DNA from: Pseudomonas putida
GTDB taxonomy: Bacteria; Pseudomonadota; Gammaproteobacteria; Pseudomonadales; Pseudomonadaceae
NCBI RefSeq assembly: GCF_025905425.1
Contig: NZ_CP109603.1
Location: 2,516,001 to 2,580,000, forward strand
Direction of reading: 5' to 3'
DNA: 64,000 bases
Shown: positions 1-64,000 of the stretch, piece after piece
Position numbering within the stretch: position 1 is the stretch's first letter
Layout of the letters: the number at the start of each line of letters is the position of its first letter
Notes under the pieces: generated by a model
Databases searched by the model: none
What the model was told of the DNA's origin: nothing
Seen by the model: the letters and a program-made list of their open reading frames with translations, nothing else
Made by a program: the position numbers and the translations under genes

Positions 1-524
1 GCCATGAGCCTGGCGGCAACCGCTTCTTGCTTCGGCATGCCCATGCCCAGCACGATCAGCTCTGGCTGCGTCGCCCGAGCCAGTTCCAGGTAGGTGTCGA
101 CATCGGCAAAGCCATCGTGAACCGACACAGGCAGCACGCCGAAACGGGCCTCGCTGCACTGTACCGCTTGGCTCAAGAACGGCTCCTGGGTGCCCCAGAA
201 CGCCACGCGTCGCCCCTTGAACGCCGCCAGCAGCTTGGGGATGAAGTCTGTGCCGTTCATGTTCAGCCCAGGGTCCAGGCCCAGGCGGCGAAACAGGATG
301 GCCATGCCGGCACCGTCACGCAGCAGCACATCGGCAGAGGACAGTGCCTTGCAGTAATCGGCATGACCCGCCACCAGGTTCATGGCATGGGCGTTGACAA
401 AACCCAGTACCGTCGGCGCCTCGGGTTGGCACAAGGCCTCCAGCAGCCGCTGCTCTTGCGTAAGGTCACCCACTACCTGAAGTTTGCCGATAACCGTTTT
501 CCAACTGTTCTGCCATTTACCCAT
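1..524 (-). CDS. WecG/TagA/CpsF-family glycosyltransferase (partial, C-terminus off the left edge)
   Basis: I translated this frame directly; it has no stop inside the window. It starts at the ATG at 524, which overlaps the TAA of the upstream glycosyltransferase (TAATG), so the two are translationally coupled. About 174 residues are visible. Family hallmarks are the early 'FVNAHAMNLV' strand, 'LLRDGAGMAILFRRLG' (the DGxG loop) and 'LIVLGMGMPKQE' near the visible end. Enzymes of this family transfer ManNAcA, ManNAc or glucose-type sugars from UDP donors to undecaprenyl-linked intermediates at the inner membrane face, so here it probably adds one sugar of the exopolysaccharide repeat unit. The donor sugar cannot be read from the sequence. 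Confidence 0.9.
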   Translation of the reverse strand, partial: MGKWQNSWKTVIGKLQVVGDLTQEQRLLEALCQPEAPTVLGFVNAHAMNLVAGHADYCKALSSADVLLRDGAGMAILFRRLGLDPGLNMNGTDFIPKLLAAFKGRRVAFWGTQEPFLSQAVQCSEARFGVLPVSVHDGFADVDTYLELARATQPELIVLGMGMPKQEAVAARLM

Positions 525-1711
525 TAGCTGTCATCCCGTTTCGAGCGTACCCAGTCAACCTGGCGCTTGATCAAGAACCCCAGGTACAGAGGGATCTTCC
601 TCGCGGCGTAGAAAGGGGCGTAGAGCAAGACCGAAAACGGGATCAGCTCCCGAGAAAAACGCCCCCACGCCAGCAGTACCGCAACACCCAGCATGACTAG
701 GGCACCCGTGGCGATCCACGCAGGCGCGCTGATGCCGAACAGCAAAGCCGCCAGCCAGCACACACATACCACCACCATCAGCGCCAGCACCAACAACGCC
801 AACGGCGGTACCAGCAGGTCCAGGGTCATGGCCAGCAGAGGCCAATTGCGCCCAGCGAGCGCGCTTGATAGCAGCTTGGGTACCTCGGCCACGATCACCC
901 CCAGGTGGCCATGCTCCCAGCGCGTACGCTGGCTGCTCAAGCCTTCCTGGCTGACGGGGAACTGGCTGGTAACCTGCGCGGCAGGGCAAAAAACCGGCGG
1001 TTTGCCGGCCCGGCAGAGGTCCAGCCCCAGCTTCAAGTCTTCAACCAGGTGCCCATTGGCCAGATCGGCCGCCGCCAGGTCCCGCCAGGGGAATGCCATG
1101 CCCGAACCCATCAACTGGCAAGGCCAGCCCAGGCGCACCCAGCCTCGCGGGCGCACCAGGTTTTTTACCCGCCAGGCAAACTCGGCAATCTGCACTTTCA
1201 GGCCAGCGCCGACGGGTGCACGCATCAGGTAAAGTGCCTGCGCGGGCCGTGCAGCTTCAAGGCAACGGCGTGCCAGCAGGTCAATGGCGCCCTCGCCAAC
1301 CTGGCAATCAGCGTCAACGATAATGACCACCTCTGGCGCATCCTGGGCCAGGTGCCGCACGCCAAAGTCCAGCGCATACCCCTTGCCGCGCAGCGCGTCA
1401 TTGTGGCGTTCCACCACTTCAGCGCCCGCCATGCGTGCCAGCTGCGCGGTGTCATCGGTGCAATTGTCCGCCACCACCAGCAAACGGTCATGCGCCAGCA
1501 ATTGCGGGCCGACGCTCGCCAGCGTCGAATGGATGATCGAGCCTTCGTTGTGCGCAGGCACCAGCACCGCCACGCGCGGGCGCTTGGTATCGAGCGCAGG
1601 GTGTGCTCGCACAGGCAGGCAGGCCAGCAGCACCTGCGCGAACAGCACCAACGAGGGCAGTAAAATGGCAACCGCCACCAGGCCCAATAGCCACGCCAAC
1701 AGGCTGATCAT
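524..1711 (-). CDS. Membrane-associated family 2 glycosyltransferase
   Basis: This 395-aa processive-type GT2 has an N-terminal membrane segment (about residues 4-30), a GT-A fold and a hydrophobic C-terminal region of two to three helices. Visible motifs are 'VLVPAHNEGSI', 'VVADNCTDDTAQLA', the metal-binding 'VIIVDADC', and 'QRTRWEHGH', which matches the QxxRW acceptor motif. It would add a sugar to a lipid-linked or growing polysaccharide at the cytoplasmic membrane. Its ATG overlaps the stop of the preceding GT4 gene as ATGA (1708-1711), and its own stop overlaps the next start. The sugar specificity is unknown. Confidence 0.92.
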   Translation of the reverse strand: MISLLAWLLGLVAVAILLPSLVLFAQVLLACLPVRAHPALDTKRPRVAVLVPAHNEGSIIHSTLASVGPQLLAHDRLLVVADNCTDDTAQLARMAGAEVVERHNDALRGKGYALDFGVRHLAQDAPEVVIIVDADCQVGEGAIDLLARRCLEAARPAQALYLMRAPVGAGLKVQIAEFAWRVKNLVRPRGWVRLGWPCQLMGSGMAFPWRDLAAADLANGHLVEDLKLGLDLCRAGKPPVFCPAAQVTSQFPVSQEGLSSQRTRWEHGHLGVIVAEVPKLLSSALAGRNWPLLAMTLDLLVPPLALLVLALMVVVCVCWLAALLFGISAPAWIATGALVMLGVAVLLAWGRFSRELIPFSVLLYAPFYAARKIPLYLGFLIKRQVDWVRSKRDDS

Positions 1712-2910
1712 ACGGATGCCTTGAAATAGCTGACCAACTTGGCGGCCTCGGTGTCGATATCATGGCGTTGCAGCACCCGCTCATACGCTGCCTCCCCCAT
1801 GCGTTGCAACGCCTCGGCGGGTTGCGCCAGGCAATCGGCCATGGCTGCGGCCAGCTCCTCCACCGTGCCGGCAGGGAACAACCAGCCATTTTCGCCCTGG
1901 CGAACCAACTCTGGGATACCCGCCACATAGGTGGTCAACACAGGCCGGCGCAACGCCATGGCCTCCATGATGACGACCGGCAAGCCTTCGGCGAAGCTCG
2001 GCAGCACCAAGGCACGGGCAGCCAGGATTTCGTCCCGCACCTGCGTGCTGCTGATCCAGCCGGTTATCCGCACCTGTGCCTGCAATCCATGGCGGGCGAC
2101 CAGCGCTTCAATCTGCCCGCGCATCTCGCCATCACCGGCCAACACCAGCTCAAATGCGACGCCTTGGGCAGCCAACAAGCGGGCCGCCTCAATCAGCAAG
2201 AGCTGGCCCTTCTGTTCGCAGAGACGCCCGACGCACACCAGGCGTGGCGCCGACGGCGCGGTAACTGCGGCCACGGCGTGGAAGCCGCGCTCCAGGCCGC
2301 AATGCACCACCTTCACTTTCCCCCAGTGCTCGTGCGCCACCCAGCGGAACAACTGGCTGCGCCCGTATGAGCTGACCGCCGCGACAAACGCTGCGCGCCG
2401 GACCTTTTCGCCCACATGTAGAAATTGCGGCTTATCGAATTCTTCCGGCCCGTGCACGGTAAAGCTGTAGCCAGGCCCGCCGAGTGCATGGGCCAGCATC
2501 ACCACCTCGGTGGAGTTGGTGCCAAAGTGCGCGTGCACATGCTTTGCGCCAAAGGCCTGCAACCAGAGCACAACCTGGCACGCCTCGGCCAGGTAGACCA
2601 GGTGATACGGCCAGCCCCGGTCCGCCCGCCGGCCCATGCGCAGGGCCAGCCACAGGGTGGTGAAGAAGCGCCGTGGCTCGGCGCGCAGCACCTGCAGCAT
2701 CGGCGCTAACACGCCTTTCAGGCCGTCTTGCAACACATAGCGCGTCTTTTGCTGCTCGGCGATGTCTTCAGCGTCCTGCAACTCGGCGTCCCAGCCACGC
2801 AAGGCAATGCGCTGGATTTCCATGCCCTGGCGCTCCAATGCCAGTATTTCGCGTCGAATGAAACTATGGCTGACCTTCGGGTACTGATTGATGAAGTAAG
2901 CAATGCGCAT
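1708..2910 (-). CDS. Family 4 glycosyltransferase
   Basis: This 400-aa GT-B retaining glycosyltransferase begins 'MRIAYFINQYPKVSHSFIRR', a typical GT4 start. I use the ATG at 2910; the frame extends 15 nt upstream only to a TTG codon. The C-terminal Rossmann domain carries 'LVLAGDGEMRG', 'ITGWISS' and 'FAEGLPVVIMEAMA', the E-x7-E nucleotide-sugar signature. The closest architecture is the WcaL/colanic-acid type of transferase, which works at the cytoplasmic face of the membrane on lipid-linked intermediates. It is coupled to the GT2 downstream through a 4-nt overlap and follows the VirK-like gene by 48 nt. Confidence 0.92.
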   Translation of the reverse strand: MRIAYFINQYPKVSHSFIRREILALERQGMEIQRIALRGWDAELQDAEDIAEQQKTRYVLQDGLKGVLAPMLQVLRAEPRRFFTTLWLALRMGRRADRGWPYHLVYLAEACQVVLWLQAFGAKHVHAHFGTNSTEVVMLAHALGGPGYSFTVHGPEEFDKPQFLHVGEKVRRAAFVAAVSSYGRSQLFRWVAHEHWGKVKVVHCGLERGFHAVAAVTAPSAPRLVCVGRLCEQKGQLLLIEAARLLAAQGVAFELVLAGDGEMRGQIEALVARHGLQAQVRITGWISSTQVRDEILAARALVLPSFAEGLPVVIMEAMALRRPVLTTYVAGIPELVRQGENGWLFPAGTVEELAAAMADCLAQPAEALQRMGEAAYERVLQRHDIDTEAAKLVSYFKASV

Positions 2911-2958
2911 AGGAATCCAATTCAATGCCTGCGTAATGCCCCTACCCGCGGCAACCCC

Positions 2959-3960
2959 TTACTTCAGGCTGTCGATCGCGGGCGGCGGGCCCCCTGCCGA
3001 TGCACGCTCACGCACATCTCCCTTCATCCCTTGTAGCCCATGGATCCGCTCATTGCCTGATAATGCCGCCTCAATGCGAGCGAATACCTCATCCAGCAAG
3101 GCATGACGCCGGCGGTACATCGCGCGTTTCTTGGGTGCAATGTCGTCTTCCGCGCGCTTGGCCGCAGCCAAGGGCAAGCTGAAGAAGTCCTCACGCTCTG
3201 ACGGGGTGGCGCCGTTTTCCTGCCAGATGACGTCGTAATGGGCGGCCAGGTCTTGCGCCTTGTCGGCGCCAAAGTACGGATGGCGATGGTGCCGGTGCGC
3301 ATCGCCCACGGCGTAGATGCGCACCACCCCCAGCGTTCTGGCCATGCACTTGAAGGCTTCCAGCAGAAAACTCCTGGGGCGCAGGCCTTCGAAGTCCTTG
3401 GTCAGGTCCCGGTAGATGTTCAGCGATGTTTCGCTGTCGATCCCTTTGTGAATGCCCTGCACGGCGCCAATGAACAGGCACGGCTCACCGTGCTGGCGGC
3501 ACAGGGTGAAAGCCAGGGACGCCACGCGCAAATCGCCTTGGAACAGGTTGAGCACCAGCTCGCCTTCACGTTTGAACCAGATAGGCCGGTCCAGCACCAG
3601 GGAACATCCTTTCGAGTAGGCCGACAGGTCGCATAGGGTCAGGCTGTCGTCCCGACTAAGCAGCAGCAACCTCGGGAACTGCCTGGCAACCATTTCAAAG
3701 TGCGAAGCCACCACACTCAGGCGCTCCTGTGCCTCCCAGTTTTTGCTGATGTAGGGCCACTGCACGACGCCGATGCAATCAACCCCAAGCCGTGCGAAGC
3801 GGTCATCGCCCAACGCAGCCGACATGCGTTGCATGAACGCCTTCAGCGCGGGCCACTCCCGGGTGATCTGCAGCGTCAGCTTGACCTTGTTGTTCAAGGC
3901 CCGCAGCGAGTAACCGGGTTGCAGGGTGAGCACACTTTTCACTATCGATCTGGCAATCAT
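2959..3960 (-). CDS. VirK/YbjX (DUF535) family protein
   Basis: This 333-aa protein matches the DUF535 (VirK/YbjX) family. Features are a basic N-terminus, 'HFEMVARQFPRLLLL', 'GELVLNLFQGDLRVASLAFT', 'FIGAVQGIHKGI', and the conserved C-terminal half 'KCMARTLGVVRIYAVGDAHR' leading into 'HPYFG'. No signal peptide is visible. In enteric bacteria relatives are linked to virulence and to resistance to cationic peptides, but the biochemical role is not established. It lies inside a glycosyltransferase operon (7 nt after the preceding stop, 48 nt before the next start), which suggests a role in assembly or decoration of the polysaccharide. That role is inference. Confidence 0.85.
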   Translation of the reverse strand: MIARSIVKSVLTLQPGYSLRALNNKVKLTLQITREWPALKAFMQRMSAALGDDRFARLGVDCIGVVQWPYISKNWEAQERLSVVASHFEMVARQFPRLLLLSRDDSLTLCDLSAYSKGCSLVLDRPIWFKREGELVLNLFQGDLRVASLAFTLCRQHGEPCLFIGAVQGIHKGIDSETSLNIYRDLTKDFEGLRPRSFLLEAFKCMARTLGVVRIYAVGDAHRHHRHPYFGADKAQDLAAHYDVIWQENGATPSEREDFFSLPLAAAKRAEDDIAPKKRAMYRRRHALLDEVFARIEAALSGNERIHGLQGMKGDVRERASAGGPPPAIDSLK

Positions 3961-3967
3961 AGGAATC

Positions 3968-4945
3968 TCATTTGTACTCGATCAATGCGGCCTTGCCGGC
4001 AGCGAGCCTGTTGCGCAGGAACTTTACCTGCCCAAGCATTTCAGGGAATTTGCCAAGCACCAGGAACACCGCCTGCAACCAGTTCTCGCGCCTCGACTTG
4101 CTACCGCGACGTGCCAGACGCACGGCCTGCAACGGGTAGATCAGCAACAGCAACAATGCCCACCCGCCCACCAGGCCGCTGGCAAGCACTGTACACAGCG
4201 GGATACCCAAACCCCAGAGCCAGGCGCGGCGAGACTCGCGCAACCAATGGTGCTCCGGCGCCCGCCCATGCAGAAAGGCACCTTCGGCATAGGCATGCCC
4301 TGCGCGCAAGCTACGACGCCACCACTGGCTGAATCGGGTCATGGCCGCATCGTGCAACGTCATTTCATCGGCCAACCGCCAAACTTTCCAACCTTTGGCG
4401 CGCAAGCGCACGCACAACTCCGGCTCTTCGCCGGCGATCAGGTCCGGGCGAAACCCGCCCACTTGCGCGAAGGCGTCGGCGCGCATCAACGCATCGCCAC
4501 CACAGGCCTTGGCTTCACCAATGGGCGTGTCCCATTCCAGGTCGCACAGCAAATTGTAAACCGAGCGCTGCGGAAACCGTTCGCGGCGCCGCCCGCACAC
4601 CACCGCCACATCCGGGCGCGCCTGCAAAAACGCCTGGGCACTGGCCAGCCAGCCGGGGTCCACCTCGCAATCGCCATCGACAAACTGCACGTGGCGCAGT
4701 GTCGGCAGCAGCTGTTGCAGGCAGGCAAAGCCCTCGTTGCGCGCGCGGGCTGCCGTAAACGGGCGGGCCATGTCGAGCGCCAGTACCTCCACCCCTAGGG
4801 CCTGGGCCATTTGTACGGAGCCGTCAGTGGAGCCTGAGTCCACATACACCACCTGGTCGGCACCATGCGCCAAGGAGCGCAGGCAGCGCTCCAGACGTGC
4901 CCCTTCATTACGGCCGATCACCACCACGCCGATAGCTGTTTCCAT
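3968..4945 (-). CDS. Family 2 glycosyltransferase with C-terminal membrane segment
   Basis: This 325-aa GT2 starts 'METAIGVVVIGRNEGARL'. Its nucleotide-sugar motifs are 'VVYVDSGSTDGSVQMA' and 'VQFVDGDCEVDPGW' (DxD), followed by 'GEEPELCVRLRAKGWKVW', a GT2 acceptor-side element. A hydrophobic stretch at about residues 240-275 anchors it to the membrane. A GTG at 4954 overlapping the upstream TGA (GTGA) is an alternative start. I prefer the ATG at 4945, preceded by GAGGTGC, though the spacing is short. It is one of the transferases building the repeat unit; the sugar is unknown. Confidence 0.9.
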   Translation of the reverse strand: METAIGVVVIGRNEGARLERCLRSLAHGADQVVYVDSGSTDGSVQMAQALGVEVLALDMARPFTAARARNEGFACLQQLLPTLRHVQFVDGDCEVDPGWLASAQAFLQARPDVAVVCGRRRERFPQRSVYNLLCDLEWDTPIGEAKACGGDALMRADAFAQVGGFRPDLIAGEEPELCVRLRAKGWKVWRLADEMTLHDAAMTRFSQWWRRSLRAGHAYAEGAFLHGRAPEHHWLRESRRAWLWGLGIPLCTVLASGLVGGWALLLLLIYPLQAVRLARRGSKSRRENWLQAVFLVLGKFPEMLGQVKFLRNRLAAGKAALIEYK

Positions 4946-4950
4946 GCACC

Positions 4951-5481
4951 TCACTCGACCGTGTATTCCACGGCTTGCGTGGGTTTTCGGCTCTTGATGG
5001 TCGCGGGCACACCGACCGCCAGTGAGTTGTCTGGCACATCGATCAACACCACGGCGTTGGAGCCAATGGCAACGTTGTTGCCGATGCGGATATTGCCCAG
5101 CACCTTGGCCCCTGCACCGATATCGACGTTATTGCCGAACACTGGTGCAATCGGTTCGTCGACATTTTTAAGGCCCACCACCACGCCGTTGCGGATCCGG
5201 CAGTCATCGCCGAAGCGGGCGTAACCACTGATCACGATGCCGCCGAAATGATCGATGACGAAGTTGCGGCCAATCACCACCTCGCAGGGCAATTCCACCC
5301 CTGTGATGATCTGCACGAACTTGAACAAGATCTTGTAAAGGATGGAAAACAGTTTTCGCAGCAACGCCGGGCGTACGCCATAGCGCCAGCGCCCAAAGCG
5401 ATACACCAGCAGCACCCAGAACCCCTGGGCGCCCCAATCACCACCGTGTGCACGCAGGTCCGCGCGTATATTCTCGAACAT
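4951..5481 (-). CDS. Serine O-acetyltransferase-like hexapeptide acyltransferase
   Basis: This 176-aa left-handed beta-helix acyltransferase starts at the ATG at 5481 with AGGTGA upstream. The N-terminal helical part ('FENIRADLRAHGG') resembles CysE-type serine acetyltransferases. The hexapeptide-repeat part follows: 'IGRNFVIDHFGGIVI', 'FGDDCRIRNGVVVG', 'NNVDIGAGAKVLGNIRIG', 'NNVAIGSNAVV'. It is shorter than true CysE and sits between two glycosyltransferases, so it more likely O-acetylates a sugar of the exopolysaccharide than makes O-acetylserine. The acceptor cannot be determined from sequence. Confidence 0.88.
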   Translation of the reverse strand: MFENIRADLRAHGGDWGAQGFWVLLVYRFGRWRYGVRPALLRKLFSILYKILFKFVQIITGVELPCEVVIGRNFVIDHFGGIVISGYARFGDDCRIRNGVVVGLKNVDEPIAPVFGNNVDIGAGAKVLGNIRIGNNVAIGSNAVVLIDVPDNSLAVGVPATIKSRKPTQAVEYTVE

Positions 5482-5489
5482 GAATTCAC

Positions 5490-6446
5490 CTACCGTGTGG
5501 GTTGGCTTGCGAACCGGGTCTTGAACAGCAGCGACCAGGTGGTCTGGCAATGTCGCCAGCAGGCGCGGATCGCAGCGCGGCCTCGTCCCTTCAACAGTGC
5601 TTTGAGTGCCAGTACCAGGTCCCCCACACACACCAGCAGCATGTGCAGCGCCAGCCCGGCGACCCCGTGGTGCTTGCGAAAGTACAGTAGCTCGCTTTCG
5701 ATCTGGTAACTGGAAATCTGCCGGCTGGCCGCTTCCAGTTCGCTAACCGACTTGGAGCTTTCGCCGCCGATATGCACCACCGTGGTGTGTGGATAGAAGA
5801 CCACCTTCCAGCCCGCCTCTTTGACACGCTTGCAGTGGTCAACTTCTTCGTAATAGAGAAAATAGCGCGGGTCGAACAAGCCCACCTGGTCCAGCACCTC
5901 GCGCCGGACCAGATAGAAACAACCAGGCAACCAGTCGCATTCGCGTACCGAGCCATGGTCCCAGGTCATCTCGTCGACCATTTTCAAGCCTGGGAAAAAA
6001 CGACCGAGCCCGGTACGCCCGACAAACACGTTCAGGGGGGTCGGGAAGTAGCGGCAACTGGGTTGCAGGTCGCCGTCGCGGCCTTCCAGGCGCACGCCCA
6101 GTACACCGCACTCAGGGTGGGTGTCCATGTACTCGATGGTCTTGGCCAAAGAATCGGCAGCCACGAAGGCATCGGTGTTGAGCAGCAGTGCGTACTTGCC
6201 CTTCAAGTGCGCCAGCAGCTGGTTATTGGCGCGACCGAAACCGACGTTCTTCTTGTTGCTCAGCAACAGCGCCTCTGGGCACACCTTGGCCATGCGTTCT
6301 ACAGAATCATCGACCGAGGCGTTGTCGACCACGAGGTAACTGGCGAGCTTTTCGCTATCGGCCTGACGCAGCGCATCGAACATGGGCTGTAGCAAGGACG
6401 CGGTATTGAAATTGACCACCATCACATCGACGGGTTTTCTATCCAT
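5490..6446 (-). CDS. Family 2 glycosyltransferase (rhamnosyltransferase WbbL-like)
   Basis: This 318-aa GT2 of the WbbL/rhamnosyltransferase subgroup starts at the ATG at 6446, overlapping the end of the upstream acyltransferase gene by 8 nt. Motifs are 'VDVMVVNFNTASLL', 'YLVVDNASVDDSV', 'NNQLLAHLKGKYALLLNTDA' (NTD replacing the DxD), 'WLPGCFYLVRREV' and 'FDPRYFLYYEEVDHCKR', which is diagnostic of this subgroup. A hydrophobic segment lies near the C-terminus. It probably transfers a deoxyhexose such as rhamnose from dTDP-sugar, but that is family-based inference and no dTDP-rhamnose genes are in the window. Confidence 0.9.
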   Translation of the reverse strand: MDRKPVDVMVVNFNTASLLQPMFDALRQADSEKLASYLVVDNASVDDSVERMAKVCPEALLLSNKKNVGFGRANNQLLAHLKGKYALLLNTDAFVAADSLAKTIEYMDTHPECGVLGVRLEGRDGDLQPSCRYFPTPLNVFVGRTGLGRFFPGLKMVDEMTWDHGSVRECDWLPGCFYLVRREVLDQVGLFDPRYFLYYEEVDHCKRVKEAGWKVVFYPHTTVVHIGGESSKSVSELEAASRQISSYQIESELLYFRKHHGVAGLALHMLLVCVGDLVLALKALLKGRGRAAIRACWRHCQTTWSLLFKTRFASQPTR

Positions 6447-7056
6447 TACTACCGTCCCCGAAGAAGTACTGGCGCCGTTGCGCGGCAAGCACCGGCTCTA
6501 CCGCAGGGTCATAGGCCCCTTTGCGTTGTTTGACCAGGTCTATCCACGGGTAACTTTCGCAGCGTTCCTCTACCCTTTTGATCAGGGCCTCGGTGGTACA
6601 GATGAACTTGGCCGGGTTGCCGCCCACCACGGTGCCAGGCAACACATCCTTGGTGACCACCGCACCGGCGGCAACGATCGCATCGGGCCCGATGGTCACG
6701 CGGGGCATGACAATCGCCCCATGGCCGATGAAGCAATTGTCTTTGATGTCGATATAGCCGACCGAATCGAGGTGTTTGCCGTAGCAAAGTTCAATCAACG
6801 CCACCACACCGTCATGGCCGATCAGTGTGCAATCCGAAAGGCCGACATTGTTACCAATGCGCACCAGCGCGGGGTCGGTGACATTGCACCCCGGGTTGAT
6901 ATGAAAATTGTCCCCTACCGAATGAAACTTGCCCCAGCGGGCCTGATAGATCCCCCACTCTCGCCCCGTCGGATTGCACAACTTCTTGTAAGTCGAGCTT
7001 CCCCGCCCGGTCGAGTTGACATAACGCGTCAGTGCACTCCGTATCCATCCATTCAT
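6439..7056 (-). CDS. Hexapeptide-repeat acyltransferase
   Basis: This 205-aa left-handed beta-helix acyltransferase starts at the ATG at 7056 ('MNGWIRSALTRYVNSTGRG'); the frame extends upstream, but that part does not look coding. Repeats include 'VRIGNNVGLSDCTLIGHDG', 'IDIKDNCFIGHGAIV' and 'VTIGPDAIVAAGAVVTKDV', ending in 'PGTVVGGNPAKFI', the usual C-terminal signature of maltose/galactoside-type acetyltransferases. The probable role is O-acylation of the exopolysaccharide or its precursor in the cytoplasm. It follows the GMC oxidoreductase by about 106 nt and overlaps the next glycosyltransferase by 8 nt. Confidence 0.88.
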   Translation of the reverse strand: MNGWIRSALTRYVNSTGRGSSTYKKLCNPTGREWGIYQARWGKFHSVGDNFHINPGCNVTDPALVRIGNNVGLSDCTLIGHDGVVALIELCYGKHLDSVGYIDIKDNCFIGHGAIVMPRVTIGPDAIVAAGAVVTKDVLPGTVVGGNPAKFICTTEALIKRVEERCESYPWIDLVKQRKGAYDPAVEPVLAAQRRQYFFGDGSNG

Positions 7057-7162
7057 TCTGCGAGCCTCGCAATCAAAGCGATTCTGGACTGTCCCTGAGG
7101 CGACTTCGGTCTCATTATTCAAGGTGCTGACCGCATCGCACTCAACCCATTTACAGCGTGCG

Positions 7163-8629
7163 TTACACAGCGGCACCCGTAGCCGATTTCAACTTTTCAT
7201 TGAGGTGGTCTGCCAGCCGCACGGCAAACTGCAACAGCGGCATGGTCGGGTTGGAAGCGCCTCCCTTGGCGAAGATACTGCTTCCCGCGACATAGAGGTT
7301 TTGGGTACCGAAGACTTTGCAGTTGGCGTCGACCACACCGAACTCCGCTGAGGCGGCCATGCGCGTGGTGCCCATGTGATGGGCATGGGGCGCCATCTTC
7401 AGCGGCACCGACGTGTCATAGACAAAGTCGTTGAGTTTGACGAAGCCAAGGTCCATGTCGGCAAATTGCTTGGCCAGTTCAGTGCCGATGCACTTGATGG
7501 TGTGCCGGTCACTCTCGTTCAACGCCCAGTGGACGTTGACCTTGGCCACCCCCAGCTGGTCTTTTTCATCCAGCAGTGAAATACGGCTTTGCCGGTTGGG
7601 GAACTGCTCGATCATCGTGCCGATCACCCCATCGCCAGGGCAACTGAACTTGGCGAAGAACTCGATCTTGCTGGCAACGCCCATGTCACAGGCGAGGTTT
7701 TCCAGAAAATGTTTGACCTCGGCCGTGCGGCCGTACGTTTGTACGTCCGACAGCAGCGCGGCAGTGATATTACCTTTACCGGCCTGGTACTCCGCCACAA
7801 AGGCATCGGTGGTGTAGTACTGGCGCATCTGAGTATCCTGGTCCGACTTCAGGATGAAAGTGCCCATGTCAATATTCAGGTGTTCCATGAAGCAACACCC
7901 GGTCAGCCCTTCCTTGTTGATGACACCCGCGGCCAACAGCGTTTCACTGTTCAATAACTGCCGGGCATTCTCGATGGCGCCTGTGGCCAGGATGAAGTTC
8001 CTGGCCACCACGCGCTGACGATGACGGTCGTAGTCGGAAACCACCGCAGCCACCACGTGGCCCGACGTTTTGTCGAACTCCAGGTCGACGCAGTTGCAAT
8101 TGATGAATACATCGAGCCCGTTGGTCTCGTTCAGTGCTGTCGCGTACTTCTGCGCAAAGCGCGTCGGTGGGCTCAGCAGAAAGCGGTCAGGCTCGAAGTC
8201 GTCACCGCCGAGCCCAGTGTTCATTGCATGAAACTCCGAGCCTGGCGGCAAATCGACGATATCCATGGCCGCAGCCAGGTAGCCCTCGATCTCCGAGTAC
8301 GGGATCGGCCAGCCGGGCAAGTCGCCGGGCGGCGCCACGGCAAAGTCTGAAGGGGTAAAGGGCCGGCAGCGACCCGCCCAGTGGTTGGACGTGCCGCCCA
8401 GGTAGCGCAGGCGCGTTTCCTCGGCGTACAACTCGAGCCCCGTCGAGTCGCACTTGTACAGTTCTTGCGAGTGCGGCGAATACTCGCGCCCACCGCCCTC
8501 GGCCAACAAGACGTGCCAGCCGGCAGCCGCCAGCCGCAAGCCCAGGGTAATGCCAGCGGGGCCGGCCCCGATGATGCAGAAGTCATAGCCGTCACGCAGC
8601 GTTTTCTGCTGCTGATAGTCCTTGATCAT
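7163..8629 (-). CDS. GMC-family FAD-dependent oxidoreductase
   Basis: This 488-aa GMC oxidoreductase has the N-terminal dinucleotide-binding motif 'FCIIGAGPAGITLGLRLAAA' and a C-terminal catalytic region with 'HHMGTTRMA' (active-site His) and 'GASNPTMPLLQFAVRLADHL'. Relatives oxidise alcohol groups of sugars or choline. It has no signal peptide or membrane helix of its own. Its ATG overlaps the stop of a 64-aa Tat-signal protein as ATGA (8626-8629), so the two products are probably made as a pair. It could oxidise a sugar hydroxyl on the polysaccharide or a precursor; the substrate is unknown. Confidence 0.9.
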   Translation of the reverse strand: MIKDYQQQKTLRDGYDFCIIGAGPAGITLGLRLAAAGWHVLLAEGGGREYSPHSQELYKCDSTGLELYAEETRLRYLGGTSNHWAGRCRPFTPSDFAVAPPGDLPGWPIPYSEIEGYLAAAMDIVDLPPGSEFHAMNTGLGGDDFEPDRFLLSPPTRFAQKYATALNETNGLDVFINCNCVDLEFDKTSGHVVAAVVSDYDRHRQRVVARNFILATGAIENARQLLNSETLLAAGVINKEGLTGCCFMEHLNIDMGTFILKSDQDTQMRQYYTTDAFVAEYQAGKGNITAALLSDVQTYGRTAEVKHFLENLACDMGVASKIEFFAKFSCPGDGVIGTMIEQFPNRQSRISLLDEKDQLGVAKVNVHWALNESDRHTIKCIGTELAKQFADMDLGFVKLNDFVYDTSVPLKMAPHAHHMGTTRMAASAEFGVVDANCKVFGTQNLYVAGSSIFAKGGASNPTMPLLQFAVRLADHLNEKLKSATGAAV

Positions 8630-8820
8630 GCTGGCTCGTTCCGAAAGTACTGAGAAGGCAAAACCCAGCCGTTGATCACCACGAACCCGGTTTTTTCGAC
8701 GGGTTTGCGTGCAACGCCCGCGGACACTCCAAACACCGCGCCCCCAACACCCAGCAAGACACAGCTCTGGAGAAAACCCCTACGACCAAAATGCGGAGTA
8801 CACAACGTAAACTTCCCCAT
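8626..8820 (-). CDS. Small twin-arginine signal protein coupled to the GMC oxidoreductase
   Basis: This 64-aa protein starts 'MGKFTLCTPHFGRRGFLQS', which contains the twin-arginine motif RRxFLQ, followed by a mildly hydrophobic glycine/valine stretch ('CVLLGVGGAVFGVSAG'). Only about 30 residues remain after a plausible cleavage site, including 'GFVVINGWVLPSQYF'. Two-component GMC dehydrogenases often have a Tat-exported small subunit that carries the folded FAD subunit across the membrane. This looks like a minimal version, but the partner function is inferred from the 4-nt overlap with the downstream oxidoreductase gene. It is too short for a firm family assignment. Confidence 0.75.
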   Translation of the reverse strand: MGKFTLCTPHFGRRGFLQSCVLLGVGGAVFGVSAGVARKPVEKTGFVVINGWVLPSQYFRNEPA

Positions 8821-8903
8821 GATCCCCAGACCTATCTTGATGAAGTGTTAACAATCAGTCACTCGACCGCCCCACAGTGCAACATCGCCCACCTGTGGCC
8901 TTA

Positions 8904-10280
8904 TCAAAGCCACTCGAAGAAACGGGTCGCCAGCAGGCCACAGAGCGCGCCCACCGCCACCATCGGCAATACCATGAGCTCGCGCTTGACGCTGAAGATA
9001 TCGAGCTTGCAGTTAACGTAGACAACCAACAGCAGCGTCGGGAAGGTATGCAAGGCAACTCCCCAGATCGCATAGTCCACACCGCCTATGGCCAACAGCA
9101 GTGGTAGCAACCCCCATAACGAGACTAGCCGGATGATGTTGTCCATGGCCTGGTATTTGGTCAGGCCCAGGGCAATCCATATCTGGTGTGCCAAGGTATA
9201 GCGCAGCGTGAAGAACGACAGCGAAAGAATCGCAAGAATCGAACCTGCCTCGGTGTAGCGCGCGTCGTACATCCAGCCGATCAGCAGCGGGCTGGCGGTC
9301 AGGAACACCCCGCAGGCAAACAGCATGGCAAGGTCCACCAGCAGCCTGAAACGGTAGTACAGCGCCTTCAGACGCGCCTTGTCACCTTCCCGGGCGGCCT
9401 CGCTGAAGGCGGGCAGCGCCACCGAGCCGACCAGTTTCAGCAACCCGGTCTGCACCGACCCGAGGATCAGCACGGCAATGGAATACACACCGAGTTGGCC
9501 CGCCGTCATGCTGGCGCCAAACCAGATCCGGTCGCCGTACATGGCCAGCACGCCGACCATCGACGACAGCAGGATCCAGCGGCCAAAGACAATCAACTCC
9601 GTCAAAGCGCTACGGTCCCAGCGCAGCCGGTTGTTCGGGCCCTGCAGGGCCATGTGCCCCAACAGGGTGCCCACCAGGGCACTGACCAGGCCGGCAACCA
9701 CCAGCGACCAGATCGAACGGGTGAAGTAGCCGATCACCAGCATCGCAATCAATCCGACCACTTGCGAGGCCAGGTCCACCAATACCACGCGCTTCTGTTG
9801 GAACGTTCGCACGGCGACGTCTATCTTGGTGGATTGGAACCCCCAGATGATGGCCGAAAGGCCGGTCACCGCCAGCACCATCGGCAGCTCTGGCGCGGCA
9901 TAAGTGGAGTCTGCCGGCCACAGATTGGCAAGCTGCGCAAACCAGGAGGCGGCGGCCAGCAGCAAAGTCAGGGCAAACAGCACGAAGCCGCGGATGATCT
10001 GGACGGTCCAGGCGGTATTGAGAAACGCCGGGTCGTCCCCCCGGTGGCTCTGGATGATGTTCTGGCGCAGGCCGACATCGGAAAGCAAGTGCAGGAGTAC
10101 CGAAACGGTGGTGGCGATGACCATCACACCAAACATTTCCGGCAGCAGCAAACGGGCCATGATCAGGTTGCCGCCCAGGCGCATGACCTGTGACGCCACC
10201 AGCGATACCAGGTTCCATGACCCGGCCTTCAGTGCGCGCTTGCGCAGACTCGCGGAGGCTGACACATCAATCGACGGCAT
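8904..10280 (-). CDS. Polysaccharide flippase (Wzx-like, MOP superfamily)
   Basis: This 458-aa polytopic protein has roughly 12-14 hydrophobic segments and the N-terminal pattern of polysaccharide translocases ('SWNLVSLVASQVMRLGGNLI', 'LLLPEMFGVMVIATTVSVLL', then 'SDVGLRQNIIQS'). It would flip undecaprenyl-linked repeat units from the cytoplasmic to the periplasmic face. It is the first gene of the long minus-strand operon, and its ATG at 10280 is 95 nt from the divergent polymerase gene. Both appear to be driven from one short shared intergenic region. Confidence 0.92.
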   Translation of the reverse strand: MPSIDVSASASLRKRALKAGSWNLVSLVASQVMRLGGNLIMARLLLPEMFGVMVIATTVSVLLHLLSDVGLRQNIIQSHRGDDPAFLNTAWTVQIIRGFVLFALTLLLAAASWFAQLANLWPADSTYAAPELPMVLAVTGLSAIIWGFQSTKIDVAVRTFQQKRVVLVDLASQVVGLIAMLVIGYFTRSIWSLVVAGLVSALVGTLLGHMALQGPNNRLRWDRSALTELIVFGRWILLSSMVGVLAMYGDRIWFGASMTAGQLGVYSIAVLILGSVQTGLLKLVGSVALPAFSEAAREGDKARLKALYYRFRLLVDLAMLFACGVFLTASPLLIGWMYDARYTEAGSILAILSLSFFTLRYTLAHQIWIALGLTKYQAMDNIIRLVSLWGLLPLLLAIGGVDYAIWGVALHTFPTLLLVVYVNCKLDIFSVKRELMVLPMVAVGALCGLLATRFFEWL

Positions 10281-10301
10281 GACTTCAATCTCTGACTGAT
10301 T

Positions 10302-10331
10302 GGCTAAAAGTCACTATAGTTTCAATTAGCC
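10302..10331. promoter_or_regulatory. Inverted repeat spanning the divergent wzx/wzy promoter region
   Basis: GGCTAA at 10302-10307 and TTAGCC at 10326-10331 flank a core containing the self-complementary ACTATAGT. On the plus strand CTGACT (10292-10297) and TATAGT (10315-10320) are 17 bp apart, a plausible sigma-70 promoter. Because the -10 core is nearly palindromic, a minus-strand -10 can overlap it. A regulator bound to this repeat could control both divergent transcripts. No known binding motif was recognised. Confidence 0.45.
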
Positions 10332-10375
10332 ATGATGCTAGCCGTTGCCCACCAAGGGAAAGGTGTCCATAGCCA

Positions 10376-11902
10376 ATGCCTGAACATTTTCGTGCACTGA
10401 TCGTCATTCTGTTTCTGGCAGGCGTCGTTTTCGTCATGGCGCGCCGTCCGGCGACAGACCTCATCCCCTACAGCGATTTCAAGCGCCGGCGAAACCTGTG
10501 GTTCGTCCTGACGCTGGTGGCCTTTGCCTCCCATAGCTTCTGGGTATACATGGCCGCTGCCGGCATCATCATGTTTATCGCCGGGCGCCGCGAACGCAAC
10601 GCCATGGCGCTGTTTTTCATGCTGCTGTTCCTGATTCCACCGGCGTCGGTGCAGATACCCGGGTTTGGCGTGGTCAACTACCTGGTCGAGCTCAACCATG
10701 TGCGCCTGCTGACGCTATGCGTCCTGCTGCCGGCGGCACTGGCCCTCAGCCGACAAAGCGACACCCTTCGCTTCGGCCGCACCTGGCCCGACAAGCTGCT
10801 GGCGGCAAGCCTGGTGCTGATGAGTGTGCTGTACCTGCGTGAAACCACCCTGACCGACACCTTGCGCCAGGCGCTCTACCTGTATGTCGATGTGTTCTTG
10901 CCCTATTACGTCGCCAGCCGGGGGCTAAAGGAGATCAGTGATTTCAAGGACGCCATGCTGGCGTTCGTGCTGGCCTCTTTCGTCCTGGCCCTGATCGGCG
11001 TCGCCGAGTACGTCCGCCACTGGTTACTGTACAACGCCCTGACCGATGCCATGGGCGTCCAGTGGAGCATGACCGGCTACCTGAGCCGCGGTGGCTCGCT
11101 GCGCGCCAGCGCCACCACCGGCCAGGCGATTGCGCTGGGTTACGTGATGAGTGTAGCCATCGGCTTGTTCCTGTTCGTCCAGGGCTATGTCCGCAGCCAG
11201 CTGCAGCGGGTGCTCGGCGCACTGCTGCTGGCGGCCGGGCTTTTCGCGCCCTTGTCCCGAGGCCCCTGGATCGGCGCCGTGATCATCGGCGTCGTGTTCA
11301 TTGCCATGGGCAAAGGCGCCGTCAAGCGCCTGACCGTGCTGGCGCTCGCCGGCGTGCTGGCGCTGCCGCTGCTGACGGTGCTGCCAGGGGGCGACAAGGT
11401 GCTGGACCTGTTGCCCTTCATCGGCAACATCGAGAAAGAAAACATTACCTACCGGGAACGGTTGATCGACAACTCCTGGATCGTGATCCAGCGCAACCCG
11501 CTGTTCGGCTCCTTCGATTTCCGTAACACCCCTGAAATGCAATCGATGATTCAGGGGGAAGGCATCATCGACATCGTCAACACCTACGTCAGCCTGGCAC
11601 TGCGGGTCGGGTTGGTTGGGCTCGCACTTTTCGTGGCGTTCTTCATCACCGTGTTGCTGGGTATCCGCAAGGCCATGCGCGCGTTCCCCGACCAAAATGA
11701 CGAGCAACGGCAACTGGGCCGCGCGTTGTTGGCGACGCTGGTCGGGATCTTGGTGATCATCTTCACCGTCAGCAGCATCACCATCATCCCCACAGTGTAT
11801 TGGTCGGTCGCAGGGCTTGGGGTGGCCTACATACAGAGGGTGCGCAGGCTGCGTTCCAGCCAGGCCAGCGACCTTGCCGATGCCCGTCTTCAACCCAGGT
11901 GA
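10376..11902 (+). CDS. O-antigen polymerase/ligase-like membrane protein (Wzy-like)
   Basis: This 508-aa integral membrane protein has about 11-12 hydrophobic segments. A large periplasmic-type loop around residues 340-400 ('LPFIGNIEKENITYRERLID') leads to 'FGSFDF', a pattern seen in PF04932 Wzy/WaaL-type enzymes. The 'GLFAPLSRGPWIGAVIIG' segment is the conserved RG motif region of these polymerases. It would polymerise flipped repeat units in the periplasm. It heads the plus-strand transcript, and its TGA overlaps a possible upstream ATG of the glycoside hydrolase gene. Confidence 0.88.
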   Translation: MPEHFRALIVILFLAGVVFVMARRPATDLIPYSDFKRRRNLWFVLTLVAFASHSFWVYMAAAGIIMFIAGRRERNAMALFFMLLFLIPPASVQIPGFGVVNYLVELNHVRLLTLCVLLPAALALSRQSDTLRFGRTWPDKLLAASLVLMSVLYLRETTLTDTLRQALYLYVDVFLPYYVASRGLKEISDFKDAMLAFVLASFVLALIGVAEYVRHWLLYNALTDAMGVQWSMTGYLSRGGSLRASATTGQAIALGYVMSVAIGLFLFVQGYVRSQLQRVLGALLLAAGLFAPLSRGPWIGAVIIGVVFIAMGKGAVKRLTVLALAGVLALPLLTVLPGGDKVLDLLPFIGNIEKENITYRERLIDNSWIVIQRNPLFGSFDFRNTPEMQSMIQGEGIIDIVNTYVSLALRVGLVGLALFVAFFITVLLGIRKAMRAFPDQNDEQRQLGRALLATLVGILVIIFTVSSITIIPTVYWSVAGLGVAYIQRVRRLRSSQASDLADARLQPR

Positions 11903-11907
11903 TGCCA

Positions 11908-14508
11908 ATGACCTCTTTGTCTCTGCGCCCCCTCGTGCGGGCTTCGCTACTCGCTGGCCTTGCCCTGGTGTCACAGGCCGGCTGGGCATCGGGCTGGATT
12001 GTCAGCGTCGACGAACAAAATGGCCTGCCCACCGTGACACGCGGTGGTGGGCCGGTGATGAAAGCAAAGTTCGACTTCTGGGCCGCCAACTGGAGCTGGA
12101 CCGGCTTCTACACCGCCCTCAAGGTAAATGCGCCCTACCGCTACACCCTGCAAGGCAAGAACAAGGAGCTGGACTTTGACCTGGCGGCAGATATCCGCAA
12201 GGAACAGGCACAAACCCTGACCTGGGCATTCGACCTGACCGCGCACAGCAGGCAAACGAACGTGATGGGCGGTGGCATCGTGTTCCAGTTTGACCCCGCC
12301 ATGTTCAGCGCAGACATGGGCGCTCCCGTGCTGTTGCCCGACAACCGCGGCTGGTCCTGGGGCAAAGATGCGCAAGGCAGGCGCATCGAGATGCGCTTCG
12401 AGCCCGCACTGGCTAAGGTGTACTTCGAACCGGGCAACACCGCAGAGATTCGCGCGTTCTTCTACAAAAACCCCATCAGCGCCGGCCAGCAGCAGATCAA
12501 GGCGACGTTGAACGTAACGGGCGATATCGAGCTTGGCCCAACCCCCACCGAGCGCTTTGGCCTGACAGACCCCGCTCAGTGGCCTGACGACCAGCTCGAT
12601 TGGCAAACGTCGCCGGTCGATCTGTCATTTCTCAATACGCCAGAGATACCGGCAGGCAAGCGCGGGTTTGTAAAGGCCGCCGGCGAGCAACTGGTATTCG
12701 AAGACAACACCCCCGTGCGTTTCTGGGGCACCAACCTGTCTGCGTACTCGCTGTTCAAGACGCCAGACGAAGAAATTGCCAAGCAGGCCAAACGGCTGTC
12801 GGCACTGGGCTTCAACCTCGTCCGGCTGCACCACCATGACTCCCCCTGGGTCAGCCCGAACGTGTTTGGCGACGGCACCCTGATTCGCGATACCCAGCAG
12901 CTCAATGCCGAGTCGCTGCGCAAGATCGACCTGTGGGTCAAGCGCCTGAAGGACGAAGGCATTTACGTGTGGCTCGACATGCACGTACAGCGCGCCCTTA
13001 CCGCCCATGACAACATCGAAGACTTCGATGAGCTGGCCAAGGGCGAGCCCAGGGTTGACCTCAAAGGCTATGCCTACGTGAACCAGAGCATTCAGAAGGC
13101 AATGAAGCGCTTTGCCGAACAGTACCTGACCCATGTGAACCCCTACACCGGCCTTGCCTACAAAGACGACCCAGCCATTGCTGCGATTCTGATCACCAAC
13201 GAGAACGACATCACCCAGCACTACGGCAACGCCCTGATGCCGGACAAAAAGGTCCCCGAACACACCGAGCGTTACCGGGAGCAGTCAGATGCCTTCGCCA
13301 AGCGCAATGATCTGCCTGCAGACCGCACCTGGCGTGCCTGGGAGCATGGCCCATCGAAGCTGTTTCTGAATGATCTGGAGCGCCAATTCAATGTCGACAT
13401 GATCGCGCACCTGCGCAGCCTGGGCGTCAAGGTGCCCATCGCCACCACCAGCACCTGGGGCGGCAATGGCTTGAGCGCGTTGCCTGCGCTCACCTCGGGC
13501 GATGTGATCGACGCACACAGCTACGGCGCCATCGGGCAGCTCGAAAAGAACCCGCTGAGCAGCGACGGGATGATCAATTGGATTGCTGCTGCCCAGGTAG
13601 TCGGGCTACCCCTGACGGTCACCGAATGGAACGCAGAGCCCTTCCCCCTGCCCGACCGCCACTCGCTGCCGCTGTATGTGGCGGGCACGGCCAGCCACCA
13701 AGGCTGGGACGCCATGATGCAATATGCCTACAGCCAGCAGGCCTTCAACAGCGGCTGGCGCACGGCAGACAACTGGCACGCGTACAACGACCCGGCCATG
13801 CTCGCCACCCTCCCCGCCGCCGCCCTGCTCTATCGCCGCGCGGATGTACAGCAGGCCACCACCCGCTACGTCTTCGCGCCAACACCCGCCACCTTGTTCG
13901 ACCAGGACATCACACCGCGCAACTCCGTGTTGCTGCGCACCGCCATGGAAAAAGGCAGGCTGCAGGTCGCCATGCCCCAGACGCCGGAGTTGCCGTGGCT
14001 CAAACCCAGCGTCATCCCGGCCGATGCGCAGGTGCTGCATGACCCTGCTCAGTCACTGCTGGAGGCTGATGCCGTCGAGTCGGTGACCGATACCGGGGAG
14101 CTCAAGCGCAACTGGCAACAGGGCCTCTACACCATCGACACACCCCTTACTCAAGCCGCAACAGGCTGGCTGGGTGGCCAAACGATCAACCTCAAGCAAG
14201 TCGCCGTACAGGCAAAAACGCCCTACGCCAGCGTCGTCGTGCAAAGCCTGGATGCAAAACCACTCGGCCAGTCACAGAACCTGCTGATCTCGCTTGGCAC
14301 CCGGGCCGTGCCCAAAGCCGACGACAAGACGCCCTTCAATGTCGAACCCTTCGAGGGCACGTTGTCCATCAAGGCCGCTGCCGGCCTGAAACTGTTCGCA
14401 CGTGACGCGCAAGCACAGTTGAAGGAACTGCCAGCGGTGTACCGGAACGGGCGATATGTCATCGCCTTCGACGGCACGTACATGTCCAACTGGCTGTTCT
14501 TGAAATAG
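11908..14508 (+). CDS. Secreted clan-A (TIM-barrel) glycoside hydrolase
   Basis: This 866-aa protein has a signal peptide ('RASLLAGLALVSQAGWAS'). The start at 11908 has AGGTGA six bases upstream; an ATG at 11902 overlapping the previous stop is an alternative. A central (beta/alpha)8 domain is recognisable from 'FWGTNLSAYSLF', 'LGFNLVRLHHHDSPW', 'ITNENDITQ' (acid/base Glu at about 432) and 'LTVTEWNAEPF' (nucleophile Glu at about 573). The two Glu spaced about 140 residues apart fit a retaining clan GH-A enzyme. Extra beta-rich regions lie on both sides. Between polymerase and galE, it probably trims or releases the polysaccharide in the periplasm, as PslG or BcsZ do elsewhere. The exact GH family is not identified. 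Confidence 0.82.
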   Translation: MTSLSLRPLVRASLLAGLALVSQAGWASGWIVSVDEQNGLPTVTRGGGPVMKAKFDFWAANWSWTGFYTALKVNAPYRYTLQGKNKELDFDLAADIRKEQAQTLTWAFDLTAHSRQTNVMGGGIVFQFDPAMFSADMGAPVLLPDNRGWSWGKDAQGRRIEMRFEPALAKVYFEPGNTAEIRAFFYKNPISAGQQQIKATLNVTGDIELGPTPTERFGLTDPAQWPDDQLDWQTSPVDLSFLNTPEIPAGKRGFVKAAGEQLVFEDNTPVRFWGTNLSAYSLFKTPDEEIAKQAKRLSALGFNLVRLHHHDSPWVSPNVFGDGTLIRDTQQLNAESLRKIDLWVKRLKDEGIYVWLDMHVQRALTAHDNIEDFDELAKGEPRVDLKGYAYVNQSIQKAMKRFAEQYLTHVNPYTGLAYKDDPAIAAILITNENDITQHYGNALMPDKKVPEHTERYREQSDAFAKRNDLPADRTWRAWEHGPSKLFLNDLERQFNVDMIAHLRSLGVKVPIATTSTWGGNGLSALPALTSGDVIDAHSYGAIGQLEKNPLSSDGMINWIAAAQVVGLPLTVTEWNAEPFPLPDRHSLPLYVAGTASHQGWDAMMQYAYSQQAFNSGWRTADNWHAYNDPAMLATLPAAALLYRRADVQQATTRYVFAPTPATLFDQDITPRNSVLLRTAMEKGRLQVAMPQTPELPWLKPSVIPADAQVLHDPAQSLLEADAVESVTDTGELKRNWQQGLYTIDTPLTQAATGWLGGQTINLKQVAVQAKTPYASVVVQSLDAKPLGQSQNLLISLGTRAVPKADDKTPFNVEPFEGTLSIKAAAGLKLFARDAQAQLKELPAVYRNGRYVIAFDGTYMSNWLFLK

Positions 14509-14616
14509 GGCATTTGGCCATCTACAGTCTCAGAAGACCTGTAGCTGATAATCCCACCTGTTCGATTCAGGGACGAGTCACTGCGTCTGTACAACAGCAG
14601 CGTCCAGGAGGCACGG

Positions 14617-15585
14617 ATGAAGTTTCTGGTTGTCGGTGGCGCAGGGTATATCGGCTCGCACATGGTCAAGCATTTGCTGGCCGCGGGTCATGATGTGGTG
14701 GTAGCGGACCTCGTGTCGCCTGGCCCTGCTGTGCAATGGGCCGAGCTGGACATTGCCAACGAGCGTGCGCTGGATGTGCTGTTCGCCGAATGCCACTTCG
14801 ATGCGGTCTTCCACTTCGCGTCGTTCATTCAGGTGGGCGAGTCTGTGTGCGCCCCTGGCAAGTACTATCAGAACAACGTAGCGGCCACCCTGACATTGCT
14901 GCAGGCCATGGTGAATGCGGGCATCAAGAGGCTGGTGTTCTCTTCCAGCGCTGCGGTGTACGGCAACCCGCTGTATGTACCCATCGACGAAGCGCACGGC
15001 AAGGCACCGATCAACCCTTATGGGCTGAGCAAGTGGATGGTCGAGCAGATCCTTGAGGATTTCGATCGTGCCTACGGGCTGAAGTCGGTTTGCCTGCGTT
15101 ATTTCAATGCTGCGGGGGCCGACCCTGACGGGCAGTTGGGCGAGCGCCATGAGCCGGAAACCCACCTGATACCGTTGATTCTCCAGGCCGCCTCCGGCCG
15201 ACGCGATGCGGTGACCGTGTTTGGTCGTGATTACGACACCGCGGATGGCACCTGCATTCGTGACTACGTTCATGTCGCCGACCTGGCTTCGGCACATGCC
15301 TTGGCGGTGGACTACCTGGTGGCAGGTGGGCCCAGCACGGCATTCAACCTGGGCAATGGCCTGGGCTTTTCAGTGCAGCAAGTCATCGATACCGCCCGCG
15401 CGGTGACGGGGCGGCAGATTCACACAGTCGATGCGCCACGCCGCGCTGGCGACCCGCCCAGGTTGGTGGCGGATGCTGGCAAGGCCATGAGTGTGTTGGG
15501 TTGGCGGCCGGCGTATGCATCGCTGGAGCAGATCGTGGCGCATGCCTGGGGGTGGGAGCTGCAGTACCCGTGGCGTCAGCCGTAA
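14617..15585 (+). CDS. galE: UDP-glucose 4-epimerase
   Basis: This 322-aa short-chain dehydrogenase-type epimerase has the N-terminal NAD-binding motif 'VVGGAGYIGSHMVKHLLAAG', the catalytic Ser/Tyr/Lys elements 'VFSSSAAVYG' and 'NPYGLSKWMVEQ', and 'RYFNAAGADPDGQLGE' with 'RDYVHVADLA', all typical of GalE. It interconverts UDP-glucose and UDP-galactose in the cytoplasm and would supply galactose for the polymer. The ATG at 14617 has AGGAGG upstream. It is the last gene of the plus-strand unit, followed by a strong hairpin. It is likely a second, cluster-dedicated galE copy. Confidence 0.95.
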   Translation: MKFLVVGGAGYIGSHMVKHLLAAGHDVVVADLVSPGPAVQWAELDIANERALDVLFAECHFDAVFHFASFIQVGESVCAPGKYYQNNVAATLTLLQAMVNAGIKRLVFSSSAAVYGNPLYVPIDEAHGKAPINPYGLSKWMVEQILEDFDRAYGLKSVCLRYFNAAGADPDGQLGERHEPETHLIPLILQAASGRRDAVTVFGRDYDTADGTCIRDYVHVADLASAHALAVDYLVAGGPSTAFNLGNGLGFSVQQVIDTARAVTGRQIHTVDAPRRAGDPPRLVADAGKAMSVLGWRPAYASLEQIVAHAWGWELQYPWRQP

Positions 15586-15610
15586 GCGTGCGGCCATGCG
15601 CTATCCGGGT

Positions 15611-15633
15611 AGGAGCAGCCTGGTGCTGCTCCT
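15611..15633. terminator. Bidirectional hairpin between convergent galE and the CpsD-like gene
   Basis: A perfect 9-bp inverted repeat (AGGAGCAGC at 15611-15619, GCTGCTCCT at 15625-15633) with a 5-nt loop lies in the 63-bp gap between galE and the convergent kinase gene. There is no strong T-tract on either side, so it may act as a hairpin that blocks convergent transcription or RNA decay rather than a classic intrinsic terminator. Confidence 0.6.
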
Positions 15634-15648
15634 CCGTGAACCAGCACC

Positions 15649-16455
15649 TCAATAATAGGTGCGCGGCTTTTCATCCGCTTTGTTCAACACCGTGCCAATC
15701 AGGTTGACCGTCGCCAAGTGGTGCAGGCAATCCTCGATCTCCTGCTTGCTGTTCATCCCGTTGGCCACAACCAGCAGCACACAGTCGAACTTGGGCATCA
15801 CCGTGATTGCATCGTCAGAGCTCAACAATGGCGGTAGGTCGAAGATGCAGATCCGCGACTCATAGCGGTTGCGCAAGTCACCGATCAGGTTGCTTACCCG
15901 GGGTGAAGACAGCATCTCGGTAGACAGCGGAATAGGCACCCGTGTCGGCAGCACGACAAAACGGGGCAACGTCGGGTTGACCAGCACCTCTTCCAGCCCG
16001 GCTTGATCAGTCAACAGCTCGTTGAGGGCCTTATCCATCGGCAAGCCCAAGGTGCTGCCTACTTTGGGACGACGCAAGTCGAAGTCCACCAGCAGAGCCG
16101 TCTTGGTCGTATGGTGGGCGATGCTCATGGCCAGGTTGATGGCCAGGACCGTCTTACCCGCTTCGGGCGTTGGCGAGGTGATGGCCAAGGTGCGCCAACC
16201 GTTCTCTTCCATCGCCTTCAGCACCTGCGTGCGCAGCAGGTCGATCGGCCCGCTCATGTTCGAATTCTTGTTGAACGCGACAATCCGATTACGCTCAAGG
16301 TGCTCCGCACGCAACGGCACCACCTTGGTGTGCACATAATCGAACTGCCCTGGCACCTCGGGTTGCTCCACCCCCGGGGTGGTTTGCGGTACCTGGGCGG
16401 CACCTGGAGAAACTTGATGAATACTATTGCCAACTACCGGCTTGATCCTGTCCAT
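15649..16455 (-). CDS. CpsD/CapB-type polysaccharide tyrosine autokinase
   Basis: This 268-aa cytoplasmic BY-kinase has the ATP-binding domain as a separate protein. Walker A is 'SPTPEAGKTVLAIN' (about residues 94-107), Walker A' is 'LLVDFDLRRP' (121-130), and 'ICIFDLPPLLSSDDA' gives Walker B. It starts at the ATG at 16455; a GTG one codon earlier is possible. The C-terminus ends '...KPRTYY', so only two tyrosines are available where most family members have a longer Tyr cluster. It would work with the Wzz-type protein encoded 11 nt upstream to control polymer length and export. Confidence 0.92.
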   Translation of the reverse strand: MDRIKPVVGNSIHQVSPGAAQVPQTTPGVEQPEVPGQFDYVHTKVVPLRAEHLERNRIVAFNKNSNMSGPIDLLRTQVLKAMEENGWRTLAITSPTPEAGKTVLAINLAMSIAHHTTKTALLVDFDLRRPKVGSTLGLPMDKALNELLTDQAGLEEVLVNPTLPRFVVLPTRVPIPLSTEMLSSPRVSNLIGDLRNRYESRICIFDLPPLLSSDDAITVMPKFDCVLLVVANGMNSKQEIEDCLHHLATVNLIGTVLNKADEKPRTYY

Positions 16456-16466
16456 CACTGCTTTCC

Positions 16467-18026
16467 CTATTCAAACCGCGCCATAGCCTTGAACAGCAAC
16501 ACATCCAACGGCATGTAGAACACGTGCACCAGCCCTACCATGATAGCAATCAGCACGAGCGCCGCGATGATCAGCAGGTTGCGCCAGCGCTTGCGCTTGG
16601 CCAACTCCGCTTGGGTGGTGATGAAGGGCACTGTCACCAGCACGCGCTTGCCCAGCACACTCTCCAGGGCCCCTACGCCACGTACCCGCTGGTTAAGCAT
16701 TTCAAGCAGCATCACCAAGGCGCCGCCACCTGCCGGTGCCAGCACCAGGCCCAGGGCAGCAATCTTCTTGCGGTTTGGCTTGATTGGTTTCTCGGGCAGC
16801 AGCGGCGGCTCCAGCAGTACAAAGCGCTCTGCCTTGTTTTCCTGCTCCAGGCTCTCGGTGATTTTCGCACCCATTTCCTTGGCGCGGATCTCCTCGTACT
16901 TCTTGCGTGCGTTGTCATGGTCACGCATCAAGGTCACCAGGCCACGCTCGACTTGCGGGGCTTCAAGAATTTCCGCCTCGTAGCCTTCCATCTTCTTCAC
17001 CAGCTCACGTTTCTGCTCCGCCAGTGATGCGATGCGTTCCTGGGCTGCGCCGATGCGCGCGCGCACCCGCGCCACATCGAGGCTGACCGAGGACGCAGCT
17101 TTGCTACCACCACCACTGGCCTGCAGTGCCTCGATCTTGCGTTTGACCGCAACCACATCCGGGTGCGCGTCTTTGTACCTGGTCAGCAGCCTGGTGTATT
17201 CGGCCTTGAGGCTAGGCAGGTCTTGTGGCTGGTCGGCACTGGACGGCCTGGTCCCATCGGCCTTGGTGGTCAACCCGGCGTTGGCCGCCGACAACTCAAG
17301 TTCAAGGTAACGCAGCTCTTCTTGCGCAGTCTTGTAGTCGCGGTCCACCTCCCTGAATTCCAGTTCCGAGCGCGACAGCATGCTCATGCGCAGCGACTGG
17401 TGCTCGGGCAAGGCATTGGCATGGGCTTGCTTGAAGTCCGCCAGCTGGTTTTCCAGGCTGGCAAGTTCGGCGCCAAGCTTGTTGGCCTCCTGGGTCAGGA
17501 ACTCGGTGGTTTCGTTGGCCCGCTCAGTGCGTTGCTTGAGGTTTTCATTGAGGAACAGCGTGACCAGTTCGTTGGCGACATCCTTAGCCACCTGGGCCTG
17601 CTTGTGCTCGAACGACACATTGAATGCGACTGTGGCCTCGCCCCGCCCTCTGACGAACGTGCTGAGCGTGGCGACCACGATGGCATTGCGCATCTGCTCG
17701 ATCTTGTCGCTCTCGCTGAGCCGCTTGTCAGCGAACAGGTTGTACTTGTCGATGATGCGCAGCAGGTTCTCGCGGGTCATGACCCGCTGGCGAATGACCT
17801 CGATGCGCTCATCGGCAAAGCTGTTGTTGTTTGCCGACACCAGCTCGGGGGAAATTTGCTGCGACTCCACCAAAATGGTGCCGGTGGACTGGTAGATAGG
17901 CGGCACGCTCACCGCGACCACCACGGTCGCGGCAAGAATGACTACGATACTGATCCCCAATAACAGGGCCCTATCCTTGATGATGGCGATGTAATCTTTG
18001 AGGGAAAGCTCGTAGTCAGACTTCAT
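16467..18026 (-). CDS. Wzz/GNVR-type polysaccharide chain-length determinant
   Basis: This 519-aa inner-membrane protein has an N-terminal Wzz domain (membrane helix at about residues 20-42), a long charged coiled-coil periplasmic region, and a GNVR region with a C-terminal hydrophobic segment ('PEKPIKPNRKKIAALGLVLA'), followed by a final helix ('NLLIIAALVLIAIMVGLVHV'). It starts at the ATG at 18026; a GTG nine bases upstream is an alternative. It lacks the kinase domain, which is the next gene. Together they equal a split Wzc. Confidence 0.92.
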   Translation of the reverse strand: MKSDYELSLKDYIAIIKDRALLLGISIVVILAATVVVAVSVPPIYQSTGTILVESQQISPELVSANNNSFADERIEVIRQRVMTRENLLRIIDKYNLFADKRLSESDKIEQMRNAIVVATLSTFVRGRGEATVAFNVSFEHKQAQVAKDVANELVTLFLNENLKQRTERANETTEFLTQEANKLGAELASLENQLADFKQAHANALPEHQSLRMSMLSRSELEFREVDRDYKTAQEELRYLELELSAANAGLTTKADGTRPSSADQPQDLPSLKAEYTRLLTRYKDAHPDVVAVKRKIEALQASGGGSKAASSVSLDVARVRARIGAAQERIASLAEQKRELVKKMEGYEAEILEAPQVERGLVTLMRDHDNARKKYEEIRAKEMGAKITESLEQENKAERFVLLEPPLLPEKPIKPNRKKIAALGLVLAPAGGGALVMLLEMLNQRVRGVGALESVLGKRVLVTVPFITTQAELAKRKRWRNLLIIAALVLIAIMVGLVHVFYMPLDVLLFKAMARFE

Positions 18027-18046
18027 AAAGGCCACCAGGCTGAAGT

Positions 18047-19162
18047 TCAGAGGTCGGGGTACCTATACGTCAACGTCAAACCAACAATCGTAGCGTCTGC
18101 AGTGGGTGCATCATCCTGCCGCCGTTCCTTGTACATCAACGATAGGCGCAGATCCCAAAAAGGTGAAAATTCCCGGCTGGCCCACACGCTGTAAACTTGC
18201 AGTGTGTTGGGCGTCTGCCCTTTGCTGTCTTGCCAGGAGGCATCGGCGCCGACACGCGTCAGCTCGTTGACCGCATAACTGTAGATACCGCGCACCATGT
18301 CGAGCTGGGCAAAACCACCCTCGGCGCTGGCGACCGTGCTGCGTTCGGCGCTCAAGCTGAGGTCGGAACGCACCCCGGTATACAGCAGCGAAGCCCCCCC
18401 CTCGCCGCGCCGACCGCCTTCGGAGCCGGAAACCTTGTTCACACCCAAGTGGGCATCCGCACTCAGCCGCTCGGTAAACTGATACTTGACCCCAACTGCG
18501 GGGGTGTAGCTGTTGGACGCCGTCGCGGTGAGGTCCTGCTCGGGCTCGTAGCGCCTTGCGCCAAAGCGGGTATACAGGTCGGCCCGCTCATTCCAGGCGT
18601 AGGTCCAGGTCAGCACGTTGCCCAGTTCGTTGTAGCCGGTCAGCGTGTTGATGTCATAACGGGCTCGGCTGTACTTGATCTCGTTGGACAAAGTGCTGCG
18701 CTCAGTGATGGCGCTGCTCCAGTTGCCTGCCAGCGAATACAGCTTTTGCGTACCATCGGTGGTCACCACACCGGTGTCCTGAACCGTGCCAGACAACGTA
18801 GAGCTTTCGTTGTACTGCGCCACCAGGCCAAAGCGCCCTTTCTCGGTGTCGCGTTGCCAGCCCAGGCTCACATTGGGGTCTTCGCGGTCGTCGACGATAT
18901 CCGTGTCGGACGAGCGCAACACATGCATGCCAAGCCCCAACCGTAATTCGTCGCGGTCGAAGGTACCGACAAGGGTGTAGTCGGGCGCTATGAGCGTGCG
19001 CGTTACACCCTTTTCTTCAGACGACAGCAACAACGGGTTGCTGTCGTATTCGACCGAGGTCGGTACCACCACCGATGACTGCCAATTTGCTGCCTGGACC
19101 GCGTCCGTAAACGGCAAGACCAAGATTGCCGTTGCAATGCTAGTTGTTCTAAGAAGAGGCAT
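18047..19162 (-). CDS. Outer-membrane beta-barrel protein of the polysaccharide export unit
   Basis: This 371-aa protein has a signal peptide ('ATAILVLPFTDAVQA') followed by alternating amphipathic strands rich in aromatic residues. It ends in 'LTLTYRYPDL', an outer-membrane-type last strand. The family resembles the putative beta-barrel porin-2 group found beside short Wza proteins in exopolysaccharide loci such as VpsM. It lies 20 nt before the Wzz gene and 23 nt after Wza. The probable role is formation or support of the outer-membrane exit for the polymer. Confidence 0.85.
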   Translation of the reverse strand: MPLLRTTSIATAILVLPFTDAVQAANWQSSVVVPTSVEYDSNPLLLSSEEKGVTRTLIAPDYTLVGTFDRDELRLGLGMHVLRSSDTDIVDDREDPNVSLGWQRDTEKGRFGLVAQYNESSTLSGTVQDTGVVTTDGTQKLYSLAGNWSSAITERSTLSNEIKYSRARYDINTLTGYNELGNVLTWTYAWNERADLYTRFGARRYEPEQDLTATASNSYTPAVGVKYQFTERLSADAHLGVNKVSGSEGGRRGEGGASLLYTGVRSDLSLSAERSTVASAEGGFAQLDMVRGIYSYAVNELTRVGADASWQDSKGQTPNTLQVYSVWASREFSPFWDLRLSLMYKERRQDDAPTADATIVGLTLTYRYPDL

Positions 19163-19185
19163 TAAGTGTTCTTATTAAGGCAAGA

Positions 19186-19743
19186 TCAAGGAACGACCAG
19201 CGTATCGCCAGCCTGGAGTTGAATGTTGGTGGACATGTCGCGCCCGGAAACCAAGTCCTTATATCTCACGGGCAGAATCCGTTGGGAAGCCCCCTGGCCG
19301 CGGACCACCTTGATATCGCTTTCGTCAGCGAATTTGTCCAACCCACCCGACATGCTCAAGGCCTGCAATACCGCCGTGGGGCCCGCCATTTGTACGGGCC
19401 CTGGCTTGATCACCTTGCCCTGCACGTACACAAGGTTGCCAGCTATGCTCTTGACGACAACGCTGACGTTCGGGTCGGGGAGGAATTTTTCGAGTTTGGC
19501 AGCGACTTGTTTCTGTACCGCCGTGACATCGAGGCCGGCTACATTGATTCGCCCTGCCAAGGGGAAGGTGATACTGCCATCGGGAAGCACGGTGGCTTCC
19601 TGGCGCAGGCTATCCTCTTGCCAGACCGACACCATCACTACGTCGCCAGGGCTGAGCAGGTAAGCTGCGTTATTTTCGACCGCGTTGCCGGTACCGGACC
19701 ACAGCATCAGCACGCAAAAAGCGGAACACATTGAACGTACCAT
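19186..19743 (-). CDS. Polysaccharide export protein (short Wza type)
   Basis: This 185-aa periplasmic/outer-membrane export protein has a signal peptide, the polysaccharide-export (PES) domain ('LLSPGDVVMVSVWQEDSLRQ', 'VLPDGSITFPLAGRINVAG') and one SLBB-like domain ('VYVQGKVIKPGPVQM'). The start ATG at 19743 has GGAGGG upstream. It is about half the length of E. coli Wza and lacks its C-terminal transmembrane helix and a clear lipobox, so it likely needs the neighbouring barrel protein to cross the outer membrane. It is the first annotated structural gene of the export unit. Confidence 0.93.
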   Translation of the reverse strand: MVRSMCSAFCVLMLWSGTGNAVENNAAYLLSPGDVVMVSVWQEDSLRQEATVLPDGSITFPLAGRINVAGLDVTAVQKQVAAKLEKFLPDPNVSVVVKSIAGNLVYVQGKVIKPGPVQMAGPTAVLQALSMSGGLDKFADESDIKVVRGQGASQRILPVRYKDLVSGRDMSTNIQLQAGDTLVVP

Positions 19744-19941
19744 GAGGGTCCCTCCGGCCTTTTTGGCCCGACAAAGAGCACTGAATGAGAACGGCACACA
19801 AACTCTCGCTCCACTTCGCAACCGCACCACCTGCTGCGATGGCCTCAACCTTCCTGGAGGCCCTGTACCTTGACACCTCGACATCCTGAACTACCAGCAA
19901 GCCGCGATACCCTACGGTCTTTGGTAATTACTGGCTACTGG

Positions 19942-19969
19942 AATATAGCAACAGTTGGAAAATTGACAA
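19942..19969 (-). promoter_or_regulatory. Putative sigma-70 promoter of the wza export unit
   Basis: On the minus strand TTGTCA (19969-19964) and TATATT (19947-19942) are separated by 16 bp, giving a predicted transcript with a leader of about 190 nt before the wza ATG at 19743. The 350-bp region between wza and the 58-aa gene holds no other ORF that I can support. Confidence 0.45.
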
Positions 19970-20093
19970 GCTGCCAGCGGCTGCGAAGACACGAGAAACA
20001 AACCACAGACGTCAAATTACCGACGGCGCTGCAGGCGTACGCAATTTACCCCCGGATAAAAGACACACTTCACCCTGCCGACCGTGTGAAAGT

Positions 20094-20270
20094 TTAAATC
20101 TTTCTTCTATTGGCTACTGCAACAAAACCAATAACGGCAAACGCGAAGAACCACCCTGCCGTTGCGACAGGAATGACACTGTTTTGATTGACATAGGAAT
20201 CAGCAGCGCGTGCTGCGCCACTTAAAAGCACCAACAAGAATATTGATTTAATGAACAGTGTCGAGCGCAT
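20094..20270 (-). CDS. 58-aa exported protein with sorting-tail-like C-terminus (unrecognised)
   Basis: I found this by translating the gap upstream of wza. The minus-strand ATG at 20270 has a perfect AGGAGG six bases upstream and the frame ends at TAA 20096-20094. Residues 1-22 form a clear signal peptide ('MRSTLFIKSIFLLVLLSGAA', cleavage after ARA). The mature part is about 36 residues: a polar stretch 'ADSYVNQNS', then 'VIPVATAGW', a 15-residue hydrophobic helix and the basic end 'NRRKI'. This layout (short P motif, helix, Arg cluster) resembles PEP-CTERM or VPxPA-type sorting tails. A plain single-pass membrane peptide is the alternative. It is co-directional with wza, 350 nt upstream. 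Confidence 0.75.
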   Translation of the reverse strand: MRSTLFIKSIFLLVLLSGAARAADSYVNQNSVIPVATAGWFFAFAVIGFVAVANRRKI

Positions 20271-20680
20271 AACCCCCTCCTATAAAGAGGATAATAAAAT
20301 AGTTATTGGCGGGTTTAGCGGGAGACTTCCTCGCTGTTGATTTGAGCTTATGGGCACAATGACACTACGTCAATGATCCGACACCATAATAAATCTCAAT
20401 GAGCGATGGGTAACTTCGTCAAAATGTCGTCACCTGAAATATGCAGGCCCTTTACGGGTTTGCGTCGCAGTAACGGCCCCGCTATAAGGCTCTGAAATAA
20501 CACATTTTTCTACAATATCAGCCGCTCAGGAGGCCCCGGGCGGCTCGCGATATCGTTTTTGCCGTGAGGTTATCGGCGTAGAGAATGGAAGGTATTCCGT
20601 TTCATCGGTGAGAAGCCAAATGCTAATCGTTGAGCTTGCGAACCGAAATCTGGCGCTTTTGAACCAGGCACTACTGTGCG
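20271..20680. other. 410-bp AT-richer gap; probable regulatory region
   Basis: This gap lies between the GT61 gene end and the 58-aa gene start. No ORF with a ribosome binding site was found. A weak minus-strand promoter candidate is TTGACG (20373-20368) with TAAGCT 17 bp further on. The region is visibly less GC-rich than its neighbours, as is the 58-aa gene. Confidence 0.4.
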
Positions 20681-21799
20681 CTATACCGGCATTAGATCCA
20701 GGGTGCGTTCAACTTCCTCGATATCGATCCTGAAACCATCGCCTTCCGGCATTCCCACCACAAAGCCAAAATGCTGCTGGTCGCGATCCGTCAGGTACTT
20801 GTAATAGCTGACAAAACGGTTCGGTGGCTGCAACGTCAACAACGAGCAGCCGCTTTGCAACACGTTGACACCGTGAACCAGCTGACTGCCTTCGACCCCG
20901 ACCACCACCCTCGCGCCGGCACAGGCGGCAATAATACTCGGCACATCGGTCTTCAGCGGATCGACCACGCGAAAGCCCCTGCGCTGGCGCAAGTGCTCTG
21001 CAACAGCCATTTCATTACGCAAGAAGCGCAAGTCACCGTCCCCCCCGCGCAAAATGAACACGCCGGGGTGCGACTCATGGCTCACATGCGACAGCAGTTT
21101 TTCGCCCATGGCGCGGTAGCGTAAATGCCGGCTGTGGTTATTGCTCTGGTCGTCAAAGAGCACCAGTTCACGGAAAAACGCACTGCGCAAACGCTGCGGC
21201 TTCATATCCAGCCAGTTTTCATAGGCAGGCGCCTGTGAAAACAGAGGGTAGCGGGCCGATGGCGCAGTAGTCACCGGTATACCTTCGTTACAGGCCAGGG
21301 CGTAGGTGACGCAGTCTTCCATCAACCAGGTGCCAAACCATGAGTTGCCATTTTGCGTGCAGTAGATGGCCGCACGTTCGATTTCGTTCTCGACGACAAC
21401 GCGCGGAAAGGTGCTAGGTTTCAACGACAACCAATGGCTGGCCTTACCTTTGTAGAGCGCCCCGTCCACGAGCCAGACGTCCTTGATCAGATAACCACGT
21501 GTAGGGCCCTGCACAACGCTGAGCCCCCCTTCCATCGTGCGCGCGGGATGCACATAGGGGTAAAAGCGCTTTGCCTCCCACCCCGTCACCCGCTCAAGCT
21601 GATTGGGCAAATAGAAGGCCGGCGGGGAAAGGGTTGTTTCCCCTGGTGCTATATCCCAGCTTTTTGACGCGATGCTTTTCAGGTCCACAGCCGAATTGCG
21701 CGCGAGCCGCTTACGTGCCATGTACGTGTACGCAGCAAGGGTCCACTTATGCCGTTTGCCGGCGGACGGTGCGCTGAATCTCGACATATCGCTTCCCAT
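20681..21799 (-). CDS. GT61 (DUF563) glycosyltransferase
   Basis: This 372-aa protein starts at the ATG at 21799, with GGGGAGAA upstream; another ATG lies at 21787. The long N-terminal extension of the open frame looks non-coding. The C-terminal half matches family GT61/DUF563: 'VFILRGGDGDLRFLRNE', 'RRGFRVVDPLKTDVPSIIAA', 'GARVVVGVEGSQLVHGV', and an aromatic-rich end. These are cytoplasmic inverting transferases used in capsule and exopolysaccharide synthesis. It follows the GNAT gene by 44 nt. It may decorate the Pea-like polymer or a separate glycan. Confidence 0.82.
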   Translation of the reverse strand: MGSDMSRFSAPSAGKRHKWTLAAYTYMARKRLARNSAVDLKSIASKSWDIAPGETTLSPPAFYLPNQLERVTGWEAKRFYPYVHPARTMEGGLSVVQGPTRGYLIKDVWLVDGALYKGKASHWLSLKPSTFPRVVVENEIERAAIYCTQNGNSWFGTWLMEDCVTYALACNEGIPVTTAPSARYPLFSQAPAYENWLDMKPQRLRSAFFRELVLFDDQSNNHSRHLRYRAMGEKLLSHVSHESHPGVFILRGGDGDLRFLRNEMAVAEHLRQRRGFRVVDPLKTDVPSIIAACAGARVVVGVEGSQLVHGVNVLQSGCSLLTLQPPNRFVSYYKYLTDRDQQHFGFVVGMPEGDGFRIDIEEVERTLDLMPV

Positions 21800-21843
21800 G
21801 AAGCTTCTCCCCGGGTGGCGTGGCCACGAGCCTTTGAAACGAC

Positions 21844-22998
21844 TCAGTTGGATGTGATCCTTTCCATCGTCGGCGGCGACTGTAAATTGGCGTAACGACT
21901 GCGCAGGGTTTCGATAAAGGACTCTCCGGACCCCGTGCCGCCGTAGAGGTAGATCTTGTGCAGCCCACCAAAGACCATTTCGTGATAACGGCTGGCGACT
22001 TCCTCGTCGCTCGGCCCGTCCGGCAAGCCCAGGTGCAGTGTCAGTTTGTCGCCTTCGACCGCGAACATCGGGGTTTCCCAAAGAAACTTCGCGGTGCCTG
22101 TCTTGGGTAGCCGCACGAACAGGTACGCATGATTGCCCAGCGAGTCGATATCGCCACCGCGCCGTCTCTTCCATTTCAGCAAGCCGTCATCCGGCCGCGC
22201 CAGGCACAAGCCGATATCGTAATAATCGAAGCCATGTTCCAGCGCCCACTCCAGCGCCATGTACGTGGTGATAGAGTTCACCTCGCGCAGTTTTTTCGCA
22301 TCTGAAAACACGGCTTCGCTATAACCAAACCGCAGGGTGCTCCAGTAGCGCTTTCCACCCCGCGTCACTTCACAGCCGAGGTGACAGCCGATCACTTCGT
22401 CGCCCAGGGTGATGAGGTCGAGGCGCCCTACACTCTTTGCGATGCGAAACACATCGTCCGTTGGAAATTGCGCGGCATGGATACCCTGCCTTGCAGTGGC
22501 ATAGGGGCGCAGCAACTGGCTGTCGGCCATTGCGATTTCTTCATCCGACAGCGTCTGCCGCATTTGATAAAGCGGCCGGTTCTTGCGGATACTGCGGCGC
22601 AGCTCACTGTCATAGCGTGCCGTGATGTCTTCCAGGGGGCGCCCCAGCGGGACCACCGCGCTCAAGTAGTGCGGCACGGACAAGGCCCCGGTGGTGGGCA
22701 TTTCACTCACCAGCACCACATGGTTTGACGGGTCGGGGCTTGCACCACTGGCTGTGGCCGGGGCATTGCCCTGCACTTTGCCACCAATCAGCAGCTTGGC
22801 CATCTCGCGCTGCTGCTTGCGGCCGATGTAGAGGATTTCGTAGGGGCTTTCTTGCTGCAGCCGGAACCTGGCGACCTCCCACCGCCAAAAACAGGCTCGC
22901 CCAAGCACTTCTCGTATTTGGCTGGCGAGCAGCCTGATCTCGTAGCGCGTGGAGGGAGAGATGAGTTTTCGTGCAACAGCCGCCAAGTTCTCTTTCAT
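21844..22998 (-). CDS. GNAT-fold acyltransferase (FemAB/CelD-like)
   Basis: This 384-aa protein starts at the ATG at 22998 ('MKENLAAVARKLISPSTRYE'). The central and C-terminal parts match the PF13480 GNAT/FemAB-like fold: 'LEDITARYDSELRRSIRKNR', 'LDLITLGDEVIGCHLGCEV', 'VNSITTYMALEWALEHGFDY' then 'YDIGLCLARPDDGLLKWKRR'. Members add acyl or aminoacyl groups to polysaccharides or peptides. FemAB-like proteins also occur in exopolysaccharide loci with sorting-tail proteins, which is of interest next to the 58-aa gene. The acceptor is unknown. It is the first gene of a two-gene unit with the GT61 enzyme. Confidence 0.78.
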   Translation of the reverse strand: MKENLAAVARKLISPSTRYEIRLLASQIREVLGRACFWRWEVARFRLQQESPYEILYIGRKQQREMAKLLIGGKVQGNAPATASGASPDPSNHVVLVSEMPTTGALSVPHYLSAVVPLGRPLEDITARYDSELRRSIRKNRPLYQMRQTLSDEEIAMADSQLLRPYATARQGIHAAQFPTDDVFRIAKSVGRLDLITLGDEVIGCHLGCEVTRGGKRYWSTLRFGYSEAVFSDAKKLREVNSITTYMALEWALEHGFDYYDIGLCLARPDDGLLKWKRRRGGDIDSLGNHAYLFVRLPKTGTAKFLWETPMFAVEGDKLTLHLGLPDGPSDEEVASRYHEMVFGGLHKIYLYGGTGSGESFIETLRSRYANLQSPPTMERITSN

Positions 22999-23330
22999 TC
23001 TGCTTCGACGTCCTTTGATGTTGTCTATGGGCAAATTTGAATGAAGACCACAATTGACCGTAACAAACACACCCAACGCACTGATATATAAAAGATTGCT
23101 AACGAATCATCACTCTCACATTCAGTAACAATTTAAGATGCAAGGCAACGCTTTGGCAAGCAGCACTTTGACAGCATGCCACCCTATTTTATGACGTCAA
23201 ATTTCCTGTTTAAATGTGAGGACTTCATGACGCAATGCATGAAGTATGTTCAGTTGCAGGTACTATTCGGCTACCACTTGGTTATTAGTAAATGCCTTTT
23301 GATGCTGTCTCCTCATAAAGGAACATCATC
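22999..23330. promoter_or_regulatory. Divergent AT-rich promoter region with an inverted repeat
   Basis: This 332-bp gap separates the GNAT gene (minus) from the DUF6543/LRR gene (plus). It is AT-rich for this genome. An inverted repeat CTTCATG (23223-23229) / CATGAAG (23238-23244) with an 8-nt spacer lies about 90 nt before the LRR start and may be an operator. I see no convincing small gene. Confidence 0.4.
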
Positions 23331-26300
23331 ATGCCCGCATTATCTAAGTTCGATCCGCAACACGACCTGCTCAAGCACCGGTTACCCACTTGGACGCACC
23401 GAATAGCGGCCTCGGATTGGCACAGTTTGAAGCAAAGCCAACTACCGAGCTTTTACACCCAGGACTGGTACGCCAATGCCGCGCCTGACCTTCGCCAGGC
23501 AGTGCAACGTAGCCAGTCGCGCCTACTGCGTTCCCAGGCCATGCTGGCCCGTTCGCTCAAGGGCCTTGAGCAAGTCACTGCGTTCGCTGAACCGCTATTG
23601 CTCGCAGCCCTTGCCGAACAGGGCTGCACCGCGCCACTTCGTGGCACCGAGCTGCTGCGGGTAGAAAGCACGTGGCATTGGGCAGGCCTGCGCAACCTGT
23701 TTAGCCATCGTCGCGATAATCTGTTGCAGGCCGCACTGCAGAACTTTGCCGACGACGAAAGCTTCACCCCTCAGAGCGCCATCGCCCTGAGCGCCACGAT
23801 TCAGGTCACAACCATTGAAGTTCAGGGCACCGCGATTCTTGGCCCGCAAACAGCTCCGGCGCACTTCCCTCTGTCATCGGAACGCTACCAAGTGCAACGA
23901 CTGCCGCTTGCACCCGCCACGTTCGCCACACTGTGCCGGGCGCTGGATTTGGGGGGGCAGTACCAGGCCCATCTTGAGCAGCATTACGCTAAGCCTCTGG
24001 TGCGCGAGCAGGCAATTGCCGTATACAAGGACCGCTTGCGCCTGGCCGCCGACCTGGCCTACCTGCGCCATGTGCTTGGCGGCGCCGCGCGCGACCGGGT
24101 CGACCTGTTGCTGCAGGGCAGCAGCGTGGCGTGCTGGCAGCTGGCGCTGTCTGGTATCACGCTGCACGAGGTCATGCTGATTGACGCCGGCAGCGCCGGC
24201 CTATTGCTCTACCTGCCAGGCCACGACCAGGCCTTGCGGCAATGTACCGACCTTGACGCCGTACACGAGGCCTTGGTGGCCCTGCTGCTCGACCCCCTTG
24301 CCCGCCAGGCGTTCATGGCGTACCTGGAACAGGATCAGCACCCACACTTTCTCGACCTGCTGCACCAAAACATCGACGCTTCGGGCACTTCTGCCGACGA
24401 CCAGGCATGGTTGCGGGCACCCCGGGCCGACTTGCGCCCGACGCGGCAGGTGATCACCGAGGAGCCGTTCGGCCTCTATCAGGCGCTGCACGTTGCCCGC
24501 CTCAAGCGCGAAGCCCGCCAACTGGCCGTGCCCACCGCCGAAGCCGATGCCAAGGCGCGGGCGAGCCGCCTGCAAGCGTGGGAAGACCGCGGCCTGGACG
24601 CGCTCAATATTGCAGGCTTTTTCATCCCAGCCGTGGGCACGTTGATGCTGGCTGTCACTGCCTGCCAACTGCTTGGCGAGGTATACGAAGGCTATGAGGC
24701 CTGGCATCAAGGCGATCGCCACCTGGCACTGCGTCACCTGGAGGCGGTGGGCCTGAACCTGGCACTGATCGCAGGCTTGGCGGCAGCAGGCCACGTGGTG
24801 CCGAAACTGTTCAAAAGCCCGCTGATGGAGAGCTTGCAGGAGGTGCGTAGCAACGATGGGCACTACAGGCTCTGGCAAGCAGACCTCACCCCCTACCGCA
24901 GCCACGCTGCGTTGCCGGAACACCTGCAACCCAATGCACAGGGCCAATACCTGCACGATGGCCGCTGTTTCATTCATATGGATGGCCACCTCTACGAGCA
25001 ACGTCTGGACAGCGAACTGCAACAGTGGCGTATCGTCCACCCGCAGCTGCAAGACGCTTGGCAACCACCGCTGGAGCACAATGAGCAAGGTGCTTGGCGC
25101 GCCAGCCACGAACAGCCATCGCTGTGGTCGTTCGCGCAGCTTGCCCGGCGCCTGGGCCACGCTTACACGGCGTTCACGGCAGAGCAATTGGCGTTGGCAG
25201 GGCGTATTTGTGGCGTCGATGCTGCGGGCTTGCGCCGTGTGCACCTCGAAGGGCAATCGCCACCTGCGCTGCTGCTCGACACCTTGCAGCGCATGGCCGC
25301 ACAAGCCAAGGCTGAGGCACTGGGCGGCGACTCGCCACAAGGCCTGTTCGAACGCCTTTATAACGGCGCCGCACCTGTCGAACCCGCAACACGTCGGTTA
25401 CTGCAAGCCTACCCCCGCCTGTCGGCCACGCTTGCCAGGCGCCTGTTGGCGCCTCTGAGCGCCGTTGAAGCACTTGCCTGGGAAAACGAAGCGGCGTTAC
25501 CTGCGTGGCTGCGCCAGCAGATTGAACACACGCACAGCGAACTGCCTCTGGTCCGAGCCCTGGAAGGCGTGCTGGTACCCGCCCGGGCCAATGCCGATAG
25601 CGAGCGCCTGCTGTTCAGCGCCCTCGATGGCCTGCCTGACTGGCCGCGCGAAGTACGCCTGGAACTGCGTGACGGTAGCCCCGAAGGCCCGTTGCTTGAC
25701 AGTGTTGGTAGCCACCAGGCAGGAAGTGTCAGCCGGGTCATCAAGTCTGCTCAAGGCTATGAGGCGGATCTGGGGCAGCGCCCTGCTCCCGCCGCGCAAG
25801 ACCTGGACCTGTGCCGTGCAGTGGAACAGGTGCTAGCGCAGGCTCACCGGGACGCGCTGACGATCTCCGAGGCAAACGGCGATTCATTGCGCCAGCGCAT
25901 CCAGGCCTGGGCCAACGCAGACAGAGACGCCCTTGCGCAAAGACTGTGGGGGCATCGCGCCATCCGGCGCGCGCACCCTGGTCAACTGCGCGGCGGTCGG
26001 CCACTGGACCCCGCACCACCGCACCCACGGCAGACGGGTTCACTGGCCGGTGCCTATCGCCGACTGTACCCCGATGCAACCGATTCAGAGATCGAAGATG
26101 CACTTGGAAACGAGCAAGATGACGATGAGCCTCACGGCAACAATGACCTTCGCTCCCCCACACAAAGGCTGCGCGACCTGCAACAACGTCTGGAGACCCT
26201 GCGCCGCGATTTGCAGGCGTGGGCCCGCCCCGACCCTCTGCGCCCGCACCAACGGCATCGGGCAATCCAGCCTATCGTCAACGCTTGGCGGCGCCTCTCG

Positions 26301-27176
26301 AGTGTTCCGCTCGCAAGCGGCGGCCGGATCGCCAGCCTCGACCTCTCCGGCCTCGAACTTGAAAACCAGGACTTGACCAGCCTGGCGCTGCCAGACGACT
26401 TCACCCATATTGAACACCTGTCGCTGAGCAACAACCCCGCCCTCAGTCAGCTCCCCGACGAGTTCCACGAATGCTTTCCCAACCTGAGGCGTTTGTGGTT
26501 ATCCAATTGCCGTTTCGATTCCCTGCCCCGATTGGCCAACCCCGATCGATTGACTTGGCTTGACCTGGATAACAACCGCATCACGTGGGACAACCACGCC
26601 CAGGTAGCCTTGAACCAGTGCTCTGGGCTGGTCGTGCTGGACCTTTCGGGCAACCCGCTGATTGAGGCCCCTGACCTGAGCAGGCTCCCCAACCTGAAAA
26701 CCTTGTTTTTGACTGACTGTAGGCTGACCGAGCTACCCGAAGGCCTGGAGCTTGTCGCCGAACCGCTCGTGCTGGACCTTTCGAACAACCAGTTCGTACA
26801 ACTGCCTGCAGGCTTTAATACCCCTGAACCGGTCGCCGAAGCCCTGTGCCTGGAAAGTGACTGGCTCAGCGAAGGCATGCTTGCCCAGGTCGATGCTTAC
26901 AATGCAGCCCATCAGGTCGATTTGCTGGTGTGGGAAGGCGACTATGCTGAGTTCTTCGAAGAGACGGGCCCCGAACAGGCCGCACTCTGGCAGCGTTTGC
27001 CACTTCAGTACCGCCGCGACCTCAGGCCCTTGCTTGAAGGCGACTTCTTTCTTGCGAGCCCCCGGCAAGCCCGCGCGGAATTCTGGCGGCGCCTGGCAGC
27101 CATTGATGCCGATCAGGTGCTACGCGAAGAGTGGTTGACGCACCCGCCCTACAACCTGTTCAACCTGCCGCTGTGA
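23331..27176 (+). CDS. DUF6543-type leucine-rich repeat protein, NEL domain not visible
   Basis: This 1281-aa protein has AAGGA upstream of the ATG at 23331. The long N-terminal part resembles the DUF6543 region of Pseudomonas LRR/NEL proteins, with an internal hydrophobic helix pair near residues 425-500 ('FFIPAVGTLMLAVTACQLLG'). About residues 1000-1150 hold leucine-rich repeats ('LDLSGLELENQDLTSLALP', 'LRRLWLSNCRFDSLP', 'LVVLDLSGNPLIEAPDLS'). Known relatives continue into a NEL E3 ubiquitin ligase domain with a catalytic Cys. Here the chain ends about 130 residues after the repeats, at 'HPPYNLFNLPL', with no recognisable NEL CxD motif. It could be a toxin-like or contact-dependent effector, or a ligase-less paralogue. 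No secretion signal is visible. Confidence 0.75.
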   Translation: MPALSKFDPQHDLLKHRLPTWTHRIAASDWHSLKQSQLPSFYTQDWYANAAPDLRQAVQRSQSRLLRSQAMLARSLKGLEQVTAFAEPLLLAALAEQGCTAPLRGTELLRVESTWHWAGLRNLFSHRRDNLLQAALQNFADDESFTPQSAIALSATIQVTTIEVQGTAILGPQTAPAHFPLSSERYQVQRLPLAPATFATLCRALDLGGQYQAHLEQHYAKPLVREQAIAVYKDRLRLAADLAYLRHVLGGAARDRVDLLLQGSSVACWQLALSGITLHEVMLIDAGSAGLLLYLPGHDQALRQCTDLDAVHEALVALLLDPLARQAFMAYLEQDQHPHFLDLLHQNIDASGTSADDQAWLRAPRADLRPTRQVITEEPFGLYQALHVARLKREARQLAVPTAEADAKARASRLQAWEDRGLDALNIAGFFIPAVGTLMLAVTACQLLGEVYEGYEAWHQGDRHLALRHLEAVGLNLALIAGLAAAGHVVPKLFKSPLMESLQEVRSNDGHYRLWQADLTPYRSHAALPEHLQPNAQGQYLHDGRCFIHMDGHLYEQRLDSELQQWRIVHPQLQDAWQPPLEHNEQGAWRASHEQPSLWSFAQLARRLGHAYTAFTAEQLALAGRICGVDAAGLRRVHLEGQSPPALLLDTLQRMAAQAKAEALGGDSPQGLFERLYNGAAPVEPATRRLLQAYPRLSATLARRLLAPLSAVEALAWENEAALPAWLRQQIEHTHSELPLVRALEGVLVPARANADSERLLFSALDGLPDWPREVRLELRDGSPEGPLLDSVGSHQAGSVSRVIKSAQGYEADLGQRPAPAAQDLDLCRAVEQVLAQAHRDALTISEANGDSLRQRIQAWANADRDALAQRLWGHRAIRRAHPGQLRGGRPLDPAPPHPRQTGSLAGAYRRLYPDATDSEIEDALGNEQDDDEPHGNNDLRSPTQRLRDLQQRLETLRRDLQAWARPDPLRPHQRHRAIQPIVNAWRRLSSVPLASGGRIASLDLSGLELENQDLTSLALPDDFTHIEHLSLSNNPALSQLPDEFHECFPNLRRLWLSNCRFDSLPRLANPDRLTWLDLDNNRITWDNHAQVALNQCSGLVVLDLSGNPLIEAPDLSRLPNLKTLFLTDCRLTELPEGLELVAEPLVLDLSNNQFVQLPAGFNTPEPVAEALCLESDWLSEGMLAQVDAYNAAHQVDLLVWEGDYAEFFEETGPEQAALWQRLPLQYRRDLRPLLEGDFFLASPRQARAEFWRRLAAIDADQVLREEWLTHPPYNLFNLPL

Positions 27177-27296
27177 ACTCATCGCCAGCGCGCAATGTTG
27201 AGCCAGACTGGTGTTTTTCCTGCGGCCGGTGCATGCTCGAAGCTGAAGCGTTTCACCCGGCACGAAATCCGCTCAAATATGTGAGGTGCAGTACCC

Positions 27297-28916
27297 ATGG
27301 ACCGTCTGCTCGATTCACTCTTCCCCACCGCCGAGAACATCCCCGACACCTGGCGTCTGGAAGCCCCCCTGGAACAACGCGACTACCTGGTGAATGGCCA
27401 GCTCAGGCGCTGGGACGGCCCGCTGGCCACCGTGCGCAGCCCGGTCTGGCTCAAGCAAGCCGACGGCGAGCACCAGGTCATTCTCGGCAGCGCCCCGCTG
27501 CTTGATGCCGACACCGCCCTGACCGCGCTCGATGCCGCCGTGCAGGCCTACGACAAAGGCCGCGGCGTTTGGCCCACGATGCGTGTTGCTGAACGTATTC
27601 AGCATGTCGAAACCTTCCTGGCGCGCATGCGCGAACAGCGCCAGGCCGTGGTCAAGCTGCTGATGTGGGAAATCGGCAAGAACCTCAAGGACTCAGAAAA
27701 AGAGTTCGACCGCACCTGCGACTACATCGTCGATACCATCAACGCGCTCAAGGACCTCGACCGCCGCTCCAGCCGCTTCGAGCTCGAACAAGGCACCCTC
27801 GGCCAGATCCGGCGGGCGCCACTGGGTGTGGCATTGTGCATGGGGCCGTACAACTATCCCCTCAACGAAACCTTCACCACGCTGATCCCGGCGCTGATCA
27901 TGGGTAACACCGTGGTGTTCAAGCCGGCCAAGTTTGGCGTACTGCTGATTCGCCCGTTGCTCGAAGCCTTCCGCGACAGCTTCCCGCCGGGGGTGATCAA
28001 CGTCATCTATGGCCGCGGCCGCGAGACCGTCAGCGCGCTCATGGCCAGCGGCCTGGTCGATGTGTTTGCCTTCATCGGTACTCACAAGGCCGCCAGTGAC
28101 CTGAAAAAACTGCACCCACGCCCGCACCGCCTGCGCGCAGCGCTAGGCCTGGATGCCAAGAACCCCGGCATCGTGCTGCCACAGGTCGACCTGGACAACG
28201 CTGTCGAAGAGGCCGTTACCGGCGCCTTGTCATTCAACGGGCAGCGCTGCACCGCGCTAAAAGTGCTGTTCGTCCATGAGGATGTGGTCGATGCCTTCCT
28301 GGAGAAATTCCAGCGCAAGTTGGCCGCGCTCAAACCCGGCATGCCATGGGAGCCTGGGGTGGCGCTGACGCCACTGCCGGAACCGGGCAAGGTCGATTAT
28401 CTCGACGGCCTGGTGGCCGATGCCATCGACAAGGGTGCACGGGTCATCAACGAAGGCGGTGGGCAAAGCCGTGGTTCGTTCTTCTACCCCGCCCTGCTCT
28501 ACCCGGTGAACCACGACATGCGGGTGTACCACGAGGAGCAGTTCGGGCCGTTGGTGCCGGTAGTGCCCTATCGCGACCTGGAAACCGTGATCGACTACGT
28601 GCTCGACTCCGACTACGGCCAGCAGCTGAGCCTGTTCGGCAACGACCCGGCGACCATCGGTAGCCTGGTCGATACCTTTGCCAACCAGGTCGGTCGCATC
28701 AATATCAACGCGCAGTGCCAGCGCGGGCCAGACACCTACCCGTTCAATGGGCGCAAGAACAGCGCCGAAGGCACGTTGTCGGTGCACGACGCCTTGCGCG
28801 TATTCTCGATCCGCACGCTGGTGGCAACCAAGTTCCAGGAAGCCAACAAAACGTTGATCAGCGAGATCATCCGCAATCGACAGTCGAGCTTCCTGACCAC
28901 CGATTACATCTTCTGA
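27297..28916 (+). CDS. gapN: NADP-dependent non-phosphorylating glyceraldehyde-3-phosphate dehydrogenase
   Basis: This 539-aa ALDH-superfamily enzyme has a start preceded by GAGGTG. Family marks are 'GVALCMGPYNYPLNETFTTL' (cofactor loop), 'NTVVFKPAKFGVLLIRPLLE', 'FIGTHKAAS', 'ALGLDAKNPGIVLP' (Glu replaced in the usual ELGG by ALGLD), and the catalytic Cys in 'FNGQRCTALKV'. The long N-terminus and 'QCQRGPDTYPFNGRKNSAEG' match GapN-type glyceraldehyde-3-phosphate dehydrogenases, which make 3-phosphoglycerate and NADPH without ATP. It has no close operon partner. A general aldehyde dehydrogenase is the alternative. Confidence 0.8.
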   Translation: MDRLLDSLFPTAENIPDTWRLEAPLEQRDYLVNGQLRRWDGPLATVRSPVWLKQADGEHQVILGSAPLLDADTALTALDAAVQAYDKGRGVWPTMRVAERIQHVETFLARMREQRQAVVKLLMWEIGKNLKDSEKEFDRTCDYIVDTINALKDLDRRSSRFELEQGTLGQIRRAPLGVALCMGPYNYPLNETFTTLIPALIMGNTVVFKPAKFGVLLIRPLLEAFRDSFPPGVINVIYGRGRETVSALMASGLVDVFAFIGTHKAASDLKKLHPRPHRLRAALGLDAKNPGIVLPQVDLDNAVEEAVTGALSFNGQRCTALKVLFVHEDVVDAFLEKFQRKLAALKPGMPWEPGVALTPLPEPGKVDYLDGLVADAIDKGARVINEGGGQSRGSFFYPALLYPVNHDMRVYHEEQFGPLVPVVPYRDLETVIDYVLDSDYGQQLSLFGNDPATIGSLVDTFANQVGRININAQCQRGPDTYPFNGRKNSAEGTLSVHDALRVFSIRTLVATKFQEANKTLISEIIRNRQSSFLTTDYIF

Positions 28917-28988
28917 CTGCCGCCGTTATAGAGAATCGATCTAGCGCCACTGTCGATTTTCCATCCGTGCAAACGACTCTAAGCAAGA

Positions 28989-29006
28989 GGGCGCCACCCG
29001 GCGCCC
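28989..29006. other. GC-rich hairpin in the leader of the VOC gene
   Basis: GGGCGCC (28989-28995) and GGCGCCC (29000-29006) form a 7-bp stem with a 4-nt loop, ending six bases before the AAAGGAGAG ribosome binding site of the VOC gene. It has no T-tract, so it may be an RNA stability element rather than a terminator for gapN. Confidence 0.4.
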
Positions 29007-29026
29007 ACTTCAAAGGAGAGTCGAAC

Positions 29027-29494
29027 ATGGCAGCCAAACCCATCCCCGAAGGCCAGCACAGCATCACCCCCTACTTGGCCATCAGCGACGCCGCCAAAGC
29101 CATCGAGTTCTACGCAAAAGCCTTTGGCGCGGTTGAGATGTTTCGCCTTGACGCCCCCGGCGGTCGCGTGGGTCATGCAGAATTGAAGATCGGTGATTCG
29201 TCGCTGATGCTCGGCGACCCCTGCGACATGGAAGGTGGCCTGACGGCCAGCCAGAAACTCGCTGGCGCGGCAGTGGGCCTGCACCTGTATGTCGACGACT
29301 GCGACAAGGTCTATGCCCAGGCCCTCGCATGCGGCGCCACCCAGCTGCGCGAAGTGACGGATCAGTTTTATGGCGACCGCAGCGGCACCCTCAAAGACCC
29401 GTTCGGCAATATCTGGTTCGTCTCGACCCACAAGGAGGACCTTAGCCCTGATGAGATTCGCGACCGCGCCGCGAAGATGTTCAGCGGCAGTTGA
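29027..29494 (+). CDS. VOC-family (glyoxalase/PhnB-like) protein
   Basis: This 155-aa single VOC domain starts at the ATG at 29027 with AAAGGAGAG just upstream. The sequence 'SITPYLAISDAAKAIEFYAK' with 'FGAVEMFRLDAPGGRVGHAE', 'LMLGDPC' and 'DRSGTLKDPFGNIWFVSTH' matches the PhnB-like branch. The C-terminal 'LSPDEIRDRAAKMFSG' is also conserved in this group. Known VOC enzymes bind a metal and act on small molecules, but PhnB-like members mostly have no established reaction. It stands alone between gapN and an unknown gene. Confidence 0.88.
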   Translation: MAAKPIPEGQHSITPYLAISDAAKAIEFYAKAFGAVEMFRLDAPGGRVGHAELKIGDSSLMLGDPCDMEGGLTASQKLAGAAVGLHLYVDDCDKVYAQALACGATQLREVTDQFYGDRSGTLKDPFGNIWFVSTHKEDLSPDEIRDRAAKMFSGS

Positions 29495-29505
29495 GCGGCC
29501 AACTG

Positions 29506-29554
29506 CAAGCCTCAAGTTGAAACTGAAACCGCTTTGCTTGAAGCTTGAGGCTTG
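29506..29554. repeat. Long inverted repeat built from CTTGAAGCTTGAGG-type units
   Basis: CAAGCCTCAAG (29506-29516) is the exact inverse of CTTGAGGCTTG (29544-29554). The intervening bases are also made of related AAGCTT/CTTGAAG units. The element fills the 80-bp gap between the VOC gene and the following unknown gene and could form a hairpin near that gene's start. Similar AAGCTT-rich inverted units are a known kind of small intergenic repeat in Pseudomonas (recalled, not checked). Confidence 0.55.
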
Positions 29555-29574
29555 TAGCTTGGAGCTGCCCATCA

Positions 29575-30756
29575 ATGCGTATCATCGATAAAACCGCCGC
29601 GCAGGTGCGCAGCCTGACACCCGCCGAAGAAGAGCTGCTGGTCGGCTTCACCACAGGTGCGCTGGTCGGCCCCCGCCTGCTGCAGGCTAACCAGTTGCTG
29701 ATGAAGGTGCGCAACGCCAACCAGTGGCTGGCCTGCGACTGCCGCAAGGATGCCCTGCCGGTGCTGAACGTGACCCTCAACGGCAACACCGGCACTTTGT
29801 TCCTGAAAAATAACCCAGACACTGCCGAGCATGCGCCTGGCTGCCCGTTCACCAAGGACGAGCGTGAAGCCGCAGAGCGCGAAGACGACCCTGCCCCACC
29901 CGCCGCGTGGTTGCCTCCGGACACGCCGTTGCGCCTGATCGGGGACTTTCGCCCGGCCCCAGACAGCGGCGGCGGTGAGGGCCATGACCGGCGCGAACAG
30001 CAACGGCTGCTGTCGCTGCTGCTGACCTGGATCGAGATCAGCGGCTTGAACCTCTACGCTACCCACCTGAAAAAAGACCTCACCGGGCAGTTTGCCGAAC
30101 TGCGCAGCGTTGCCAGCCGCTACCCGCTGCTAGAGCGGGTGCCGGCCGGCAATTACCTGGAAACCCGGCTGGACATGAAGCACATGATGATGCTCAAGGC
30201 CCGCCTGCGCGAGGCCACGGTGTTCGGCAATCACCGTCGGCATGGGTTGATGCTCGACTGCGTCGACCAGATCAAAGGGCGAAAGCTGTTCAACAACCGC
30301 AGCGACGAGGGTTTCGATTTCCAAGGCCACCACCTCTATTGGGGCGGAAGCCGCACGGCTGGACCGCTATTGGCGCTCGCGCTGTACTCACCCACCACCG
30401 CTGGCAGCCATTTCTATGAACTGATCCATGTGGCCAGCGTGCCTGTGCTGTCGCGCGCCCACCTGTTCCCGGTGTACCGCGATGAAGAGCGCGAGCCGCT
30501 CAAGGCGCTGGTGTCGCTGATCGACTGGATGGCGAGCAAAGGCGTGAAGGTGCAGATGCGCCGCCCAGTGATCGGCGGGCAAGTGATGGATGAGCTGGTA
30601 CTGACCTCGGATCAAGACCGGGTGCTGTCCGTGTCGTTGCTGGAGCAACCGATCGGGCCGGAACCGGATGCCGAGAACTTCAAGCGCTACGCCGACTTCA
30701 AGAGCCTGGAAACCTTCCGCAAGTTTGTCGCGGGTTTCTTCATGCGTGAGCGCTAA
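29575..30756 (+). CDS. Conserved protein of unknown function with Cys motif
   Basis: This 393-aa protein has its likely start at the ATG at 29575 ('MRIIDKTAAQVRSLTPAEEE'); an in-frame TTG lies 30 nt upstream. I do not recognise a family. A Cys pattern near residues 50-95 ('WLACDCRKDALPVLNV' and 'NNPDTAEHAPGCPFTKDE') could bind a metal. The rest is soluble and mixed alpha/beta with no signal peptide or membrane helix ('DLTGQFAELRSVASRYPLLE', 'FEDQGH'-like strand 'FDFQGHHLYWGGSR'). It is a single gene followed by a strong hairpin shared with the convergent ilvA. Confidence 0.75.
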   Translation: MRIIDKTAAQVRSLTPAEEELLVGFTTGALVGPRLLQANQLLMKVRNANQWLACDCRKDALPVLNVTLNGNTGTLFLKNNPDTAEHAPGCPFTKDEREAAEREDDPAPPAAWLPPDTPLRLIGDFRPAPDSGGGEGHDRREQQRLLSLLLTWIEISGLNLYATHLKKDLTGQFAELRSVASRYPLLERVPAGNYLETRLDMKHMMMLKARLREATVFGNHRRHGLMLDCVDQIKGRKLFNNRSDEGFDFQGHHLYWGGSRTAGPLLALALYSPTTAGSHFYELIHVASVPVLSRAHLFPVYRDEEREPLKALVSLIDWMASKGVKVQMRRPVIGGQVMDELVLTSDQDRVLSVSLLEQPIGPEPDAENFKRYADFKSLETFRKFVAGFFMRER

Positions 30757-30784
30757 GCACCCTAGGGCTACGCACGCGTTGTTG

Positions 30785-30823
30785 TAGGAGCGGCCTTGCG
30801 CGGCGCAAGGCCGCTCCTACAGA
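30785..30823. terminator. 39-nt perfect palindrome between convergent genes (REP-like)
   Basis: Two perfectly complementary 19-nt arms, starting TGTAGGAGCGGCCTTGCGC, are separated by one base. The element begins 28 nt after the unknown gene and abuts the ilvA stop at 30824. It belongs to the 'GTAGGAGCGGCCTTG' class of P. putida intergenic palindromes. It probably ends or protects both convergent transcripts, although it lacks a T-tract. Confidence 0.7.
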
Positions 30824-32386
30824 TCAACCCAGAAACAGCGTGTACGCCGGGTTCTCGGTTTCATCCCAGTACCGATAGCCCATCTCATCCAGCGCCTGTG
30901 GCAACCCTGGCTGCTCGTCCGCCGGCACCTCCAGGGCGGCAAATACCCGCGCCTCTGCTGCACCATGGTTACGGTAGTGGAACAGGCTGATGTTCCAACG
31001 TTTGCCCAACCGCTCCAGGAAGCCCAGCAACGCCCCAGGCCGCTCCGGGAACTCGAAGCGCAGCACGCGCTCATCCGCCCCCGACGCGGCATGGCCGCCC
31101 ACGGTGTGACGCACGTGCAGCTTGGCCAGTTCGTTGTCGGTCAGGTCGAGCACGCTGTAGCCCTGCTCGGCAAGGCTGGTCAACAGCTTCTCCCGCGGGT
31201 CGTGCAGCGGATGGGTCTGCACGCCGACAAACAGACGCGCCTCCTTGCCCGGGTAATAGCGGTAGTTGAACTCAGTGATCTGGCGTTTGCCCAGCGCCTG
31301 GCAGAATGCGCGGAAGCTCCCCGGTTGTTCGGGAATGGTCACGGCGATGATCGCCTCGCGCTGCTCGCCCAATTCAGCCCGCTCGGCCACATGGCGCAGG
31401 CGGTCGAAGTTGACGTTGGCACCCGAGTCGATGGCCACCAGGGTCTGCCCCTGGACACCCTCACGGGCCACGTATTTCTTGATGCCGGCCACGGCCAGGG
31501 CACCGGAAGGCTCGGTGATCGAGCGGGTGTCGTCGTAGATGTCCTTGATCGCCGCGCACAGTTCATCGCTGTTGACGGTAACCACCTCATCGACGAAGTG
31601 CCGGCACAGCTCGAAGCAGTGGGCGCCGACCTGGGCCACCGCCACGCCATCCGCAAACGTGCCGACCTGCGGCAGGATCACCCGCTCGCCTGCGGCCAAG
31701 GCAGCCTGCAGGCAGTTGGAGTCTTCCGGCTCGACGCCGATCACCTTGACCTCGGGCCGCAGGTATTTGACGTAGGCGGCGATGCCCGCCACCAGCCCGC
31801 CACCCCCCACCGGGACGAAGATCGCATCCAGCGCACCCGGGCGCTGGCGCAGGATTTCCATGGCCACTGTACCCTGGCCGGCGATTACGTCCGGGTCGTC
31901 GAACGGTGGCACGAAAGTGGCGCCTTCGCTGTCCGCCAGTTTCAAGGCGTGGGCCAACGCATGGGGGAAGCTCTCACCGTGCAGCACCACGTGGCCACCC
32001 CGCGAACGCACCCCTTCGACCTTCAGCGACGGCGTGGTGGTTGGCATGACAATGGTGGCTTTCAGGCCCAGGTGCGAGGCCGCCAGGGCGACGCCCTGGG
32101 CATGGTTGCCCGCCGACGCGGTGATCACCCCGCGTTCGCGCTGGGCGGGTGTCAGCCGCGACAGCCGCGTGTAGGCACCGCGGATCTTGAACGAGAAGGT
32201 GGGTTGCAGGTCTTCACGCTTGAGCAGCACCTGGTTGCCCAGGCTGGCAGACAGCGCAGGCGCTACCTGCAGCGGCGTTTCGATGGCCAGGTCGTAAACC
32301 GGAGCGGCGAGAATGCGCCGCACCTGCTCCGACAGCAGTTGCTGGGGAGTGGCAGGTGTACGCAGGTTGGCGCTGAAGCTGGTCAT
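30824..32386 (-). CDS. ilvA: Biosynthetic L-threonine ammonia-lyase
   Basis: This 520-aa PLP enzyme starts at the ATG at 32386 with AAGGAG upstream. The N-terminal catalytic domain carries 'FSFKIRGAYTRLSRL' (PLP Lys), 'ASAGNHAQGVALAA' and 'PVGGGGLVAGIAAYVK'. Two ACT-like regulatory domains follow ('QREAIIAVTIPEQPGSFRAF', 'LRFEFPERPGALLGFLERLG'), as in the isoleucine-inhibited biosynthetic enzyme. It converts threonine to 2-oxobutanoate and ammonia, the first step towards isoleucine. The upstream leader peptide and terminator show attenuation control by isoleucine. Confidence 0.96.
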   Translation of the reverse strand: MTSFSANLRTPATPQQLLSEQVRRILAAPVYDLAIETPLQVAPALSASLGNQVLLKREDLQPTFSFKIRGAYTRLSRLTPAQRERGVITASAGNHAQGVALAASHLGLKATIVMPTTTPSLKVEGVRSRGGHVVLHGESFPHALAHALKLADSEGATFVPPFDDPDVIAGQGTVAMEILRQRPGALDAIFVPVGGGGLVAGIAAYVKYLRPEVKVIGVEPEDSNCLQAALAAGERVILPQVGTFADGVAVAQVGAHCFELCRHFVDEVVTVNSDELCAAIKDIYDDTRSITEPSGALAVAGIKKYVAREGVQGQTLVAIDSGANVNFDRLRHVAERAELGEQREAIIAVTIPEQPGSFRAFCQALGKRQITEFNYRYYPGKEARLFVGVQTHPLHDPREKLLTSLAEQGYSVLDLTDNELAKLHVRHTVGGHAASGADERVLRFEFPERPGALLGFLERLGKRWNISLFHYRNHGAAEARVFAALEVPADEQPGLPQALDEMGYRYWDETENPAYTLFLG

Positions 32387-32432
32387 CGATGACTCCTTGG
32401 CTTGTTTCACGTTGCCCAGGAGTCAGAGAGTG

Positions 32433-32455
32433 AAAACCCGCCTCCAGGGCGGGTT
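32433..32455 (-). terminator. ilvA attenuator terminator
   Basis: On the minus strand, AACCCGCC, loop CTGGA, then GGCGGGTT followed by TT form an 8-bp intrinsic terminator between the leader peptide stop and ilvA. The same CCCGCC arm can pair with GGCGGG at 32474-32481 to form the antiterminator. CCGCCA at 32496-32491 can instead sequester that segment, giving the classical 1:2, 2:3, 3:4 arrangement. Confidence 0.85.
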
Positions 32456-32470
32456 AGGTGCACGTACGCG

Positions 32471-32533
32471 CTAGCCCGCCAAACTGATAATGGCGGTAAT
32501 AATAATGGCGTTCACGTGCGCGAATGTGTTCAT
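32471..32533 (-). CDS. ilvA leader peptide (isoleucine attenuator)
   Basis: This 20-codon minus-strand ORF runs from the ATG at 32533 to TAG at 32471. Its product begins MNTFAHVNA, then three consecutive Ile codons (ATT ATT ATT), Thr, Ala, two more Ile codons (ATT ATC) and SLAG. Stalling at the Ile codons would cover pairing segment 1 and free segment 2 for the antiterminator. The AT-rich Ile run stands out from the GC-rich background. There is no strong ribosome binding site, and a candidate promoter places the transcript start only a few bases upstream of the ATG. Confidence 0.85.
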   Translation of the reverse strand: MNTFAHVNAIIITAIISLAG

Positions 32534-32543
32534 GGGATGGGAA

Positions 32544-32571
32544 CTTATCCCGCCGCACGGCAGCAAGTCAA
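32544..32571 (-). promoter_or_regulatory. Candidate promoter of the ilvA leader
   Basis: Minus-strand TTGACT (32571-32566) and GATAAG (32549-32544) are 16 bp apart; the -35 overlaps the last codons of the PACE gene. The predicted start is about five bases before the leader peptide ATG, so the leader would be almost leaderless. The -10 matches consensus at four of six positions. Confidence 0.4.
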
Positions 32572-32999
32572 CACTTTGCCTGCTGCGCCGAGAGCGGCAC
32601 ATCGAACACCTTGTCGAACCCCCACTGGAAAACGAACGCATACACGAAGAAGAACACGAACAGTGCCAGGTTGGTGAGGAAGGCCGCCCACAGGCTGACA
32701 TCCAGCCACCACGCCACCAGCGGCAGCAGAATCACCACCAGCCCGCCTTCGAAACCCAGGGCATGCAATACCCGGCGCCTGAAGGTGCGTTCGCGCTGGC
32801 GCTGGCGCGCCTCCCAGCGCTCGAACGCCCAGTTGAAGCCCATGTTCCAGCTCATGGCGATGCCCGACATAAGCACTGACAGCACGGTCGATTGCGCCAT
32901 GCCTGCAGCAAAGGCCAGTTCCAGGGCAGGTGCCACACAGGCAACGGCGATGGCTTCGTAGAGGAGGGCCTGGACGATCTTGCGTGCCTTGCCTTGCAT
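32568..32999 (-). CDS. PACE-family multidrug/biocide efflux transporter
   Basis: This 143-aa inner-membrane protein has four hydrophobic segments arranged as two tandem bacterial transmembrane-pair domains. The conserved elements are 'RKIVQALLYEAIAVA', 'MSWNMGFNWAFERWEARQR' and the repeated 'FFFVYAFVFQWGFDKVFD'. It starts at the ATG at 32999 with AGGGAG upstream; the open frame extends two codons to a TTG. PACE proteins such as AceI export chlorhexidine and related cationic biocides in exchange for protons. It stands upstream of the ilvA leader but probably not in the same transcript control. Confidence 0.92.
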   Translation of the reverse strand: MQGKARKIVQALLYEAIAVACVAPALELAFAAGMAQSTVLSVLMSGIAMSWNMGFNWAFERWEARQRQRERTFRRRVLHALGFEGGLVVILLPLVAWWLDVSLWAAFLTNLALFVFFFVYAFVFQWGFDKVFDVPLSAQQAKC

Positions 33000-33089
33000 G
33001 TTCAACTCCCTGAAAAATGACCTACCAAACTACAAGATGTGGCCCACAAGCAAAAGCCTGAAGTGTTTGTTGGCCGTGGGGTGAATCGG

Positions 33090-33118
33090 TGGGAGCGGGC
33101 TTGCCCGCGAAGAGGCCA
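33090..33118 (+). repeat. Single REP element
   Basis: One copy of the GTGGGAGCGGGCTTGCCCGCG core followed by AAGAGGCC lies in the gap between the divergent PACE and GGDEF genes. It is a lone copy, whereas most others in this window come in inverted pairs. Confidence 0.75.
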
Positions 33119-33153
33119 GTGTTGACAATGCATGCCTCAAAGGAGCTCAGCCG

Positions 33154-34248
33154 ATGTTCAAGACCATTGAGGAACATGTCCGCCAGCAGGTCGCCCCCGC
33201 CGCCCTGCGTGCCGAGTTCCGCCAGCACGAGTTCGATGCTTCGCGCCGCTTCTGCCAACTGATCTTCGGCGTCAGCATCGCCGTCTGGCTGGTCTTCGAC
33301 GTCATCGTCAGCTACCTGGGTGGCCAACGTTTCACCTGGCTCTCTGGCCTGTTCATCACACTGATGTGCAGCCTCACCGTGGTGCTCGGCTTCACCCGCA
33401 AAAGCCAGCACTTCGACGTCCTCAACCTCGTGTTCATCACCGTCATCACGCTGGGCATGCGCCTGCTCATCGATGGCATTCCAATCGCCCTGCGTCCGGT
33501 TTGGCTGGTATTGGGCACGTCCACTGTGCTGTACAGCGTCTCGGTACTGCCGGTGCGGCGCTGGTCATTCTTCTGTGCCATGGCCATCACGTGGGTCATG
33601 CTCAACCCCTTCTACGGCACCAACATCAACCCGGACGACCTGGAAGCCGCCATGCTGATCAGCTACGCGGTGTTCCTCAGTGGCCTGGTGATCTACAGCT
33701 ACCTGCGTATCCGGCAGGCCAAGCTGCACAATTTCTACATGTCCAAGCTGTTGCTCGACCAGGCATACGTTGACGTACTGACCGAGATCCCCAACCGCCG
33801 CTCGTTCATGGCCAAGGCCGAGCGCCAGCTGCAGCAGAAAACACCTGGGCAGTACCTGGCAATGATCGACATCGACAACTTCAAGAAGGTCAACGACCGT
33901 TTCGGGCATGACATTGGCGATGAAGTGCTCAAGCGTGTGGCGGTGCACATCAAGGCGTCGATGGCAGGCTATGAATTTGCAAGGCTCGGCGGCGAGGAGT
34001 TTGCGATCTTCTTCCAGGGGCTGGATCAAGCGGCTGCCGAGCAACAGGTTGCGGCGTTATGCAGGCGGGTGCGGGAAGACCTGGGTGCGCATCCGGTGAC
34101 GATCAGCATCGGGCTGGCCCAGGTGGACAGTGCCGATACCCTGACCATGGCGCTGGTCAGGGCGGACCAGGCGCTGTATGAGGCCAAGCACACTGGCAAG
34201 GATCGGGTTGTGCTGTGGACGAGTCGTCTGGCCGAAAGCAGCACCTAG
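33154..34248 (+). CDS. Membrane-bound diguanylate cyclase (GGDEF)
   Basis: This 364-aa protein has AAGGAG upstream of its start. An N-terminal membrane region of about six helices (roughly residues 30-190) precedes a GGDEF domain ('LTEIPNRRSFMAKAERQLQ', 'LAMIDIDNFKKVNDRFGHDI', signature GGEEF at 279-283, 'VTISIGLAQVDSADTL'). The intact active site predicts synthesis of cyclic di-GMP at the inner membrane. The residues that would form the RxxD inhibitory site are MAGY, so product inhibition is probably absent. A REP-like element follows it. Confidence 0.92.
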   Translation: MFKTIEEHVRQQVAPAALRAEFRQHEFDASRRFCQLIFGVSIAVWLVFDVIVSYLGGQRFTWLSGLFITLMCSLTVVLGFTRKSQHFDVLNLVFITVITLGMRLLIDGIPIALRPVWLVLGTSTVLYSVSVLPVRRWSFFCAMAITWVMLNPFYGTNINPDDLEAAMLISYAVFLSGLVIYSYLRIRQAKLHNFYMSKLLLDQAYVDVLTEIPNRRSFMAKAERQLQQKTPGQYLAMIDIDNFKKVNDRFGHDIGDEVLKRVAVHIKASMAGYEFARLGGEEFAIFFQGLDQAAAEQQVAALCRRVREDLGAHPVTISIGLAQVDSADTLTMALVRADQALYEAKHTGKDRVVLWTSRLAESST

Positions 34249-34258
34249 CAGGCTAGGC

Positions 34259-34287
34259 CCTTTCGCGGGCAAGCCCGCTAAAGGGCC
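34259..34287 (-). repeat. REP element after the GGDEF gene
   Basis: The complement of the GCGGGCTTGCCCGCG REP core, with CTTTCGCGGGCAAGCCCGC readable on the plus strand, fills the short gap between the convergent diguanylate cyclase and sensor kinase genes. The GGGTCC-type flank is degenerate. Confidence 0.65.
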
Positions 34288-34299
34288 GGTACAGCCAAC

Positions 34300-35601
34300 C
34301 TACCCACCCGCCGGCAAACGAATCATGAACTGCGCCCCACCCAGCGCCGACTGTGCCACCGTCAACGTACCGCCCTGCCCTTCGATCGCCCGCCGGCTGA
34401 TCGCCAGCCCCAAGCCGAACCCGCCGGTATTGCGATCACGGCTACGGTCCAAGCGATAGAACGGCTGGAAGATCCGCTCACGCTCCTCGACCGGAATACC
34501 GATCCCGTCGTCCTCGACCGTCAGCAGGCAGGCGCCGTCATCCTCAAGCCGCAACCTCAACAGCAGGCTTTGGTCGCAATAACGCATCGCGTTGCGCACC
34601 AGGTTCTGCACCGCCCGCGCCGTCAACCGGGGGTCGAGCACGAAACGTGGCAGTTCGCGCTCGGCACGCACTTCCCACTCAATGCCACGGCTGTCCAACT
34701 CTTCGGCAAAACTGCCGAGCACGCTGTCCACCAGCTCCAGCAGCGACACCTCGACCCGCTCACGCGCCTGATCGGCGTTGTACAGGCGGCTGTAGGACAA
34801 CAGCTCCAGCACCAGTTCATCCAGTTCGCGCACATGGCCGACCAGCTCCAGCAGCCGTTTACGGCTGGTAGGCGGCACTTCGTCAAACAGCAGCACCAGG
34901 CCGAAGTCCAGACGGGTCAGCGGGGTGCGCAGTTCGTGGGACACCGCATTGAGCAGCTCGCGCTGCTGGTTGACGTGGCGCTCAAGGTCGGTGGCCATGG
35001 TGTCGAACACCCCGGCTAGTTCACCGATGTTCGAGTGCGCCGAGATGTGCGTTCGCTCTGCCATCTGCCCCTGGCCCAGGCGCCGGGCGGTTTCCTTGAG
35101 CCGCTCCAAGTCACGCCAGTGCGGCCACACCCAGAGCAGCAGGCAACCGAGCATGGCTGCACCGATCAGCACCGTCACGCCCCACGACAGCACGTTGATG
35201 TCCAGCGGGTCCTCGGGCGCATGCAGGCGCACCAGCCAGTCTTTGTCGAGGGGGGCCAGCACCGTCTCGTAATAACCCCAGTCAGCGATGCGCACCACAT
35301 GCATGCCATGTTCCAGGCGCGCCCGTTCATCAGTGCTCAGGTCGGCCTGGTCCCTGCGCAGCAGCTTGACCTCGAGGGGTGCGAAGGCGTCGGCCAGGTC
35401 TTGCTCTACCGCTGGCCACTGCTCACGCGGGGCCTGGTGAAACTGGCGCACGATCAGCGATTGCACACCTTTGGCCTGGTCGAGGTTGTAGGCCATGAAG
35501 CGCTCGTGGAACAGGCCGACGATGGTGTTGGGGATGAGCAGCAGCGCACCGGCGTAGGCGACGATAATCACCAGGTACAGGCGCACCAGGATCTTCAACA
35601 T
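34300..35601 (-). CDS. Sensor histidine kinase (RstB-like)
   Basis: This 433-aa inner-membrane kinase has two transmembrane helices ('LVIIVAYAGALLLIPN' and 'VTVLIGAAMLGCLLLWVWP') flanking a periplasmic domain of about 110 residues. A HAMP region, the His box 'LNAVSHELRTPLTRLDFGL', and ATP-binding motifs follow ('AVQNLVRNAMRY', 'VEDDGIGIP', 'GFGLGLAISRRAI'). The short periplasmic domain and start resemble RstB. It starts 6 nt after the response regulator stop, so the pair is co-transcribed. The stimulus is not identifiable from sequence. Confidence 0.94.
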   Translation of the reverse strand: MLKILVRLYLVIIVAYAGALLLIPNTIVGLFHERFMAYNLDQAKGVQSLIVRQFHQAPREQWPAVEQDLADAFAPLEVKLLRRDQADLSTDERARLEHGMHVVRIADWGYYETVLAPLDKDWLVRLHAPEDPLDINVLSWGVTVLIGAAMLGCLLLWVWPHWRDLERLKETARRLGQGQMAERTHISAHSNIGELAGVFDTMATDLERHVNQQRELLNAVSHELRTPLTRLDFGLVLLFDEVPPTSRKRLLELVGHVRELDELVLELLSYSRLYNADQARERVEVSLLELVDSVLGSFAEELDSRGIEWEVRAERELPRFVLDPRLTARAVQNLVRNAMRYCDQSLLLRLRLEDDGACLLTVEDDGIGIPVEERERIFQPFYRLDRSRDRNTGGFGLGLAISRRAIEGQGGTLTVAQSALGGAQFMIRLPAGG

Positions 35602-35607
35602 GCTCGG

Positions 35608-36309
35608 TCAGCACTCCCACTCGACACGGCTGAACAGGTAGCCTTTGCCCCATACGGTCTTGATCTTGCGCGCCTCGCCAGCGCTGTCGTCAAACTTGCG
35701 GCGCAGTTTGGAGATGGCGACATCCACCGAACGGTCGGTGCCGTTGAACTCGATGCCGCGCAGTTGCTGGAGAATGCGGTCGCGGTTAAGCACTTCGCCA
35801 GCATTGCGCGCCAGCACCACCAGCAGGTTGTACTCACCGCTGGACAGCTCCACCTCTTCGCCGCGCCAGCTGACGGTGCGCTCGGCCAAGTTGATGCACA
35901 AGCCACCGATCTGGATCAGGTCGCTGTCCAGGCGTGGCTCGTTGACACTGCTGCGGCGCAGCAACGTCCGCACGCGGGCCAGCAGCACGCGCGGCTCACA
36001 GGGTTTGGTCACGTAATCGTCCGCACCCATCTCCAGGCCCAGTACCTGGTCATGGCTGTCGTCACGGGCGGTCAGCATGAGAATCGGCAAACTCTGCGAT
36101 TCCTGGCGCAGCAAGCGGCACAGTTGCAGGCCGTCGATGCCGGGCAACATCAGGTCGAGGATAACCAAGTCAGGTTTCTGCCGGCGAAATTCGTCCAGCA
36201 CGTGGTCGCCACGGGCGATCACCTGAACATGGAAATCGTTGCGTTGCAGGTAGCTGGCGATCAGTTCGGACAGGGCGCTGTCGTCTTCGACCAGTAGGAG
36301 GTTTGGCAT
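35608..36309 (-). CDS. OmpR/RstA-family response regulator
   Basis: This 233-aa protein has a receiver domain ('LLVEDDSALSELIASYL', phospho-Asp in 'DLVILDLMLPGIDG', 'YVTKPCEPRVLLARV') and a winged-helix DNA-binding domain ending 'SVDVAISKLRRKFDDSAGEA', then 'KTVWGKGYLFSRVE'. It is encoded before its kinase. It is divergent from the RND efflux genes across a 157-bp gap carrying a tandem TTCACAC repeat spaced by one helical turn, the usual spacing for OmpR-type binding. It probably controls the efflux operon and itself. Confidence 0.94.
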   Translation of the reverse strand: MPNLLLVEDDSALSELIASYLQRNDFHVQVIARGDHVLDEFRRQKPDLVILDLMLPGIDGLQLCRLLRQESQSLPILMLTARDDSHDQVLGLEMGADDYVTKPCEPRVLLARVRTLLRRSSVNEPRLDSDLIQIGGLCINLAERTVSWRGEEVELSSGEYNLLVVLARNAGEVLNRDRILQQLRGIEFNGTDRSVDVAISKLRRKFDDSAGEARKIKTVWGKGYLFSRVEWEC

Positions 36310-36374
36310 AAGCGCTTTGACACATGAGAAAGTCCAGGCAGGATATAGAATCCTACGCCCTGGCAGGACGCTTC

Positions 36375-36391
36375 TTCACACTTTTTCACAC
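36375..36391 (+). promoter_or_regulatory. Tandem TTCACAC repeat between response regulator and RND genes
   Basis: TTCACAC occurs at 36375-36381 and again at 36385-36391, exactly 10 bp apart on the same face of the helix. Direct repeats with this spacing are the usual binding sites of OmpR-family dimers. The position in the divergent gap fits control of both transcripts by the adjacent regulator. Confidence 0.55.
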
Positions 36392-36466
36392 TCGCCCTAC
36401 AGGTATTAACAGCCACCGAGGGAACGCCTGCCGTAGCATACACCGCGTCATCATCGGAAGATCCGT

Positions 36467-37654
36467 ATGCCTACTAGCCTCCCCCCTCGCCTGCGCCCCG
36501 TGGCGCTTCTGGCGTTTCTGAGCTTGTCCCTGGCCGGCTGTGGCGACAGCGCCGAGCAGGAAGAAGAAATGCCCACGCCGCAAGTGCGCGTGGAAACCCT
36601 GCAGCTGCAGCCGTTGGCCATCAGCAGCGAACTCAGCGGCCGTATCCTCGCCCCGCGTACCGCCGAAGTGCGCGCACGGGTGGCGGGTGTGGTACTCAAG
36701 CGGGTGTACCGTGAGGGCAGTGACGTCAAGCAAGGCGACGTGCTGTTCCTCATCGACCCGGCGCCCTTCAAGGCCGACCACGACAGTGCCCGCGCCACCC
36801 TGGCCAAGGCCCAGGCCACCCTGTATCAAGCCCGCCTGCAGGAGCAACGCTACCGCGAGCTGGTCGACGACAAGGCCGTGAGCCGCCAGGAATACGACAA
36901 TGCCCGAGCCAGCTTCCTGCAGGCCGACGCCGAAGTCGCCGAAGCCAAGGCCGCGCTGGAGCGCGCCCGCCTGAACCTGGGTTATGCCACGGTGACCGCG
37001 CCCATTTCCGGGCGCATCGGCCGCGCGCTGGTGACCGAAGGTGCACTGGTCGGCCAGAACGAGAGCACGCCCCTGGCCACCATCCAGCAACTGGACCCGA
37101 TCCACGCCGACGTCACCCAGTCGACCCGCGAGCTCAATGTCCTGCGCCGTGCCCTGCGTGCCGGCGAGTTGCAGCAGGTCGGCGACGGCCAGGCCCGCGC
37201 CACGCTGATCCAGGACGATGGCAGCGCCTACCCGCTGCCCGGCAAATTGCTGTTCTCCGACATCAGCGTCGACCCGAGCACCAACCAGATCACCCTGCGC
37301 AGCGAGTTCCCCAACCCGGACCTCGACCTGCTGCCTGGCAGTTACGTGCGCGTGCGCCTGGAGCAGGCGGTGCAGCCCAAAGGCCTCAGCGTGCCGCAAC
37401 GCGCCATCCTGCGTGACAGCGCCGGGGTGCCAAAAGTGCTGGTGGTCGACCCGCAGGCCCGCATCAGCGACCGCCAGGTGGTGCTGGGCAGCGCCCAGGG
37501 CGACCGCTGGGTCGTCAGCGAAGGCCTTGCGCCCGGTGAACAAGTGGTTATCGAAGGCCTGCAGCACGTCAAGGCCGGCGACCAGGTGCAGGTCGAAACG
37601 AGCCAGGGCACAGCGCCCGGCGCGCCGCCCATCGCACAGCACAACAGCCAGTGA
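36467..37654 (+). CDS. RND efflux periplasmic adaptor (membrane fusion) lipoprotein
   Basis: This 395-aa adaptor has an N-terminal signal with lipobox LAGC (Cys at about 26), so it is an inner-membrane-anchored lipoprotein. The barrel-sandwich and hairpin regions read 'AEVRARVAGVVLKRVYREGS', 'QGDVLFLIDPAPFKA' and 'YATVTAPISGRIGRALVTEG', typical of the AcrA/MexA family. It links the pump encoded 11 nt downstream to an outer-membrane channel. No outer-membrane factor gene is in this operon, so it must borrow one such as OprM/TtgC. Confidence 0.95.
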   Translation: MPTSLPPRLRPVALLAFLSLSLAGCGDSAEQEEEMPTPQVRVETLQLQPLAISSELSGRILAPRTAEVRARVAGVVLKRVYREGSDVKQGDVLFLIDPAPFKADHDSARATLAKAQATLYQARLQEQRYRELVDDKAVSRQEYDNARASFLQADAEVAEAKAALERARLNLGYATVTAPISGRIGRALVTEGALVGQNESTPLATIQQLDPIHADVTQSTRELNVLRRALRAGELQQVGDGQARATLIQDDGSAYPLPGKLLFSDISVDPSTNQITLRSEFPNPDLDLLPGSYVRVRLEQAVQPKGLSVPQRAILRDSAGVPKVLVVDPQARISDRQVVLGSAQGDRWVVSEGLAPGEQVVIEGLQHVKAGDQVQVETSQGTAPGAPPIAQHNSQ

Positions 37655-37665
37655 GGGGCTGATCC

Positions 37666-40600
37666 ATGCCGCAATTCTTCATTGACCGCCCGGTGTTCGC
37701 CTGGGTGGTCGCATTGTTCATCCTGCTTGCCGGTGCCCTGGCCATCCCGCAGTTGCCGGTGGCCCAGTACCCCAACGTGGCCCCGCCACAAGTGGAAATC
37801 TACGCCGTGTACCCAGGCGCCTCGGCGGCGACCATGGACGAAAGCGTGGTCAGCCTGATCGAGCAGGAGCTCAATGGCGCCGACAACCTGCTGTACTTCG
37901 AGTCGCAAAGCAGCCTGGGCAGCGCCACCATCACCGCCACCTTCGAGCCTGGCACCCACCCCGACCTGGCCCAGGTCGATGTGCAAAACCGTCTGAAGGT
38001 GGTCGAGTCACGCCTGCCTCGCCCTGTGACCCAACAGGGCCTGCAGGTGGAAAAGGTGTCCACCGGCTTCCTGCTGCTGGCCACCCTGACCTCGGAAGAC
38101 GGCAAACTCGACGAAACCGCCTTGTCGGATATTCTCGCGCGTAATGTGATGAACGAAGTCCGTCGCCTGAAAGGCGTGGGCAAGGCCCAGTTGTATGGCT
38201 CCGAGCGCGCCATGCGCATCTGGATCGACCCGAGCAAGCTGATCGGGTTCAACCTCACGCCCAACGATGTGGCCGATGCCATCAATGCGCAAAACGCCCA
38301 GGTCGCCCCTGGCAGCATTGGTGATCTGCCCGCCCGTGGCACCCAGGAAATCACCGCCAACGTGCTGGTCAAGGGCCAGCTGAGCACCCCGGAAGAATTC
38401 GCGGCGATTGTTCTGCGCGCCAACGCGGACGGTTCTACCGTGACCATCGGCGATGTCGCCCGGGTCGAGATCGGCGCCCAGGAGTACCAGTACGGCACAC
38501 GCCTGAACGGCAAACCAGCCACCGCATTCAGCGTACAGCTGGCGCCCGGCGCCAACGCCATGGAAACCGCCGACCTGGTGCGGGCCAAAATGAAGGAACT
38601 GTCGCGCTACTTCCCGGATGGGGTCAAATACGACATTCCGTATGACACCTCGCCGTTCGTGAAGGTGTCCATCAAGCAGGTCATCACTACCCTGTTCGAG
38701 GCCATGTTGCTGGTGTTCGCGGTCATGTTCCTGTTCCTGCAGAACCTGCGTTATACGTTGATCCCGACGCTGGTGGTGCCGGTGGCGCTGATGGGCACCT
38801 TCGCCGTGATGCTGGCGTTGGGTTTCTCGGTCAACGTGCTGACCCTGTTCGGCATGGTCCTGGCCATCGGCATCCTGGTTGACGATGCCATCGTGGTGGT
38901 AGAAAACGTCGAGCGGATCATGGCCGAAGAAGGCCTGCCGCCCAAGGAAGCCACGCGCAAAGCCATGGGCCAGATCAGCGGGGCGATCGTCGGCATTACC
39001 CTGGTACTGGTGGCGGTGTTCTTGCCGATGGCCTTCATGAAAGGTTCGGTGGGGGTGATCTACCAGCAGTTCTCGGTGTCGATGGCGGTGTCGATCCTGT
39101 TCTCGGCGTTCCTCGCCCTGAGCCTGACCCCAGCCCTGTGCGCGACCTTGCTCAAACCGCTGGCCAAGGGCGAGCACCACGAACGCAAGGGCTTCTTCGG
39201 CTGGTTCAACCGACGCTTCGACAGCATGAGCAACGGCTACCAGCGCTGGGTGGTGCAGGCGCTCAAGCGCAGTGGCCGCTACCTGCTGGTGTATGGCGTG
39301 CTGCTGGCCGTGCTGGGCTATGGCTTCAGCCAATTGCCCACGGCGTTCCTGCCCACCGAAGACCAGGGCTACACCATCACCGACATCCAGCTGCCGCCAG
39401 GCGCGAGCCGCATGCGCACCGAACAGGTGGCCGCACAGATCGAGGCGCATAACGCCGAAGAGCCCAGTGTCGGCAATACCACGCTGATCCTCGGCTTCAG
39501 CTTCTCCGGCAGCGGGCAGAACGCAGCACTGGCCTTCACCACACTCAAGGACTGGTCCGAGCGCGGTGACGATGATAGCGCGCAATCGATCGCCGACCGC
39601 GCGACCATGGCCTTCACCCAGCTCAAGGATGCCGTGGCCTACGCCGTGCTGCCGCCGCCCATCGACGGGCTCGGCGAATCGACGGGTTTCCAATTCCGCC
39701 TGCAGGACCGTGGCGGCATGGGCCACACCGCACTGATGGCAGCCCGCGACACGTTGCTGGCCAGTGCTGGCGAAAGCAAGGTGCTGGTCAACGTGCGCGA
39801 GGGTTCGCTGGCCGAAAGCCCACAGGTGCAACTGGAGATCGACCGCCGTCAGGCCAACGCCTTGGGTGTGTCGTTCACCGACATCGGCGCGGTGCTGGAT
39901 ACCGCCGTAGGCTCCAACTACGTCAACGACTTCCCCAACCAGGGCCGTATGCAACGGGTAGTGGTGCAGGCCGAAGGCGATCAGCGTAGCCAGGTCGAGG
40001 ATTTGCTGAAAATCCACGTGCGCAACAGCAGAGGCAAGATGGTGCCGTTGGGTGCATTCGTCCAGGCGAAGTGGGTCAGCGGTCCCGTTCAATTGACCCG
40101 CTACAACGGTTATCCGGCGGTTTCGATCTCCGGTGAACCGGCCGCAGGCTACAGCTCGGGCGAGGCCATGGCCGAAGTCGAGCGCCTGGTTGCGCAGTTG
40201 CCTGCCGGCACGGGACTGGAATGGACCGGCCTGTCCCTGCAGGAGCGGCTGTCCGGCAGCCAGGCACCGATGCTGATGGCGCTGTCGCTGCTGGTGGTGT
40301 TCCTGTGCCTGGCAGCGCTGTACGAGAGCTGGTCGATCCCGACCGCCGTGCTGCTGGTTGTCCCGCTCGGCGTGCTCGGCGCAGTGTTGGCAGTGACCCT
40401 GTGCGGCATGCCCAACGACGTGTTCTTCAAGGTCGGCCTGATCACCTTGATCGGCCTGTCGGCAAAGAACGCGATCCTGATCATCGAGTTCGCCAAGAGC
40501 CTGGTGGACCAAGGTGTCGATGCCGTCGACGCCGCCGTGCAGGCCGCCCGTCTGCGCCTGCGGCCGATCGTCATGACCTCGCTGGCCTTCATCCTCGGGG

Positions 40601-40788
40601 TGGTCCCCCTGGCCATCGCCACCGGTGCCAGCTCAGCGAGCCAACAGGCGATCGGTATCGGGGTGATCGGCGGGATGCTCAGCGCAACCCTGGCAGTGGT
40701 GTTCGTGCCGGTGTTCTTCGTAGTAGTGATGCGGTTGGCTGGGCGCAAAAAAGCCCACGCCGATCAGGCGCAGACCCGCGACGCTTGA
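37666..40788 (+). CDS. RND (HAE1-family) multidrug efflux transporter
   Basis: This 1040-aa polytopic pump has the standard AcrB/MexB plan. Examples are the start 'MPQFFIDRPVFAWVVALFIL', 'PQVEIYAVYPGASAATMDES' and the proton-relay Asp pair in 'GILVDDAIVVVENVERIM'. The C-terminal half contains 'VGLITLIGLSAKNAILIIEF' and the expected second TM block. It extrudes hydrophobic drugs or solvents using the proton gradient. An intrinsic terminator follows directly. The exact substrate range cannot be read from the sequence. Confidence 0.95.
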   Translation: MPQFFIDRPVFAWVVALFILLAGALAIPQLPVAQYPNVAPPQVEIYAVYPGASAATMDESVVSLIEQELNGADNLLYFESQSSLGSATITATFEPGTHPDLAQVDVQNRLKVVESRLPRPVTQQGLQVEKVSTGFLLLATLTSEDGKLDETALSDILARNVMNEVRRLKGVGKAQLYGSERAMRIWIDPSKLIGFNLTPNDVADAINAQNAQVAPGSIGDLPARGTQEITANVLVKGQLSTPEEFAAIVLRANADGSTVTIGDVARVEIGAQEYQYGTRLNGKPATAFSVQLAPGANAMETADLVRAKMKELSRYFPDGVKYDIPYDTSPFVKVSIKQVITTLFEAMLLVFAVMFLFLQNLRYTLIPTLVVPVALMGTFAVMLALGFSVNVLTLFGMVLAIGILVDDAIVVVENVERIMAEEGLPPKEATRKAMGQISGAIVGITLVLVAVFLPMAFMKGSVGVIYQQFSVSMAVSILFSAFLALSLTPALCATLLKPLAKGEHHERKGFFGWFNRRFDSMSNGYQRWVVQALKRSGRYLLVYGVLLAVLGYGFSQLPTAFLPTEDQGYTITDIQLPPGASRMRTEQVAAQIEAHNAEEPSVGNTTLILGFSFSGSGQNAALAFTTLKDWSERGDDDSAQSIADRATMAFTQLKDAVAYAVLPPPIDGLGESTGFQFRLQDRGGMGHTALMAARDTLLASAGESKVLVNVREGSLAESPQVQLEIDRRQANALGVSFTDIGAVLDTAVGSNYVNDFPNQGRMQRVVVQAEGDQRSQVEDLLKIHVRNSRGKMVPLGAFVQAKWVSGPVQLTRYNGYPAVSISGEPAAGYSSGEAMAEVERLVAQLPAGTGLEWTGLSLQERLSGSQAPMLMALSLLVVFLCLAALYESWSIPTAVLLVVPLGVLGAVLAVTLCGMPNDVFFKVGLITLIGLSAKNAILIIEFAKSLVDQGVDAVDAAVQAARLRLRPIVMTSLAFILGVVPLAIATGASSASQQAIGIGVIGGMLSATLAVVFVPVFFVVVMRLAGRKKAHADQAQTRDA

Positions 40789-40813
40789 CTGGACAAGCAT
40801 CGCATTGAATGAG

Positions 40814-40848
40814 AGGGTTCCGGGCATCGATTTGCCGGAACCCTTTTT
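40814..40848 (+). terminator. Intrinsic terminator of the RND operon
   Basis: GGGTTCCGG (40815-40823) pairs with CCGGAACCC (40835-40843), an 11-nt loop between, followed by TTTTT (40844-40848). The mobA start codon at 40850 comes two bases later, so mobA must be expressed from transcripts that start at or after this hairpin or by readthrough. Confidence 0.85.
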
Positions 40849-40849
40849 C

Positions 40850-41425
40850 ATGACTACCCACCTCCCCCCCTGCTCAATTCTCATCCTCGCTGGCGGGCGC
40901 GGTCAGCGCATGGGCGGCCGTGACAAAGGTTTGGTGGAGTGGCGAGGAGAGCCATTGGTTGCACACGTGCAACGGACTGTGCGACCAATCAGCACTGATT
41001 TGGTGATTTCCTGCAACCGTAACCAGAAGACCTACGCCACCTACGCCGACCAGATAGTGGGCGACGCGGAGCTGGATTTCCCCGGGCCGTTGGCCGGGGT
41101 GATCGCCGGGCTGACGGCGGCGCGGCGTGACTGGGTCGTGGTGCTGGCCTGCGATGCACCGCTGATTGACCAAGGGTTGATCGAGGATTTGCTGCAATTG
41201 GCGGTGGTTGGCGACAGTGCTGCGATGGTGCGCCAGGGGGGTTACTGGCAGCCGATGTTCAGTGTGTTGCCGCGCAGGCTGCTGCCGGTGTTGCAGCAGG
41301 CCTGGGCAGCCGGTGAGCGGAGTTTGCAGAAGGCCCTGCTGCTTGAGCCGGTGCAGGGGTTGGAGTGTGCCGAGGATGACCCGCGGTTAAGCAATTTCAA
41401 CAGCCCAGATTTGCTCCAAGGTTGA
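40850..41425 (+). CDS. mobA: Molybdenum cofactor guanylyltransferase
   Basis: This 191-aa protein starts 'MTTHLPPCSILILAGGRGQR', followed by 'MGGRDKGLVEWRGEPL', the nucleotide-binding signature of MobA, with 'LVISCNRNQ' and 'VVVLACDAPLIDQ' further on. It attaches GMP to Mo-molybdopterin to make the bis-MGD precursor in the cytoplasm. The ATG lies directly after the T-tract of the upstream terminator, and no Shine-Dalgarno sequence is visible. An in-frame TTG at 40805 would place the hairpin within the gene, which is unlikely. It is convergent with, and one base from, the acyl-CoA ligase stop. Confidence 0.93.
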   Translation: MTTHLPPCSILILAGGRGQRMGGRDKGLVEWRGEPLVAHVQRTVRPISTDLVISCNRNQKTYATYADQIVGDAELDFPGPLAGVIAGLTAARRDWVVVLACDAPLIDQGLIEDLLQLAVVGDSAAMVRQGGYWQPMFSVLPRRLLPVLQQAWAAGERSLQKALLLEPVQGLECAEDDPRLSNFNSPDLLQG

Positions 41426-41426
41426 A

Positions 41427-43106
41427 TTATCGGTTGTCTGCAGACAATTCCTCGACACTGATTTCCCGCATTCTGAACTTCTGCACCTTGCCGGTCACCG
41501 TCATGGGGAACTCATCGACAAAGCGGAAGTAGCGCGGCACCTTAAAGTGGGCAATCCGCGCCCTTGCCCATTCGCGCAATTCGTTTTCAGTGGCCGCATG
41601 CCCCGGATGCAACCGCACCCAAGCCACGATTTCCTCGCCATACTTGCTGCACGGCACGCCAATCACCTGCACGTCGGCGACTGCCGGGTGGGTGAAAAAA
41701 AACTCTTCCAGCTCGCGTGGGTAGATGTTCTCGCCGCCACGAATGATCATGTCCTTGCTACGCCCGACGATGCGCACATAGCCCTGCTCGTCCATCACCG
41801 CCAAGTCACCGGTCTGCATCCAGCCGTCGGCGTCGATGCTATCGGCCGTGGCCTTGGGGTTGTTCCAGTAACCCAGCATCACGCTGTAGCCACGGGTGCA
41901 CAGCTCGCCGATCTCGCCACGCGGCACGGTGGCGCCGTCGGCATCGATCACCTTGTGTTCCAGCCGTGGCTGGGTGCGACCGACGCTGGTCACGCGGCGC
42001 TCCAGGTCGTCGTCTGCGCCGGTTTGCAGTGACACCGGGCTGGTTTCGGTCATGCCGTAGGCAATTTGCACTTCGGCCATGTGCAGCTCGTCGATCACCC
42101 GGCGCATGACCTCGATCGGGCAGGTGGCGCCGGCCATGATGCCGGTGCGCAGGCTCGACAGGTCGAACTCGCGGCGTTGCGGATGATCCAGTTCGGCGAT
42201 GAACATGGTCGGTACGCCATACAGCGCAGTGGCCTGCTCTTCGGCGACTGCCCGCAACGTGGCCAACGGGTCGAAAGCGTCGTTGGGGTAGATCAGGGTG
42301 CTGCCATGGGTCATGCAGCCGAGGTTGGCCATGACCATGCCAAAGCAGTGGTACAGCGGCACCGGCACGACCAGGCGATCGTGCTCGGTCAAGCCGAGGC
42401 TTTCGCCGACCATATAGCCGTTGTTGAGGATATTGCTGTGGCTCAGCGTGGCGCCCTTGGGGAAACCAGTGGTGCCGGAGGTGTACTGGATGTTAATTGC
42501 GTCGTCGCAGTGCAATTGCGCCTGTCGCGCCGCAAGGGCCTCGCCGCTGACAGCGTCGGCACGGGCCTGCAGGGCGTGCCAGGCGAGAAAACCCGGCGGC
42601 GGCGCAACGGCCAGGCTCACCACTCCGCGCAGCTCGGGGAAGCGCTCACAGGCCAGTGCGCCCGGCGTGCCATTGGCAAGGCCGGGGACCAGGCTCAGCA
42701 GCATGGCGTGGTAATCGGAGGTCTTGAACGCGTCGGCGCAGATCACCCAGCGGCAGCCCGACTGGCCCAGGGCATAGTCCAGTTCGCTGGTGCGGTACGC
42801 GGGGTTGATGTTGACCAGGATGGCGCCAACCTTGGCGCTGGCGAACTGGGTGATGCACCACTCGGCACAGTTGGGCGCCCAGATACCCAGGCGGTCGCCG
42901 GCTTGCACGCCCAGGGCCATGAGGGCGCGGGCGTGCTGATCAACCGCCTCGGCCAGTTGGCGCCAGGTGTAGCGCAAGGCCTGGTGGCGGACGACCAGGG
43001 CTTCGCGGTCGGGGAAGCGGGCCACGGTCGTGTCGAAGGCATCGCCGATGCATTGGCTGAGCAAGGCCTTGATTGTATTACCTTGGGTATAACTGGGTTG
43101 GGTCAT
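41427..43106 (-). CDS. AMP-dependent acyl-CoA synthetase/ligase
   Basis: This 559-aa ANL-superfamily ligase starts at the ATG at 43106 ('[20 protein letters not shown]'). It has the AMP-binding motif '[20 protein letters not shown]', '[15 protein letters not shown]' and the C-terminal '[20 protein letters not shown]' followed by '[13 protein letters not shown]', which contains the catalytic Lys. It activates a carboxylic acid, probably a medium-chain or branched acid, to its CoA thioester. It lies downstream of the qhp structural genes on the same strand, separated by a REP-like hairpin, so it could act on acids made from amine oxidation. That link is inference. Confidence 0.92.
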
Positions 43107-43160
43107 CAACGTGTGCACCCTTTTAGATTGTTGGGGGCGCTGCGCGCCCCTTTCGCGACG

Positions 43161-43210
43161 CAAGGCCGCTCCTACACAGGTAGGCCGCTGCCATTGCGGG
43201 AGCGGCCTTG
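43161..43210. repeat. REP-like inverted repeat between qhpB and the acyl-CoA ligase
   Basis: CAAGGCCGCTCC (43161-43172) and GGAGCGGCCTTG (43199-43210) form a 12-bp inverted repeat of the same GAGCGGCCTTG class as the 30785 palindrome. It lies between the qhpB stop and the acyl-CoA ligase start and may end or stabilise the qhpADCB transcript. Confidence 0.65.
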
Positions 43211-43244
43211 TGGCGCGAGAGGGCCGCGCAGCAGCCCCGGCGAC

Positions 43245-44366
43245 TTACCTGATGAACACCTGCGGCGTAGTGGTCGACATATCCCCACCCGGCAGCTTGA
43301 TGTTCTTCACCTTCTGCAGCGTTTCGGGGTCGAACACCGCCAGGTCATTGAAGGTGCCGCCCAGGTACAGCTTGTCGCCCTTCTTGTCGAAGGTCACACA
43401 GTAGTAGGTGTGCTCAAGGTTAGCCGCCTTGATCAGTTTGCGTTCCTTGATGTCATACCGCGCCAGGCGGTTGAGCACGCCATACATCTGGTTCGGGTCT
43501 TTTGGCGAACGCAGCCCGGTGAAGTACAGCTCGGTCAGGTCGGCAAACTCCTGGGTGTGGGTCTTGCCGGTCTTGAGGTCGACACTCAAGTACCCATAGA
43601 GCAGCTCGGCGGTATTCGGGTCGCGCTTTTCATCCTTGAACTTGGCGATGGTATAGAGCATCGAGAACTCGTGCCGCGGGCTCTGGTGCGGCCAGAAATA
43701 CAGCACGTCCGGGGCGCTGTAGCCTGGCCGGTTCCAGGTGCGCAACGGCAACGCCACCTCGTACTTGCCGGTTTGCACGTCCATCTTGTAGATGTCCGGG
43801 CCGGCCACGAACAGGCTGCCATCGTCGGCGGCGCGCATCAGGTACACCTGGCGCGGCATCGGGAAGGTACGCACAGGCTTGGCAGCCAGGCCGTCGGCGG
43901 TGCGGAACACCTCCAGGCGCGGCGGTTTGACCACATAGTGGTCATTCAGGCGCTGGGTTGGGTTGACCGTGGCATACACCTCTTTGCCGTCCGGGCTGAT
44001 GGCAAAGGAATACATCGCCTTGCCGACCTCCCCTGGCACACTGGACAAGTTGGCGTGGAAGGTGGTCTTGCAGGTGTCCAGGTCGATGCCGTAGATGTCG
44101 GCGTAATGGTTGTTGAGGATGTAGGCGGTGCGGTTGTCCGGCGCCATCATGGCGGTGCCAGGGCCGAACGCATCGGGCATGCGGCAGCTTTTGTACAGCG
44201 CATCACTGGCCACATCGACCACATGCAGGTTGTTTGGGTAGTTGGTCACGATCAGGTATTCATGGCCAGCCTTCAAGGCCGGCCCGGTGTCCTCAGCCTG
44301 TACCGCCCAGGCGCTGGCCGTGGCGGCGACGGTGAGCGCGAGTTGCGCGCAGAGTCCAGGTTTCAT
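43245..44366 (-). CDS. qhpB: Quinohemoprotein amine dehydrogenase beta subunit
   Basis: This 373-aa periplasmic protein starts at the ATG at 44366 with AAGGGG upstream; the longer open frame reads as non-coding before this. It has a signal peptide ('LALTVAATASAWAVQA') and then seven-bladed propeller repeats such as 'YLIVTNYPNNLHVVDVA', 'YAVNPT'-type blades ('EVYATVNPTQRLNDHYV') and 'KLYLGGTFNDLAVFDPETLQ'. It matches the beta subunit of the CTQ-containing amine dehydrogenase, which packs against the gamma subunit near the quinone. It is the last of four genes qhpA-D-C-B. Confidence 0.93.
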   Translation of the reverse strand: MKPGLCAQLALTVAATASAWAVQAEDTGPALKAGHEYLIVTNYPNNLHVVDVASDALYKSCRMPDAFGPGTAMMAPDNRTAYILNNHYADIYGIDLDTCKTTFHANLSSVPGEVGKAMYSFAISPDGKEVYATVNPTQRLNDHYVVKPPRLEVFRTADGLAAKPVRTFPMPRQVYLMRAADDGSLFVAGPDIYKMDVQTGKYEVALPLRTWNRPGYSAPDVLYFWPHQSPRHEFSMLYTIAKFKDEKRDPNTAELLYGYLSVDLKTGKTHTQEFADLTELYFTGLRSPKDPNQMYGVLNRLARYDIKERKLIKAANLEHTYYCVTFDKKGDKLYLGGTFNDLAVFDPETLQKVKNIKLPGGDMSTTTPQVFIR

Positions 44367-44398
44367 GCGGTTTCCCCTTGTCATTCTTGTTGGGCCGG

Positions 44399-44722
44399 TC
44401 ACTTGTCTTTCGGGAACACGGTGCCGAGGTTGCGCCAGTCGTCCTGGGAGTTGCTCGCCTGGGCGTTCCAGTCCTGGTAGGTGCTCATCATGTCCGGCAC
44501 CTGGGCCGGCCACCAGCAGGGGTCGGAGCAGCCGTAGAGGTCAGCCTCCATGGGCTGGCACAGCGAACTCACGCCACCAAAGGCGTCCACTTCCCAACCC
44601 GGGTCGGTGGTGGCGGTACAGCCCGCCACCGCGCTCATCGCCATGACTTCTTCGACACGGTCTTCGGCAGCGGCCTGTTCGAGGATGCGCGCCTTGTTGT
44701 TCAGGGGCTTCAAGTGCTTCAT
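44399..44722 (-). CDS. qhpC: Quinohemoprotein amine dehydrogenase gamma subunit (CTQ-bearing)
   Basis: This 107-aa precursor has a 28-residue leader ('[20 protein letters not shown]' followed by 'DRVEEVMA') and a mature 79-residue chain. In mature numbering, all residues known to be modified in this subunit are present: Cys37 and Trp43 (the CTQ quinone), and the thioether pairs Cys7-Glu16, Cys27-Asp33 and Cys41-Asp49. The core reads '[15 protein letters not shown]'. The leader is not a Sec signal, which fits cytoplasmic modification followed by dedicated processing and export. Its start is one base after the qhpD stop. Confidence 0.96.
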
Positions 44723-44723
44723 G

Positions 44724-46154
44724 TCAGTGCGCCTTCCGCGGGGTGATATAGCGGTCGATGAAGGCCGGGTTGGCGGCCATGATGCGGCTGTAGACCTCGA
44801 TGCCGAAGTCGACCCAGTCGCGCATCAGCTCGCAGTAGTGATAGGTCGGGTGCTGCGGGTCGCCGTAGCGGGCATAACTCTCGTGGTAGCAGCCACCGGA
44901 GCACAGGTTGCGGATACGGCAGCTCTCGCAACCCGTATTGCTGCGGTCCAGGCGTTGCGACAAGAAGTCATTGAGCTGGGCCTGCTTCACGCCTTGATGC
45001 ACATTGCCGAAGGTCGGCAGGCTGGAGCCGGTGAAGCGGTGGCACAGGTTCAGCTCGCCTTCGTGGTCTACCGCCAGCATTTTCAACCCCGCGCCACACG
45101 GCAGGGCCTTCTTGTGGCCCTCGTGGATGTCGGTGATCAGTTGGTGCAGGTTGGAAAAACCGATGTTGCGGTGCTCCAGCGCCGCTTCCAGGTAGCGTCG
45201 GCCCAGGGCCTTCATGTTGGCGAACACCTGCACCAGCTCATCGCTTGTGAGGTTGAACGCCGACAGGTCGCCCGAGGTCACCGGGGCAAAGCCGACTTCG
45301 GCAAAGCCCAGCTCGTTGAACAAGTGATTCCAGATGGTCTCGACATCGGTGATGCCACGGGTCAGGGTAACCCGCGCCCCCACTGGGCGGCTGTTGTAGC
45401 GCGACAGCAGCATCTCGGCCTTGCGCCGTACCACGTCGTAGGTACCCTGCCCGCCCACGGTGATGCGGTTGCGGTCATGCACGGTCTTCGGCCCGTCGAT
45501 ACTGATCGACAAACCGAAGCGATGGGCGTTGAGCCAGTCGATGATCTCTTCGGTGAGCAAGGTGGCGTTGGTGGTCATGATGAACTCCACCTGCTTGCCG
45601 GCTTCGGCGAAGCGCCGTTCGCAGTAGGCCACCATGTGCTCGATCAAGGGCCGGTTGGACAACGGTTCACCGCCGAAGAACACCACGCTGTAGCGTTGCT
45701 CGTCGGGGGACTCCTTGAGCAGCATCTCCACCGATGCCTCGGCGGTGGCGGTGCTCATCTTCTTGCCCGCCGAAGGTTTGTCCAGGTCTTCCTTGTAGCA
45801 ATAGGTGCAACTGAGGTTGCAGCCAGTGTTGACGTTGAGTACCACGGTGTTCAATGCCGTGCGTTCGACCTGCTTGAGGGCGATTTCAGGCGTCAGTGGC
45901 GAGCCGTCGCTGACCACTTCCAGGGCGATCAGCTCGCGCAGGGTCTCCTGGATGTCGGCACCGGCAAACTGCTGGCCGAGGCGCTGCATCAGCTCCTCGG
46001 CGGAGCAGCCTTGCTGGCGCAGGGTGTCGATGATGCCGCCGGTCACCGCGTCAGTGGCGAACAGCGAGCTGCTGGGGATATGGAACAGCATGCGGTCGGC
46101 ATCGACCTGCACTTCGTGCAGGTTGCGTTCGACCAGGTTCAATAGTGCGCCCAT
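44724..46154 (-). CDS. qhpD: Radical SAM/SPASM enzyme forming gamma-subunit thioether cross-links
   Basis: This 476-aa protein has the radical SAM cluster motif '[14 protein letters not shown]' (Cys 112, 116, 119) and a C-terminal SPASM region with many Cys ('[11 protein letters not shown]', '[20 protein letters not shown]'). An N-terminal peptide-recognition-like region precedes it. QhpD makes the Cys-to-Asp/Glu thioether bonds in the QhpC precursor. It is encoded directly upstream of qhpC with one base between them and 47 nt after qhpA. Confidence 0.95.
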
Positions 46155-46201
46155 GGCGACCTCCGATAATCGATCCGTTGAAAAACGCGTTCACACCTGC
46201 C

Positions 46202-47767
46202 TCATGGCAAGGGCGGGTTGTTCCAGCGTTGGACGGTGACGATCATGTGGCCCTCGCCGGTCTGGCCGCCGTCAGCCAGGGTGGCGATGACTTTCAGGTT
46301 GCCGGCGTTGTTGGTCATCATCTTGCGTGCCGGGTTAGGCCCTGCGCCGCCGGGGACGAAGACGCCGTCGGCCTGCATCTGCCCGGCGAATTTGACATCC
46401 TCATCCTCGGCTGCACGTTCGTTGAACGGCTCGACCTTCCATTTGGCGGGCAGATAACCGATGCGCAGCGGCTGGCCGCTGGCGTCCTTGCCCCAGGCTT
46501 CGGCTTCGAAACGCCCCTGAACCTTCGGTACCGACGCGCCGTTCTCGCCGATGCGGGCAATCGAGAACGCCGGCACCACCTTGACCTCGTCGACCTTGTC
46601 GTAAACCGCCAGGTTGACGCCCTTGAGTGCGCCCACTGCCACGTCTCGCTGGCCCGCTTTGGCGTCAGCCGCAGCACGCGCCTTGACCCTTACCAGGGTC
46701 GGGGTGGCCTCCAGCACTTCGGTCACTTCAACGCCTGCGCCCAGCTCCGGCTTGCCCGACAGGCCACTGCCGACCAGGGTGATCTCACTTTCAGTACCCA
46801 CCTTGATGAACGCCGGCTGCACCGCCAGCAGGCGCGCCTTGCCCTCTTTCACCGCGCTGAAATCCAGGCCACGCTCGTCGTGATCGGCCTCGAACATGCG
46901 GCCTTTCATTTCGCCATCCAGCGCCGCGAATACCTGGCGCAAGTTGTTGTCGCCGACCTTCACGTTACCGCGCCATTCATAGCCGTTGTAGAGGATCGCC
47001 GAGCCGCTGCCATTGAACGGCGTACCGTCGGCGTAGCTGCCTTTGACCTCGACCTTGAAGGTGTCACCCTCGCCCGCGCTGACACTCATCACCCCACGGA
47101 CATCGCCTTTGGCCAGCATATGGCCGCTGAACGCCCACTGCCCCGGCAGTGCGTCGGCTTTAGGCCGGGCTTGCTGCCATTCGGCCCAGGCCGGGTTGTC
47201 GAGCGGGAAGCGCTTGGCCAGGTCCGGCACCATTTGTTTGAGGGCGATTTCAAGCCAGTCGCGGTCACGCGCCTGGGCCTGGTATTCGAGAGACGGCCAT
47301 TGGCCGAGGTGGAAGTTGACCAGGTGCTCCCATTCCTGGGCGGGGCGGCGCTGCAAGGCGACGCGGGCACCGGAATGGCAACGGCCGCAGGTTTCGCTGA
47401 GCAGCGGGTCGAAGTGCTCGACGGTGTTCAGCCGCCGCTCCATGGCGTAGCGCACGCCATCGGTCTCACTGGGCGCCAGGCCCTGTTTGTCGGCCAGGTA
47501 CTTGACCAGGGTGCGCCGGTCATCGTCGCTGATCTGCAGGCCGTGCATGACCTGCATGCGGGCGATGCTCATCAGCCAGCCTTCAGGCGTTTTGCGCTGA
47601 TGGCTGATGCGGCTGTAGGTATCGTTGCCCTCGGGGATATGGCACCCCATGCACTTGGATTGCAACAGGTTAGGGCCCTGCTCGGCCGCCATGGCCTGGG
47701 TGCCCAGCAGTGCGGCGGCGACCAGCGCCAGTTTGCCCGCATGCCGCCGGAGTCGAGTCGTGTTCAA
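46202..47767 (-). CDS. qhpA: Quinohemoprotein amine dehydrogenase alpha subunit (diheme)
   Basis: This 521-aa periplasmic diheme subunit has two CxxCH motifs ('SKCMGCHIPEG' and 'ETCGRCHSGARV') and later beta-rich domains. I set the start at a TTG at 47767 because a perfect GGAGGT lies seven bases upstream and the product then begins directly with a signal peptide ('RRHAGKLALVAAALLGTQAM', cleaved before EQG). The mature length of about 493 is close to the alpha subunit length I recall for P. putida. Longer upstream starts would add a Cys-rich, non-signal region. It receives electrons from the CTQ cofactor during oxidation of primary amines. Confidence 0.94.
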   Translation of the reverse strand: MNTTRLRRHAGKLALVAAALLGTQAMAAEQGPNLLQSKCMGCHIPEGNDTYSRISHQRKTPEGWLMSIARMQVMHGLQISDDDRRTLVKYLADKQGLAPSETDGVRYAMERRLNTVEHFDPLLSETCGRCHSGARVALQRRPAQEWEHLVNFHLGQWPSLEYQAQARDRDWLEIALKQMVPDLAKRFPLDNPAWAEWQQARPKADALPGQWAFSGHMLAKGDVRGVMSVSAGEGDTFKVEVKGSYADGTPFNGSGSAILYNGYEWRGNVKVGDNNLRQVFAALDGEMKGRMFEADHDERGLDFSAVKEGKARLLAVQPAFIKVGTESEITLVGSGLSGKPELGAGVEVTEVLEATPTLVRVKARAAADAKAGQRDVAVGALKGVNLAVYDKVDEVKVVPAFSIARIGENGASVPKVQGRFEAEAWGKDASGQPLRIGYLPAKWKVEPFNERAAEDEDVKFAGQMQADGVFVPGGAGPNPARKMMTNNAGNLKVIATLADGGQTGEGHMIVTVQRWNNPPLP

Positions 47768-47843
47768 GGTCAGACCTCCACGGTTGTTGTTCTTATCGTT
47801 CTCGCACGTTTTGGTACAGCAGGTGTGCATGTGACAGTTGCGA

Positions 47844-47859
47844 TACAGAAACTGTGCCA
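47844..47859 (-). promoter_or_regulatory. Degenerate sigma-54-type promoter of qhpA
   Basis: On the minus strand the sequence TGGCACAGTTTCTGTA has a perfect -24 element and GG-N10-GT in place of GG-N10-GC at -12. It lies 77 nt before the TTG start of qhpA. It fits control by the sigma-54 activator encoded in the same cluster, but the -12 mismatch lowers confidence. Confidence 0.5.
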
Positions 47860-47990
47860 CATGTTGGAAAAACGTTGTGTTTCAGCCTCTTAGCAGCTTT
47901 CGCATGGGTGCGCAGGCACACCAGGGTGCAGCCGGACCGTGCCATTTCGCGACTGGGTGTTTCATGTTGAGACAGGGGCCTGCTGTGCAG

Positions 47991-48083
47991 GCCATTCGCG
48001 GGGCAAGCCCGCTCCCACAGGTACTCCACTGTCCTTGAGGCCGGTCAAGTACTGTGGGAGCGGGCTTGCCCCGCGAAGAGGCC
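47991..48083. repeat. Inverted REP pair
   Basis: One inverted copy (47991-48020) and one direct copy (48052-48083) of the GTGGGAGCGGGCTTGCCCCGCG element, with 31 nt between, form a BIME-like pair between qhpA and the aldehyde dehydrogenase gene. Confidence 0.85.
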
Positions 48084-48208
48084 GGCGCAGGCACTGTTTC
48101 ACCACCGTCTCACACCGTCTCAATGTGCAACAGCGCAACCCTGCAATCACACCCTTGCACTGCAGCAAACCCCAGGTACTTCAAGCCCTTGCAGCCAATC
48201 GACAACCT

Positions 48209-48223
48209 TGGCACGGCCATTGC
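48209..48223 (+). promoter_or_regulatory. Sigma-54 promoter of the aldehyde dehydrogenase-porin unit
   Basis: TGGCAC (48209-48214 reading TTGGCAC), five bases, then TTGC (48220-48223): TGGCAC-N5-TTGC is an exact -24/-12 match. It lies 42 nt before the start codon at 48265. A sigma-54-dependent activator gene lies 7 kb downstream in the same cluster. Confidence 0.85.
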
Positions 48224-48264
48224 GCCAGTGCCCGTCACATTCCAATGACAAGAGGCACCGTCCC

Positions 48265-49758
48265 ATGCTTTCCGAACTGCCCATCCTGCCCGCCACCCGC
48301 GCCTTTCTCGAGCGCAAGCTGAAGATGCGCATTGGCGCCGACTGGCAGGACGCCGCCAGCGGTCGCACCCTGTCGTTCCGCAACCCGGCCACTGGCGAGG
48401 TGCTCGGCGAAGTACCCGCCGCCGACGCCGACGATGTCGACCGCGCCGTGCGTGCCGCGCGCCAAGCCTTCGACGATTCGCCCTGGAGCCGCCTGCGCCC
48501 GCGTGAGCGCCAGAACATGCTGTGGCGCCTGGCCGACCTGATGGAGCGCGATGCGCAACAGCTGGCCGAGCTTGAGTGCCTGAACAACGGTAAAAGTGCC
48601 GCCGTGGCCAAGGTCATGGACGTGCAACTGGCCATCGACTTCCTGCGTTACATGGCAGGCTGGGCCACCAAGATCGAGGGTAGCACCGTCGAAGCCTCGA
48701 TGCCTTTGATGCCCAACGACCAGTTCCATGGCTTCGTTCGCCGCGAGGCGGTGGGTGTGGTGGGCGCCATCGTCGCCTGGAACTTCCCGCTGTTGCTGGC
48801 CTGCTGGAAGCTGGGCCCAGCCCTGGCCACCGGCTGCACGGTAGTGCTCAAGCCAGCCGACGAAACCCCACTGACCGCGCTCAAACTGGCCGAACTGGTA
48901 GATGAAGCCGGCTACCCCGCCGGTGTGCTCAACGTGATCACCGGCACCGGCCTGAATGCCGGCGCGGCGCTGAGCCGTCATCCAGGCGTCGACAAGCTGA
49001 CCTTCACCGGCTCCACCGAGGTCGGCAAGCTGATCGGCAAGGCGGCCATGGACAACATGACCCGCGTCACCCTGGAGCTGGGCGGCAAGTCGCCGACCAT
49101 CGTCATGCCCGATGCCAACCTGCAGGAAGCCGCTGCCGGCGCCGCCACGGCCATCTTCTTCAACCAGGGCCAGGTGTGCTGCGCAGGCTCCCGGCTGTAC
49201 GTGCACCGCAAGCACTTCGACAACGTGGTGGCGGACATCGCCGGTATTGCCAACGGCATGAAGCTGGGCAGCGGGCTGGACCCCGCAGTACAGATGGGCC
49301 CGTTGATCTCGGCCAAGCAGCAGGACCGGGTCACCGGCTACATCGAGCTCGGCCGCGAGCTGGGCGCGACCATCGCCTGCGGTGGCGAAGGCTTTGGGCC
49401 AGGGTACTTCGTCAAGCCGACGGTGATCGTCGATGTCGATCAGCGCCATCGCCTGGTGCAGGAAGAAATCTTCGGGCCGGTGCTGGTGGCGATGCCGTTC
49501 GATGACCTTGACGAGGTAATCGGCATGGCCAACGACAACCCTTATGGGCTGGGGGCCAGCATCTGGTCGAACGACCTGGGCGCGGTGCACCGGATGATTC
49601 CGCGTATCAAGTCGGGTTCGGTGTGGGTCAACTGCCACAGCGCGCTCGACCCGGCCCTGCCGTTCGGTGGCTACAAGATGTCCGGCGTCGGCCGCGAGAT
49701 GGGCGCGGCGGCGATCGAGCATTACACCGAGCTCAAGTCGGTGCTGATCAAGCTCTGA
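48265..49758 (+). CDS. Aldehyde dehydrogenase of the amine dehydrogenase cluster
   Basis: This 497-aa NAD(P)-dependent ALDH starts at the ATG at 48265 ('MLSELPILPATRAFLERKLK') with AGAGG upstream. The catalytic elements are 'ELGGKSPTIVMPDANL' (Glu) and 'FFNQGQVCCAGSRLYV' (Cys), plus 'KPADETPLTALKLAELV'. Periplasmic amine oxidation yields aldehydes, which this cytoplasmic enzyme would oxidise to acids. The sigma-54 promoter directly upstream and the divergent qhpA place it in the same regulon. The exact aldehyde is not known from sequence. Confidence 0.93.
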   Translation: MLSELPILPATRAFLERKLKMRIGADWQDAASGRTLSFRNPATGEVLGEVPAADADDVDRAVRAARQAFDDSPWSRLRPRERQNMLWRLADLMERDAQQLAELECLNNGKSAAVAKVMDVQLAIDFLRYMAGWATKIEGSTVEASMPLMPNDQFHGFVRREAVGVVGAIVAWNFPLLLACWKLGPALATGCTVVLKPADETPLTALKLAELVDEAGYPAGVLNVITGTGLNAGAALSRHPGVDKLTFTGSTEVGKLIGKAAMDNMTRVTLELGGKSPTIVMPDANLQEAAAGAATAIFFNQGQVCCAGSRLYVHRKHFDNVVADIAGIANGMKLGSGLDPAVQMGPLISAKQQDRVTGYIELGRELGATIACGGEGFGPGYFVKPTVIVDVDQRHRLVQEEIFGPVLVAMPFDDLDEVIGMANDNPYGLGASIWSNDLGAVHRMIPRIKSGSVWVNCHSALDPALPFGGYKMSGVGREMGAAAIEHYTELKSVLIKL

Positions 49759-49772
49759 CGTCTGCCTGTTTC

Positions 49773-49867
49773 GGCCCTTTCGCGGGGCAAGCACGCTCCC
49801 ACAGGATCACCACAAGGCTGAAAACGGTGGGGTCCCTGTGGGAGCGGGCTTGCCCCGCGAAGAGGCC
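49773..49867. repeat. Inverted REP pair
   Basis: An inverted copy (from 49773, with one base changed to GGGCAAGCACGC) and a direct copy (to 49867) of the GTGGGAGCGGGCTTGCCCCGCG element lie between the aldehyde dehydrogenase and the porin gene. The hairpins may lower downstream transcript levels. Confidence 0.82.
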
Positions 49868-49911
49868 AGCACAGGCAATCCAACACCCAAAATAAAAACA
49901 TGGAGCACACC

Positions 49912-51225
49912 ATGAAGCACACGCTCGCCTGCACGTTGGCCCTGCTGTTCACCGCATCCCTCACCCAAGCCCACGAGCTCTACAACCAAAACGGCACCAC
50001 CCTCAACGCCGACCTCGAAGCCCTGTTCGGCGTCTTCCACAGCGACGAAAGCTTCAACCAGGCCGGCAACCGCCAGCCCGGCAGCAGTAACTGGCGTGAG
50101 GGCTACGTCAAATACGGCCTGAGCGGCAGCCAGGCGCTGGCCGAGCGTGGCGCCCTGTACGGCGCCGTCAACCTGCTCAGCTCGGCCACCTGGGGTGATG
50201 GCGACGCCGCTGGCCTGACCCTCGGCGACGAACGCCGCACGGCCATCGAAGACCTGTACCTGGGCTGGCGTTCGGCCAACCTGTTCCCCGCTCTGGGCGA
50301 AGATGGCATCGACCTCTCCGGCGGCCGTCAGGTAGTGACCCTGGGCGATGGCTTCCTGATCCAGGGCGACCCGGTCAACCTGGGCAAGGTCGACCTAGGC
50401 GCCAACTTCGACCGCGGCGGCGCCTATTACCTGGCCGCGCGCAAGGCGTTTGACCGCACCGCCGTGCTGCGCCTGGGCGGCAAGCAAGGCTGGCGCGGCG
50501 ACCTGATGTGGCTCAAGTCCGACAACCATTACCAGGCCGACACGTCGATGGCGGTGACCAACATCGAGCATGTCGCTGACGCTGGCACGCTCGGGCTCAG
50601 CTGGATCCGTGGCCTGGACGTGGATCAGCGTTATGCACAGATCATGGGTCTGGAACACCGCGACGGCATGGACACGGTCAGCGTGCGCGGGCGTGGCAAC
50701 CTGGGCGTCAAAGACCTGGAACTGGCCGGCGAATACGTCAGCCAGGACCGCACGGGCGGGCGCGAGAACGCCTGGTACCTGGAAGGCAACTGGACCTTTT
50801 CCGAACTGCCCTGGACGCCCACCGCCACCTACCGCTACAGCCGCTTCTCGAAAGACTTCGACCCCTTGTTCTATGGCCTGAGCCGTGGCTACGGCACCTG
50901 GTTCCAAGGCGAGGTGGCAGCCAACTATGCCGGCCCGTTCAACAGCAACAGCCAAGTGCACCACGTGGCGCTCAAGGGCAAGCCGCGCGACAACCTGACC
51001 GTCGGGGCGCTGTATTTCGACTTCGACACGCTCGACACCGACCAGGGCAACCTGGGTGGGCGGGAGCTGGACCTGTATGTGGAATGGATGGTCAATGACC
51101 ACCTGTTGATCAGCCCGCTGGTAGGGTTCTACACGCCTGAACGCAGTGCGGCCAATGGCGGCACGCAGATGGGCAGCCGCGATACCGGCACCTATATGCA
51201 GTTGGTAGTCGGGACGTTTTTCTGA
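49912..51225 (+). CDS. Outer-membrane porin-like protein of the qhp cluster
   Basis: This 437-aa protein has its start at the ATG at 49912, with GGAG seven bases upstream; an ATG at 49900 is in frame but poorly placed. It has a signal peptide ('MKHTLACTLALLFTASLTQA'), beta-strand-rich sequence with aromatic girdles ('EDLYLGWRSANLFPALGED', 'GRQVVTLGDGFLIQGDP') and a C-terminal Phe ('YMQLVVGTFF'), the outer-membrane insertion signal. It probably admits amines to the periplasm. It lies between the aldehyde dehydrogenase and the convergent qhpG. Confidence 0.82.
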   Translation: MKHTLACTLALLFTASLTQAHELYNQNGTTLNADLEALFGVFHSDESFNQAGNRQPGSSNWREGYVKYGLSGSQALAERGALYGAVNLLSSATWGDGDAAGLTLGDERRTAIEDLYLGWRSANLFPALGEDGIDLSGGRQVVTLGDGFLIQGDPVNLGKVDLGANFDRGGAYYLAARKAFDRTAVLRLGGKQGWRGDLMWLKSDNHYQADTSMAVTNIEHVADAGTLGLSWIRGLDVDQRYAQIMGLEHRDGMDTVSVRGRGNLGVKDLELAGEYVSQDRTGGRENAWYLEGNWTFSELPWTPTATYRYSRFSKDFDPLFYGLSRGYGTWFQGEVAANYAGPFNSNSQVHHVALKGKPRDNLTVGALYFDFDTLDTDQGNLGGRELDLYVEWMVNDHLLISPLVGFYTPERSAANGGTQMGSRDTGTYMQLVVGTFF

Positions 51226-51261
51226 TTTGACATTTCTGGGGGTGCTTTGCGCCCCTGGTTC

Positions 51262-52554
51262 TCAGGCGTAGCCCTGCTCTGTAAGCCAACGCCGCACCCT
51301 CATCTGCTGCTCCACGGGCTGATGTGCAATCAGAACACTTAACGCCTGGCCAACCTGCAGCCCGCGTACTATCGGCGCCAGTTCCACCCCCTGCACATGC
51401 CAGACCCCCAGCGGCTGGTCCGCCGTCACCACGACCTCGGTTTCATCCACCAGCCCGTCACGCAACACCGGCTGGCGCGCCACCCGTACCGCCTGCCAGT
51501 CCGCCGCCAGGTGCAGCGGCTGCGCATCTGGCCAGCCCTGGCGCCGGGCCCAGAACGGTTGCCCCACCCGGGTTTGCTCCTGGGCATAAAAGTCCCGGCC
51601 AATACGGGCAAAGCGCAGGAACAACTGCTCGATGCGCTGCTGATGGAATTGGCGCGCCAACCCTGCCCGCTCGGGCCTGCGCAGCAGTGTGTTGATGACC
51701 ACGGGCGCCTGCAGCGCCGAAGACAGTGACTGGAAAATGCCGTTGCCCGACAAGGGGTCAACCGCCATGGCGGCATCCCCTACCCTTAGCCAGTCCTCCC
51801 CAACGCAGTCGCCCGCAAGGATTGCCGTGCTGCTGCGGGCATGGACCTGCGCCGGCTCCAGGGCCTGGCTATCGAACAGCTCGGCCACCAGCGCGCTTTG
51901 CCGCCGACGGTTGGCGCAATACTCGGCCAGAGCGGCCTTGCCCGGCAGCCCTTCGGCGTCCAGGGTGACCTGCCAGTAACAGCGGCCATCTTCAAGACGA
52001 GCCATCCATGCCCAGCCATCCTCCAGGCTCTCCACCGCCGATGCCGGTGTGCCTGGGCGAGCTTGCCAGGTGTTGAGCAGGCTGACCGTCTCTGGCCCGC
52101 GCAGGCGGTCGGCTGCCAGCGGTGCCTGGCGGCCGCGGGCTTCGACCAGGAACTGCGCCGCCAGTACCTGGCCATCCTCCAGGCGCACACGGTGCCCATC
52201 GGCTTGCGACACCTCGCGTACCCGGCCTTCGATCACCGTCACGCCAGCACGTGAAAGGTCGTCACGCAGCGCCCGGTCAAAGCGTTGTCGGTCGAGCAGA
52301 AACTCCTGGTTCAGGTGCAGGTGCTGGCCGTTCCAGCGCACCTGCCGGGTCGCGGGCATCGCTGCCAGCCCCAGTGCGCCGCCAAGGCCCGCGTGGCGCA
52401 AGCCTTCCAGCACCCGCTGCGAAACGCCTTCAACGGCGGCAAAGCGGCGCCATTCGGACACCACCGTGACGGGGTAGCCCAGGCGTCGCAAACCGATGGC
52501 CGTGGCCGCCCCCGCAGGGCCCGCGCCAAGCACCACGATGTGCGGTTCAGACAC
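51262..52554 (-). CDS. qhpG: FAD-dependent monooxygenase for CTQ biogenesis
   Basis: This 430-aa flavoprotein begins 'MSEPHIVVLGAGPAGAATAI' from a GTG at 52554 with GAGGTG upstream; ATGs at 52581 and 52593 are alternatives that overlap qhpE more. It has the GxGxxG FAD-binding start and the conserved 'LRVGDAAMAVDPLSGNGIFQ' (GD motif) of tryptophan-halogenase/PHBH-like monooxygenases. QhpG hydroxylates the Trp of QhpC on the way to CTQ. It is the last gene of the qhpR-F-E-G transcript and overlaps qhpE. Confidence 0.88.
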   Translation of the reverse strand: MSEPHIVVLGAGPAGAATAIGLRRLGYPVTVVSEWRRFAAVEGVSQRVLEGLRHAGLGGALGLAAMPATRQVRWNGQHLHLNQEFLLDRQRFDRALRDDLSRAGVTVIEGRVREVSQADGHRVRLEDGQVLAAQFLVEARGRQAPLAADRLRGPETVSLLNTWQARPGTPASAVESLEDGWAWMARLEDGRCYWQVTLDAEGLPGKAALAEYCANRRRQSALVAELFDSQALEPAQVHARSSTAILAGDCVGEDWLRVGDAAMAVDPLSGNGIFQSLSSALQAPVVINTLLRRPERAGLARQFHQQRIEQLFLRFARIGRDFYAQEQTRVGQPFWARRQGWPDAQPLHLAADWQAVRVARQPVLRDGLVDETEVVVTADQPLGVWHVQGVELAPIVRGLQVGQALSVLIAHQPVEQQMRVRRWLTEQGYA

Positions 52555-53224
52555 CTTCGCCACCTCGCCGCTCAGGGCCATTGAACGCCGCATGGGTGCG
52601 CAACCAGTCGAACACCTGCTGCCGGCCCATGCCGGGCCGCTCGCGCAGCAACGCTGCCACCCGCCCGCTCAAGGCGGCGCAGCCCAGGCTTGCGCCGGCC
52701 AGGCCACCTGCGCCCACATGGCCACCGAAGTCCGCCTGAGGGCTGCCGAGCCACGACCACTGCCCGGGGGCACAACGGGCATCACCCGTCATGCGAATCA
52801 CCCCCGGATAGCTGGCTGGATACACCGCCCCCCCCTGCGCCGGGCTGGATGCGCACAGCAGCACGCCCGCGGCCTGGGCCTCGGCACAGGCCTGGTGCAG
52901 CACAGGCCGGTCCTGAAGCAGGCCAAGGCTGAGGTTGATCAGCGTCGCACCCTCTTCCACCAGCCACAACAACGCGGCGGCCACCTGCAACGCGCTGGTG
53001 CTCGCCTGCGCGCTGAACACCTGGGCCAACAGCAGTGGCACGGCGCCCGACTCACGCAGCAAGCCCGCGATAACCGCACTGCCATGCCCCAACTGGTCAG
53101 GCAGCGCTTCGCCTTCGCGCAGCAGGCCTTGCTCAAGCCAGAACCGGCGCGCCCCCAGCAGCTGCGCTACCTGGGCCGACGAACAGCCACTGTCGATAAC
53201 CCCAACGCGCAACTCAGTGCCCAT
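52547..53224 (-). CDS. qhpE: Subtilisin-like maturation protease
   Basis: This 225-aa cytoplasmic serine protease has the Asp 'LRVGVIDSGCSSAQ', His 'QLGHGSAVIAGLL' and Ser 'GGLAGASLGCAALSGRVAAL' regions of the subtilisin fold and 'YPASYPGVIRMTGDA'. The usual oxyanion Asn in 'SAGN' reads Ala-Gln here ('SSPAQGG'). QhpE removes the 28-residue leader of cross-linked QhpC. It starts at the ATG at 53224, overlapping the qhpF stop by 11 nt. It has no signal peptide, fitting cleavage in the cytoplasm before export. Confidence 0.9.
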   Translation of the reverse strand: MGTELRVGVIDSGCSSAQVAQLLGARRFWLEQGLLREGEALPDQLGHGSAVIAGLLRESGAVPLLLAQVFSAQASTSALQVAAALLWLVEEGATLINLSLGLLQDRPVLHQACAEAQAAGVLLCASSPAQGGAVYPASYPGVIRMTGDARCAPGQWSWLGSPQADFGGHVGAGGLAGASLGCAALSGRVAALLRERPGMGRQQVFDWLRTHAAFNGPERRGGEGV

Positions 53225-54947
53225 GCTTGACGGCCTCCTGGGGCAAGACCTGCAACTGCCTATCGCGCAGCTGCAAGTGCAAATCGGCATCGGCCAGGGT
53301 CGAGGCGCGGTGGCTGATGAGGATGCGCGTGCGCCCGGCGAACAACTGGTCGATAGCCGCGATCACCTCCCGCTCGGTCGCTTCGTCCACCGCCGAGGTG
53401 GCCTCGTCCAGCACCAGTATCGCGGGGGCCTGCAACACGGCGCGGGCAATGGCGATGCGTTGTTTCTGCCCGCCAGACAACTGCTGGCCGCGTTCACCCA
53501 GCATGCCGTCAAGGCCCAGCGGCAAGCTTTCGACCAGGCTGTCCAGCCGCGCCAACTGCACCACTCGCTCAAGCTCCGCACGGCTGGCCTCCGGCACCCC
53601 GTAGGCGAGGTTCTGCGCCAGGGTGCCACGAAACAGCACGATGTCCTGGCTGACCACGGCGATGCGCCGACGCAGTGCGGCCAAATCCAGCTCGCGCAGG
53701 TCGGTACCGTCCAGCAGAATGCGCCCGGCGTCAGGGTCGTAGAACCGTTGCAGCAAATCGATCAGGGTCGATTTGCCAACCCCGGATGCACCGCTGATGG
53801 CGACCTTCAGGCCACCCGGCACGCACACCTCCACGTTGTTCAGTACCGCCCCTTGGCGCCCGTCGTGGGCAAAGTGCAGTGCTTCCAGGCGCAGTTCGCC
53901 TGGCCCCTCCGGTATCGGCCGTGGTGTGGCCGCCGGGCGCACGGCCACGGCTTCCTGCTTGAGCTCCATCACCCGCCCCAGGCTCACGGCCATGCGCTGT
54001 ACCGCCACATACAAGCCCAACAAGCTTTGCACCGGCCCGACCGCCATGCCCATGTAGGTGGAAAATGCGATCAGCGCGCCTAGTTGCCAGGTGCCCTGGA
54101 TCACCCACCAGCCGCCCACCAGAAAGGCGCAGGCACGGCACCAGGAGGTCAACGTGCCGGGTATCGCCTGGGTAAAGAACTCGGTCACCTGAACCTTGAG
54201 CAACTGGCTCATGTAGCCCTGGCCCAACTGGTCGAGGCGCCCGGCTTCCCGCTCCTGCTGGCCGGCCGCCTGGATGAACTTCATGGCGGGCAGCGTCTCG
54301 ACCAGAAACGACGACACATCCGCCGAACGCTCGCGCAGGCTACGCACCTCGCGCTCGACCTTGCGCCGCATCCAGCGCAGCCATAGCACCTCGATCGGGA
54401 TCAGCAGCGCCAGTAACAGCGACAACTGCCAGGACAACATGAGCATCAAGGCCACCGCGCCGATCAGCCCGATCACGGCAGACACCGCCGAAAACAGCGA
54501 GTCCACGGCAAAGCGTTGGATTTCAGCAACATCGCCGTCCAGCCGCGAGAGAATGTCGCCGATGCGCCGCCGTCCGTAAAAGGTCGGCGATAACTGTTGC
54601 AGGTGCCGGTAAAGGTCATCACGCAGGGCAAACAGGATGCGCCCGGACAGCCGCGTGTGCAGGTAGCGGTTGACCCCGGCCAGCACGGTGCCGAGCAGGC
54701 CGGCGACGATCATGATCGCTGCCATGTGCCACAGGGTCTGGTAATCCTTGGCGAGCAGGCCTTCGTCGATCAGCGTCTTGACCAGCCAGGGTTGCGCCAG
54801 GGCCAGCAGCGAGGCGCCCAGGGACAGGCCCAGCAACACGCCGATGGCGCGCCGGTGGGGGCGGACGAAACCATACAGCCAGGCCAGGGCCTGACGCATG
54901 AGCACAGGGTCGCTGGACTCCACCAGCCTTGCGAACAGACTGCCCAT
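53214..54947 (-). CDS. qhpF: ABC exporter for the gamma subunit
   Basis: This 577-aa half-transporter has six membrane helices and an ATP-binding domain: Walker A 'VAISGASGVGKSTLIDLL', signature 'GQQLSGGQKQRIAIARAVL', Walker B 'ILVLDEATSAVDEATE'. It is encoded in the same transcript as the QhpC-processing protease and is the likely exporter of the modified QhpC. It starts at the ATG at 54947, one base after the activator stop. The substrate assignment rests on context and family knowledge. Confidence 0.92.
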   Translation of the reverse strand: MGSLFARLVESSDPVLMRQALAWLYGFVRPHRRAIGVLLGLSLGASLLALAQPWLVKTLIDEGLLAKDYQTLWHMAAIMIVAGLLGTVLAGVNRYLHTRLSGRILFALRDDLYRHLQQLSPTFYGRRRIGDILSRLDGDVAEIQRFAVDSLFSAVSAVIGLIGAVALMLMLSWQLSLLLALLIPIEVLWLRWMRRKVEREVRSLRERSADVSSFLVETLPAMKFIQAAGQQEREAGRLDQLGQGYMSQLLKVQVTEFFTQAIPGTLTSWCRACAFLVGGWWVIQGTWQLGALIAFSTYMGMAVGPVQSLLGLYVAVQRMAVSLGRVMELKQEAVAVRPAATPRPIPEGPGELRLEALHFAHDGRQGAVLNNVEVCVPGGLKVAISGASGVGKSTLIDLLQRFYDPDAGRILLDGTDLRELDLAALRRRIAVVSQDIVLFRGTLAQNLAYGVPEASRAELERVVQLARLDSLVESLPLGLDGMLGERGQQLSGGQKQRIAIARAVLQAPAILVLDEATSAVDEATEREVIAAIDQLFAGRTRILISHRASTLADADLHLQLRDRQLQVLPQEAVKHGH

Positions 54948-54948
54948 G

Positions 54949-56859
54949 TCAGCTACGCAACTGTTTGAGCTTGCGGTACAGTGTTGCCCGGCTGATACCC
55001 AGGGCCTCGGCGGCGGCCGAGACATTGCCCTGGTGGCGGCCAAGGGCGCTGCGAATCAGCTCCAGTTCGTTGTCCTTGAGGCTGCCGGACGGCGTCGTGC
55101 CGCTGGCCAGTTCATCGAGCAGGCAATCGGTGAGGTGATCGAGGGTCAGCACCTGCTCACCGTCCTCGCGCATGGCCAGCGCGGTGCGCACGACCATCTC
55201 CAGCTGGCGGATGTTGCCCGGCCAGTCAAAGCCATCGAGCAAGGCGCTGAGCGCCGGGTCCAGGGTCACCCCCTTGGCGCCGGACTTGTCCAGCAGGCCC
55301 TGGATGATCCCGGCCAAGTCCTCTCGCTCGCGCAGGGCCGGCAGGCGCAGCGATACGCCATTGACGCGGTAGTAGAGGTCTTCGCGAAAATGCTGTTCGA
55401 GCACCAGGCGCTTGAGGTCGCGGTGGGTGGCGCAGATCAGCGCCACGTCGATGTCCTGCTCGTCGCCCGCGCCCAGCGGCGCCACCCGGCGCTCCTGCAA
55501 TACCCGCAACAGCCTGGCCTGCAGGGCCAGCGGCATGTCACCAATCTCGTCGAGGAACAGCGTGCCGCCATGGGCCTGCATCAGCCGCCCGACCATGCCG
55601 CCACGGCGCGAGCCGGTGAACGCACCCTCGCGGTAGCCGAACAGTTCGGACTCGATCAGCCCTTCGGGAATGGCCGCGCAGTTGACCGCAACGAACGGCT
55701 TGTCGGCCCGCGGGCTGGCCTGGTGCAGGGCCCGGGCGACGACCTCCTTGCCGGTGCCGGTCTCACCCAGTAGCAGTACCGGCAGGCCGTTGCCCAGGCC
55801 CTGCCGGGCCATGCGCAGGTTGCGCGCCAGGCGTGGGTCGCCGCCGGCCAGTGCATCGAGCGCAGGTGACTTGTTGGCCTGCGCCGGTTTGCTTACCGCC
55901 ACGCTGCCATTCAATTGGCCATGGCGTGGCAGTTGCAACGCACGGAAAAAGAATTCGCCCTTGGCGGTCTGCACACTGCTGACACCGCCCTGCCACAGCC
56001 TGGCAATGAAGGCAGGCGAACGCTCGCCGAGCAGGTCGCTGCTGCGGCGGCCGATCAGCTCCTGGCGCGGCACCTGCAACAATTGGCAGGCACTGTCGTT
56101 GGCTGCCAGCACTTCGCCGTCCATGCTCAACGCCAACAGGCCGTGCCAGGCACTGTTGAGGTACTGCGGGCGGCTGTGGAAGGCCAGCACCAGCTGCTCC
56201 GGGTGGCACAGGCCGAACAGCCGGCCTTCGATGTTGCCTGCTGCCAGCATCAGCGTCGACAGGCTGTCCTGCGGCTGGGCCATCACGCCTTCGCGGGTGA
56301 TGTCGAGCACGCCGATCACCTCGCCGCGCGGGTCACGCAGCGGCACCGAGGTGCAGGAGAATGGGCTGAGGCGGTCGAGGTAGTGTTCGCCACAGTTGAT
56401 CAGGGTCGGTCGCCCTTCCACCACGGCCGTGCCGATGGCATTGGTGCCGCGCAAGGATTCGCTCCAGCAACTGCCGGGGTGCAGGTCACGCAGGCCTTCG
56501 CGGCTGAGCACGTGGGTCTGGCCTTCGATAGCCAGCACGTTGGCCTGAGCATCGCCAAGGATGATGATGCCCGCCTTGCCCTGGCGCGAGACCAGGTAGT
56601 CCAGCTCGGGGGTGACGGCGTCGACCAGCAGGCGGTTGCGCTCCAGCAGCATGCGCAGGTCGTTACCCTGCCCCAGGCCCAGGCCAACCTGCTCGCCTTG
56701 CAGGCAGTCCAGGCCATGGCCCAGGCTGCGGCGCCAGGACGCGTCGATTTCGTCGCGCAGCATGCCCAGTGGCAGCTCGCCTTCGCTGGCCAGCTTGAGC
56801 CGGGCTTGGCGGGATTCGTGAAGCGGGTCTTGGGCGTTTGTTATTAATTGTCGCGCCAT
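54949..56859 (-). CDS. qhpR: Sigma-54-dependent transcriptional activator of the qhp cluster (AcoR-like)
   Basis: This 636-aa activator has an N-terminal GAF-like sensor region ('LDRLSPFSCTSVPLRDPRGE', 'GVLDITREGVM'), a PAS-like middle ('FARALQL'-type), then an AAA+ domain with Walker A 'LLLGETGTGKEVVARALHQA' and the sigma-54 contact loop 'GAFTGSRRGGMVG'. It ends in a Fis-type helix-turn-helix ('GNVSAAAEALGISRATLYRK'). It drives sigma-54 promoters, which matches the one at 48209. It is the first gene of the transcript that also makes the maturation factors. Confidence 0.92.
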   Translation of the reverse strand: MARQLITNAQDPLHESRQARLKLASEGELPLGMLRDEIDASWRRSLGHGLDCLQGEQVGLGLGQGNDLRMLLERNRLLVDAVTPELDYLVSRQGKAGIIILGDAQANVLAIEGQTHVLSREGLRDLHPGSCWSESLRGTNAIGTAVVEGRPTLINCGEHYLDRLSPFSCTSVPLRDPRGEVIGVLDITREGVMAQPQDSLSTLMLAAGNIEGRLFGLCHPEQLVLAFHSRPQYLNSAWHGLLALSMDGEVLAANDSACQLLQVPRQELIGRRSSDLLGERSPAFIARLWQGGVSSVQTAKGEFFFRALQLPRHGQLNGSVAVSKPAQANKSPALDALAGGDPRLARNLRMARQGLGNGLPVLLLGETGTGKEVVARALHQASPRADKPFVAVNCAAIPEGLIESELFGYREGAFTGSRRGGMVGRLMQAHGGTLFLDEIGDMPLALQARLLRVLQERRVAPLGAGDEQDIDVALICATHRDLKRLVLEQHFREDLYYRVNGVSLRLPALREREDLAGIIQGLLDKSGAKGVTLDPALSALLDGFDWPGNIRQLEMVVRTALAMREDGEQVLTLDHLTDCLLDELASGTTPSGSLKDNELELIRSALGRHQGNVSAAAEALGISRATLYRKLKQLRS

Positions 56860-57019
56860 TTTCTACTCCGGCTGCGCCCCGCAAGGTGGCGGGGTACGGG
56901 CTTGGGAATTTTGCGCAGTGTGCGGGAGAAAAGGCTGGGCGTCATCTGGTTGATGGGTTGGGATATGGCTGGGCGTGCATGGCTTGGGTTTTGAGTGCGC
57001 GCAGAAATCGAGCCAGCCC

Positions 57020-57349
57020 TCAAACACCCTGGATCTGCGCCGCCTTCCCCCGTTCGGCCAACTGTTGCCCCTCCACCCCATCCAACAGCGCCTCCACCAC
57101 CGCCTTGGCCGAATCTAGCCCATGGTCATTGCTCAGCAGCAGATCGCGACAAGTCCCTTTGGCCAGCTCCAACGCCTTGAGGTTGGTCGCAAACGCCCCT
57201 TTGAGCAGCGTAGACAGATGCACCAGCGCATCTTCGTAGTCCACCCCCGAACGCACGGCAAACAGCGGCGGGTGGCTGCATTCACACGTAGAAAAACTGG
57301 AAGATGCCGTGGTGGCGCGTACGGGAGGATCAGGTAAGCCTTTTGTCAT
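57020..57349 (-). CDS. DUF3077-family small protein
   Basis: This 109-aa protein starts at the ATG at 57349 ('MTKGLPDPPVRATTASSSFS'). It shows the short Pseudomonas DUF3077 pattern 'PPLFAVRSGVDYEDALVHLS' and 'LLKGAFATNLKALELAKGTC'. It is soluble and helical with no clear motif. Members are widespread in Pseudomonas and no function is known to me. It is a single gene about 160 nt upstream of (behind) qhpR on the same strand, preceded by a long non-coding gap. Confidence 0.75.
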   Translation of the reverse strand: MTKGLPDPPVRATTASSSFSTCECSHPPLFAVRSGVDYEDALVHLSTLLKGAFATNLKALELAKGTCRDLLLSNDHGLDSAKAVVEALLDGVEGQQLAERGKAAQIQGV

Positions 57350-57501
57350 CGTGTCGCTCCTTGATTCAATGGAGCCGCCACACAACGTGACCAAACGAAT
57401 GGGTGGCGACTGTACGCGGGTTGGTCAACCGGGAATCAAGGAAACCGGCGCGCACGGAGGCGCCCCACGCACAGCCGCCATAAAACGAAACAGCCGAGCA
57501 C

Positions 57502-57536
57502 AAAAAAGCGCCAACTGTATCGCAGAGCGGGCGCTT
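57502..57536 (-). terminator. Intrinsic terminator downstream of csgG
   Basis: On the minus strand AAGCGCC (57536-57530) pairs with GGCGCTT (57512-57506) across a 17-nt loop and runs into TTTT. It would end the long secretin-csg transcript about 230 nt after the csgG stop, beyond the REP pair. Confidence 0.6.
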
Positions 57537-57663
57537 GTGCGCCTTGATGATTGCGGGTGACCAAACCCGACTGCTGGATTGACAGCAGCGGGCAAAGACT
57601 ACCGGGGTCAGGGAAGGGTTTCAAGCCGAGGGCATTTGCCGTAACACTTTGATTGGATGCACC

Positions 57664-57756
57664 GGCCCCTTCGCGGGCAAGCCCGCTCCCACAGGGATTG
57701 CGTGATATCAAAGACTACGCAGTACCCGTGGGAGCGGGCTTGCCCGCGAATAGGCC
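57664..57756. repeat. Inverted REP pair after csgG
   Basis: An inverted copy (57664-57693) and a direct copy (57727-57756) of GTGGGAGCGGGCTTGCCCGCG flank a 33-nt spacer just beyond the csgG stop. The pair is nearly identical to the one embedded in the coding region at 63003-63083. Confidence 0.85.
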
Positions 57757-57767
57757 CTAAACGCCAA

Positions 57768-58619
57768 TCACGGCTGCTGATTCTGGCTCAGGTACTTGTC
57801 CACCGTCGCCTTGCCATCCCCCGCATCCCCCTGCACCTGCCACAACCGCCGCTCAATCCCCTGCGCCAGCAAGTGCCCCACCGCCGCCTCGATCGCCGAC
57901 AGCACGCACAGCTGCGCCGGTTCATTGGTGGTGTACCCCACCTCGGCCTCCAGCAACTTCTTGAATTCGATGAACTTGAACACCCCGGCACTGCGCCCGA
58001 CCGAATAGATGGTCTTGCTGGTCATCACGTTGGCCAGCACCTGCCCGGTGCGCACATCCACCGCGCGCAGGTTCACGGTCACCTGGTCCACCCGGTACTC
58101 GCGGGAGATATCGATACCCAGGTAGCGGGCGCCCTCGCCGCCACTGCGCACGTTGGTGTCGTAGGCGATGATGCCGCCTTCGAGCATCAGGTTTGCGGCC
58201 TGCAGCGGCGGCAGCTCGCCCATGATGTTCTCGGCCACGTCCGGCTTTTTCTGCGAGGCGCGGATGATCTTGCGTTCGGTCAGCAGGTTCTGCAGGCCTT
58301 CACGCTCCAGCACCACGAACCAGCCACTGGCGCTCAACGCATCCATCAGCATGCTTGCCGCGCCCTGGGTGACGCTGGTCGAGAACGAACTGGCCGGGGT
58401 CGGCTTGTACTGCCCGGTCTGGTCGCGGAAGCCGTACACCACCGCCATCAGCCGGCCCTTGGGGCGTGGCATGTTGATCAGGTCGTAGTAGGTCGAGGCG
58501 CGCGGGGTCAGGGTCGGGGTTTCCGAGTCCTGTTCGGCCGACATGGGTTCGCGCAGGCTGCAACCACTTTGCAGGCCCAGGGCGGTGAGAATCAGCAGCG
58601 TGCTCAGCAGACGTTTCAT
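57768..58619 (-). CDS. csgG: CsgG-family outer-membrane curli secretion channel
   Basis: This 283-aa lipoprotein has lipobox LQSGC (Cys 20). The family core is present: 'PKGRLMAVVYGFRDQTGQYK' followed by 'SSFSTSVTQGAASMLMDALS', 'WFVVLEREGLQNLLTERKII', 'YRVDQVTVNLRAVDVRTGQV' and 'IYSVGRSAGVFKFIEF'. CsgG forms the nonameric outer-membrane pore that exports curlin. It is the last gene of a transcript that begins off the right edge with type II secretion-like genes. No csgA or csgB is in the window. Confidence 0.95.
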   Translation of the reverse strand: MKRLLSTLLILTALGLQSGCSLREPMSAEQDSETPTLTPRASTYYDLINMPRPKGRLMAVVYGFRDQTGQYKPTPASSFSTSVTQGAASMLMDALSASGWFVVLEREGLQNLLTERKIIRASQKKPDVAENIMGELPPLQAANLMLEGGIIAYDTNVRSGGEGARYLGIDISREYRVDQVTVNLRAVDVRTGQVLANVMTSKTIYSVGRSAGVFKFIEFKKLLEAEVGYTTNEPAQLCVLSAIEAAVGHLLAQGIERRLWQVQGDAGDGKATVDKYLSQNQQP

Positions 58620-58653
58620 GGTGTTCTCTCCCCAACATAAAAGCCCTTCCCTC

Positions 58654-59067
58654 TCAGGGGTTCAGGCCGCTGACCTCAATGATCGAAATTTCTCCAGTGA
58701 CGCGGTCGGTGACCTTGATGCTCAACGCCCCTGAATCGTCGATGACGTCGATCAGGAAGGCATCGGTGGCCATGCTTCCGGTGCTGCCATTGCTGATGTT
58801 GTCCAACAGCTGCGACAACATCCGCGACTCCAGTTGGTTGCTGAAGCGCTCCAGGGCCGTGGTGCCGGAGAAGGCTGAAGCGCGGTCCTTGAGGTCGGGG
58901 TCGTCGTAGTCGTTCTGCGCCTGGGCGTTGTTGAGCAGCCAGGTGCCATTGAGCGGGTTGCCACCGAAGGCCGGGTTGACCGGGGTGTACACCAGCTCGG
59001 TGGCCTGGGCAGCACAGGCGCTGGCCAACAGGCAGGCGGCGATGCAACGGGGAATGCGGGTGTTCAT
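58654..59067 (-). CDS. csgF: CsgF-family curli assembly protein
   Basis: This 137-aa secreted protein has a signal peptide ('CIAACLLASACAAQATE') and the CsgF signature 'LVYTPVNPAFGGNPLNGTWL' plus 'LNNAQAQNDY'. It helps anchor the fibre nucleator at the CsgG pore. Its ATG overlaps the csgE stop (ATGA, 59064-59067), so the two are translationally coupled. The C-terminal half is rich in Asp and ends 'GEISIIEVSGLNP'. Confidence 0.94.
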   Translation of the reverse strand: MNTRIPRCIAACLLASACAAQATELVYTPVNPAFGGNPLNGTWLLNNAQAQNDYDDPDLKDRASAFSGTTALERFSNQLESRMLSQLLDNISNGSTGSMATDAFLIDVIDDSGALSIKVTDRVTGEISIIEVSGLNP

Positions 59068-59465
59068 AGCTCGTCCCTCTCCAGATCGGTGGTGTCCTGC
59101 AGCAAGCGTTGCAGCTTGCGTTGAATGATCTGCTGCTTGACCAGGTCGGCGGCCGCGATGGCCTCGTCTTTGAGTTCCGTGGTGTTGGGTGGCAGAAAAC
59201 GGCGGTACATCACTTCGCGTTCGAACTCCACGGTAACCAGGCTGCCCCAGCGGGCATCCGGGCGTTCGCGCACCACCAGGTTGAAATCCAGGCGGCTGGT
59301 GGCGCGCAGGCGGTCGGCGAAGTAGTAGTAGAAGTCGTGGCCGATGTGCGAGATGGTGTTGTCGACGATAAACCCCATCATCTCGTCCTCTTCAGCCGCC
59401 TTCAGCAGGCTGCTCGACGACGCCGCCAGCAGCAGGCTCAGGCACAGTGCAGCCAGGCGCTTCAT
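59064..59465 (-). CDS. csgE: CsgE-family curli secretion specificity factor
   Basis: This 133-aa periplasmic protein has a signal peptide ('LAALCLSLLLAASSSSLLKA'). The core reads 'DEMMGFIVDNTISHIGHDFY', 'RLRATSRLDFNLVVRERPDA' and 'VEFEREVMYRRFLPPN', typical of CsgE, the cap and specificity factor of the CsgG channel. Its ATG overlaps the stop of the preceding pseudopilin-like gene (59462-59465), which joins the curli and type II secretion parts into one translationally coupled array. Confidence 0.95.
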   Translation of the reverse strand: MKRLAALCLSLLLAASSSSLLKAAEEDEMMGFIVDNTISHIGHDFYYYFADRLRATSRLDFNLVVRERPDARWGSLVTVEFEREVMYRRFLPPNTTELKDEAIAAADLVKQQIIQRKLQRLLQDTTDLERDEL

Positions 59466-59989
59466 GGTGTGTCTCCCGCGCCAGCCTGGGGCTGGAGGCC
59501 ATTGGGGCTGTCGGCGAACGCCTGCTCGGCGACGAACTGCCAGTCGCTGTAGTGCTCCAACCCTTCAAAACCCGACCACTCGGCGGCAAAGCCACTGTGT
59601 TTGAACGGCGTGGCATCCGAGCGGCTATGCACGCCGGTGATGCGGCCGTCGATCGAGCGCAGCAGGCCCCAGTCGTCGCTGTTGGTGATCGGGTCCGGGT
59701 AGAGCCTGCGGATGTGCCGTTTGGCCTCGGGGAAACGGTTGTCCTGCAACAGGTCGGCCAGCTCCTGTGGGTACTGGGCCAGCCCCGGCGACGCTCGGTA
59801 ATAGCTGCGCAGCGCCTGGGCGTACTGGCTGCCGACCCACAGCAACTGGCGCTCGTGATCGCGCTGAGCGGCGCTCGACCAGATCGTCCCGGTGGCGGCC
59901 AGGGCCACGCTGCTGACTGCAATCAGCAGCAACACGCCCAGGTAGGTGAAGCCGGCACAGGCCTTACCACTCGGCATAGAGGCTGCCAT
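59462..59989 (-). CDS. Divergent pseudopilin-like protein lacking Glu5
   Basis: This 175-aa protein has GGAGGG upstream of its ATG at 59989. It has a short leader, then 'GFTYLGVLLLIAVSSVALAA', a type IV pilin-type hydrophobic segment where the usual GFTLIE is GFTYLG. The +5 Glu is absent, as in GspK minor pseudopilins. The C-terminal domain is unlike GspG ('WVGSQYAQALRSYYRASPG'). Its position between GspG-like proteins and csgE suggests a minor tip pseudopilin. Function is inferred only from motif and context. Confidence 0.8.
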   Translation of the reverse strand: MAASMPSGKACAGFTYLGVLLLIAVSSVALAATGTIWSSAAQRDHERQLLWVGSQYAQALRSYYRASPGLAQYPQELADLLQDNRFPEAKRHIRRLYPDPITNSDDWGLLRSIDGRITGVHSRSDATPFKHSGFAAEWSGFEGLEHYSDWQFVAEQAFADSPNGLQPQAGAGDTP

Positions 59990-60338
59990 CACGCGCCCTC
60001 CCTGTTGCACCGCTCTTGATGTCGGCCACACCACCGGCCACGCCTTCTGGCGGCGGCACCAGCTGCCAGGCATCGCTGCGCTCGGTGATGGGGTCGACCG
60101 GGGTGTTGCGCAGGTAGCGCAGTTCGACCAATTGCTCCAGCGAATCGGGGTACTTCCCGGTGTCGCCATAGAAGTGGTCCAGCGACTCGCGCAACACCGC
60201 CAGGCTCTGGCGCAGGGTGGCCTCGCGGGAGCTCTCCAGGCTGTTGAAGTAGCGCGGCATGGCAATGGTCATCAGCGTGGCGATGATCGCCATCACCACC
60301 AGCAGTTCGATCAGGGTGAAGCCTTGGCTGCGTTTCAT
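59964..60338 (-). CDS. GspG/GspH-type pseudopilin
   Basis: This 124-aa protein starts at the ATG at 60338 with GGTGA upstream; an ATG at 60350 is also in frame. It has the prepilin cleavage motif 'KRSQGFTLIELLVVMAIIAT' with Glu at position +5, then a short globular domain ('LRESLDHFYGDTGKYPDSLE', 'RNTPVDPITERSDAW'). This is the usual major pseudopilin plan. It overlaps the following gene by 26 nt and starts six bases after the preceding gene stop. Confidence 0.88.
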   Translation of the reverse strand: MKRSQGFTLIELLVVMAIIATLMTIAMPRYFNSLESSREATLRQSLAVLRESLDHFYGDTGKYPDSLEQLVELRYLRNTPVDPITERSDAWQLVPPPEGVAGGVADIKSGATGRARDGSLYAEW

Positions 60339-60343
60339 GGCCG

Positions 60344-60817
60344 TCACCATTGCCCGTAGGGGATGTTGTTGAGGCCTTTGCCACGGGCCTTGGAGTACAC
60401 GTCGAAGACGTCTTCGCCTTCACGCGGGCTGTCGGGGCTGCTGTCGTAGGCACGCAGGCCCCAGGCGCCCTCATCGTCATCCTTGGCCGCCAGCAGCGGG
60501 TCGTGGGGGATGCGCCGCAGGAAGTAGAACTTGGCCCCTTTGGCACTGCGTACATCGCGCACGCCCTCGACCAGGACCTGCAGGTTGGGTGGGTAGCCGC
60601 TGGCATCCAGGCGTTTCTCGATGTACCCGGCGTCGAAGGCGCGCTTGTAGGCATCGATGGCATCGCGGATCTGGTACAGCGCCTCGCGCAGTTGCTGCTC
60701 CTTACCGCGACGGACCACGGTTTCGGTCAGCGGCGCGGCCATGCTGGCGAGCAGCCCGAGCAGTGCCAGGGTCAGCACCACCTCGATCAGGCTGAAGCCT
60801 TGCATGCGGCGTTTCAT
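60344..60817 (-). CDS. GspG-like pseudopilin
   Basis: This 157-aa protein has the motif 'KRRMQGFSLIEVVLTLALLG' with Glu at +5, an alpha-helical stem ('QLREALYQIRDAIDAYKRAF') and a C-terminal 'FYFLRRIPHDPLLAAKDD' leading into 'GLRAYDSSPDSP', which resembles the calcium-binding loop region of major pseudopilins. It starts in a 4-nt overlap with the secretin stop (60814-60817). It would be assembled into the pseudopilus at the inner membrane. Confidence 0.88.
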   Translation of the reverse strand: MKRRMQGFSLIEVVLTLALLGLLASMAAPLTETVVRRGKEQQLREALYQIRDAIDAYKRAFDAGYIEKRLDASGYPPNLQVLVEGVRDVRSAKGAKFYFLRRIPHDPLLAAKDDDEGAWGLRAYDSSPDSPREGEDVFDVYSKARGKGLNNIPYGQW

Positions 60818-62679
60818 GGCTGCGGGCTCCCAGTGGCGGGCACTACGGCCATCTGGCTTTGCACGGTCGGCGTGTCACTGGACGGCGCATTGCCCGGTAC
60901 ATCGGTCGGTGGCAATGGCGCCATCTGGCGCACCTGCAGGCTCGATTCGGTGCCGGTGGCGAACTCCATGTCCGAAGGGCTTTGGTACGGCAGGTTGCGC
61001 ACGATGCGTGGGGTAATCGCCAGCACCAGTTCCGACTTGCTCATGTCGTCCTTGTTGCTGCCAAACAGCCGGCCCAGGCCGGGAATGTCACCCAGGCCCG
61101 GGATTTTGTTGCCGCTGGCGTTGTGGTCGTTACGCACCAGCCCGGCCAGCACCTGCGTTTCGCCGTCGTGCAGGCGCAGGCTGGTCTGGGCGTTGCGGGT
61201 ATCGACCTGGACCGGGATGGTGCCCTGGCGCGTGGCTTCCAGCGGGGTGGCGTTGCTCACCTCCAGCGCGATCTTGATCGCCACTTCGTTGTTCAGGTGC
61301 ACGGTGGGCTGCACTTCGAGTTTCAGACCCACATCCAGGTAGGTGACGCTCTCGGTGATCACCGGGCCCTGGGTCGAAGGCACCGAGGTGGCGCTGATGA
61401 TCGGCACCCGCTGGCCGATGTGGATGCGCGCCTGCTCGCGGTTGCTGACGCGGATCACCGGGCTTGCCAGGGTATTGATGTCCTTGTCCTGGGCGTTGAT
61501 CTTGGCCTGCGGCGCCGGCGAGATGCCGATGCGGCTGGAGTCGATGCCGCGCAACTGGTCTAGCACGCTGACCGGCTTGCCGTCGGAGGTCAGCACGCCG
61601 AAGGTATTGGGCCATTGCAGGCCGAGGTCGAGGATGCGCGAGGTGGCCACTTCCATCACCTCCACTTCCAGCACCACCTCAGGGTTGGACTGGTCCTGGG
61701 ATTGCAGCAGTTTCTCGGCCATGCGCACCGCATCCGGGCTGTCGCGCATGGTCAAGGTGTTGAGGCGCTCGTCGACGAAAACGTCACGGGTCTTGAGCAT
61801 GGTCTTGACCATGTTCAGCGCCGTGTTGGCGTCGATGCTGGTCAGGTAGAAGGTGCGCATGACCAGTTCCTGATAGTCCTTGGTCTTCTGCGGCGAGTCG
61901 GGGTAGATCATCAGGGTGTTGTCGTTGACGATCTTCTGGCGCAGCTGGTTCTGCTCCAGCAGCAGGGCCACGGCGTCCTCGATGCGCACCTCGCGAACGA
62001 AGATGGTGGCCTTCATGTCGGGGCGCAGGTCTTTGTCGAAGATGAAGTTGATACCGGCAACCTGGGACAGCACTTCGAAGATGGTCTTCAGGTTGGCATC
62101 GCGAAACTCCAGGGTCACCGGCCGCTCCAGCTTGCTGCGCAGCTGCGGGAATGGCTGTGCGGTGCGCGCCTGGACGTTCTCGATGTCGCTGCGCAGGGTC
62201 ATGCCCTTCTGGTTCTGCGGGTCCAGGCGCAGCACTTCGCGCATGTAGCGCTCGGCGCCAAACAAGTCACCCTGGCGCAGGGCCGCCTGGCCGAGAGCGA
62301 CACGTTCGTCAAGGGTGCGGATCAGCTCCAGCTGGCGGTTGCCCTCCTGGGCGCGGCGGTTGTTCGGTTCGATGCTCAGCACCCGCCCATAGCCCATGCG
62401 CGCACCGGCAAAGTCGTGACGGATACGGTCGCTGTCGGCCTGGCTCAACAGTGCCTCGACCGCTGCCTGGCGGCCATGGGCCAGGGCGATGTTCAGTTCG
62501 GTGTCGCGCGGGTCGTCACGCAGGGCCTCTTCCAGGCGCGCGATCCCGGCTTCGTACTGCCCCTCCTTCATCAGTTCTGCGCTGTCTTCGCGTACCGCAC
62601 TGGAGCCGCAGCCCGCGATGGCCACGCACAGCGCCAACAGCAGGAACGGAGCAGGCTTGCACAGCTTCGATGACTTCAT
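60814..62679 (-). CDS. Secretin (GspD/MshL-like lipoprotein)
   Basis: This 621-aa protein has lipobox IAGC (Cys 24), TPR-like repeats in the N-terminal part ('ARLEEALRDDPRDTELNIAL', 'YMREVLRLDPQNQKG'), a secretin N1/STN region ('LEFRDANLKTIFEVLSQVAG', 'INFIFDKDLRPDM') and the conserved secretin C-domain ('VPIISATSVPSTQGPVITES', 'VLAGLVRNDHNASGNKIPGL'). The N-terminal TPR lipoprotein form is unlike canonical GspD and closer to MSHA/type IV pilus secretins. It forms an outer-membrane pore. Confidence 0.92.
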   Translation of the reverse strand: MKSSKLCKPAPFLLLALCVAIAGCGSSAVREDSAELMKEGQYEAGIARLEEALRDDPRDTELNIALAHGRQAAVEALLSQADSDRIRHDFAGARMGYGRVLSIEPNNRRAQEGNRQLELIRTLDERVALGQAALRQGDLFGAERYMREVLRLDPQNQKGMTLRSDIENVQARTAQPFPQLRSKLERPVTLEFRDANLKTIFEVLSQVAGINFIFDKDLRPDMKATIFVREVRIEDAVALLLEQNQLRQKIVNDNTLMIYPDSPQKTKDYQELVMRTFYLTSIDANTALNMVKTMLKTRDVFVDERLNTLTMRDSPDAVRMAEKLLQSQDQSNPEVVLEVEVMEVATSRILDLGLQWPNTFGVLTSDGKPVSVLDQLRGIDSSRIGISPAPQAKINAQDKDINTLASPVIRVSNREQARIHIGQRVPIISATSVPSTQGPVITESVTYLDVGLKLEVQPTVHLNNEVAIKIALEVSNATPLEATRQGTIPVQVDTRNAQTSLRLHDGETQVLAGLVRNDHNASGNKIPGLGDIPGLGRLFGSNKDDMSKSELVLAITPRIVRNLPYQSPSDMEFATGTESSLQVRQMAPLPPTDVPGNAPSSDTPTVQSQMAVVPATGSPQP

Positions 62680-63185
62680 GGTGCGCTCCCGACAGACAAG
62701 GTCTGCGACTGATGCAAAGGCAGGTAGACCAGGCTCAGCTCGTTGGCCGAGACCCGGTCGAGGCGGTAGGTGTCTTCGATGACGTCGCCTTGGCGCACGA
62801 CGTAGAGCTTTTCGCCACTCTGCAGAAACACCTGCAGGTCATCGCGGTCGCCCAGGCGTCCGACGAACTGGAAGGGCAGCTCCGGGGCGGTGGGTGCGGC
62901 GACCACCACGGGTGCGGCGATGACCGGTTGTTCGGTGACGGTGGCCAGGGTTTGAGGTTTGCTCCAGCGCTGGCTCGGGAACAGATCGGTGGAGGCCTGT
63001 TCCGGCCTGTTCGCAGGCAAGCCCGCTCCCACAGGTTCCATGGGCACCCCCGATCCTGTGGGAGCGGGCTTGCCCGCGAAGGCGGCAACGCCGTCCTCCT
63101 GGCCAAACCAGTGCCCAGGCGCCCACGCCAACACGGCAGAAAGCCCCAAAAACCCAACCCAGATCAGCGCACGTTGAGTATTCAT
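62676..63185 (-). CDS. GspC/PilP-like inner-membrane linker with an in-frame REP pair
   Basis: This 169-aa protein starts at the ATG at 63185, overlapping the previous stop (ATGA). One N-terminal helix ('ALIWVGFLGLSAVLAWAP') is followed by a flexible part and a C-terminal HR/PilP-like domain ('LPFQFVGRLGDRDDLQVFLQ' and 'GEKLYVVRQGDVIEDTYRLD'). Between about residues 34 and 61 the protein reads 'FAGKPAPTGSG', five residues, then 'VGAGLPANRPEQ', which is the translation of an inverted REP pair in the open frame. The domain after it links the inner-membrane platform to the secretin. Confidence 0.82.
   Translation of the reverse strand: MNTQRALIWVGFLGLSAVLAWAPGHWFGQEDGVAAFAGKPAPTGSGVPMEPVGAGLPANRPEQASTDLFPSQRWSKPQTLATVTEQPVIAAPVVVAAPTAPELPFQFVGRLGDRDDLQVFLQSGEKLYVVRQGDVIEDTYRLDRVSANELSLVYLPLHQSQTLSVGSAP
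63003..63083. repeat. Inverted REP pair inside a coding sequence
   Basis: One REP (63003-63034) and its inverted copy (63056-63083) are separated by about 21 nt and lie wholly within the GspC/PilP-like gene without breaking its frame. The core sequence is the same GTGGGAGCGGGCTTGCC element found between genes elsewhere in the window. Confidence 0.85.
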
Positions 63186-63748
63186 CACGACCTCGACAAG
63201 TAGAGGGTCATGCGCAGGCGGGCGTTGAGCTCGCTGTCGCCGATGCGTTTGCGTTGCAGCTCAAGGTCTTCCAGCACCAAGGTTGGCAGCTGGCCAAGCA
63301 GCCCCTTGAGGAAGCCGCGAATCTGCGGGTAACTGCCGCGTACCGGCAACACGATCTGGTAGCGCGCCAACTGGGTTTTCGGGTCGATGCCCAAGGCGTA
63401 TTCGCCGCGTGCCAGGCTGATGTGCTCGGCACTGGCCAGGTGATACAGGCGCTCGATCAGTTCGCTGGCCTGCGGCTGACCGGGCAGTTGCTGACGCAGG
63501 GTGTCGAGGGCCTGCTGCTCGGGTTTGACGGCGATTTTCAGCTCGCCGCGCTGCACCCGCCCTACTTGCACACTGGCGTCCGCCTCGCTGGCGCGCAGTT
63601 CGCGCACGGTATGCCAGTGCGGCAACACACCGGCCAATGCCACACCGACGGCCAGCAAACCAACGGCGACGGCAGCCAGGCCCACCGGGCCTACGCGGCG
63701 CAGGTGCTCCTGAATGATCAGGCTGCTGAGCGGATCAGGGGCGCGCAT
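63185..63748 (-). CDS. GspM/PilO-like assembly platform protein
   Basis: This 187-aa protein has one N-terminal membrane helix ('GLAAVAVGLLAVGVALAGVL'), a coiled stretch and a ferredoxin-like C-terminal domain ('YQIVLPVRGSYPQIRGFLKG', 'LLGQLPTLVLEDLELQRKRI'). It starts at the ATG at 63748 and overlaps both neighbours. PilO/GspM proteins dimerise and couple the cytoplasmic ATPase platform to the periplasmic parts. Confidence 0.82.
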   Translation of the reverse strand: MRAPDPLSSLIIQEHLRRVGPVGLAAVAVGLLAVGVALAGVLPHWHTVRELRASEADASVQVGRVQRGELKIAVKPEQQALDTLRQQLPGQPQASELIERLYHLASAEHISLARGEYALGIDPKTQLARYQIVLPVRGSYPQIRGFLKGLLGQLPTLVLEDLELQRKRIGDSELNARLRMTLYLSRS

Positions 63749-64000
63749 GGCCGGTCTCCCAGGTAGCGGTAAGGGTGAAGCGCACCGGGTGCTCCGGCTG
63801 GCCCATCATCACCTCGTGGTTGAGCAACGAAACATCGCTGAGCTCGGCACTGGCCTCCAGCCGTTGGTGGTACTGCAGCATCGCTTCCAGGTTGCGCGCT
63901 TCGGCGGCGATACGGACCTGGCCCTTGCGGGCGTCCGGGGTCAGGCCAAGCAGCGCCACATCGTCCTGCGGCTGCGCTTCGAGCATGGCGAACAGTTGCT
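63735..64000 (-). CDS. PilN/GspL-like protein (partial, N-terminus off the right edge)
   Basis: The open frame runs through the window edge; the ATG at 63986 is internal, since the codons before it read QLFA in frame. The visible C-terminal part includes 'MLEAQPQDDVALLGLTPDAR', 'KGQVRIAAEARNLEAMLQYH' and 'VRFTLTATWETG', the ferredoxin-like periplasmic domain of PilN-type proteins. It overlaps the GspM/PilO gene by 14 nt, continuing the chain of coupled genes. Confidence 0.75.
   Translation of the reverse strand, partial: QLFAMLEAQPQDDVALLGLTPDARKGQVRIAAEARNLEAMLQYHQRLEASAELSDVSLLNHEVMMGQPEHPVRFTLTATWETGHARP

Follow-up and report, generated by a model that had tools for sequence, protein, structure and literature searches.

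Why should a type II-like secretion machine and the curli exporter CsgEFG be encoded in a single operon? The question is raised by the right-hand end of a 64,000-nucleotide stretch of a Pseudomonas putida genome (the window), whose features are collected in Table 1, and no answer to it, that is, no reason for joining an oxidase exporter with a curli exporter, was found in the literature. The reading favoured here, to which we give a probability of about two in three, is that two outer-membrane exporters, encoded in one operon and co-expressed, would serve separate clients: the manganese oxidase MnxG in the case of the type II-like Xcm machine, and the curlins in that of CsgEFG. The argument starts from direct observations, namely gene content, the kept gene order and overlaps, co-occurrence across genomes and the existence of Xcm relatives without csg neighbours.

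Table 1. Features of the csg/Xcm region (positions counted from the first letter of the window)
Feature	Position	Strand	Basis or remark
Inverted REP pair 3' of csgG	57670..57750 (units 57670-57692, 57728-57750)		Repeat search
csgG (curli outer-membrane pore lipoprotein)	57768..58619	-	PF03783, E 3.5e-82; solved E. coli CsgG, 1.3e-83
csgF	58654..59067	-	PF10614, 3.8e-32; solved CsgF, 1.3e-26 over 6-136
csgE	59064..59465	-	PF10627, 1.5e-38; solved CsgE, 6.1e-16
xcmX-like divergent pseudopilin	59462..59989	-	175 aa; Gly instead of Glu at mature position 5 (alignment)
XcmT3 (label given here), T2SSG-like pseudopilin	59964..60350	-	N_methyl, 4.6e-10; T2SSG, 0.0045, below cut-off
XcmT2 (label given here), pseudopilin	60344..60817	-	N_methyl, 1.6e-6
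Secretin with lipoprotein/TPR N-terminus	60814..62679	-	Secretin, 1.4e-40, STN, TPR (Pfam)
Protein at the PilP/GspC position	62676..63185	-	No Pfam family match; linker partly encoded by the REP pair
Inverted REP pair within the PilP-like gene	63010..63080		Repeat search
PilO/GspM-b-like	63185..63748	-	PF10741, 5.2e-7; PF04350, 3.2e-5
PilN-like	63735..64000, extending beyond the window to about L002:7281	-	PF05137, 3e-4, just below cut-off

The components named in the first-pass annotation (PilN-, PilO- and PilP-like proteins, a secretin, two pseudopilins and a divergent third, then csgE, csgF and csgG, all on the minus strand) were recovered, with the PilN-like match just short of its cut-off and the PilP-like protein outside any Pfam family. 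GspE and GspF were to be sought to the right of the window: the genes for GspE and a PilM-like protein do lie directly there, but GspF (XcmS) and the major GspG (XcmT1) are encoded as a pair at 2.206 Mb (L012:3302-4935), away from the main cluster. The genes for GspE, the PilM/N/O/P-like proteins, the secretin and the three pseudopilins, together with csgE-csgF-csgG, form a one-strand operon with mostly overlapping ends, which is probably co-transcribed. A survey of 80 named loci, in which start positions are approximate, upheld the description of 4-nt ATGA or short overlaps for most joints: ATGA overlaps join PilP-like protein and secretin in 79/79 loci, CsgE and CsgF in 78/78, XcmX and CsgE in 75/78, and secretin and XcmT2 in 48/79, the remaining Xcm joints having overlap medians of 2 to 53 nt; csgF and csgG, on the other hand, are separated by a gap (median 32 nt). 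The terminator proposed after csgG was ruled out, since the terminator scan lists none 3' of that gene and the site is an inverted REP pair. The repeat of both inverted pairs is one that we take to be the P. putida REP element. As regards the PilP-like protein, its C-terminal half is kept across 18 aligned relatives.

The operon is identified as the Gsp-related Xcm cluster known from Mn-oxidising Pseudomonas, to which csg (csm) genes are attached. XcmX is flanked by two pseudopilins on one side and by csgE/F/G on the other, homologues of XcpR and XcpQ (GspE and secretin) are found inside the cluster and the GspG-GspF pair lies apart, which is the Xcm-Csm layout. In P. putida GB-1 and KT2440, xcmX reportedly has two xcpT-like genes on one side and csmEFG on the other, while xcmT1 and xcmS form a pair of their own; the order here is the same, and no difference was found. 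The system of these strains, with its csm genes, is likewise Gsp-related and for a Mn-oxidising factor: to judge from its title, the work of de Vrind et al. 2003 found a Gsp-related pathway to be required for secreting that factor in GB-1, and general secretory pathway genes surfaced in transposon screens for Mn oxidation, as mentioned in passages of PMC3056050 that cite de Vrind et al. 2003. The cluster has been reported in GB-1, KT2440 and WCS358 in PMC4509608, the available passages of which devote two sentences to Xcm; its main text lacks the word "curli", and "manganese" occurs once, in the reference list. The closest named match to the present cluster is that of P. capeferrum WCS358, with an XcmX 97% identical.

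Thirteen further Xcm-type clusters were recognised outside the MnxG-linked clade, all with GspE, GspF and GspG homologues. Of the genome's three GspF proteins, the one most similar to the XcmS of these outside clusters is, in 13/13 cases, the XcmS encoded at 2.206 Mb (37-49% identity, against 26-31% for the other two). The machine misses the NCBIfam equivalog cut-offs of the canonical T2SS for GspD (159/351 bits), GspE (479/630) and GspF (XcmS, 291.5/424), GspG (XcmT1) being the sole component above its cut-off (193 bits vs 89), and those of the type IV pilus for PilB (455.5/675.7 bits) and PilQ (149/284 bits). The PilM- and PilP-like proteins, at the GspL and GspC positions, are without a Pfam match, distant homology being possible, and the protein at the GspM position matches both T2SSM_b and PilO. 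At E<=1e-3, XcmX has 351 homologues, and those listed (120) are mainly from Pseudomonas; in a fold search with its predicted structure (pLDDT 71.8), the best 11 PDB matches were major pseudopilins throughout, although weak (E 0.027-0.45).

The csgE/F/G genes, by alignment, are those of an ordinary curli exporter. Their products are homologous over nearly the full length to those of the E. coli curli system (CsgEFG, type VIII secretion) and curlins are present in the genome as well; the difference from E. coli is that csgEFG shares an operon with a type II-like machine. In a profile search, the csgG of Table 1 gave the single CsgG match in the whole genome. In E. coli CsgG, the pore residues are presumably numbered Tyr51, Asn55 and Phe56; the first two are Thr and Ser here, and the Phe is kept within the motif GQYKPTPASSF, found in 85/94 CsgG sequences. 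These residues were considered as a mark of a special cargo and rejected, as the CsgG of stand-alone curli systems likewise lacks the Tyr and Asn of E. coli.

The absence of a curlin gene holds for the operon but not for the genome, where csgB- and csgA-like genes are found at C1:2257816-2259526, about 315 kb away. Among 99 Pseudomonas genomes, CsgE was found in 36 and curlins in the same 36 (lists compared by eye); because curlins are present in exactly the genomes with CsgE, the earlier suggestion of an unknown substrate recognised by CsgE was dropped as the default. Among the matches listed, the curlins lie within 8 kb of csgE on the opposite, convergent strand in 22/34 cluster genomes (22/27 of those with both on one contig), and in 60 long named loci the curlin block falls inside the flank in only 23. 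Adjacency is not required: again among the matches listed, 5 genomes have their curlins at a distance from csgE, and another 7 have them on a different contig.

A strong XcmX was found in 34 of the 99 Pseudomonas genomes and MnxG in the same 34 (by eye), 32 of which carry both on one contig; CsgE adjoins XcmX in 34/34, although with one genus and common ancestry these are not 34 independent events. Furthermore, csgEFG follows XcmX in 78 of the 80 named loci, which partly repeat the 99 genomes (e.g. L111 and G077). In 76 loci, Xcm and Csg protein distance matrices are correlated (r 0.69-0.85), which shows joint inheritance and cannot separate function from common ancestry. A search for MnxG over 398 Pseudomonadota gave 2 genomes, the present one and G199, both with XcmX and too few to weigh; the G199 match covers 433 of 1948 residues at 44%, and csg genes are absent from around its Xcm-type cluster (L090).

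Such tight linkage might suggest a joint system, as was first proposed, in which the Xcm pseudopilus and CsgG/E/F would work on one export route, MnxG or a fibre, for example, passing through both pores. The prevalence of the xcmX-csgE overlap fits this idea, as do the two clade members without a csgE/F/G match after XcmX (L122 and L163), whose genomes also lack an MnxG match at 1e-20, although L122 is a metagenome-assembled genome and its absences are weak. Against it, the stretches read around the 13 outside clusters contain no csg genes, and the genomes of the 4 from Pseudomonas have no CsgE anywhere. (The other 9 come from 7 genomes of other genera, csg being sought within the fetched stretches; the stretch stops inside the secretin in L053, L054, L064 and L066, some clusters have small inner-membrane genes that miss the match limit, such as PilM in L086, L087 and L088, the 5 kb stub L083 was left out of the count, and 4/6 Pseudomonas genomes with weak XcmX were read, G004 and G040, like G345 with its weak XcmX at E 2.8e-9, being left out.) Conversely, csgEFG beside curlins and without Xcm occurs in G020 and G068, and as second copies in G042, G060 and G087. 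The two parts therefore do occur independently, as the first-pass annotation had allowed they might if it were wrong, but rarely separate within the MnxG-linked clade (2/80). Given, moreover, that Xcm is a known pathway for a Mn-oxidising factor, and that CsgG/E/F align as ordinary curli proteins with curlins as a ready client in 36/36 genomes with CsgE, a joint machine is considered very improbable.

If the two exporters work separately, each would have a client of its own. In this genome mnxG lies about 13 kb upstream and encodes a protein of 1959 aa that matches solved MnxG (9bxa) at 1.1e-72, with operon partners matching the mnxG operon described in PMC8218464. MnxG is the most likely client, ahead of the other candidates, which are secreted proteins encoded in the neighbourhood: Ig2, IgBig (Big domains) and a beta-propeller protein. 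Were one of these exported instead, it would hold the oxidase at the surface, and Ig2 and IgBig do adjoin the curlins, with paralogues of both next to the genome's second MnxG gene (L048). Outside the clade, however, a copper oxidoreductase is sometimes encoded with an Xcm-type cluster: an LPMO was found in 4/4 curli-free Pseudomonas clusters read, and multicopper-oxidase genes stand beside 1/9 clusters from other genera (L086). Among the remaining eight, the Pfam scan covered part of the neighbourhood of L079, L082 and L088 and brought up no such enzyme. A client other than MnxG is thus judged unlikely, and the relatives without csg suggest that, for some Xcm-type machines, one copper oxidoreductase (LPMO or Mn oxidase) is the sole cargo. 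The LPMO-linked clusters L053, L054, L064 and L066 may be kin of Txc, the type II system secreting CbpE in P. paraeruginosa PA7, to which they are likened by description: passages of PMC12369383 present Txc as a T2SS that is accompanied by a two-component system and whose cargo binds chitin. The cargo of Txc differs from that of Xcm.

Regulation may offer a further link. The Xcm operon is headed by a response-regulator gene, and a sigma-54-like site with the GG...GC core lies 63-79 nt upstream in 10/10 relatives scanned, scoring 9-11 of 12 (only 9 in 4/10); these are consensus matches, and a score of 9 turns up at 51 places on the two strands of the window (128 kb). Similar sites precede the curlin block and mnxG in this genome, as well as Ig2 in 4/5 relatives, at varying distance; upstream of xcmT1 there is no good site (best score 8). 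Genes resembling mnxS/mnxR, so named from architecture and place, stand next to the curlin block in 5/6 genomes fetched beyond it, these being hand-chosen (G027 because mnxS2 was already known there); of the 11 named loci in which 800 nt or more can be read past the block, just 3 have mnxS-like genes after it.

These observations bear on another explanation, that csgEFG joined the Xcm operon by chance and is carried as a passenger, curli being unrelated to Mn oxidation. All members are related Pseudomonas, so that one old joining could have been inherited; curli and Xcm are each found apart elsewhere, and the curlin block is away from csgG in some genomes. Chance is harder to reconcile with a linkage retained in all but two named loci, with curlins and mnxS/R-like genes in the same locus in some genomes, with the sigma-54-like sites upstream of the operons and with the second MnxG of another genome (L047), which has a distinct curli operon, free of Xcm, at its side. 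A mere passenger thus appears rather improbable.

Under the favoured reading of two co-expressed exporters, GspE, the PilM/N/O/P-like proteins, the secretin and the three pseudopilins, together with XcmT1 and XcmS, would constitute a type II-like machine whose most likely role is to bring MnxG, a giant multicopper oxidase, through the outer membrane; the curlin pair CsgB/CsgA would presumably be exported by CsgE/F/G. The operons are probably turned on together by sigma-54 and an MnxR-like activator, so that Mn oxidase and amyloid would reach the cell surface together, where curli may take part in Mn oxide formation. More tentatively, and with somewhat less than even odds, curli amyloid may be built into Pseudomonas Mn biomineralisation: an ancestral super-locus (the mnxG operon, Xcm, csgEFG, curlins with two secreted Ig-type proteins, and mnxS/mnxR) would make and export the Mn oxidase and anchor it within a matrix of amyloid, all governed by a single sigma-54 switch, the fibres serving as a surface for Mn oxide.

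The Xcm cluster itself is already known, tied in print to the export of the GB-1 Mn-oxidising factor and reported in WCS358. What is new is the co-occurrence pattern, the mnxG-Xcm-csgEFG-curlin super-locus, with mnxS/R-like genes in some genomes, and the sigma-54-like sites. Among the matches listed, literature under the gene names xcmX, csmE and others was only unrelated, and PMC3056050 alone was found to bring curli and MnxG together, handling curli and Mn oxidation in separate sections of its available text. The comparison offers a testable answer to the opening question, in that curli and Mn oxidase would be one co-regulated surface trait, and it suggests that in Pseudomonas manganese oxidation and curli go together as parts of a single trait. 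If true, an amyloid matrix would be tied to Mn oxide formation, with relevance for water treatment and metal cycling.

The first-pass annotation described pseudopilin, secretin and csgEFG genes as one row on a single strand with overlapping ends; this arrangement was borne out, the gene-end overlaps being conserved across 80 Xcm loci from named records, which partly repeat the genomes of the 99-genome set used below. Of 78 named loci, 75 have an ATGA overlap between xcmX, the divergent pseudopilin gene, and csgE, and all have one between csgE and csgF; csgE-csgF-csgG follow XcmX in 78 of the 80. A GspE gene, which the annotation suggested seeking to the right of the window, was found there, where PilM-like, GspE and response-regulator genes continue the row. 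The secretin has a lipoprotein/TPR N-terminus, and the PilM-like and PilP-like proteins, as both lack a Pfam match, owe their names to their position and order. The element after csgG, first taken for a shared terminator, turned out to be a REP pair. An inverted REP pair also lies in frame within the PilP-like gene and codes for part of the protein linker, a similar linker peptide being seen in several close relatives.

Coordinates of the features in the Pseudomonas putida genome (C1, its contig; L048, a stretch fetched from it)
Feature	Location	Strand
csgG, csgF, csgE, divergent pseudopilin, two pseudopilins, secretin, PilP/GspC-position protein, PilO-like, PilN-like	window 57768-64000	minus
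Inverted REP pair in PilP-like gene	window 63010-63080	
SurA-N protein, cytochrome c/periplasmic-binding fusion, two SCO proteins, beta-propeller, 1959-aa multicopper oxidase	upstream of Xcm operon	
GspG-GspF pair (putative XcmT1/XcmS)	2.206 Mb	
Two histidine kinases and sigma-54 response regulator	beside the putative XcmT1/XcmS pair, 2.206 Mb	
CsgB-like and CsgA-like curlins with two Ig-type secreted proteins	2.258-2.263 Mb	
Second MnxG-like gene	L048:102-10313 (C1:1.808-1.819 Mb)	

The genome is a single contig of 6.14 Mb. P. capeferrum WCS358 has an XcmX with 97% identity to the one here, own-genome records possibly being excluded from this comparison. In GB-1, de Vrind et al. (2003) reportedly found the csmEFG genes next to xcmX. 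PMC4509608 describes WCS358 as having the Xcm cluster of P. putida GB-1 and KT2440 and cites de Vrind et al. 2003, which by its title deals with a Gsp-related pathway that secretes the manganese-oxidising factor; according to PMC3056050, transposon mutagenesis indicated that genes of this pathway are important for Mn oxidation. The cluster itself has thus been reported before; on the wider context in which it stands, no report in print was found within the reach of the literature searches made.

The genes upstream of the Xcm operon fit the mnxG operon as described in PMC8218464, and their giant oxidase matches the solved MnxG 9bxa at 1.1e-72. The distant GspG-GspF pair is taken for XcmT1/XcmS because its GspF is the closest of the genome's three to XcmS in all 13 Xcm-type clusters outside the MnxG-linked Pseudomonas clade (37-49% identity; 26-31% for the other two). 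The adjacent kinases and regulator are taken, by architecture and place only, for putative MnxS1, MnxS2 and MnxR. The curlins lie about 315 kb from csgE. The second MnxG-like gene, 73-75% identical, diverges from genes for paralogues of the Ig-type pair that adjoins the curlins; in genome G087 a second MnxG gene and a stand-alone curli operon (L047:5269-15432) diverge from each other, and the stretch holds no Xcm genes.

Co-occurrence was assessed throughout in one set of 99 Pseudomonas genomes, which includes the own genome, by comparing lists by eye. XcmX was found in 40, with 34 strong (E <1e-81) and six weak (1e-31 to 1e-35) matches. MnxG (cut-off 1e-40) occurs in 34, the same genomes as strong XcmX, and on the XcmX contig in 32. 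CsgE occurs in 36: in the 34 strong-XcmX genomes, where it directly adjoins XcmX, and in G020 and G068; the same 36 have curlin repeats. None of the six weak-XcmX genomes has a match to CsgE, curlin or MnxG. In 22 of the 34 the curlins are on the opposite strand from csgE and within 8 kb; in five they are farther away on the same contig (36 to 316 kb, own genome farthest), and in seven on a different contig. The curlin block is visible in the fetched flank of 23 of the 60 named loci longer than 20 kb. At two loci, L122 (from a metagenome-assembled genome) and L163 (from P. fluorescens PS691), Xcm is present and csgE/F/G gave no match after XcmX at 0.01. The L122 genome yielded no CsgE, curlin or MnxG match; in that of L163, CsgE and curlins occur together at a separate site and MnxG is unmatched at 1e-20, the locus holding a 52-aa MnxG piece. 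The MnxG query was the one that had found the 34 genomes. Both loci fit csgEFG and MnxG being parts of one trait, in a small sample in which L122 may be incomplete.

Xcm-type clusters also exist apart from csg genes, none of which was found in the searched stretches of the 13 outside clusters. Four curli-free Pseudomonas loci (L053, L054, L064, L066) carry XcmT2-T3-X, an LPMO gene, XcmT1, a transglycosylase-like gene, XcmS, GspE and inner-membrane genes, the fetched stretch stopping at the secretin; CsgE is absent genome-wide from these four. The LPMO/chitin-binding protein gene, called by Pfam for L053 and by similarity for the others, stands between xcmX and xcmT1, and these loci are possibly kin of Txc. 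In seven genomes of other genera, nine clusters (L079+L080, L081, L082, L084+L085, L086, L087, L088, L089, L090; stub L083 left out) run in one row from XcmT1-XcmS-GspE through the secretin to XcmT2-T3-X. In the MnxG-linked Pseudomonas clade, the placement of csgEFG and the splitting-off of XcmT1/XcmS both seem to be derived. L086 adjoins multicopper-oxidase, SCO and cytochrome genes; L086:2-8829, outside Pseudomonas, holds consecutive multicopper-oxidase-type genes (the first alone Pfam-checked) with subtilisin-like, SCO and cytochrome c fusion genes. Copper enzymes are not the rule, since PEP-CTERM proteins follow L079 and L082, in genomes G456 and G117, and two RHS-repeat protein genes follow L088 (L088:9792-17821, G446).

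Beside the curlin block, mnxS-like and mnxR-like genes stand in five of the six genomes fetched on its far side (exception G077), the mnxR-like proteins being 70-79% identical; three of those genomes have mnxS2 and mnxR only. This part of the super-locus varies, because among the 11 named loci that extend 800 nt or more past the curlin block an mnxS-like gene is present there in three (L152, L158, L168) and absent in eight. In G087 and G088 (L182, L183) an SCO-like gene lies between the mnxS1-like and mnxS2-like genes. In the P. putida genome, sigma-54-like sites precede the regulator heading the Xcm operon (score 11/12; 0/300 shuffles as good), the curlin block (11; 1/300) and mnxG (10; 6/300), against a background, on both window strands (128 kb), of one site scoring at least 11, seven at least 10 and 51 at least 9. 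The regulator site recurs in the same place in 10/10 relatives, 63-79 nt upstream, with scores of 11 (n=3), 10 (n=3) and 9 (n=4); that of the curlin block recurs in 4/5, at varying distance. No good site was found upstream of xcmT1 (score 8; 95/300). Predicted sigma-54 and IHF sites are described for the mnxG and mcoA promoters in PMC11930936, and PMC11409713 reports a related strain in which Mn oxidation is stopped by an insertion in rpoN.

CsgE, CsgF and CsgG align with the E. coli proteins over nearly their full length, and the genome's only CsgG would be the obvious exporter for its curlins. MnxG would be the client of Xcm, as we infer from the published pathway, adjacency, strict co-occurrence and the copper enzymes beside some relatives; the Xcm-type machines without csg neighbours elsewhere weigh for two exporters. 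Within one genus, with promoter sites as consensus matches, regulator names by analogy, and clients and programme predicted, our reading of the row is one of two exporters with two clients, which would belong to one programme.
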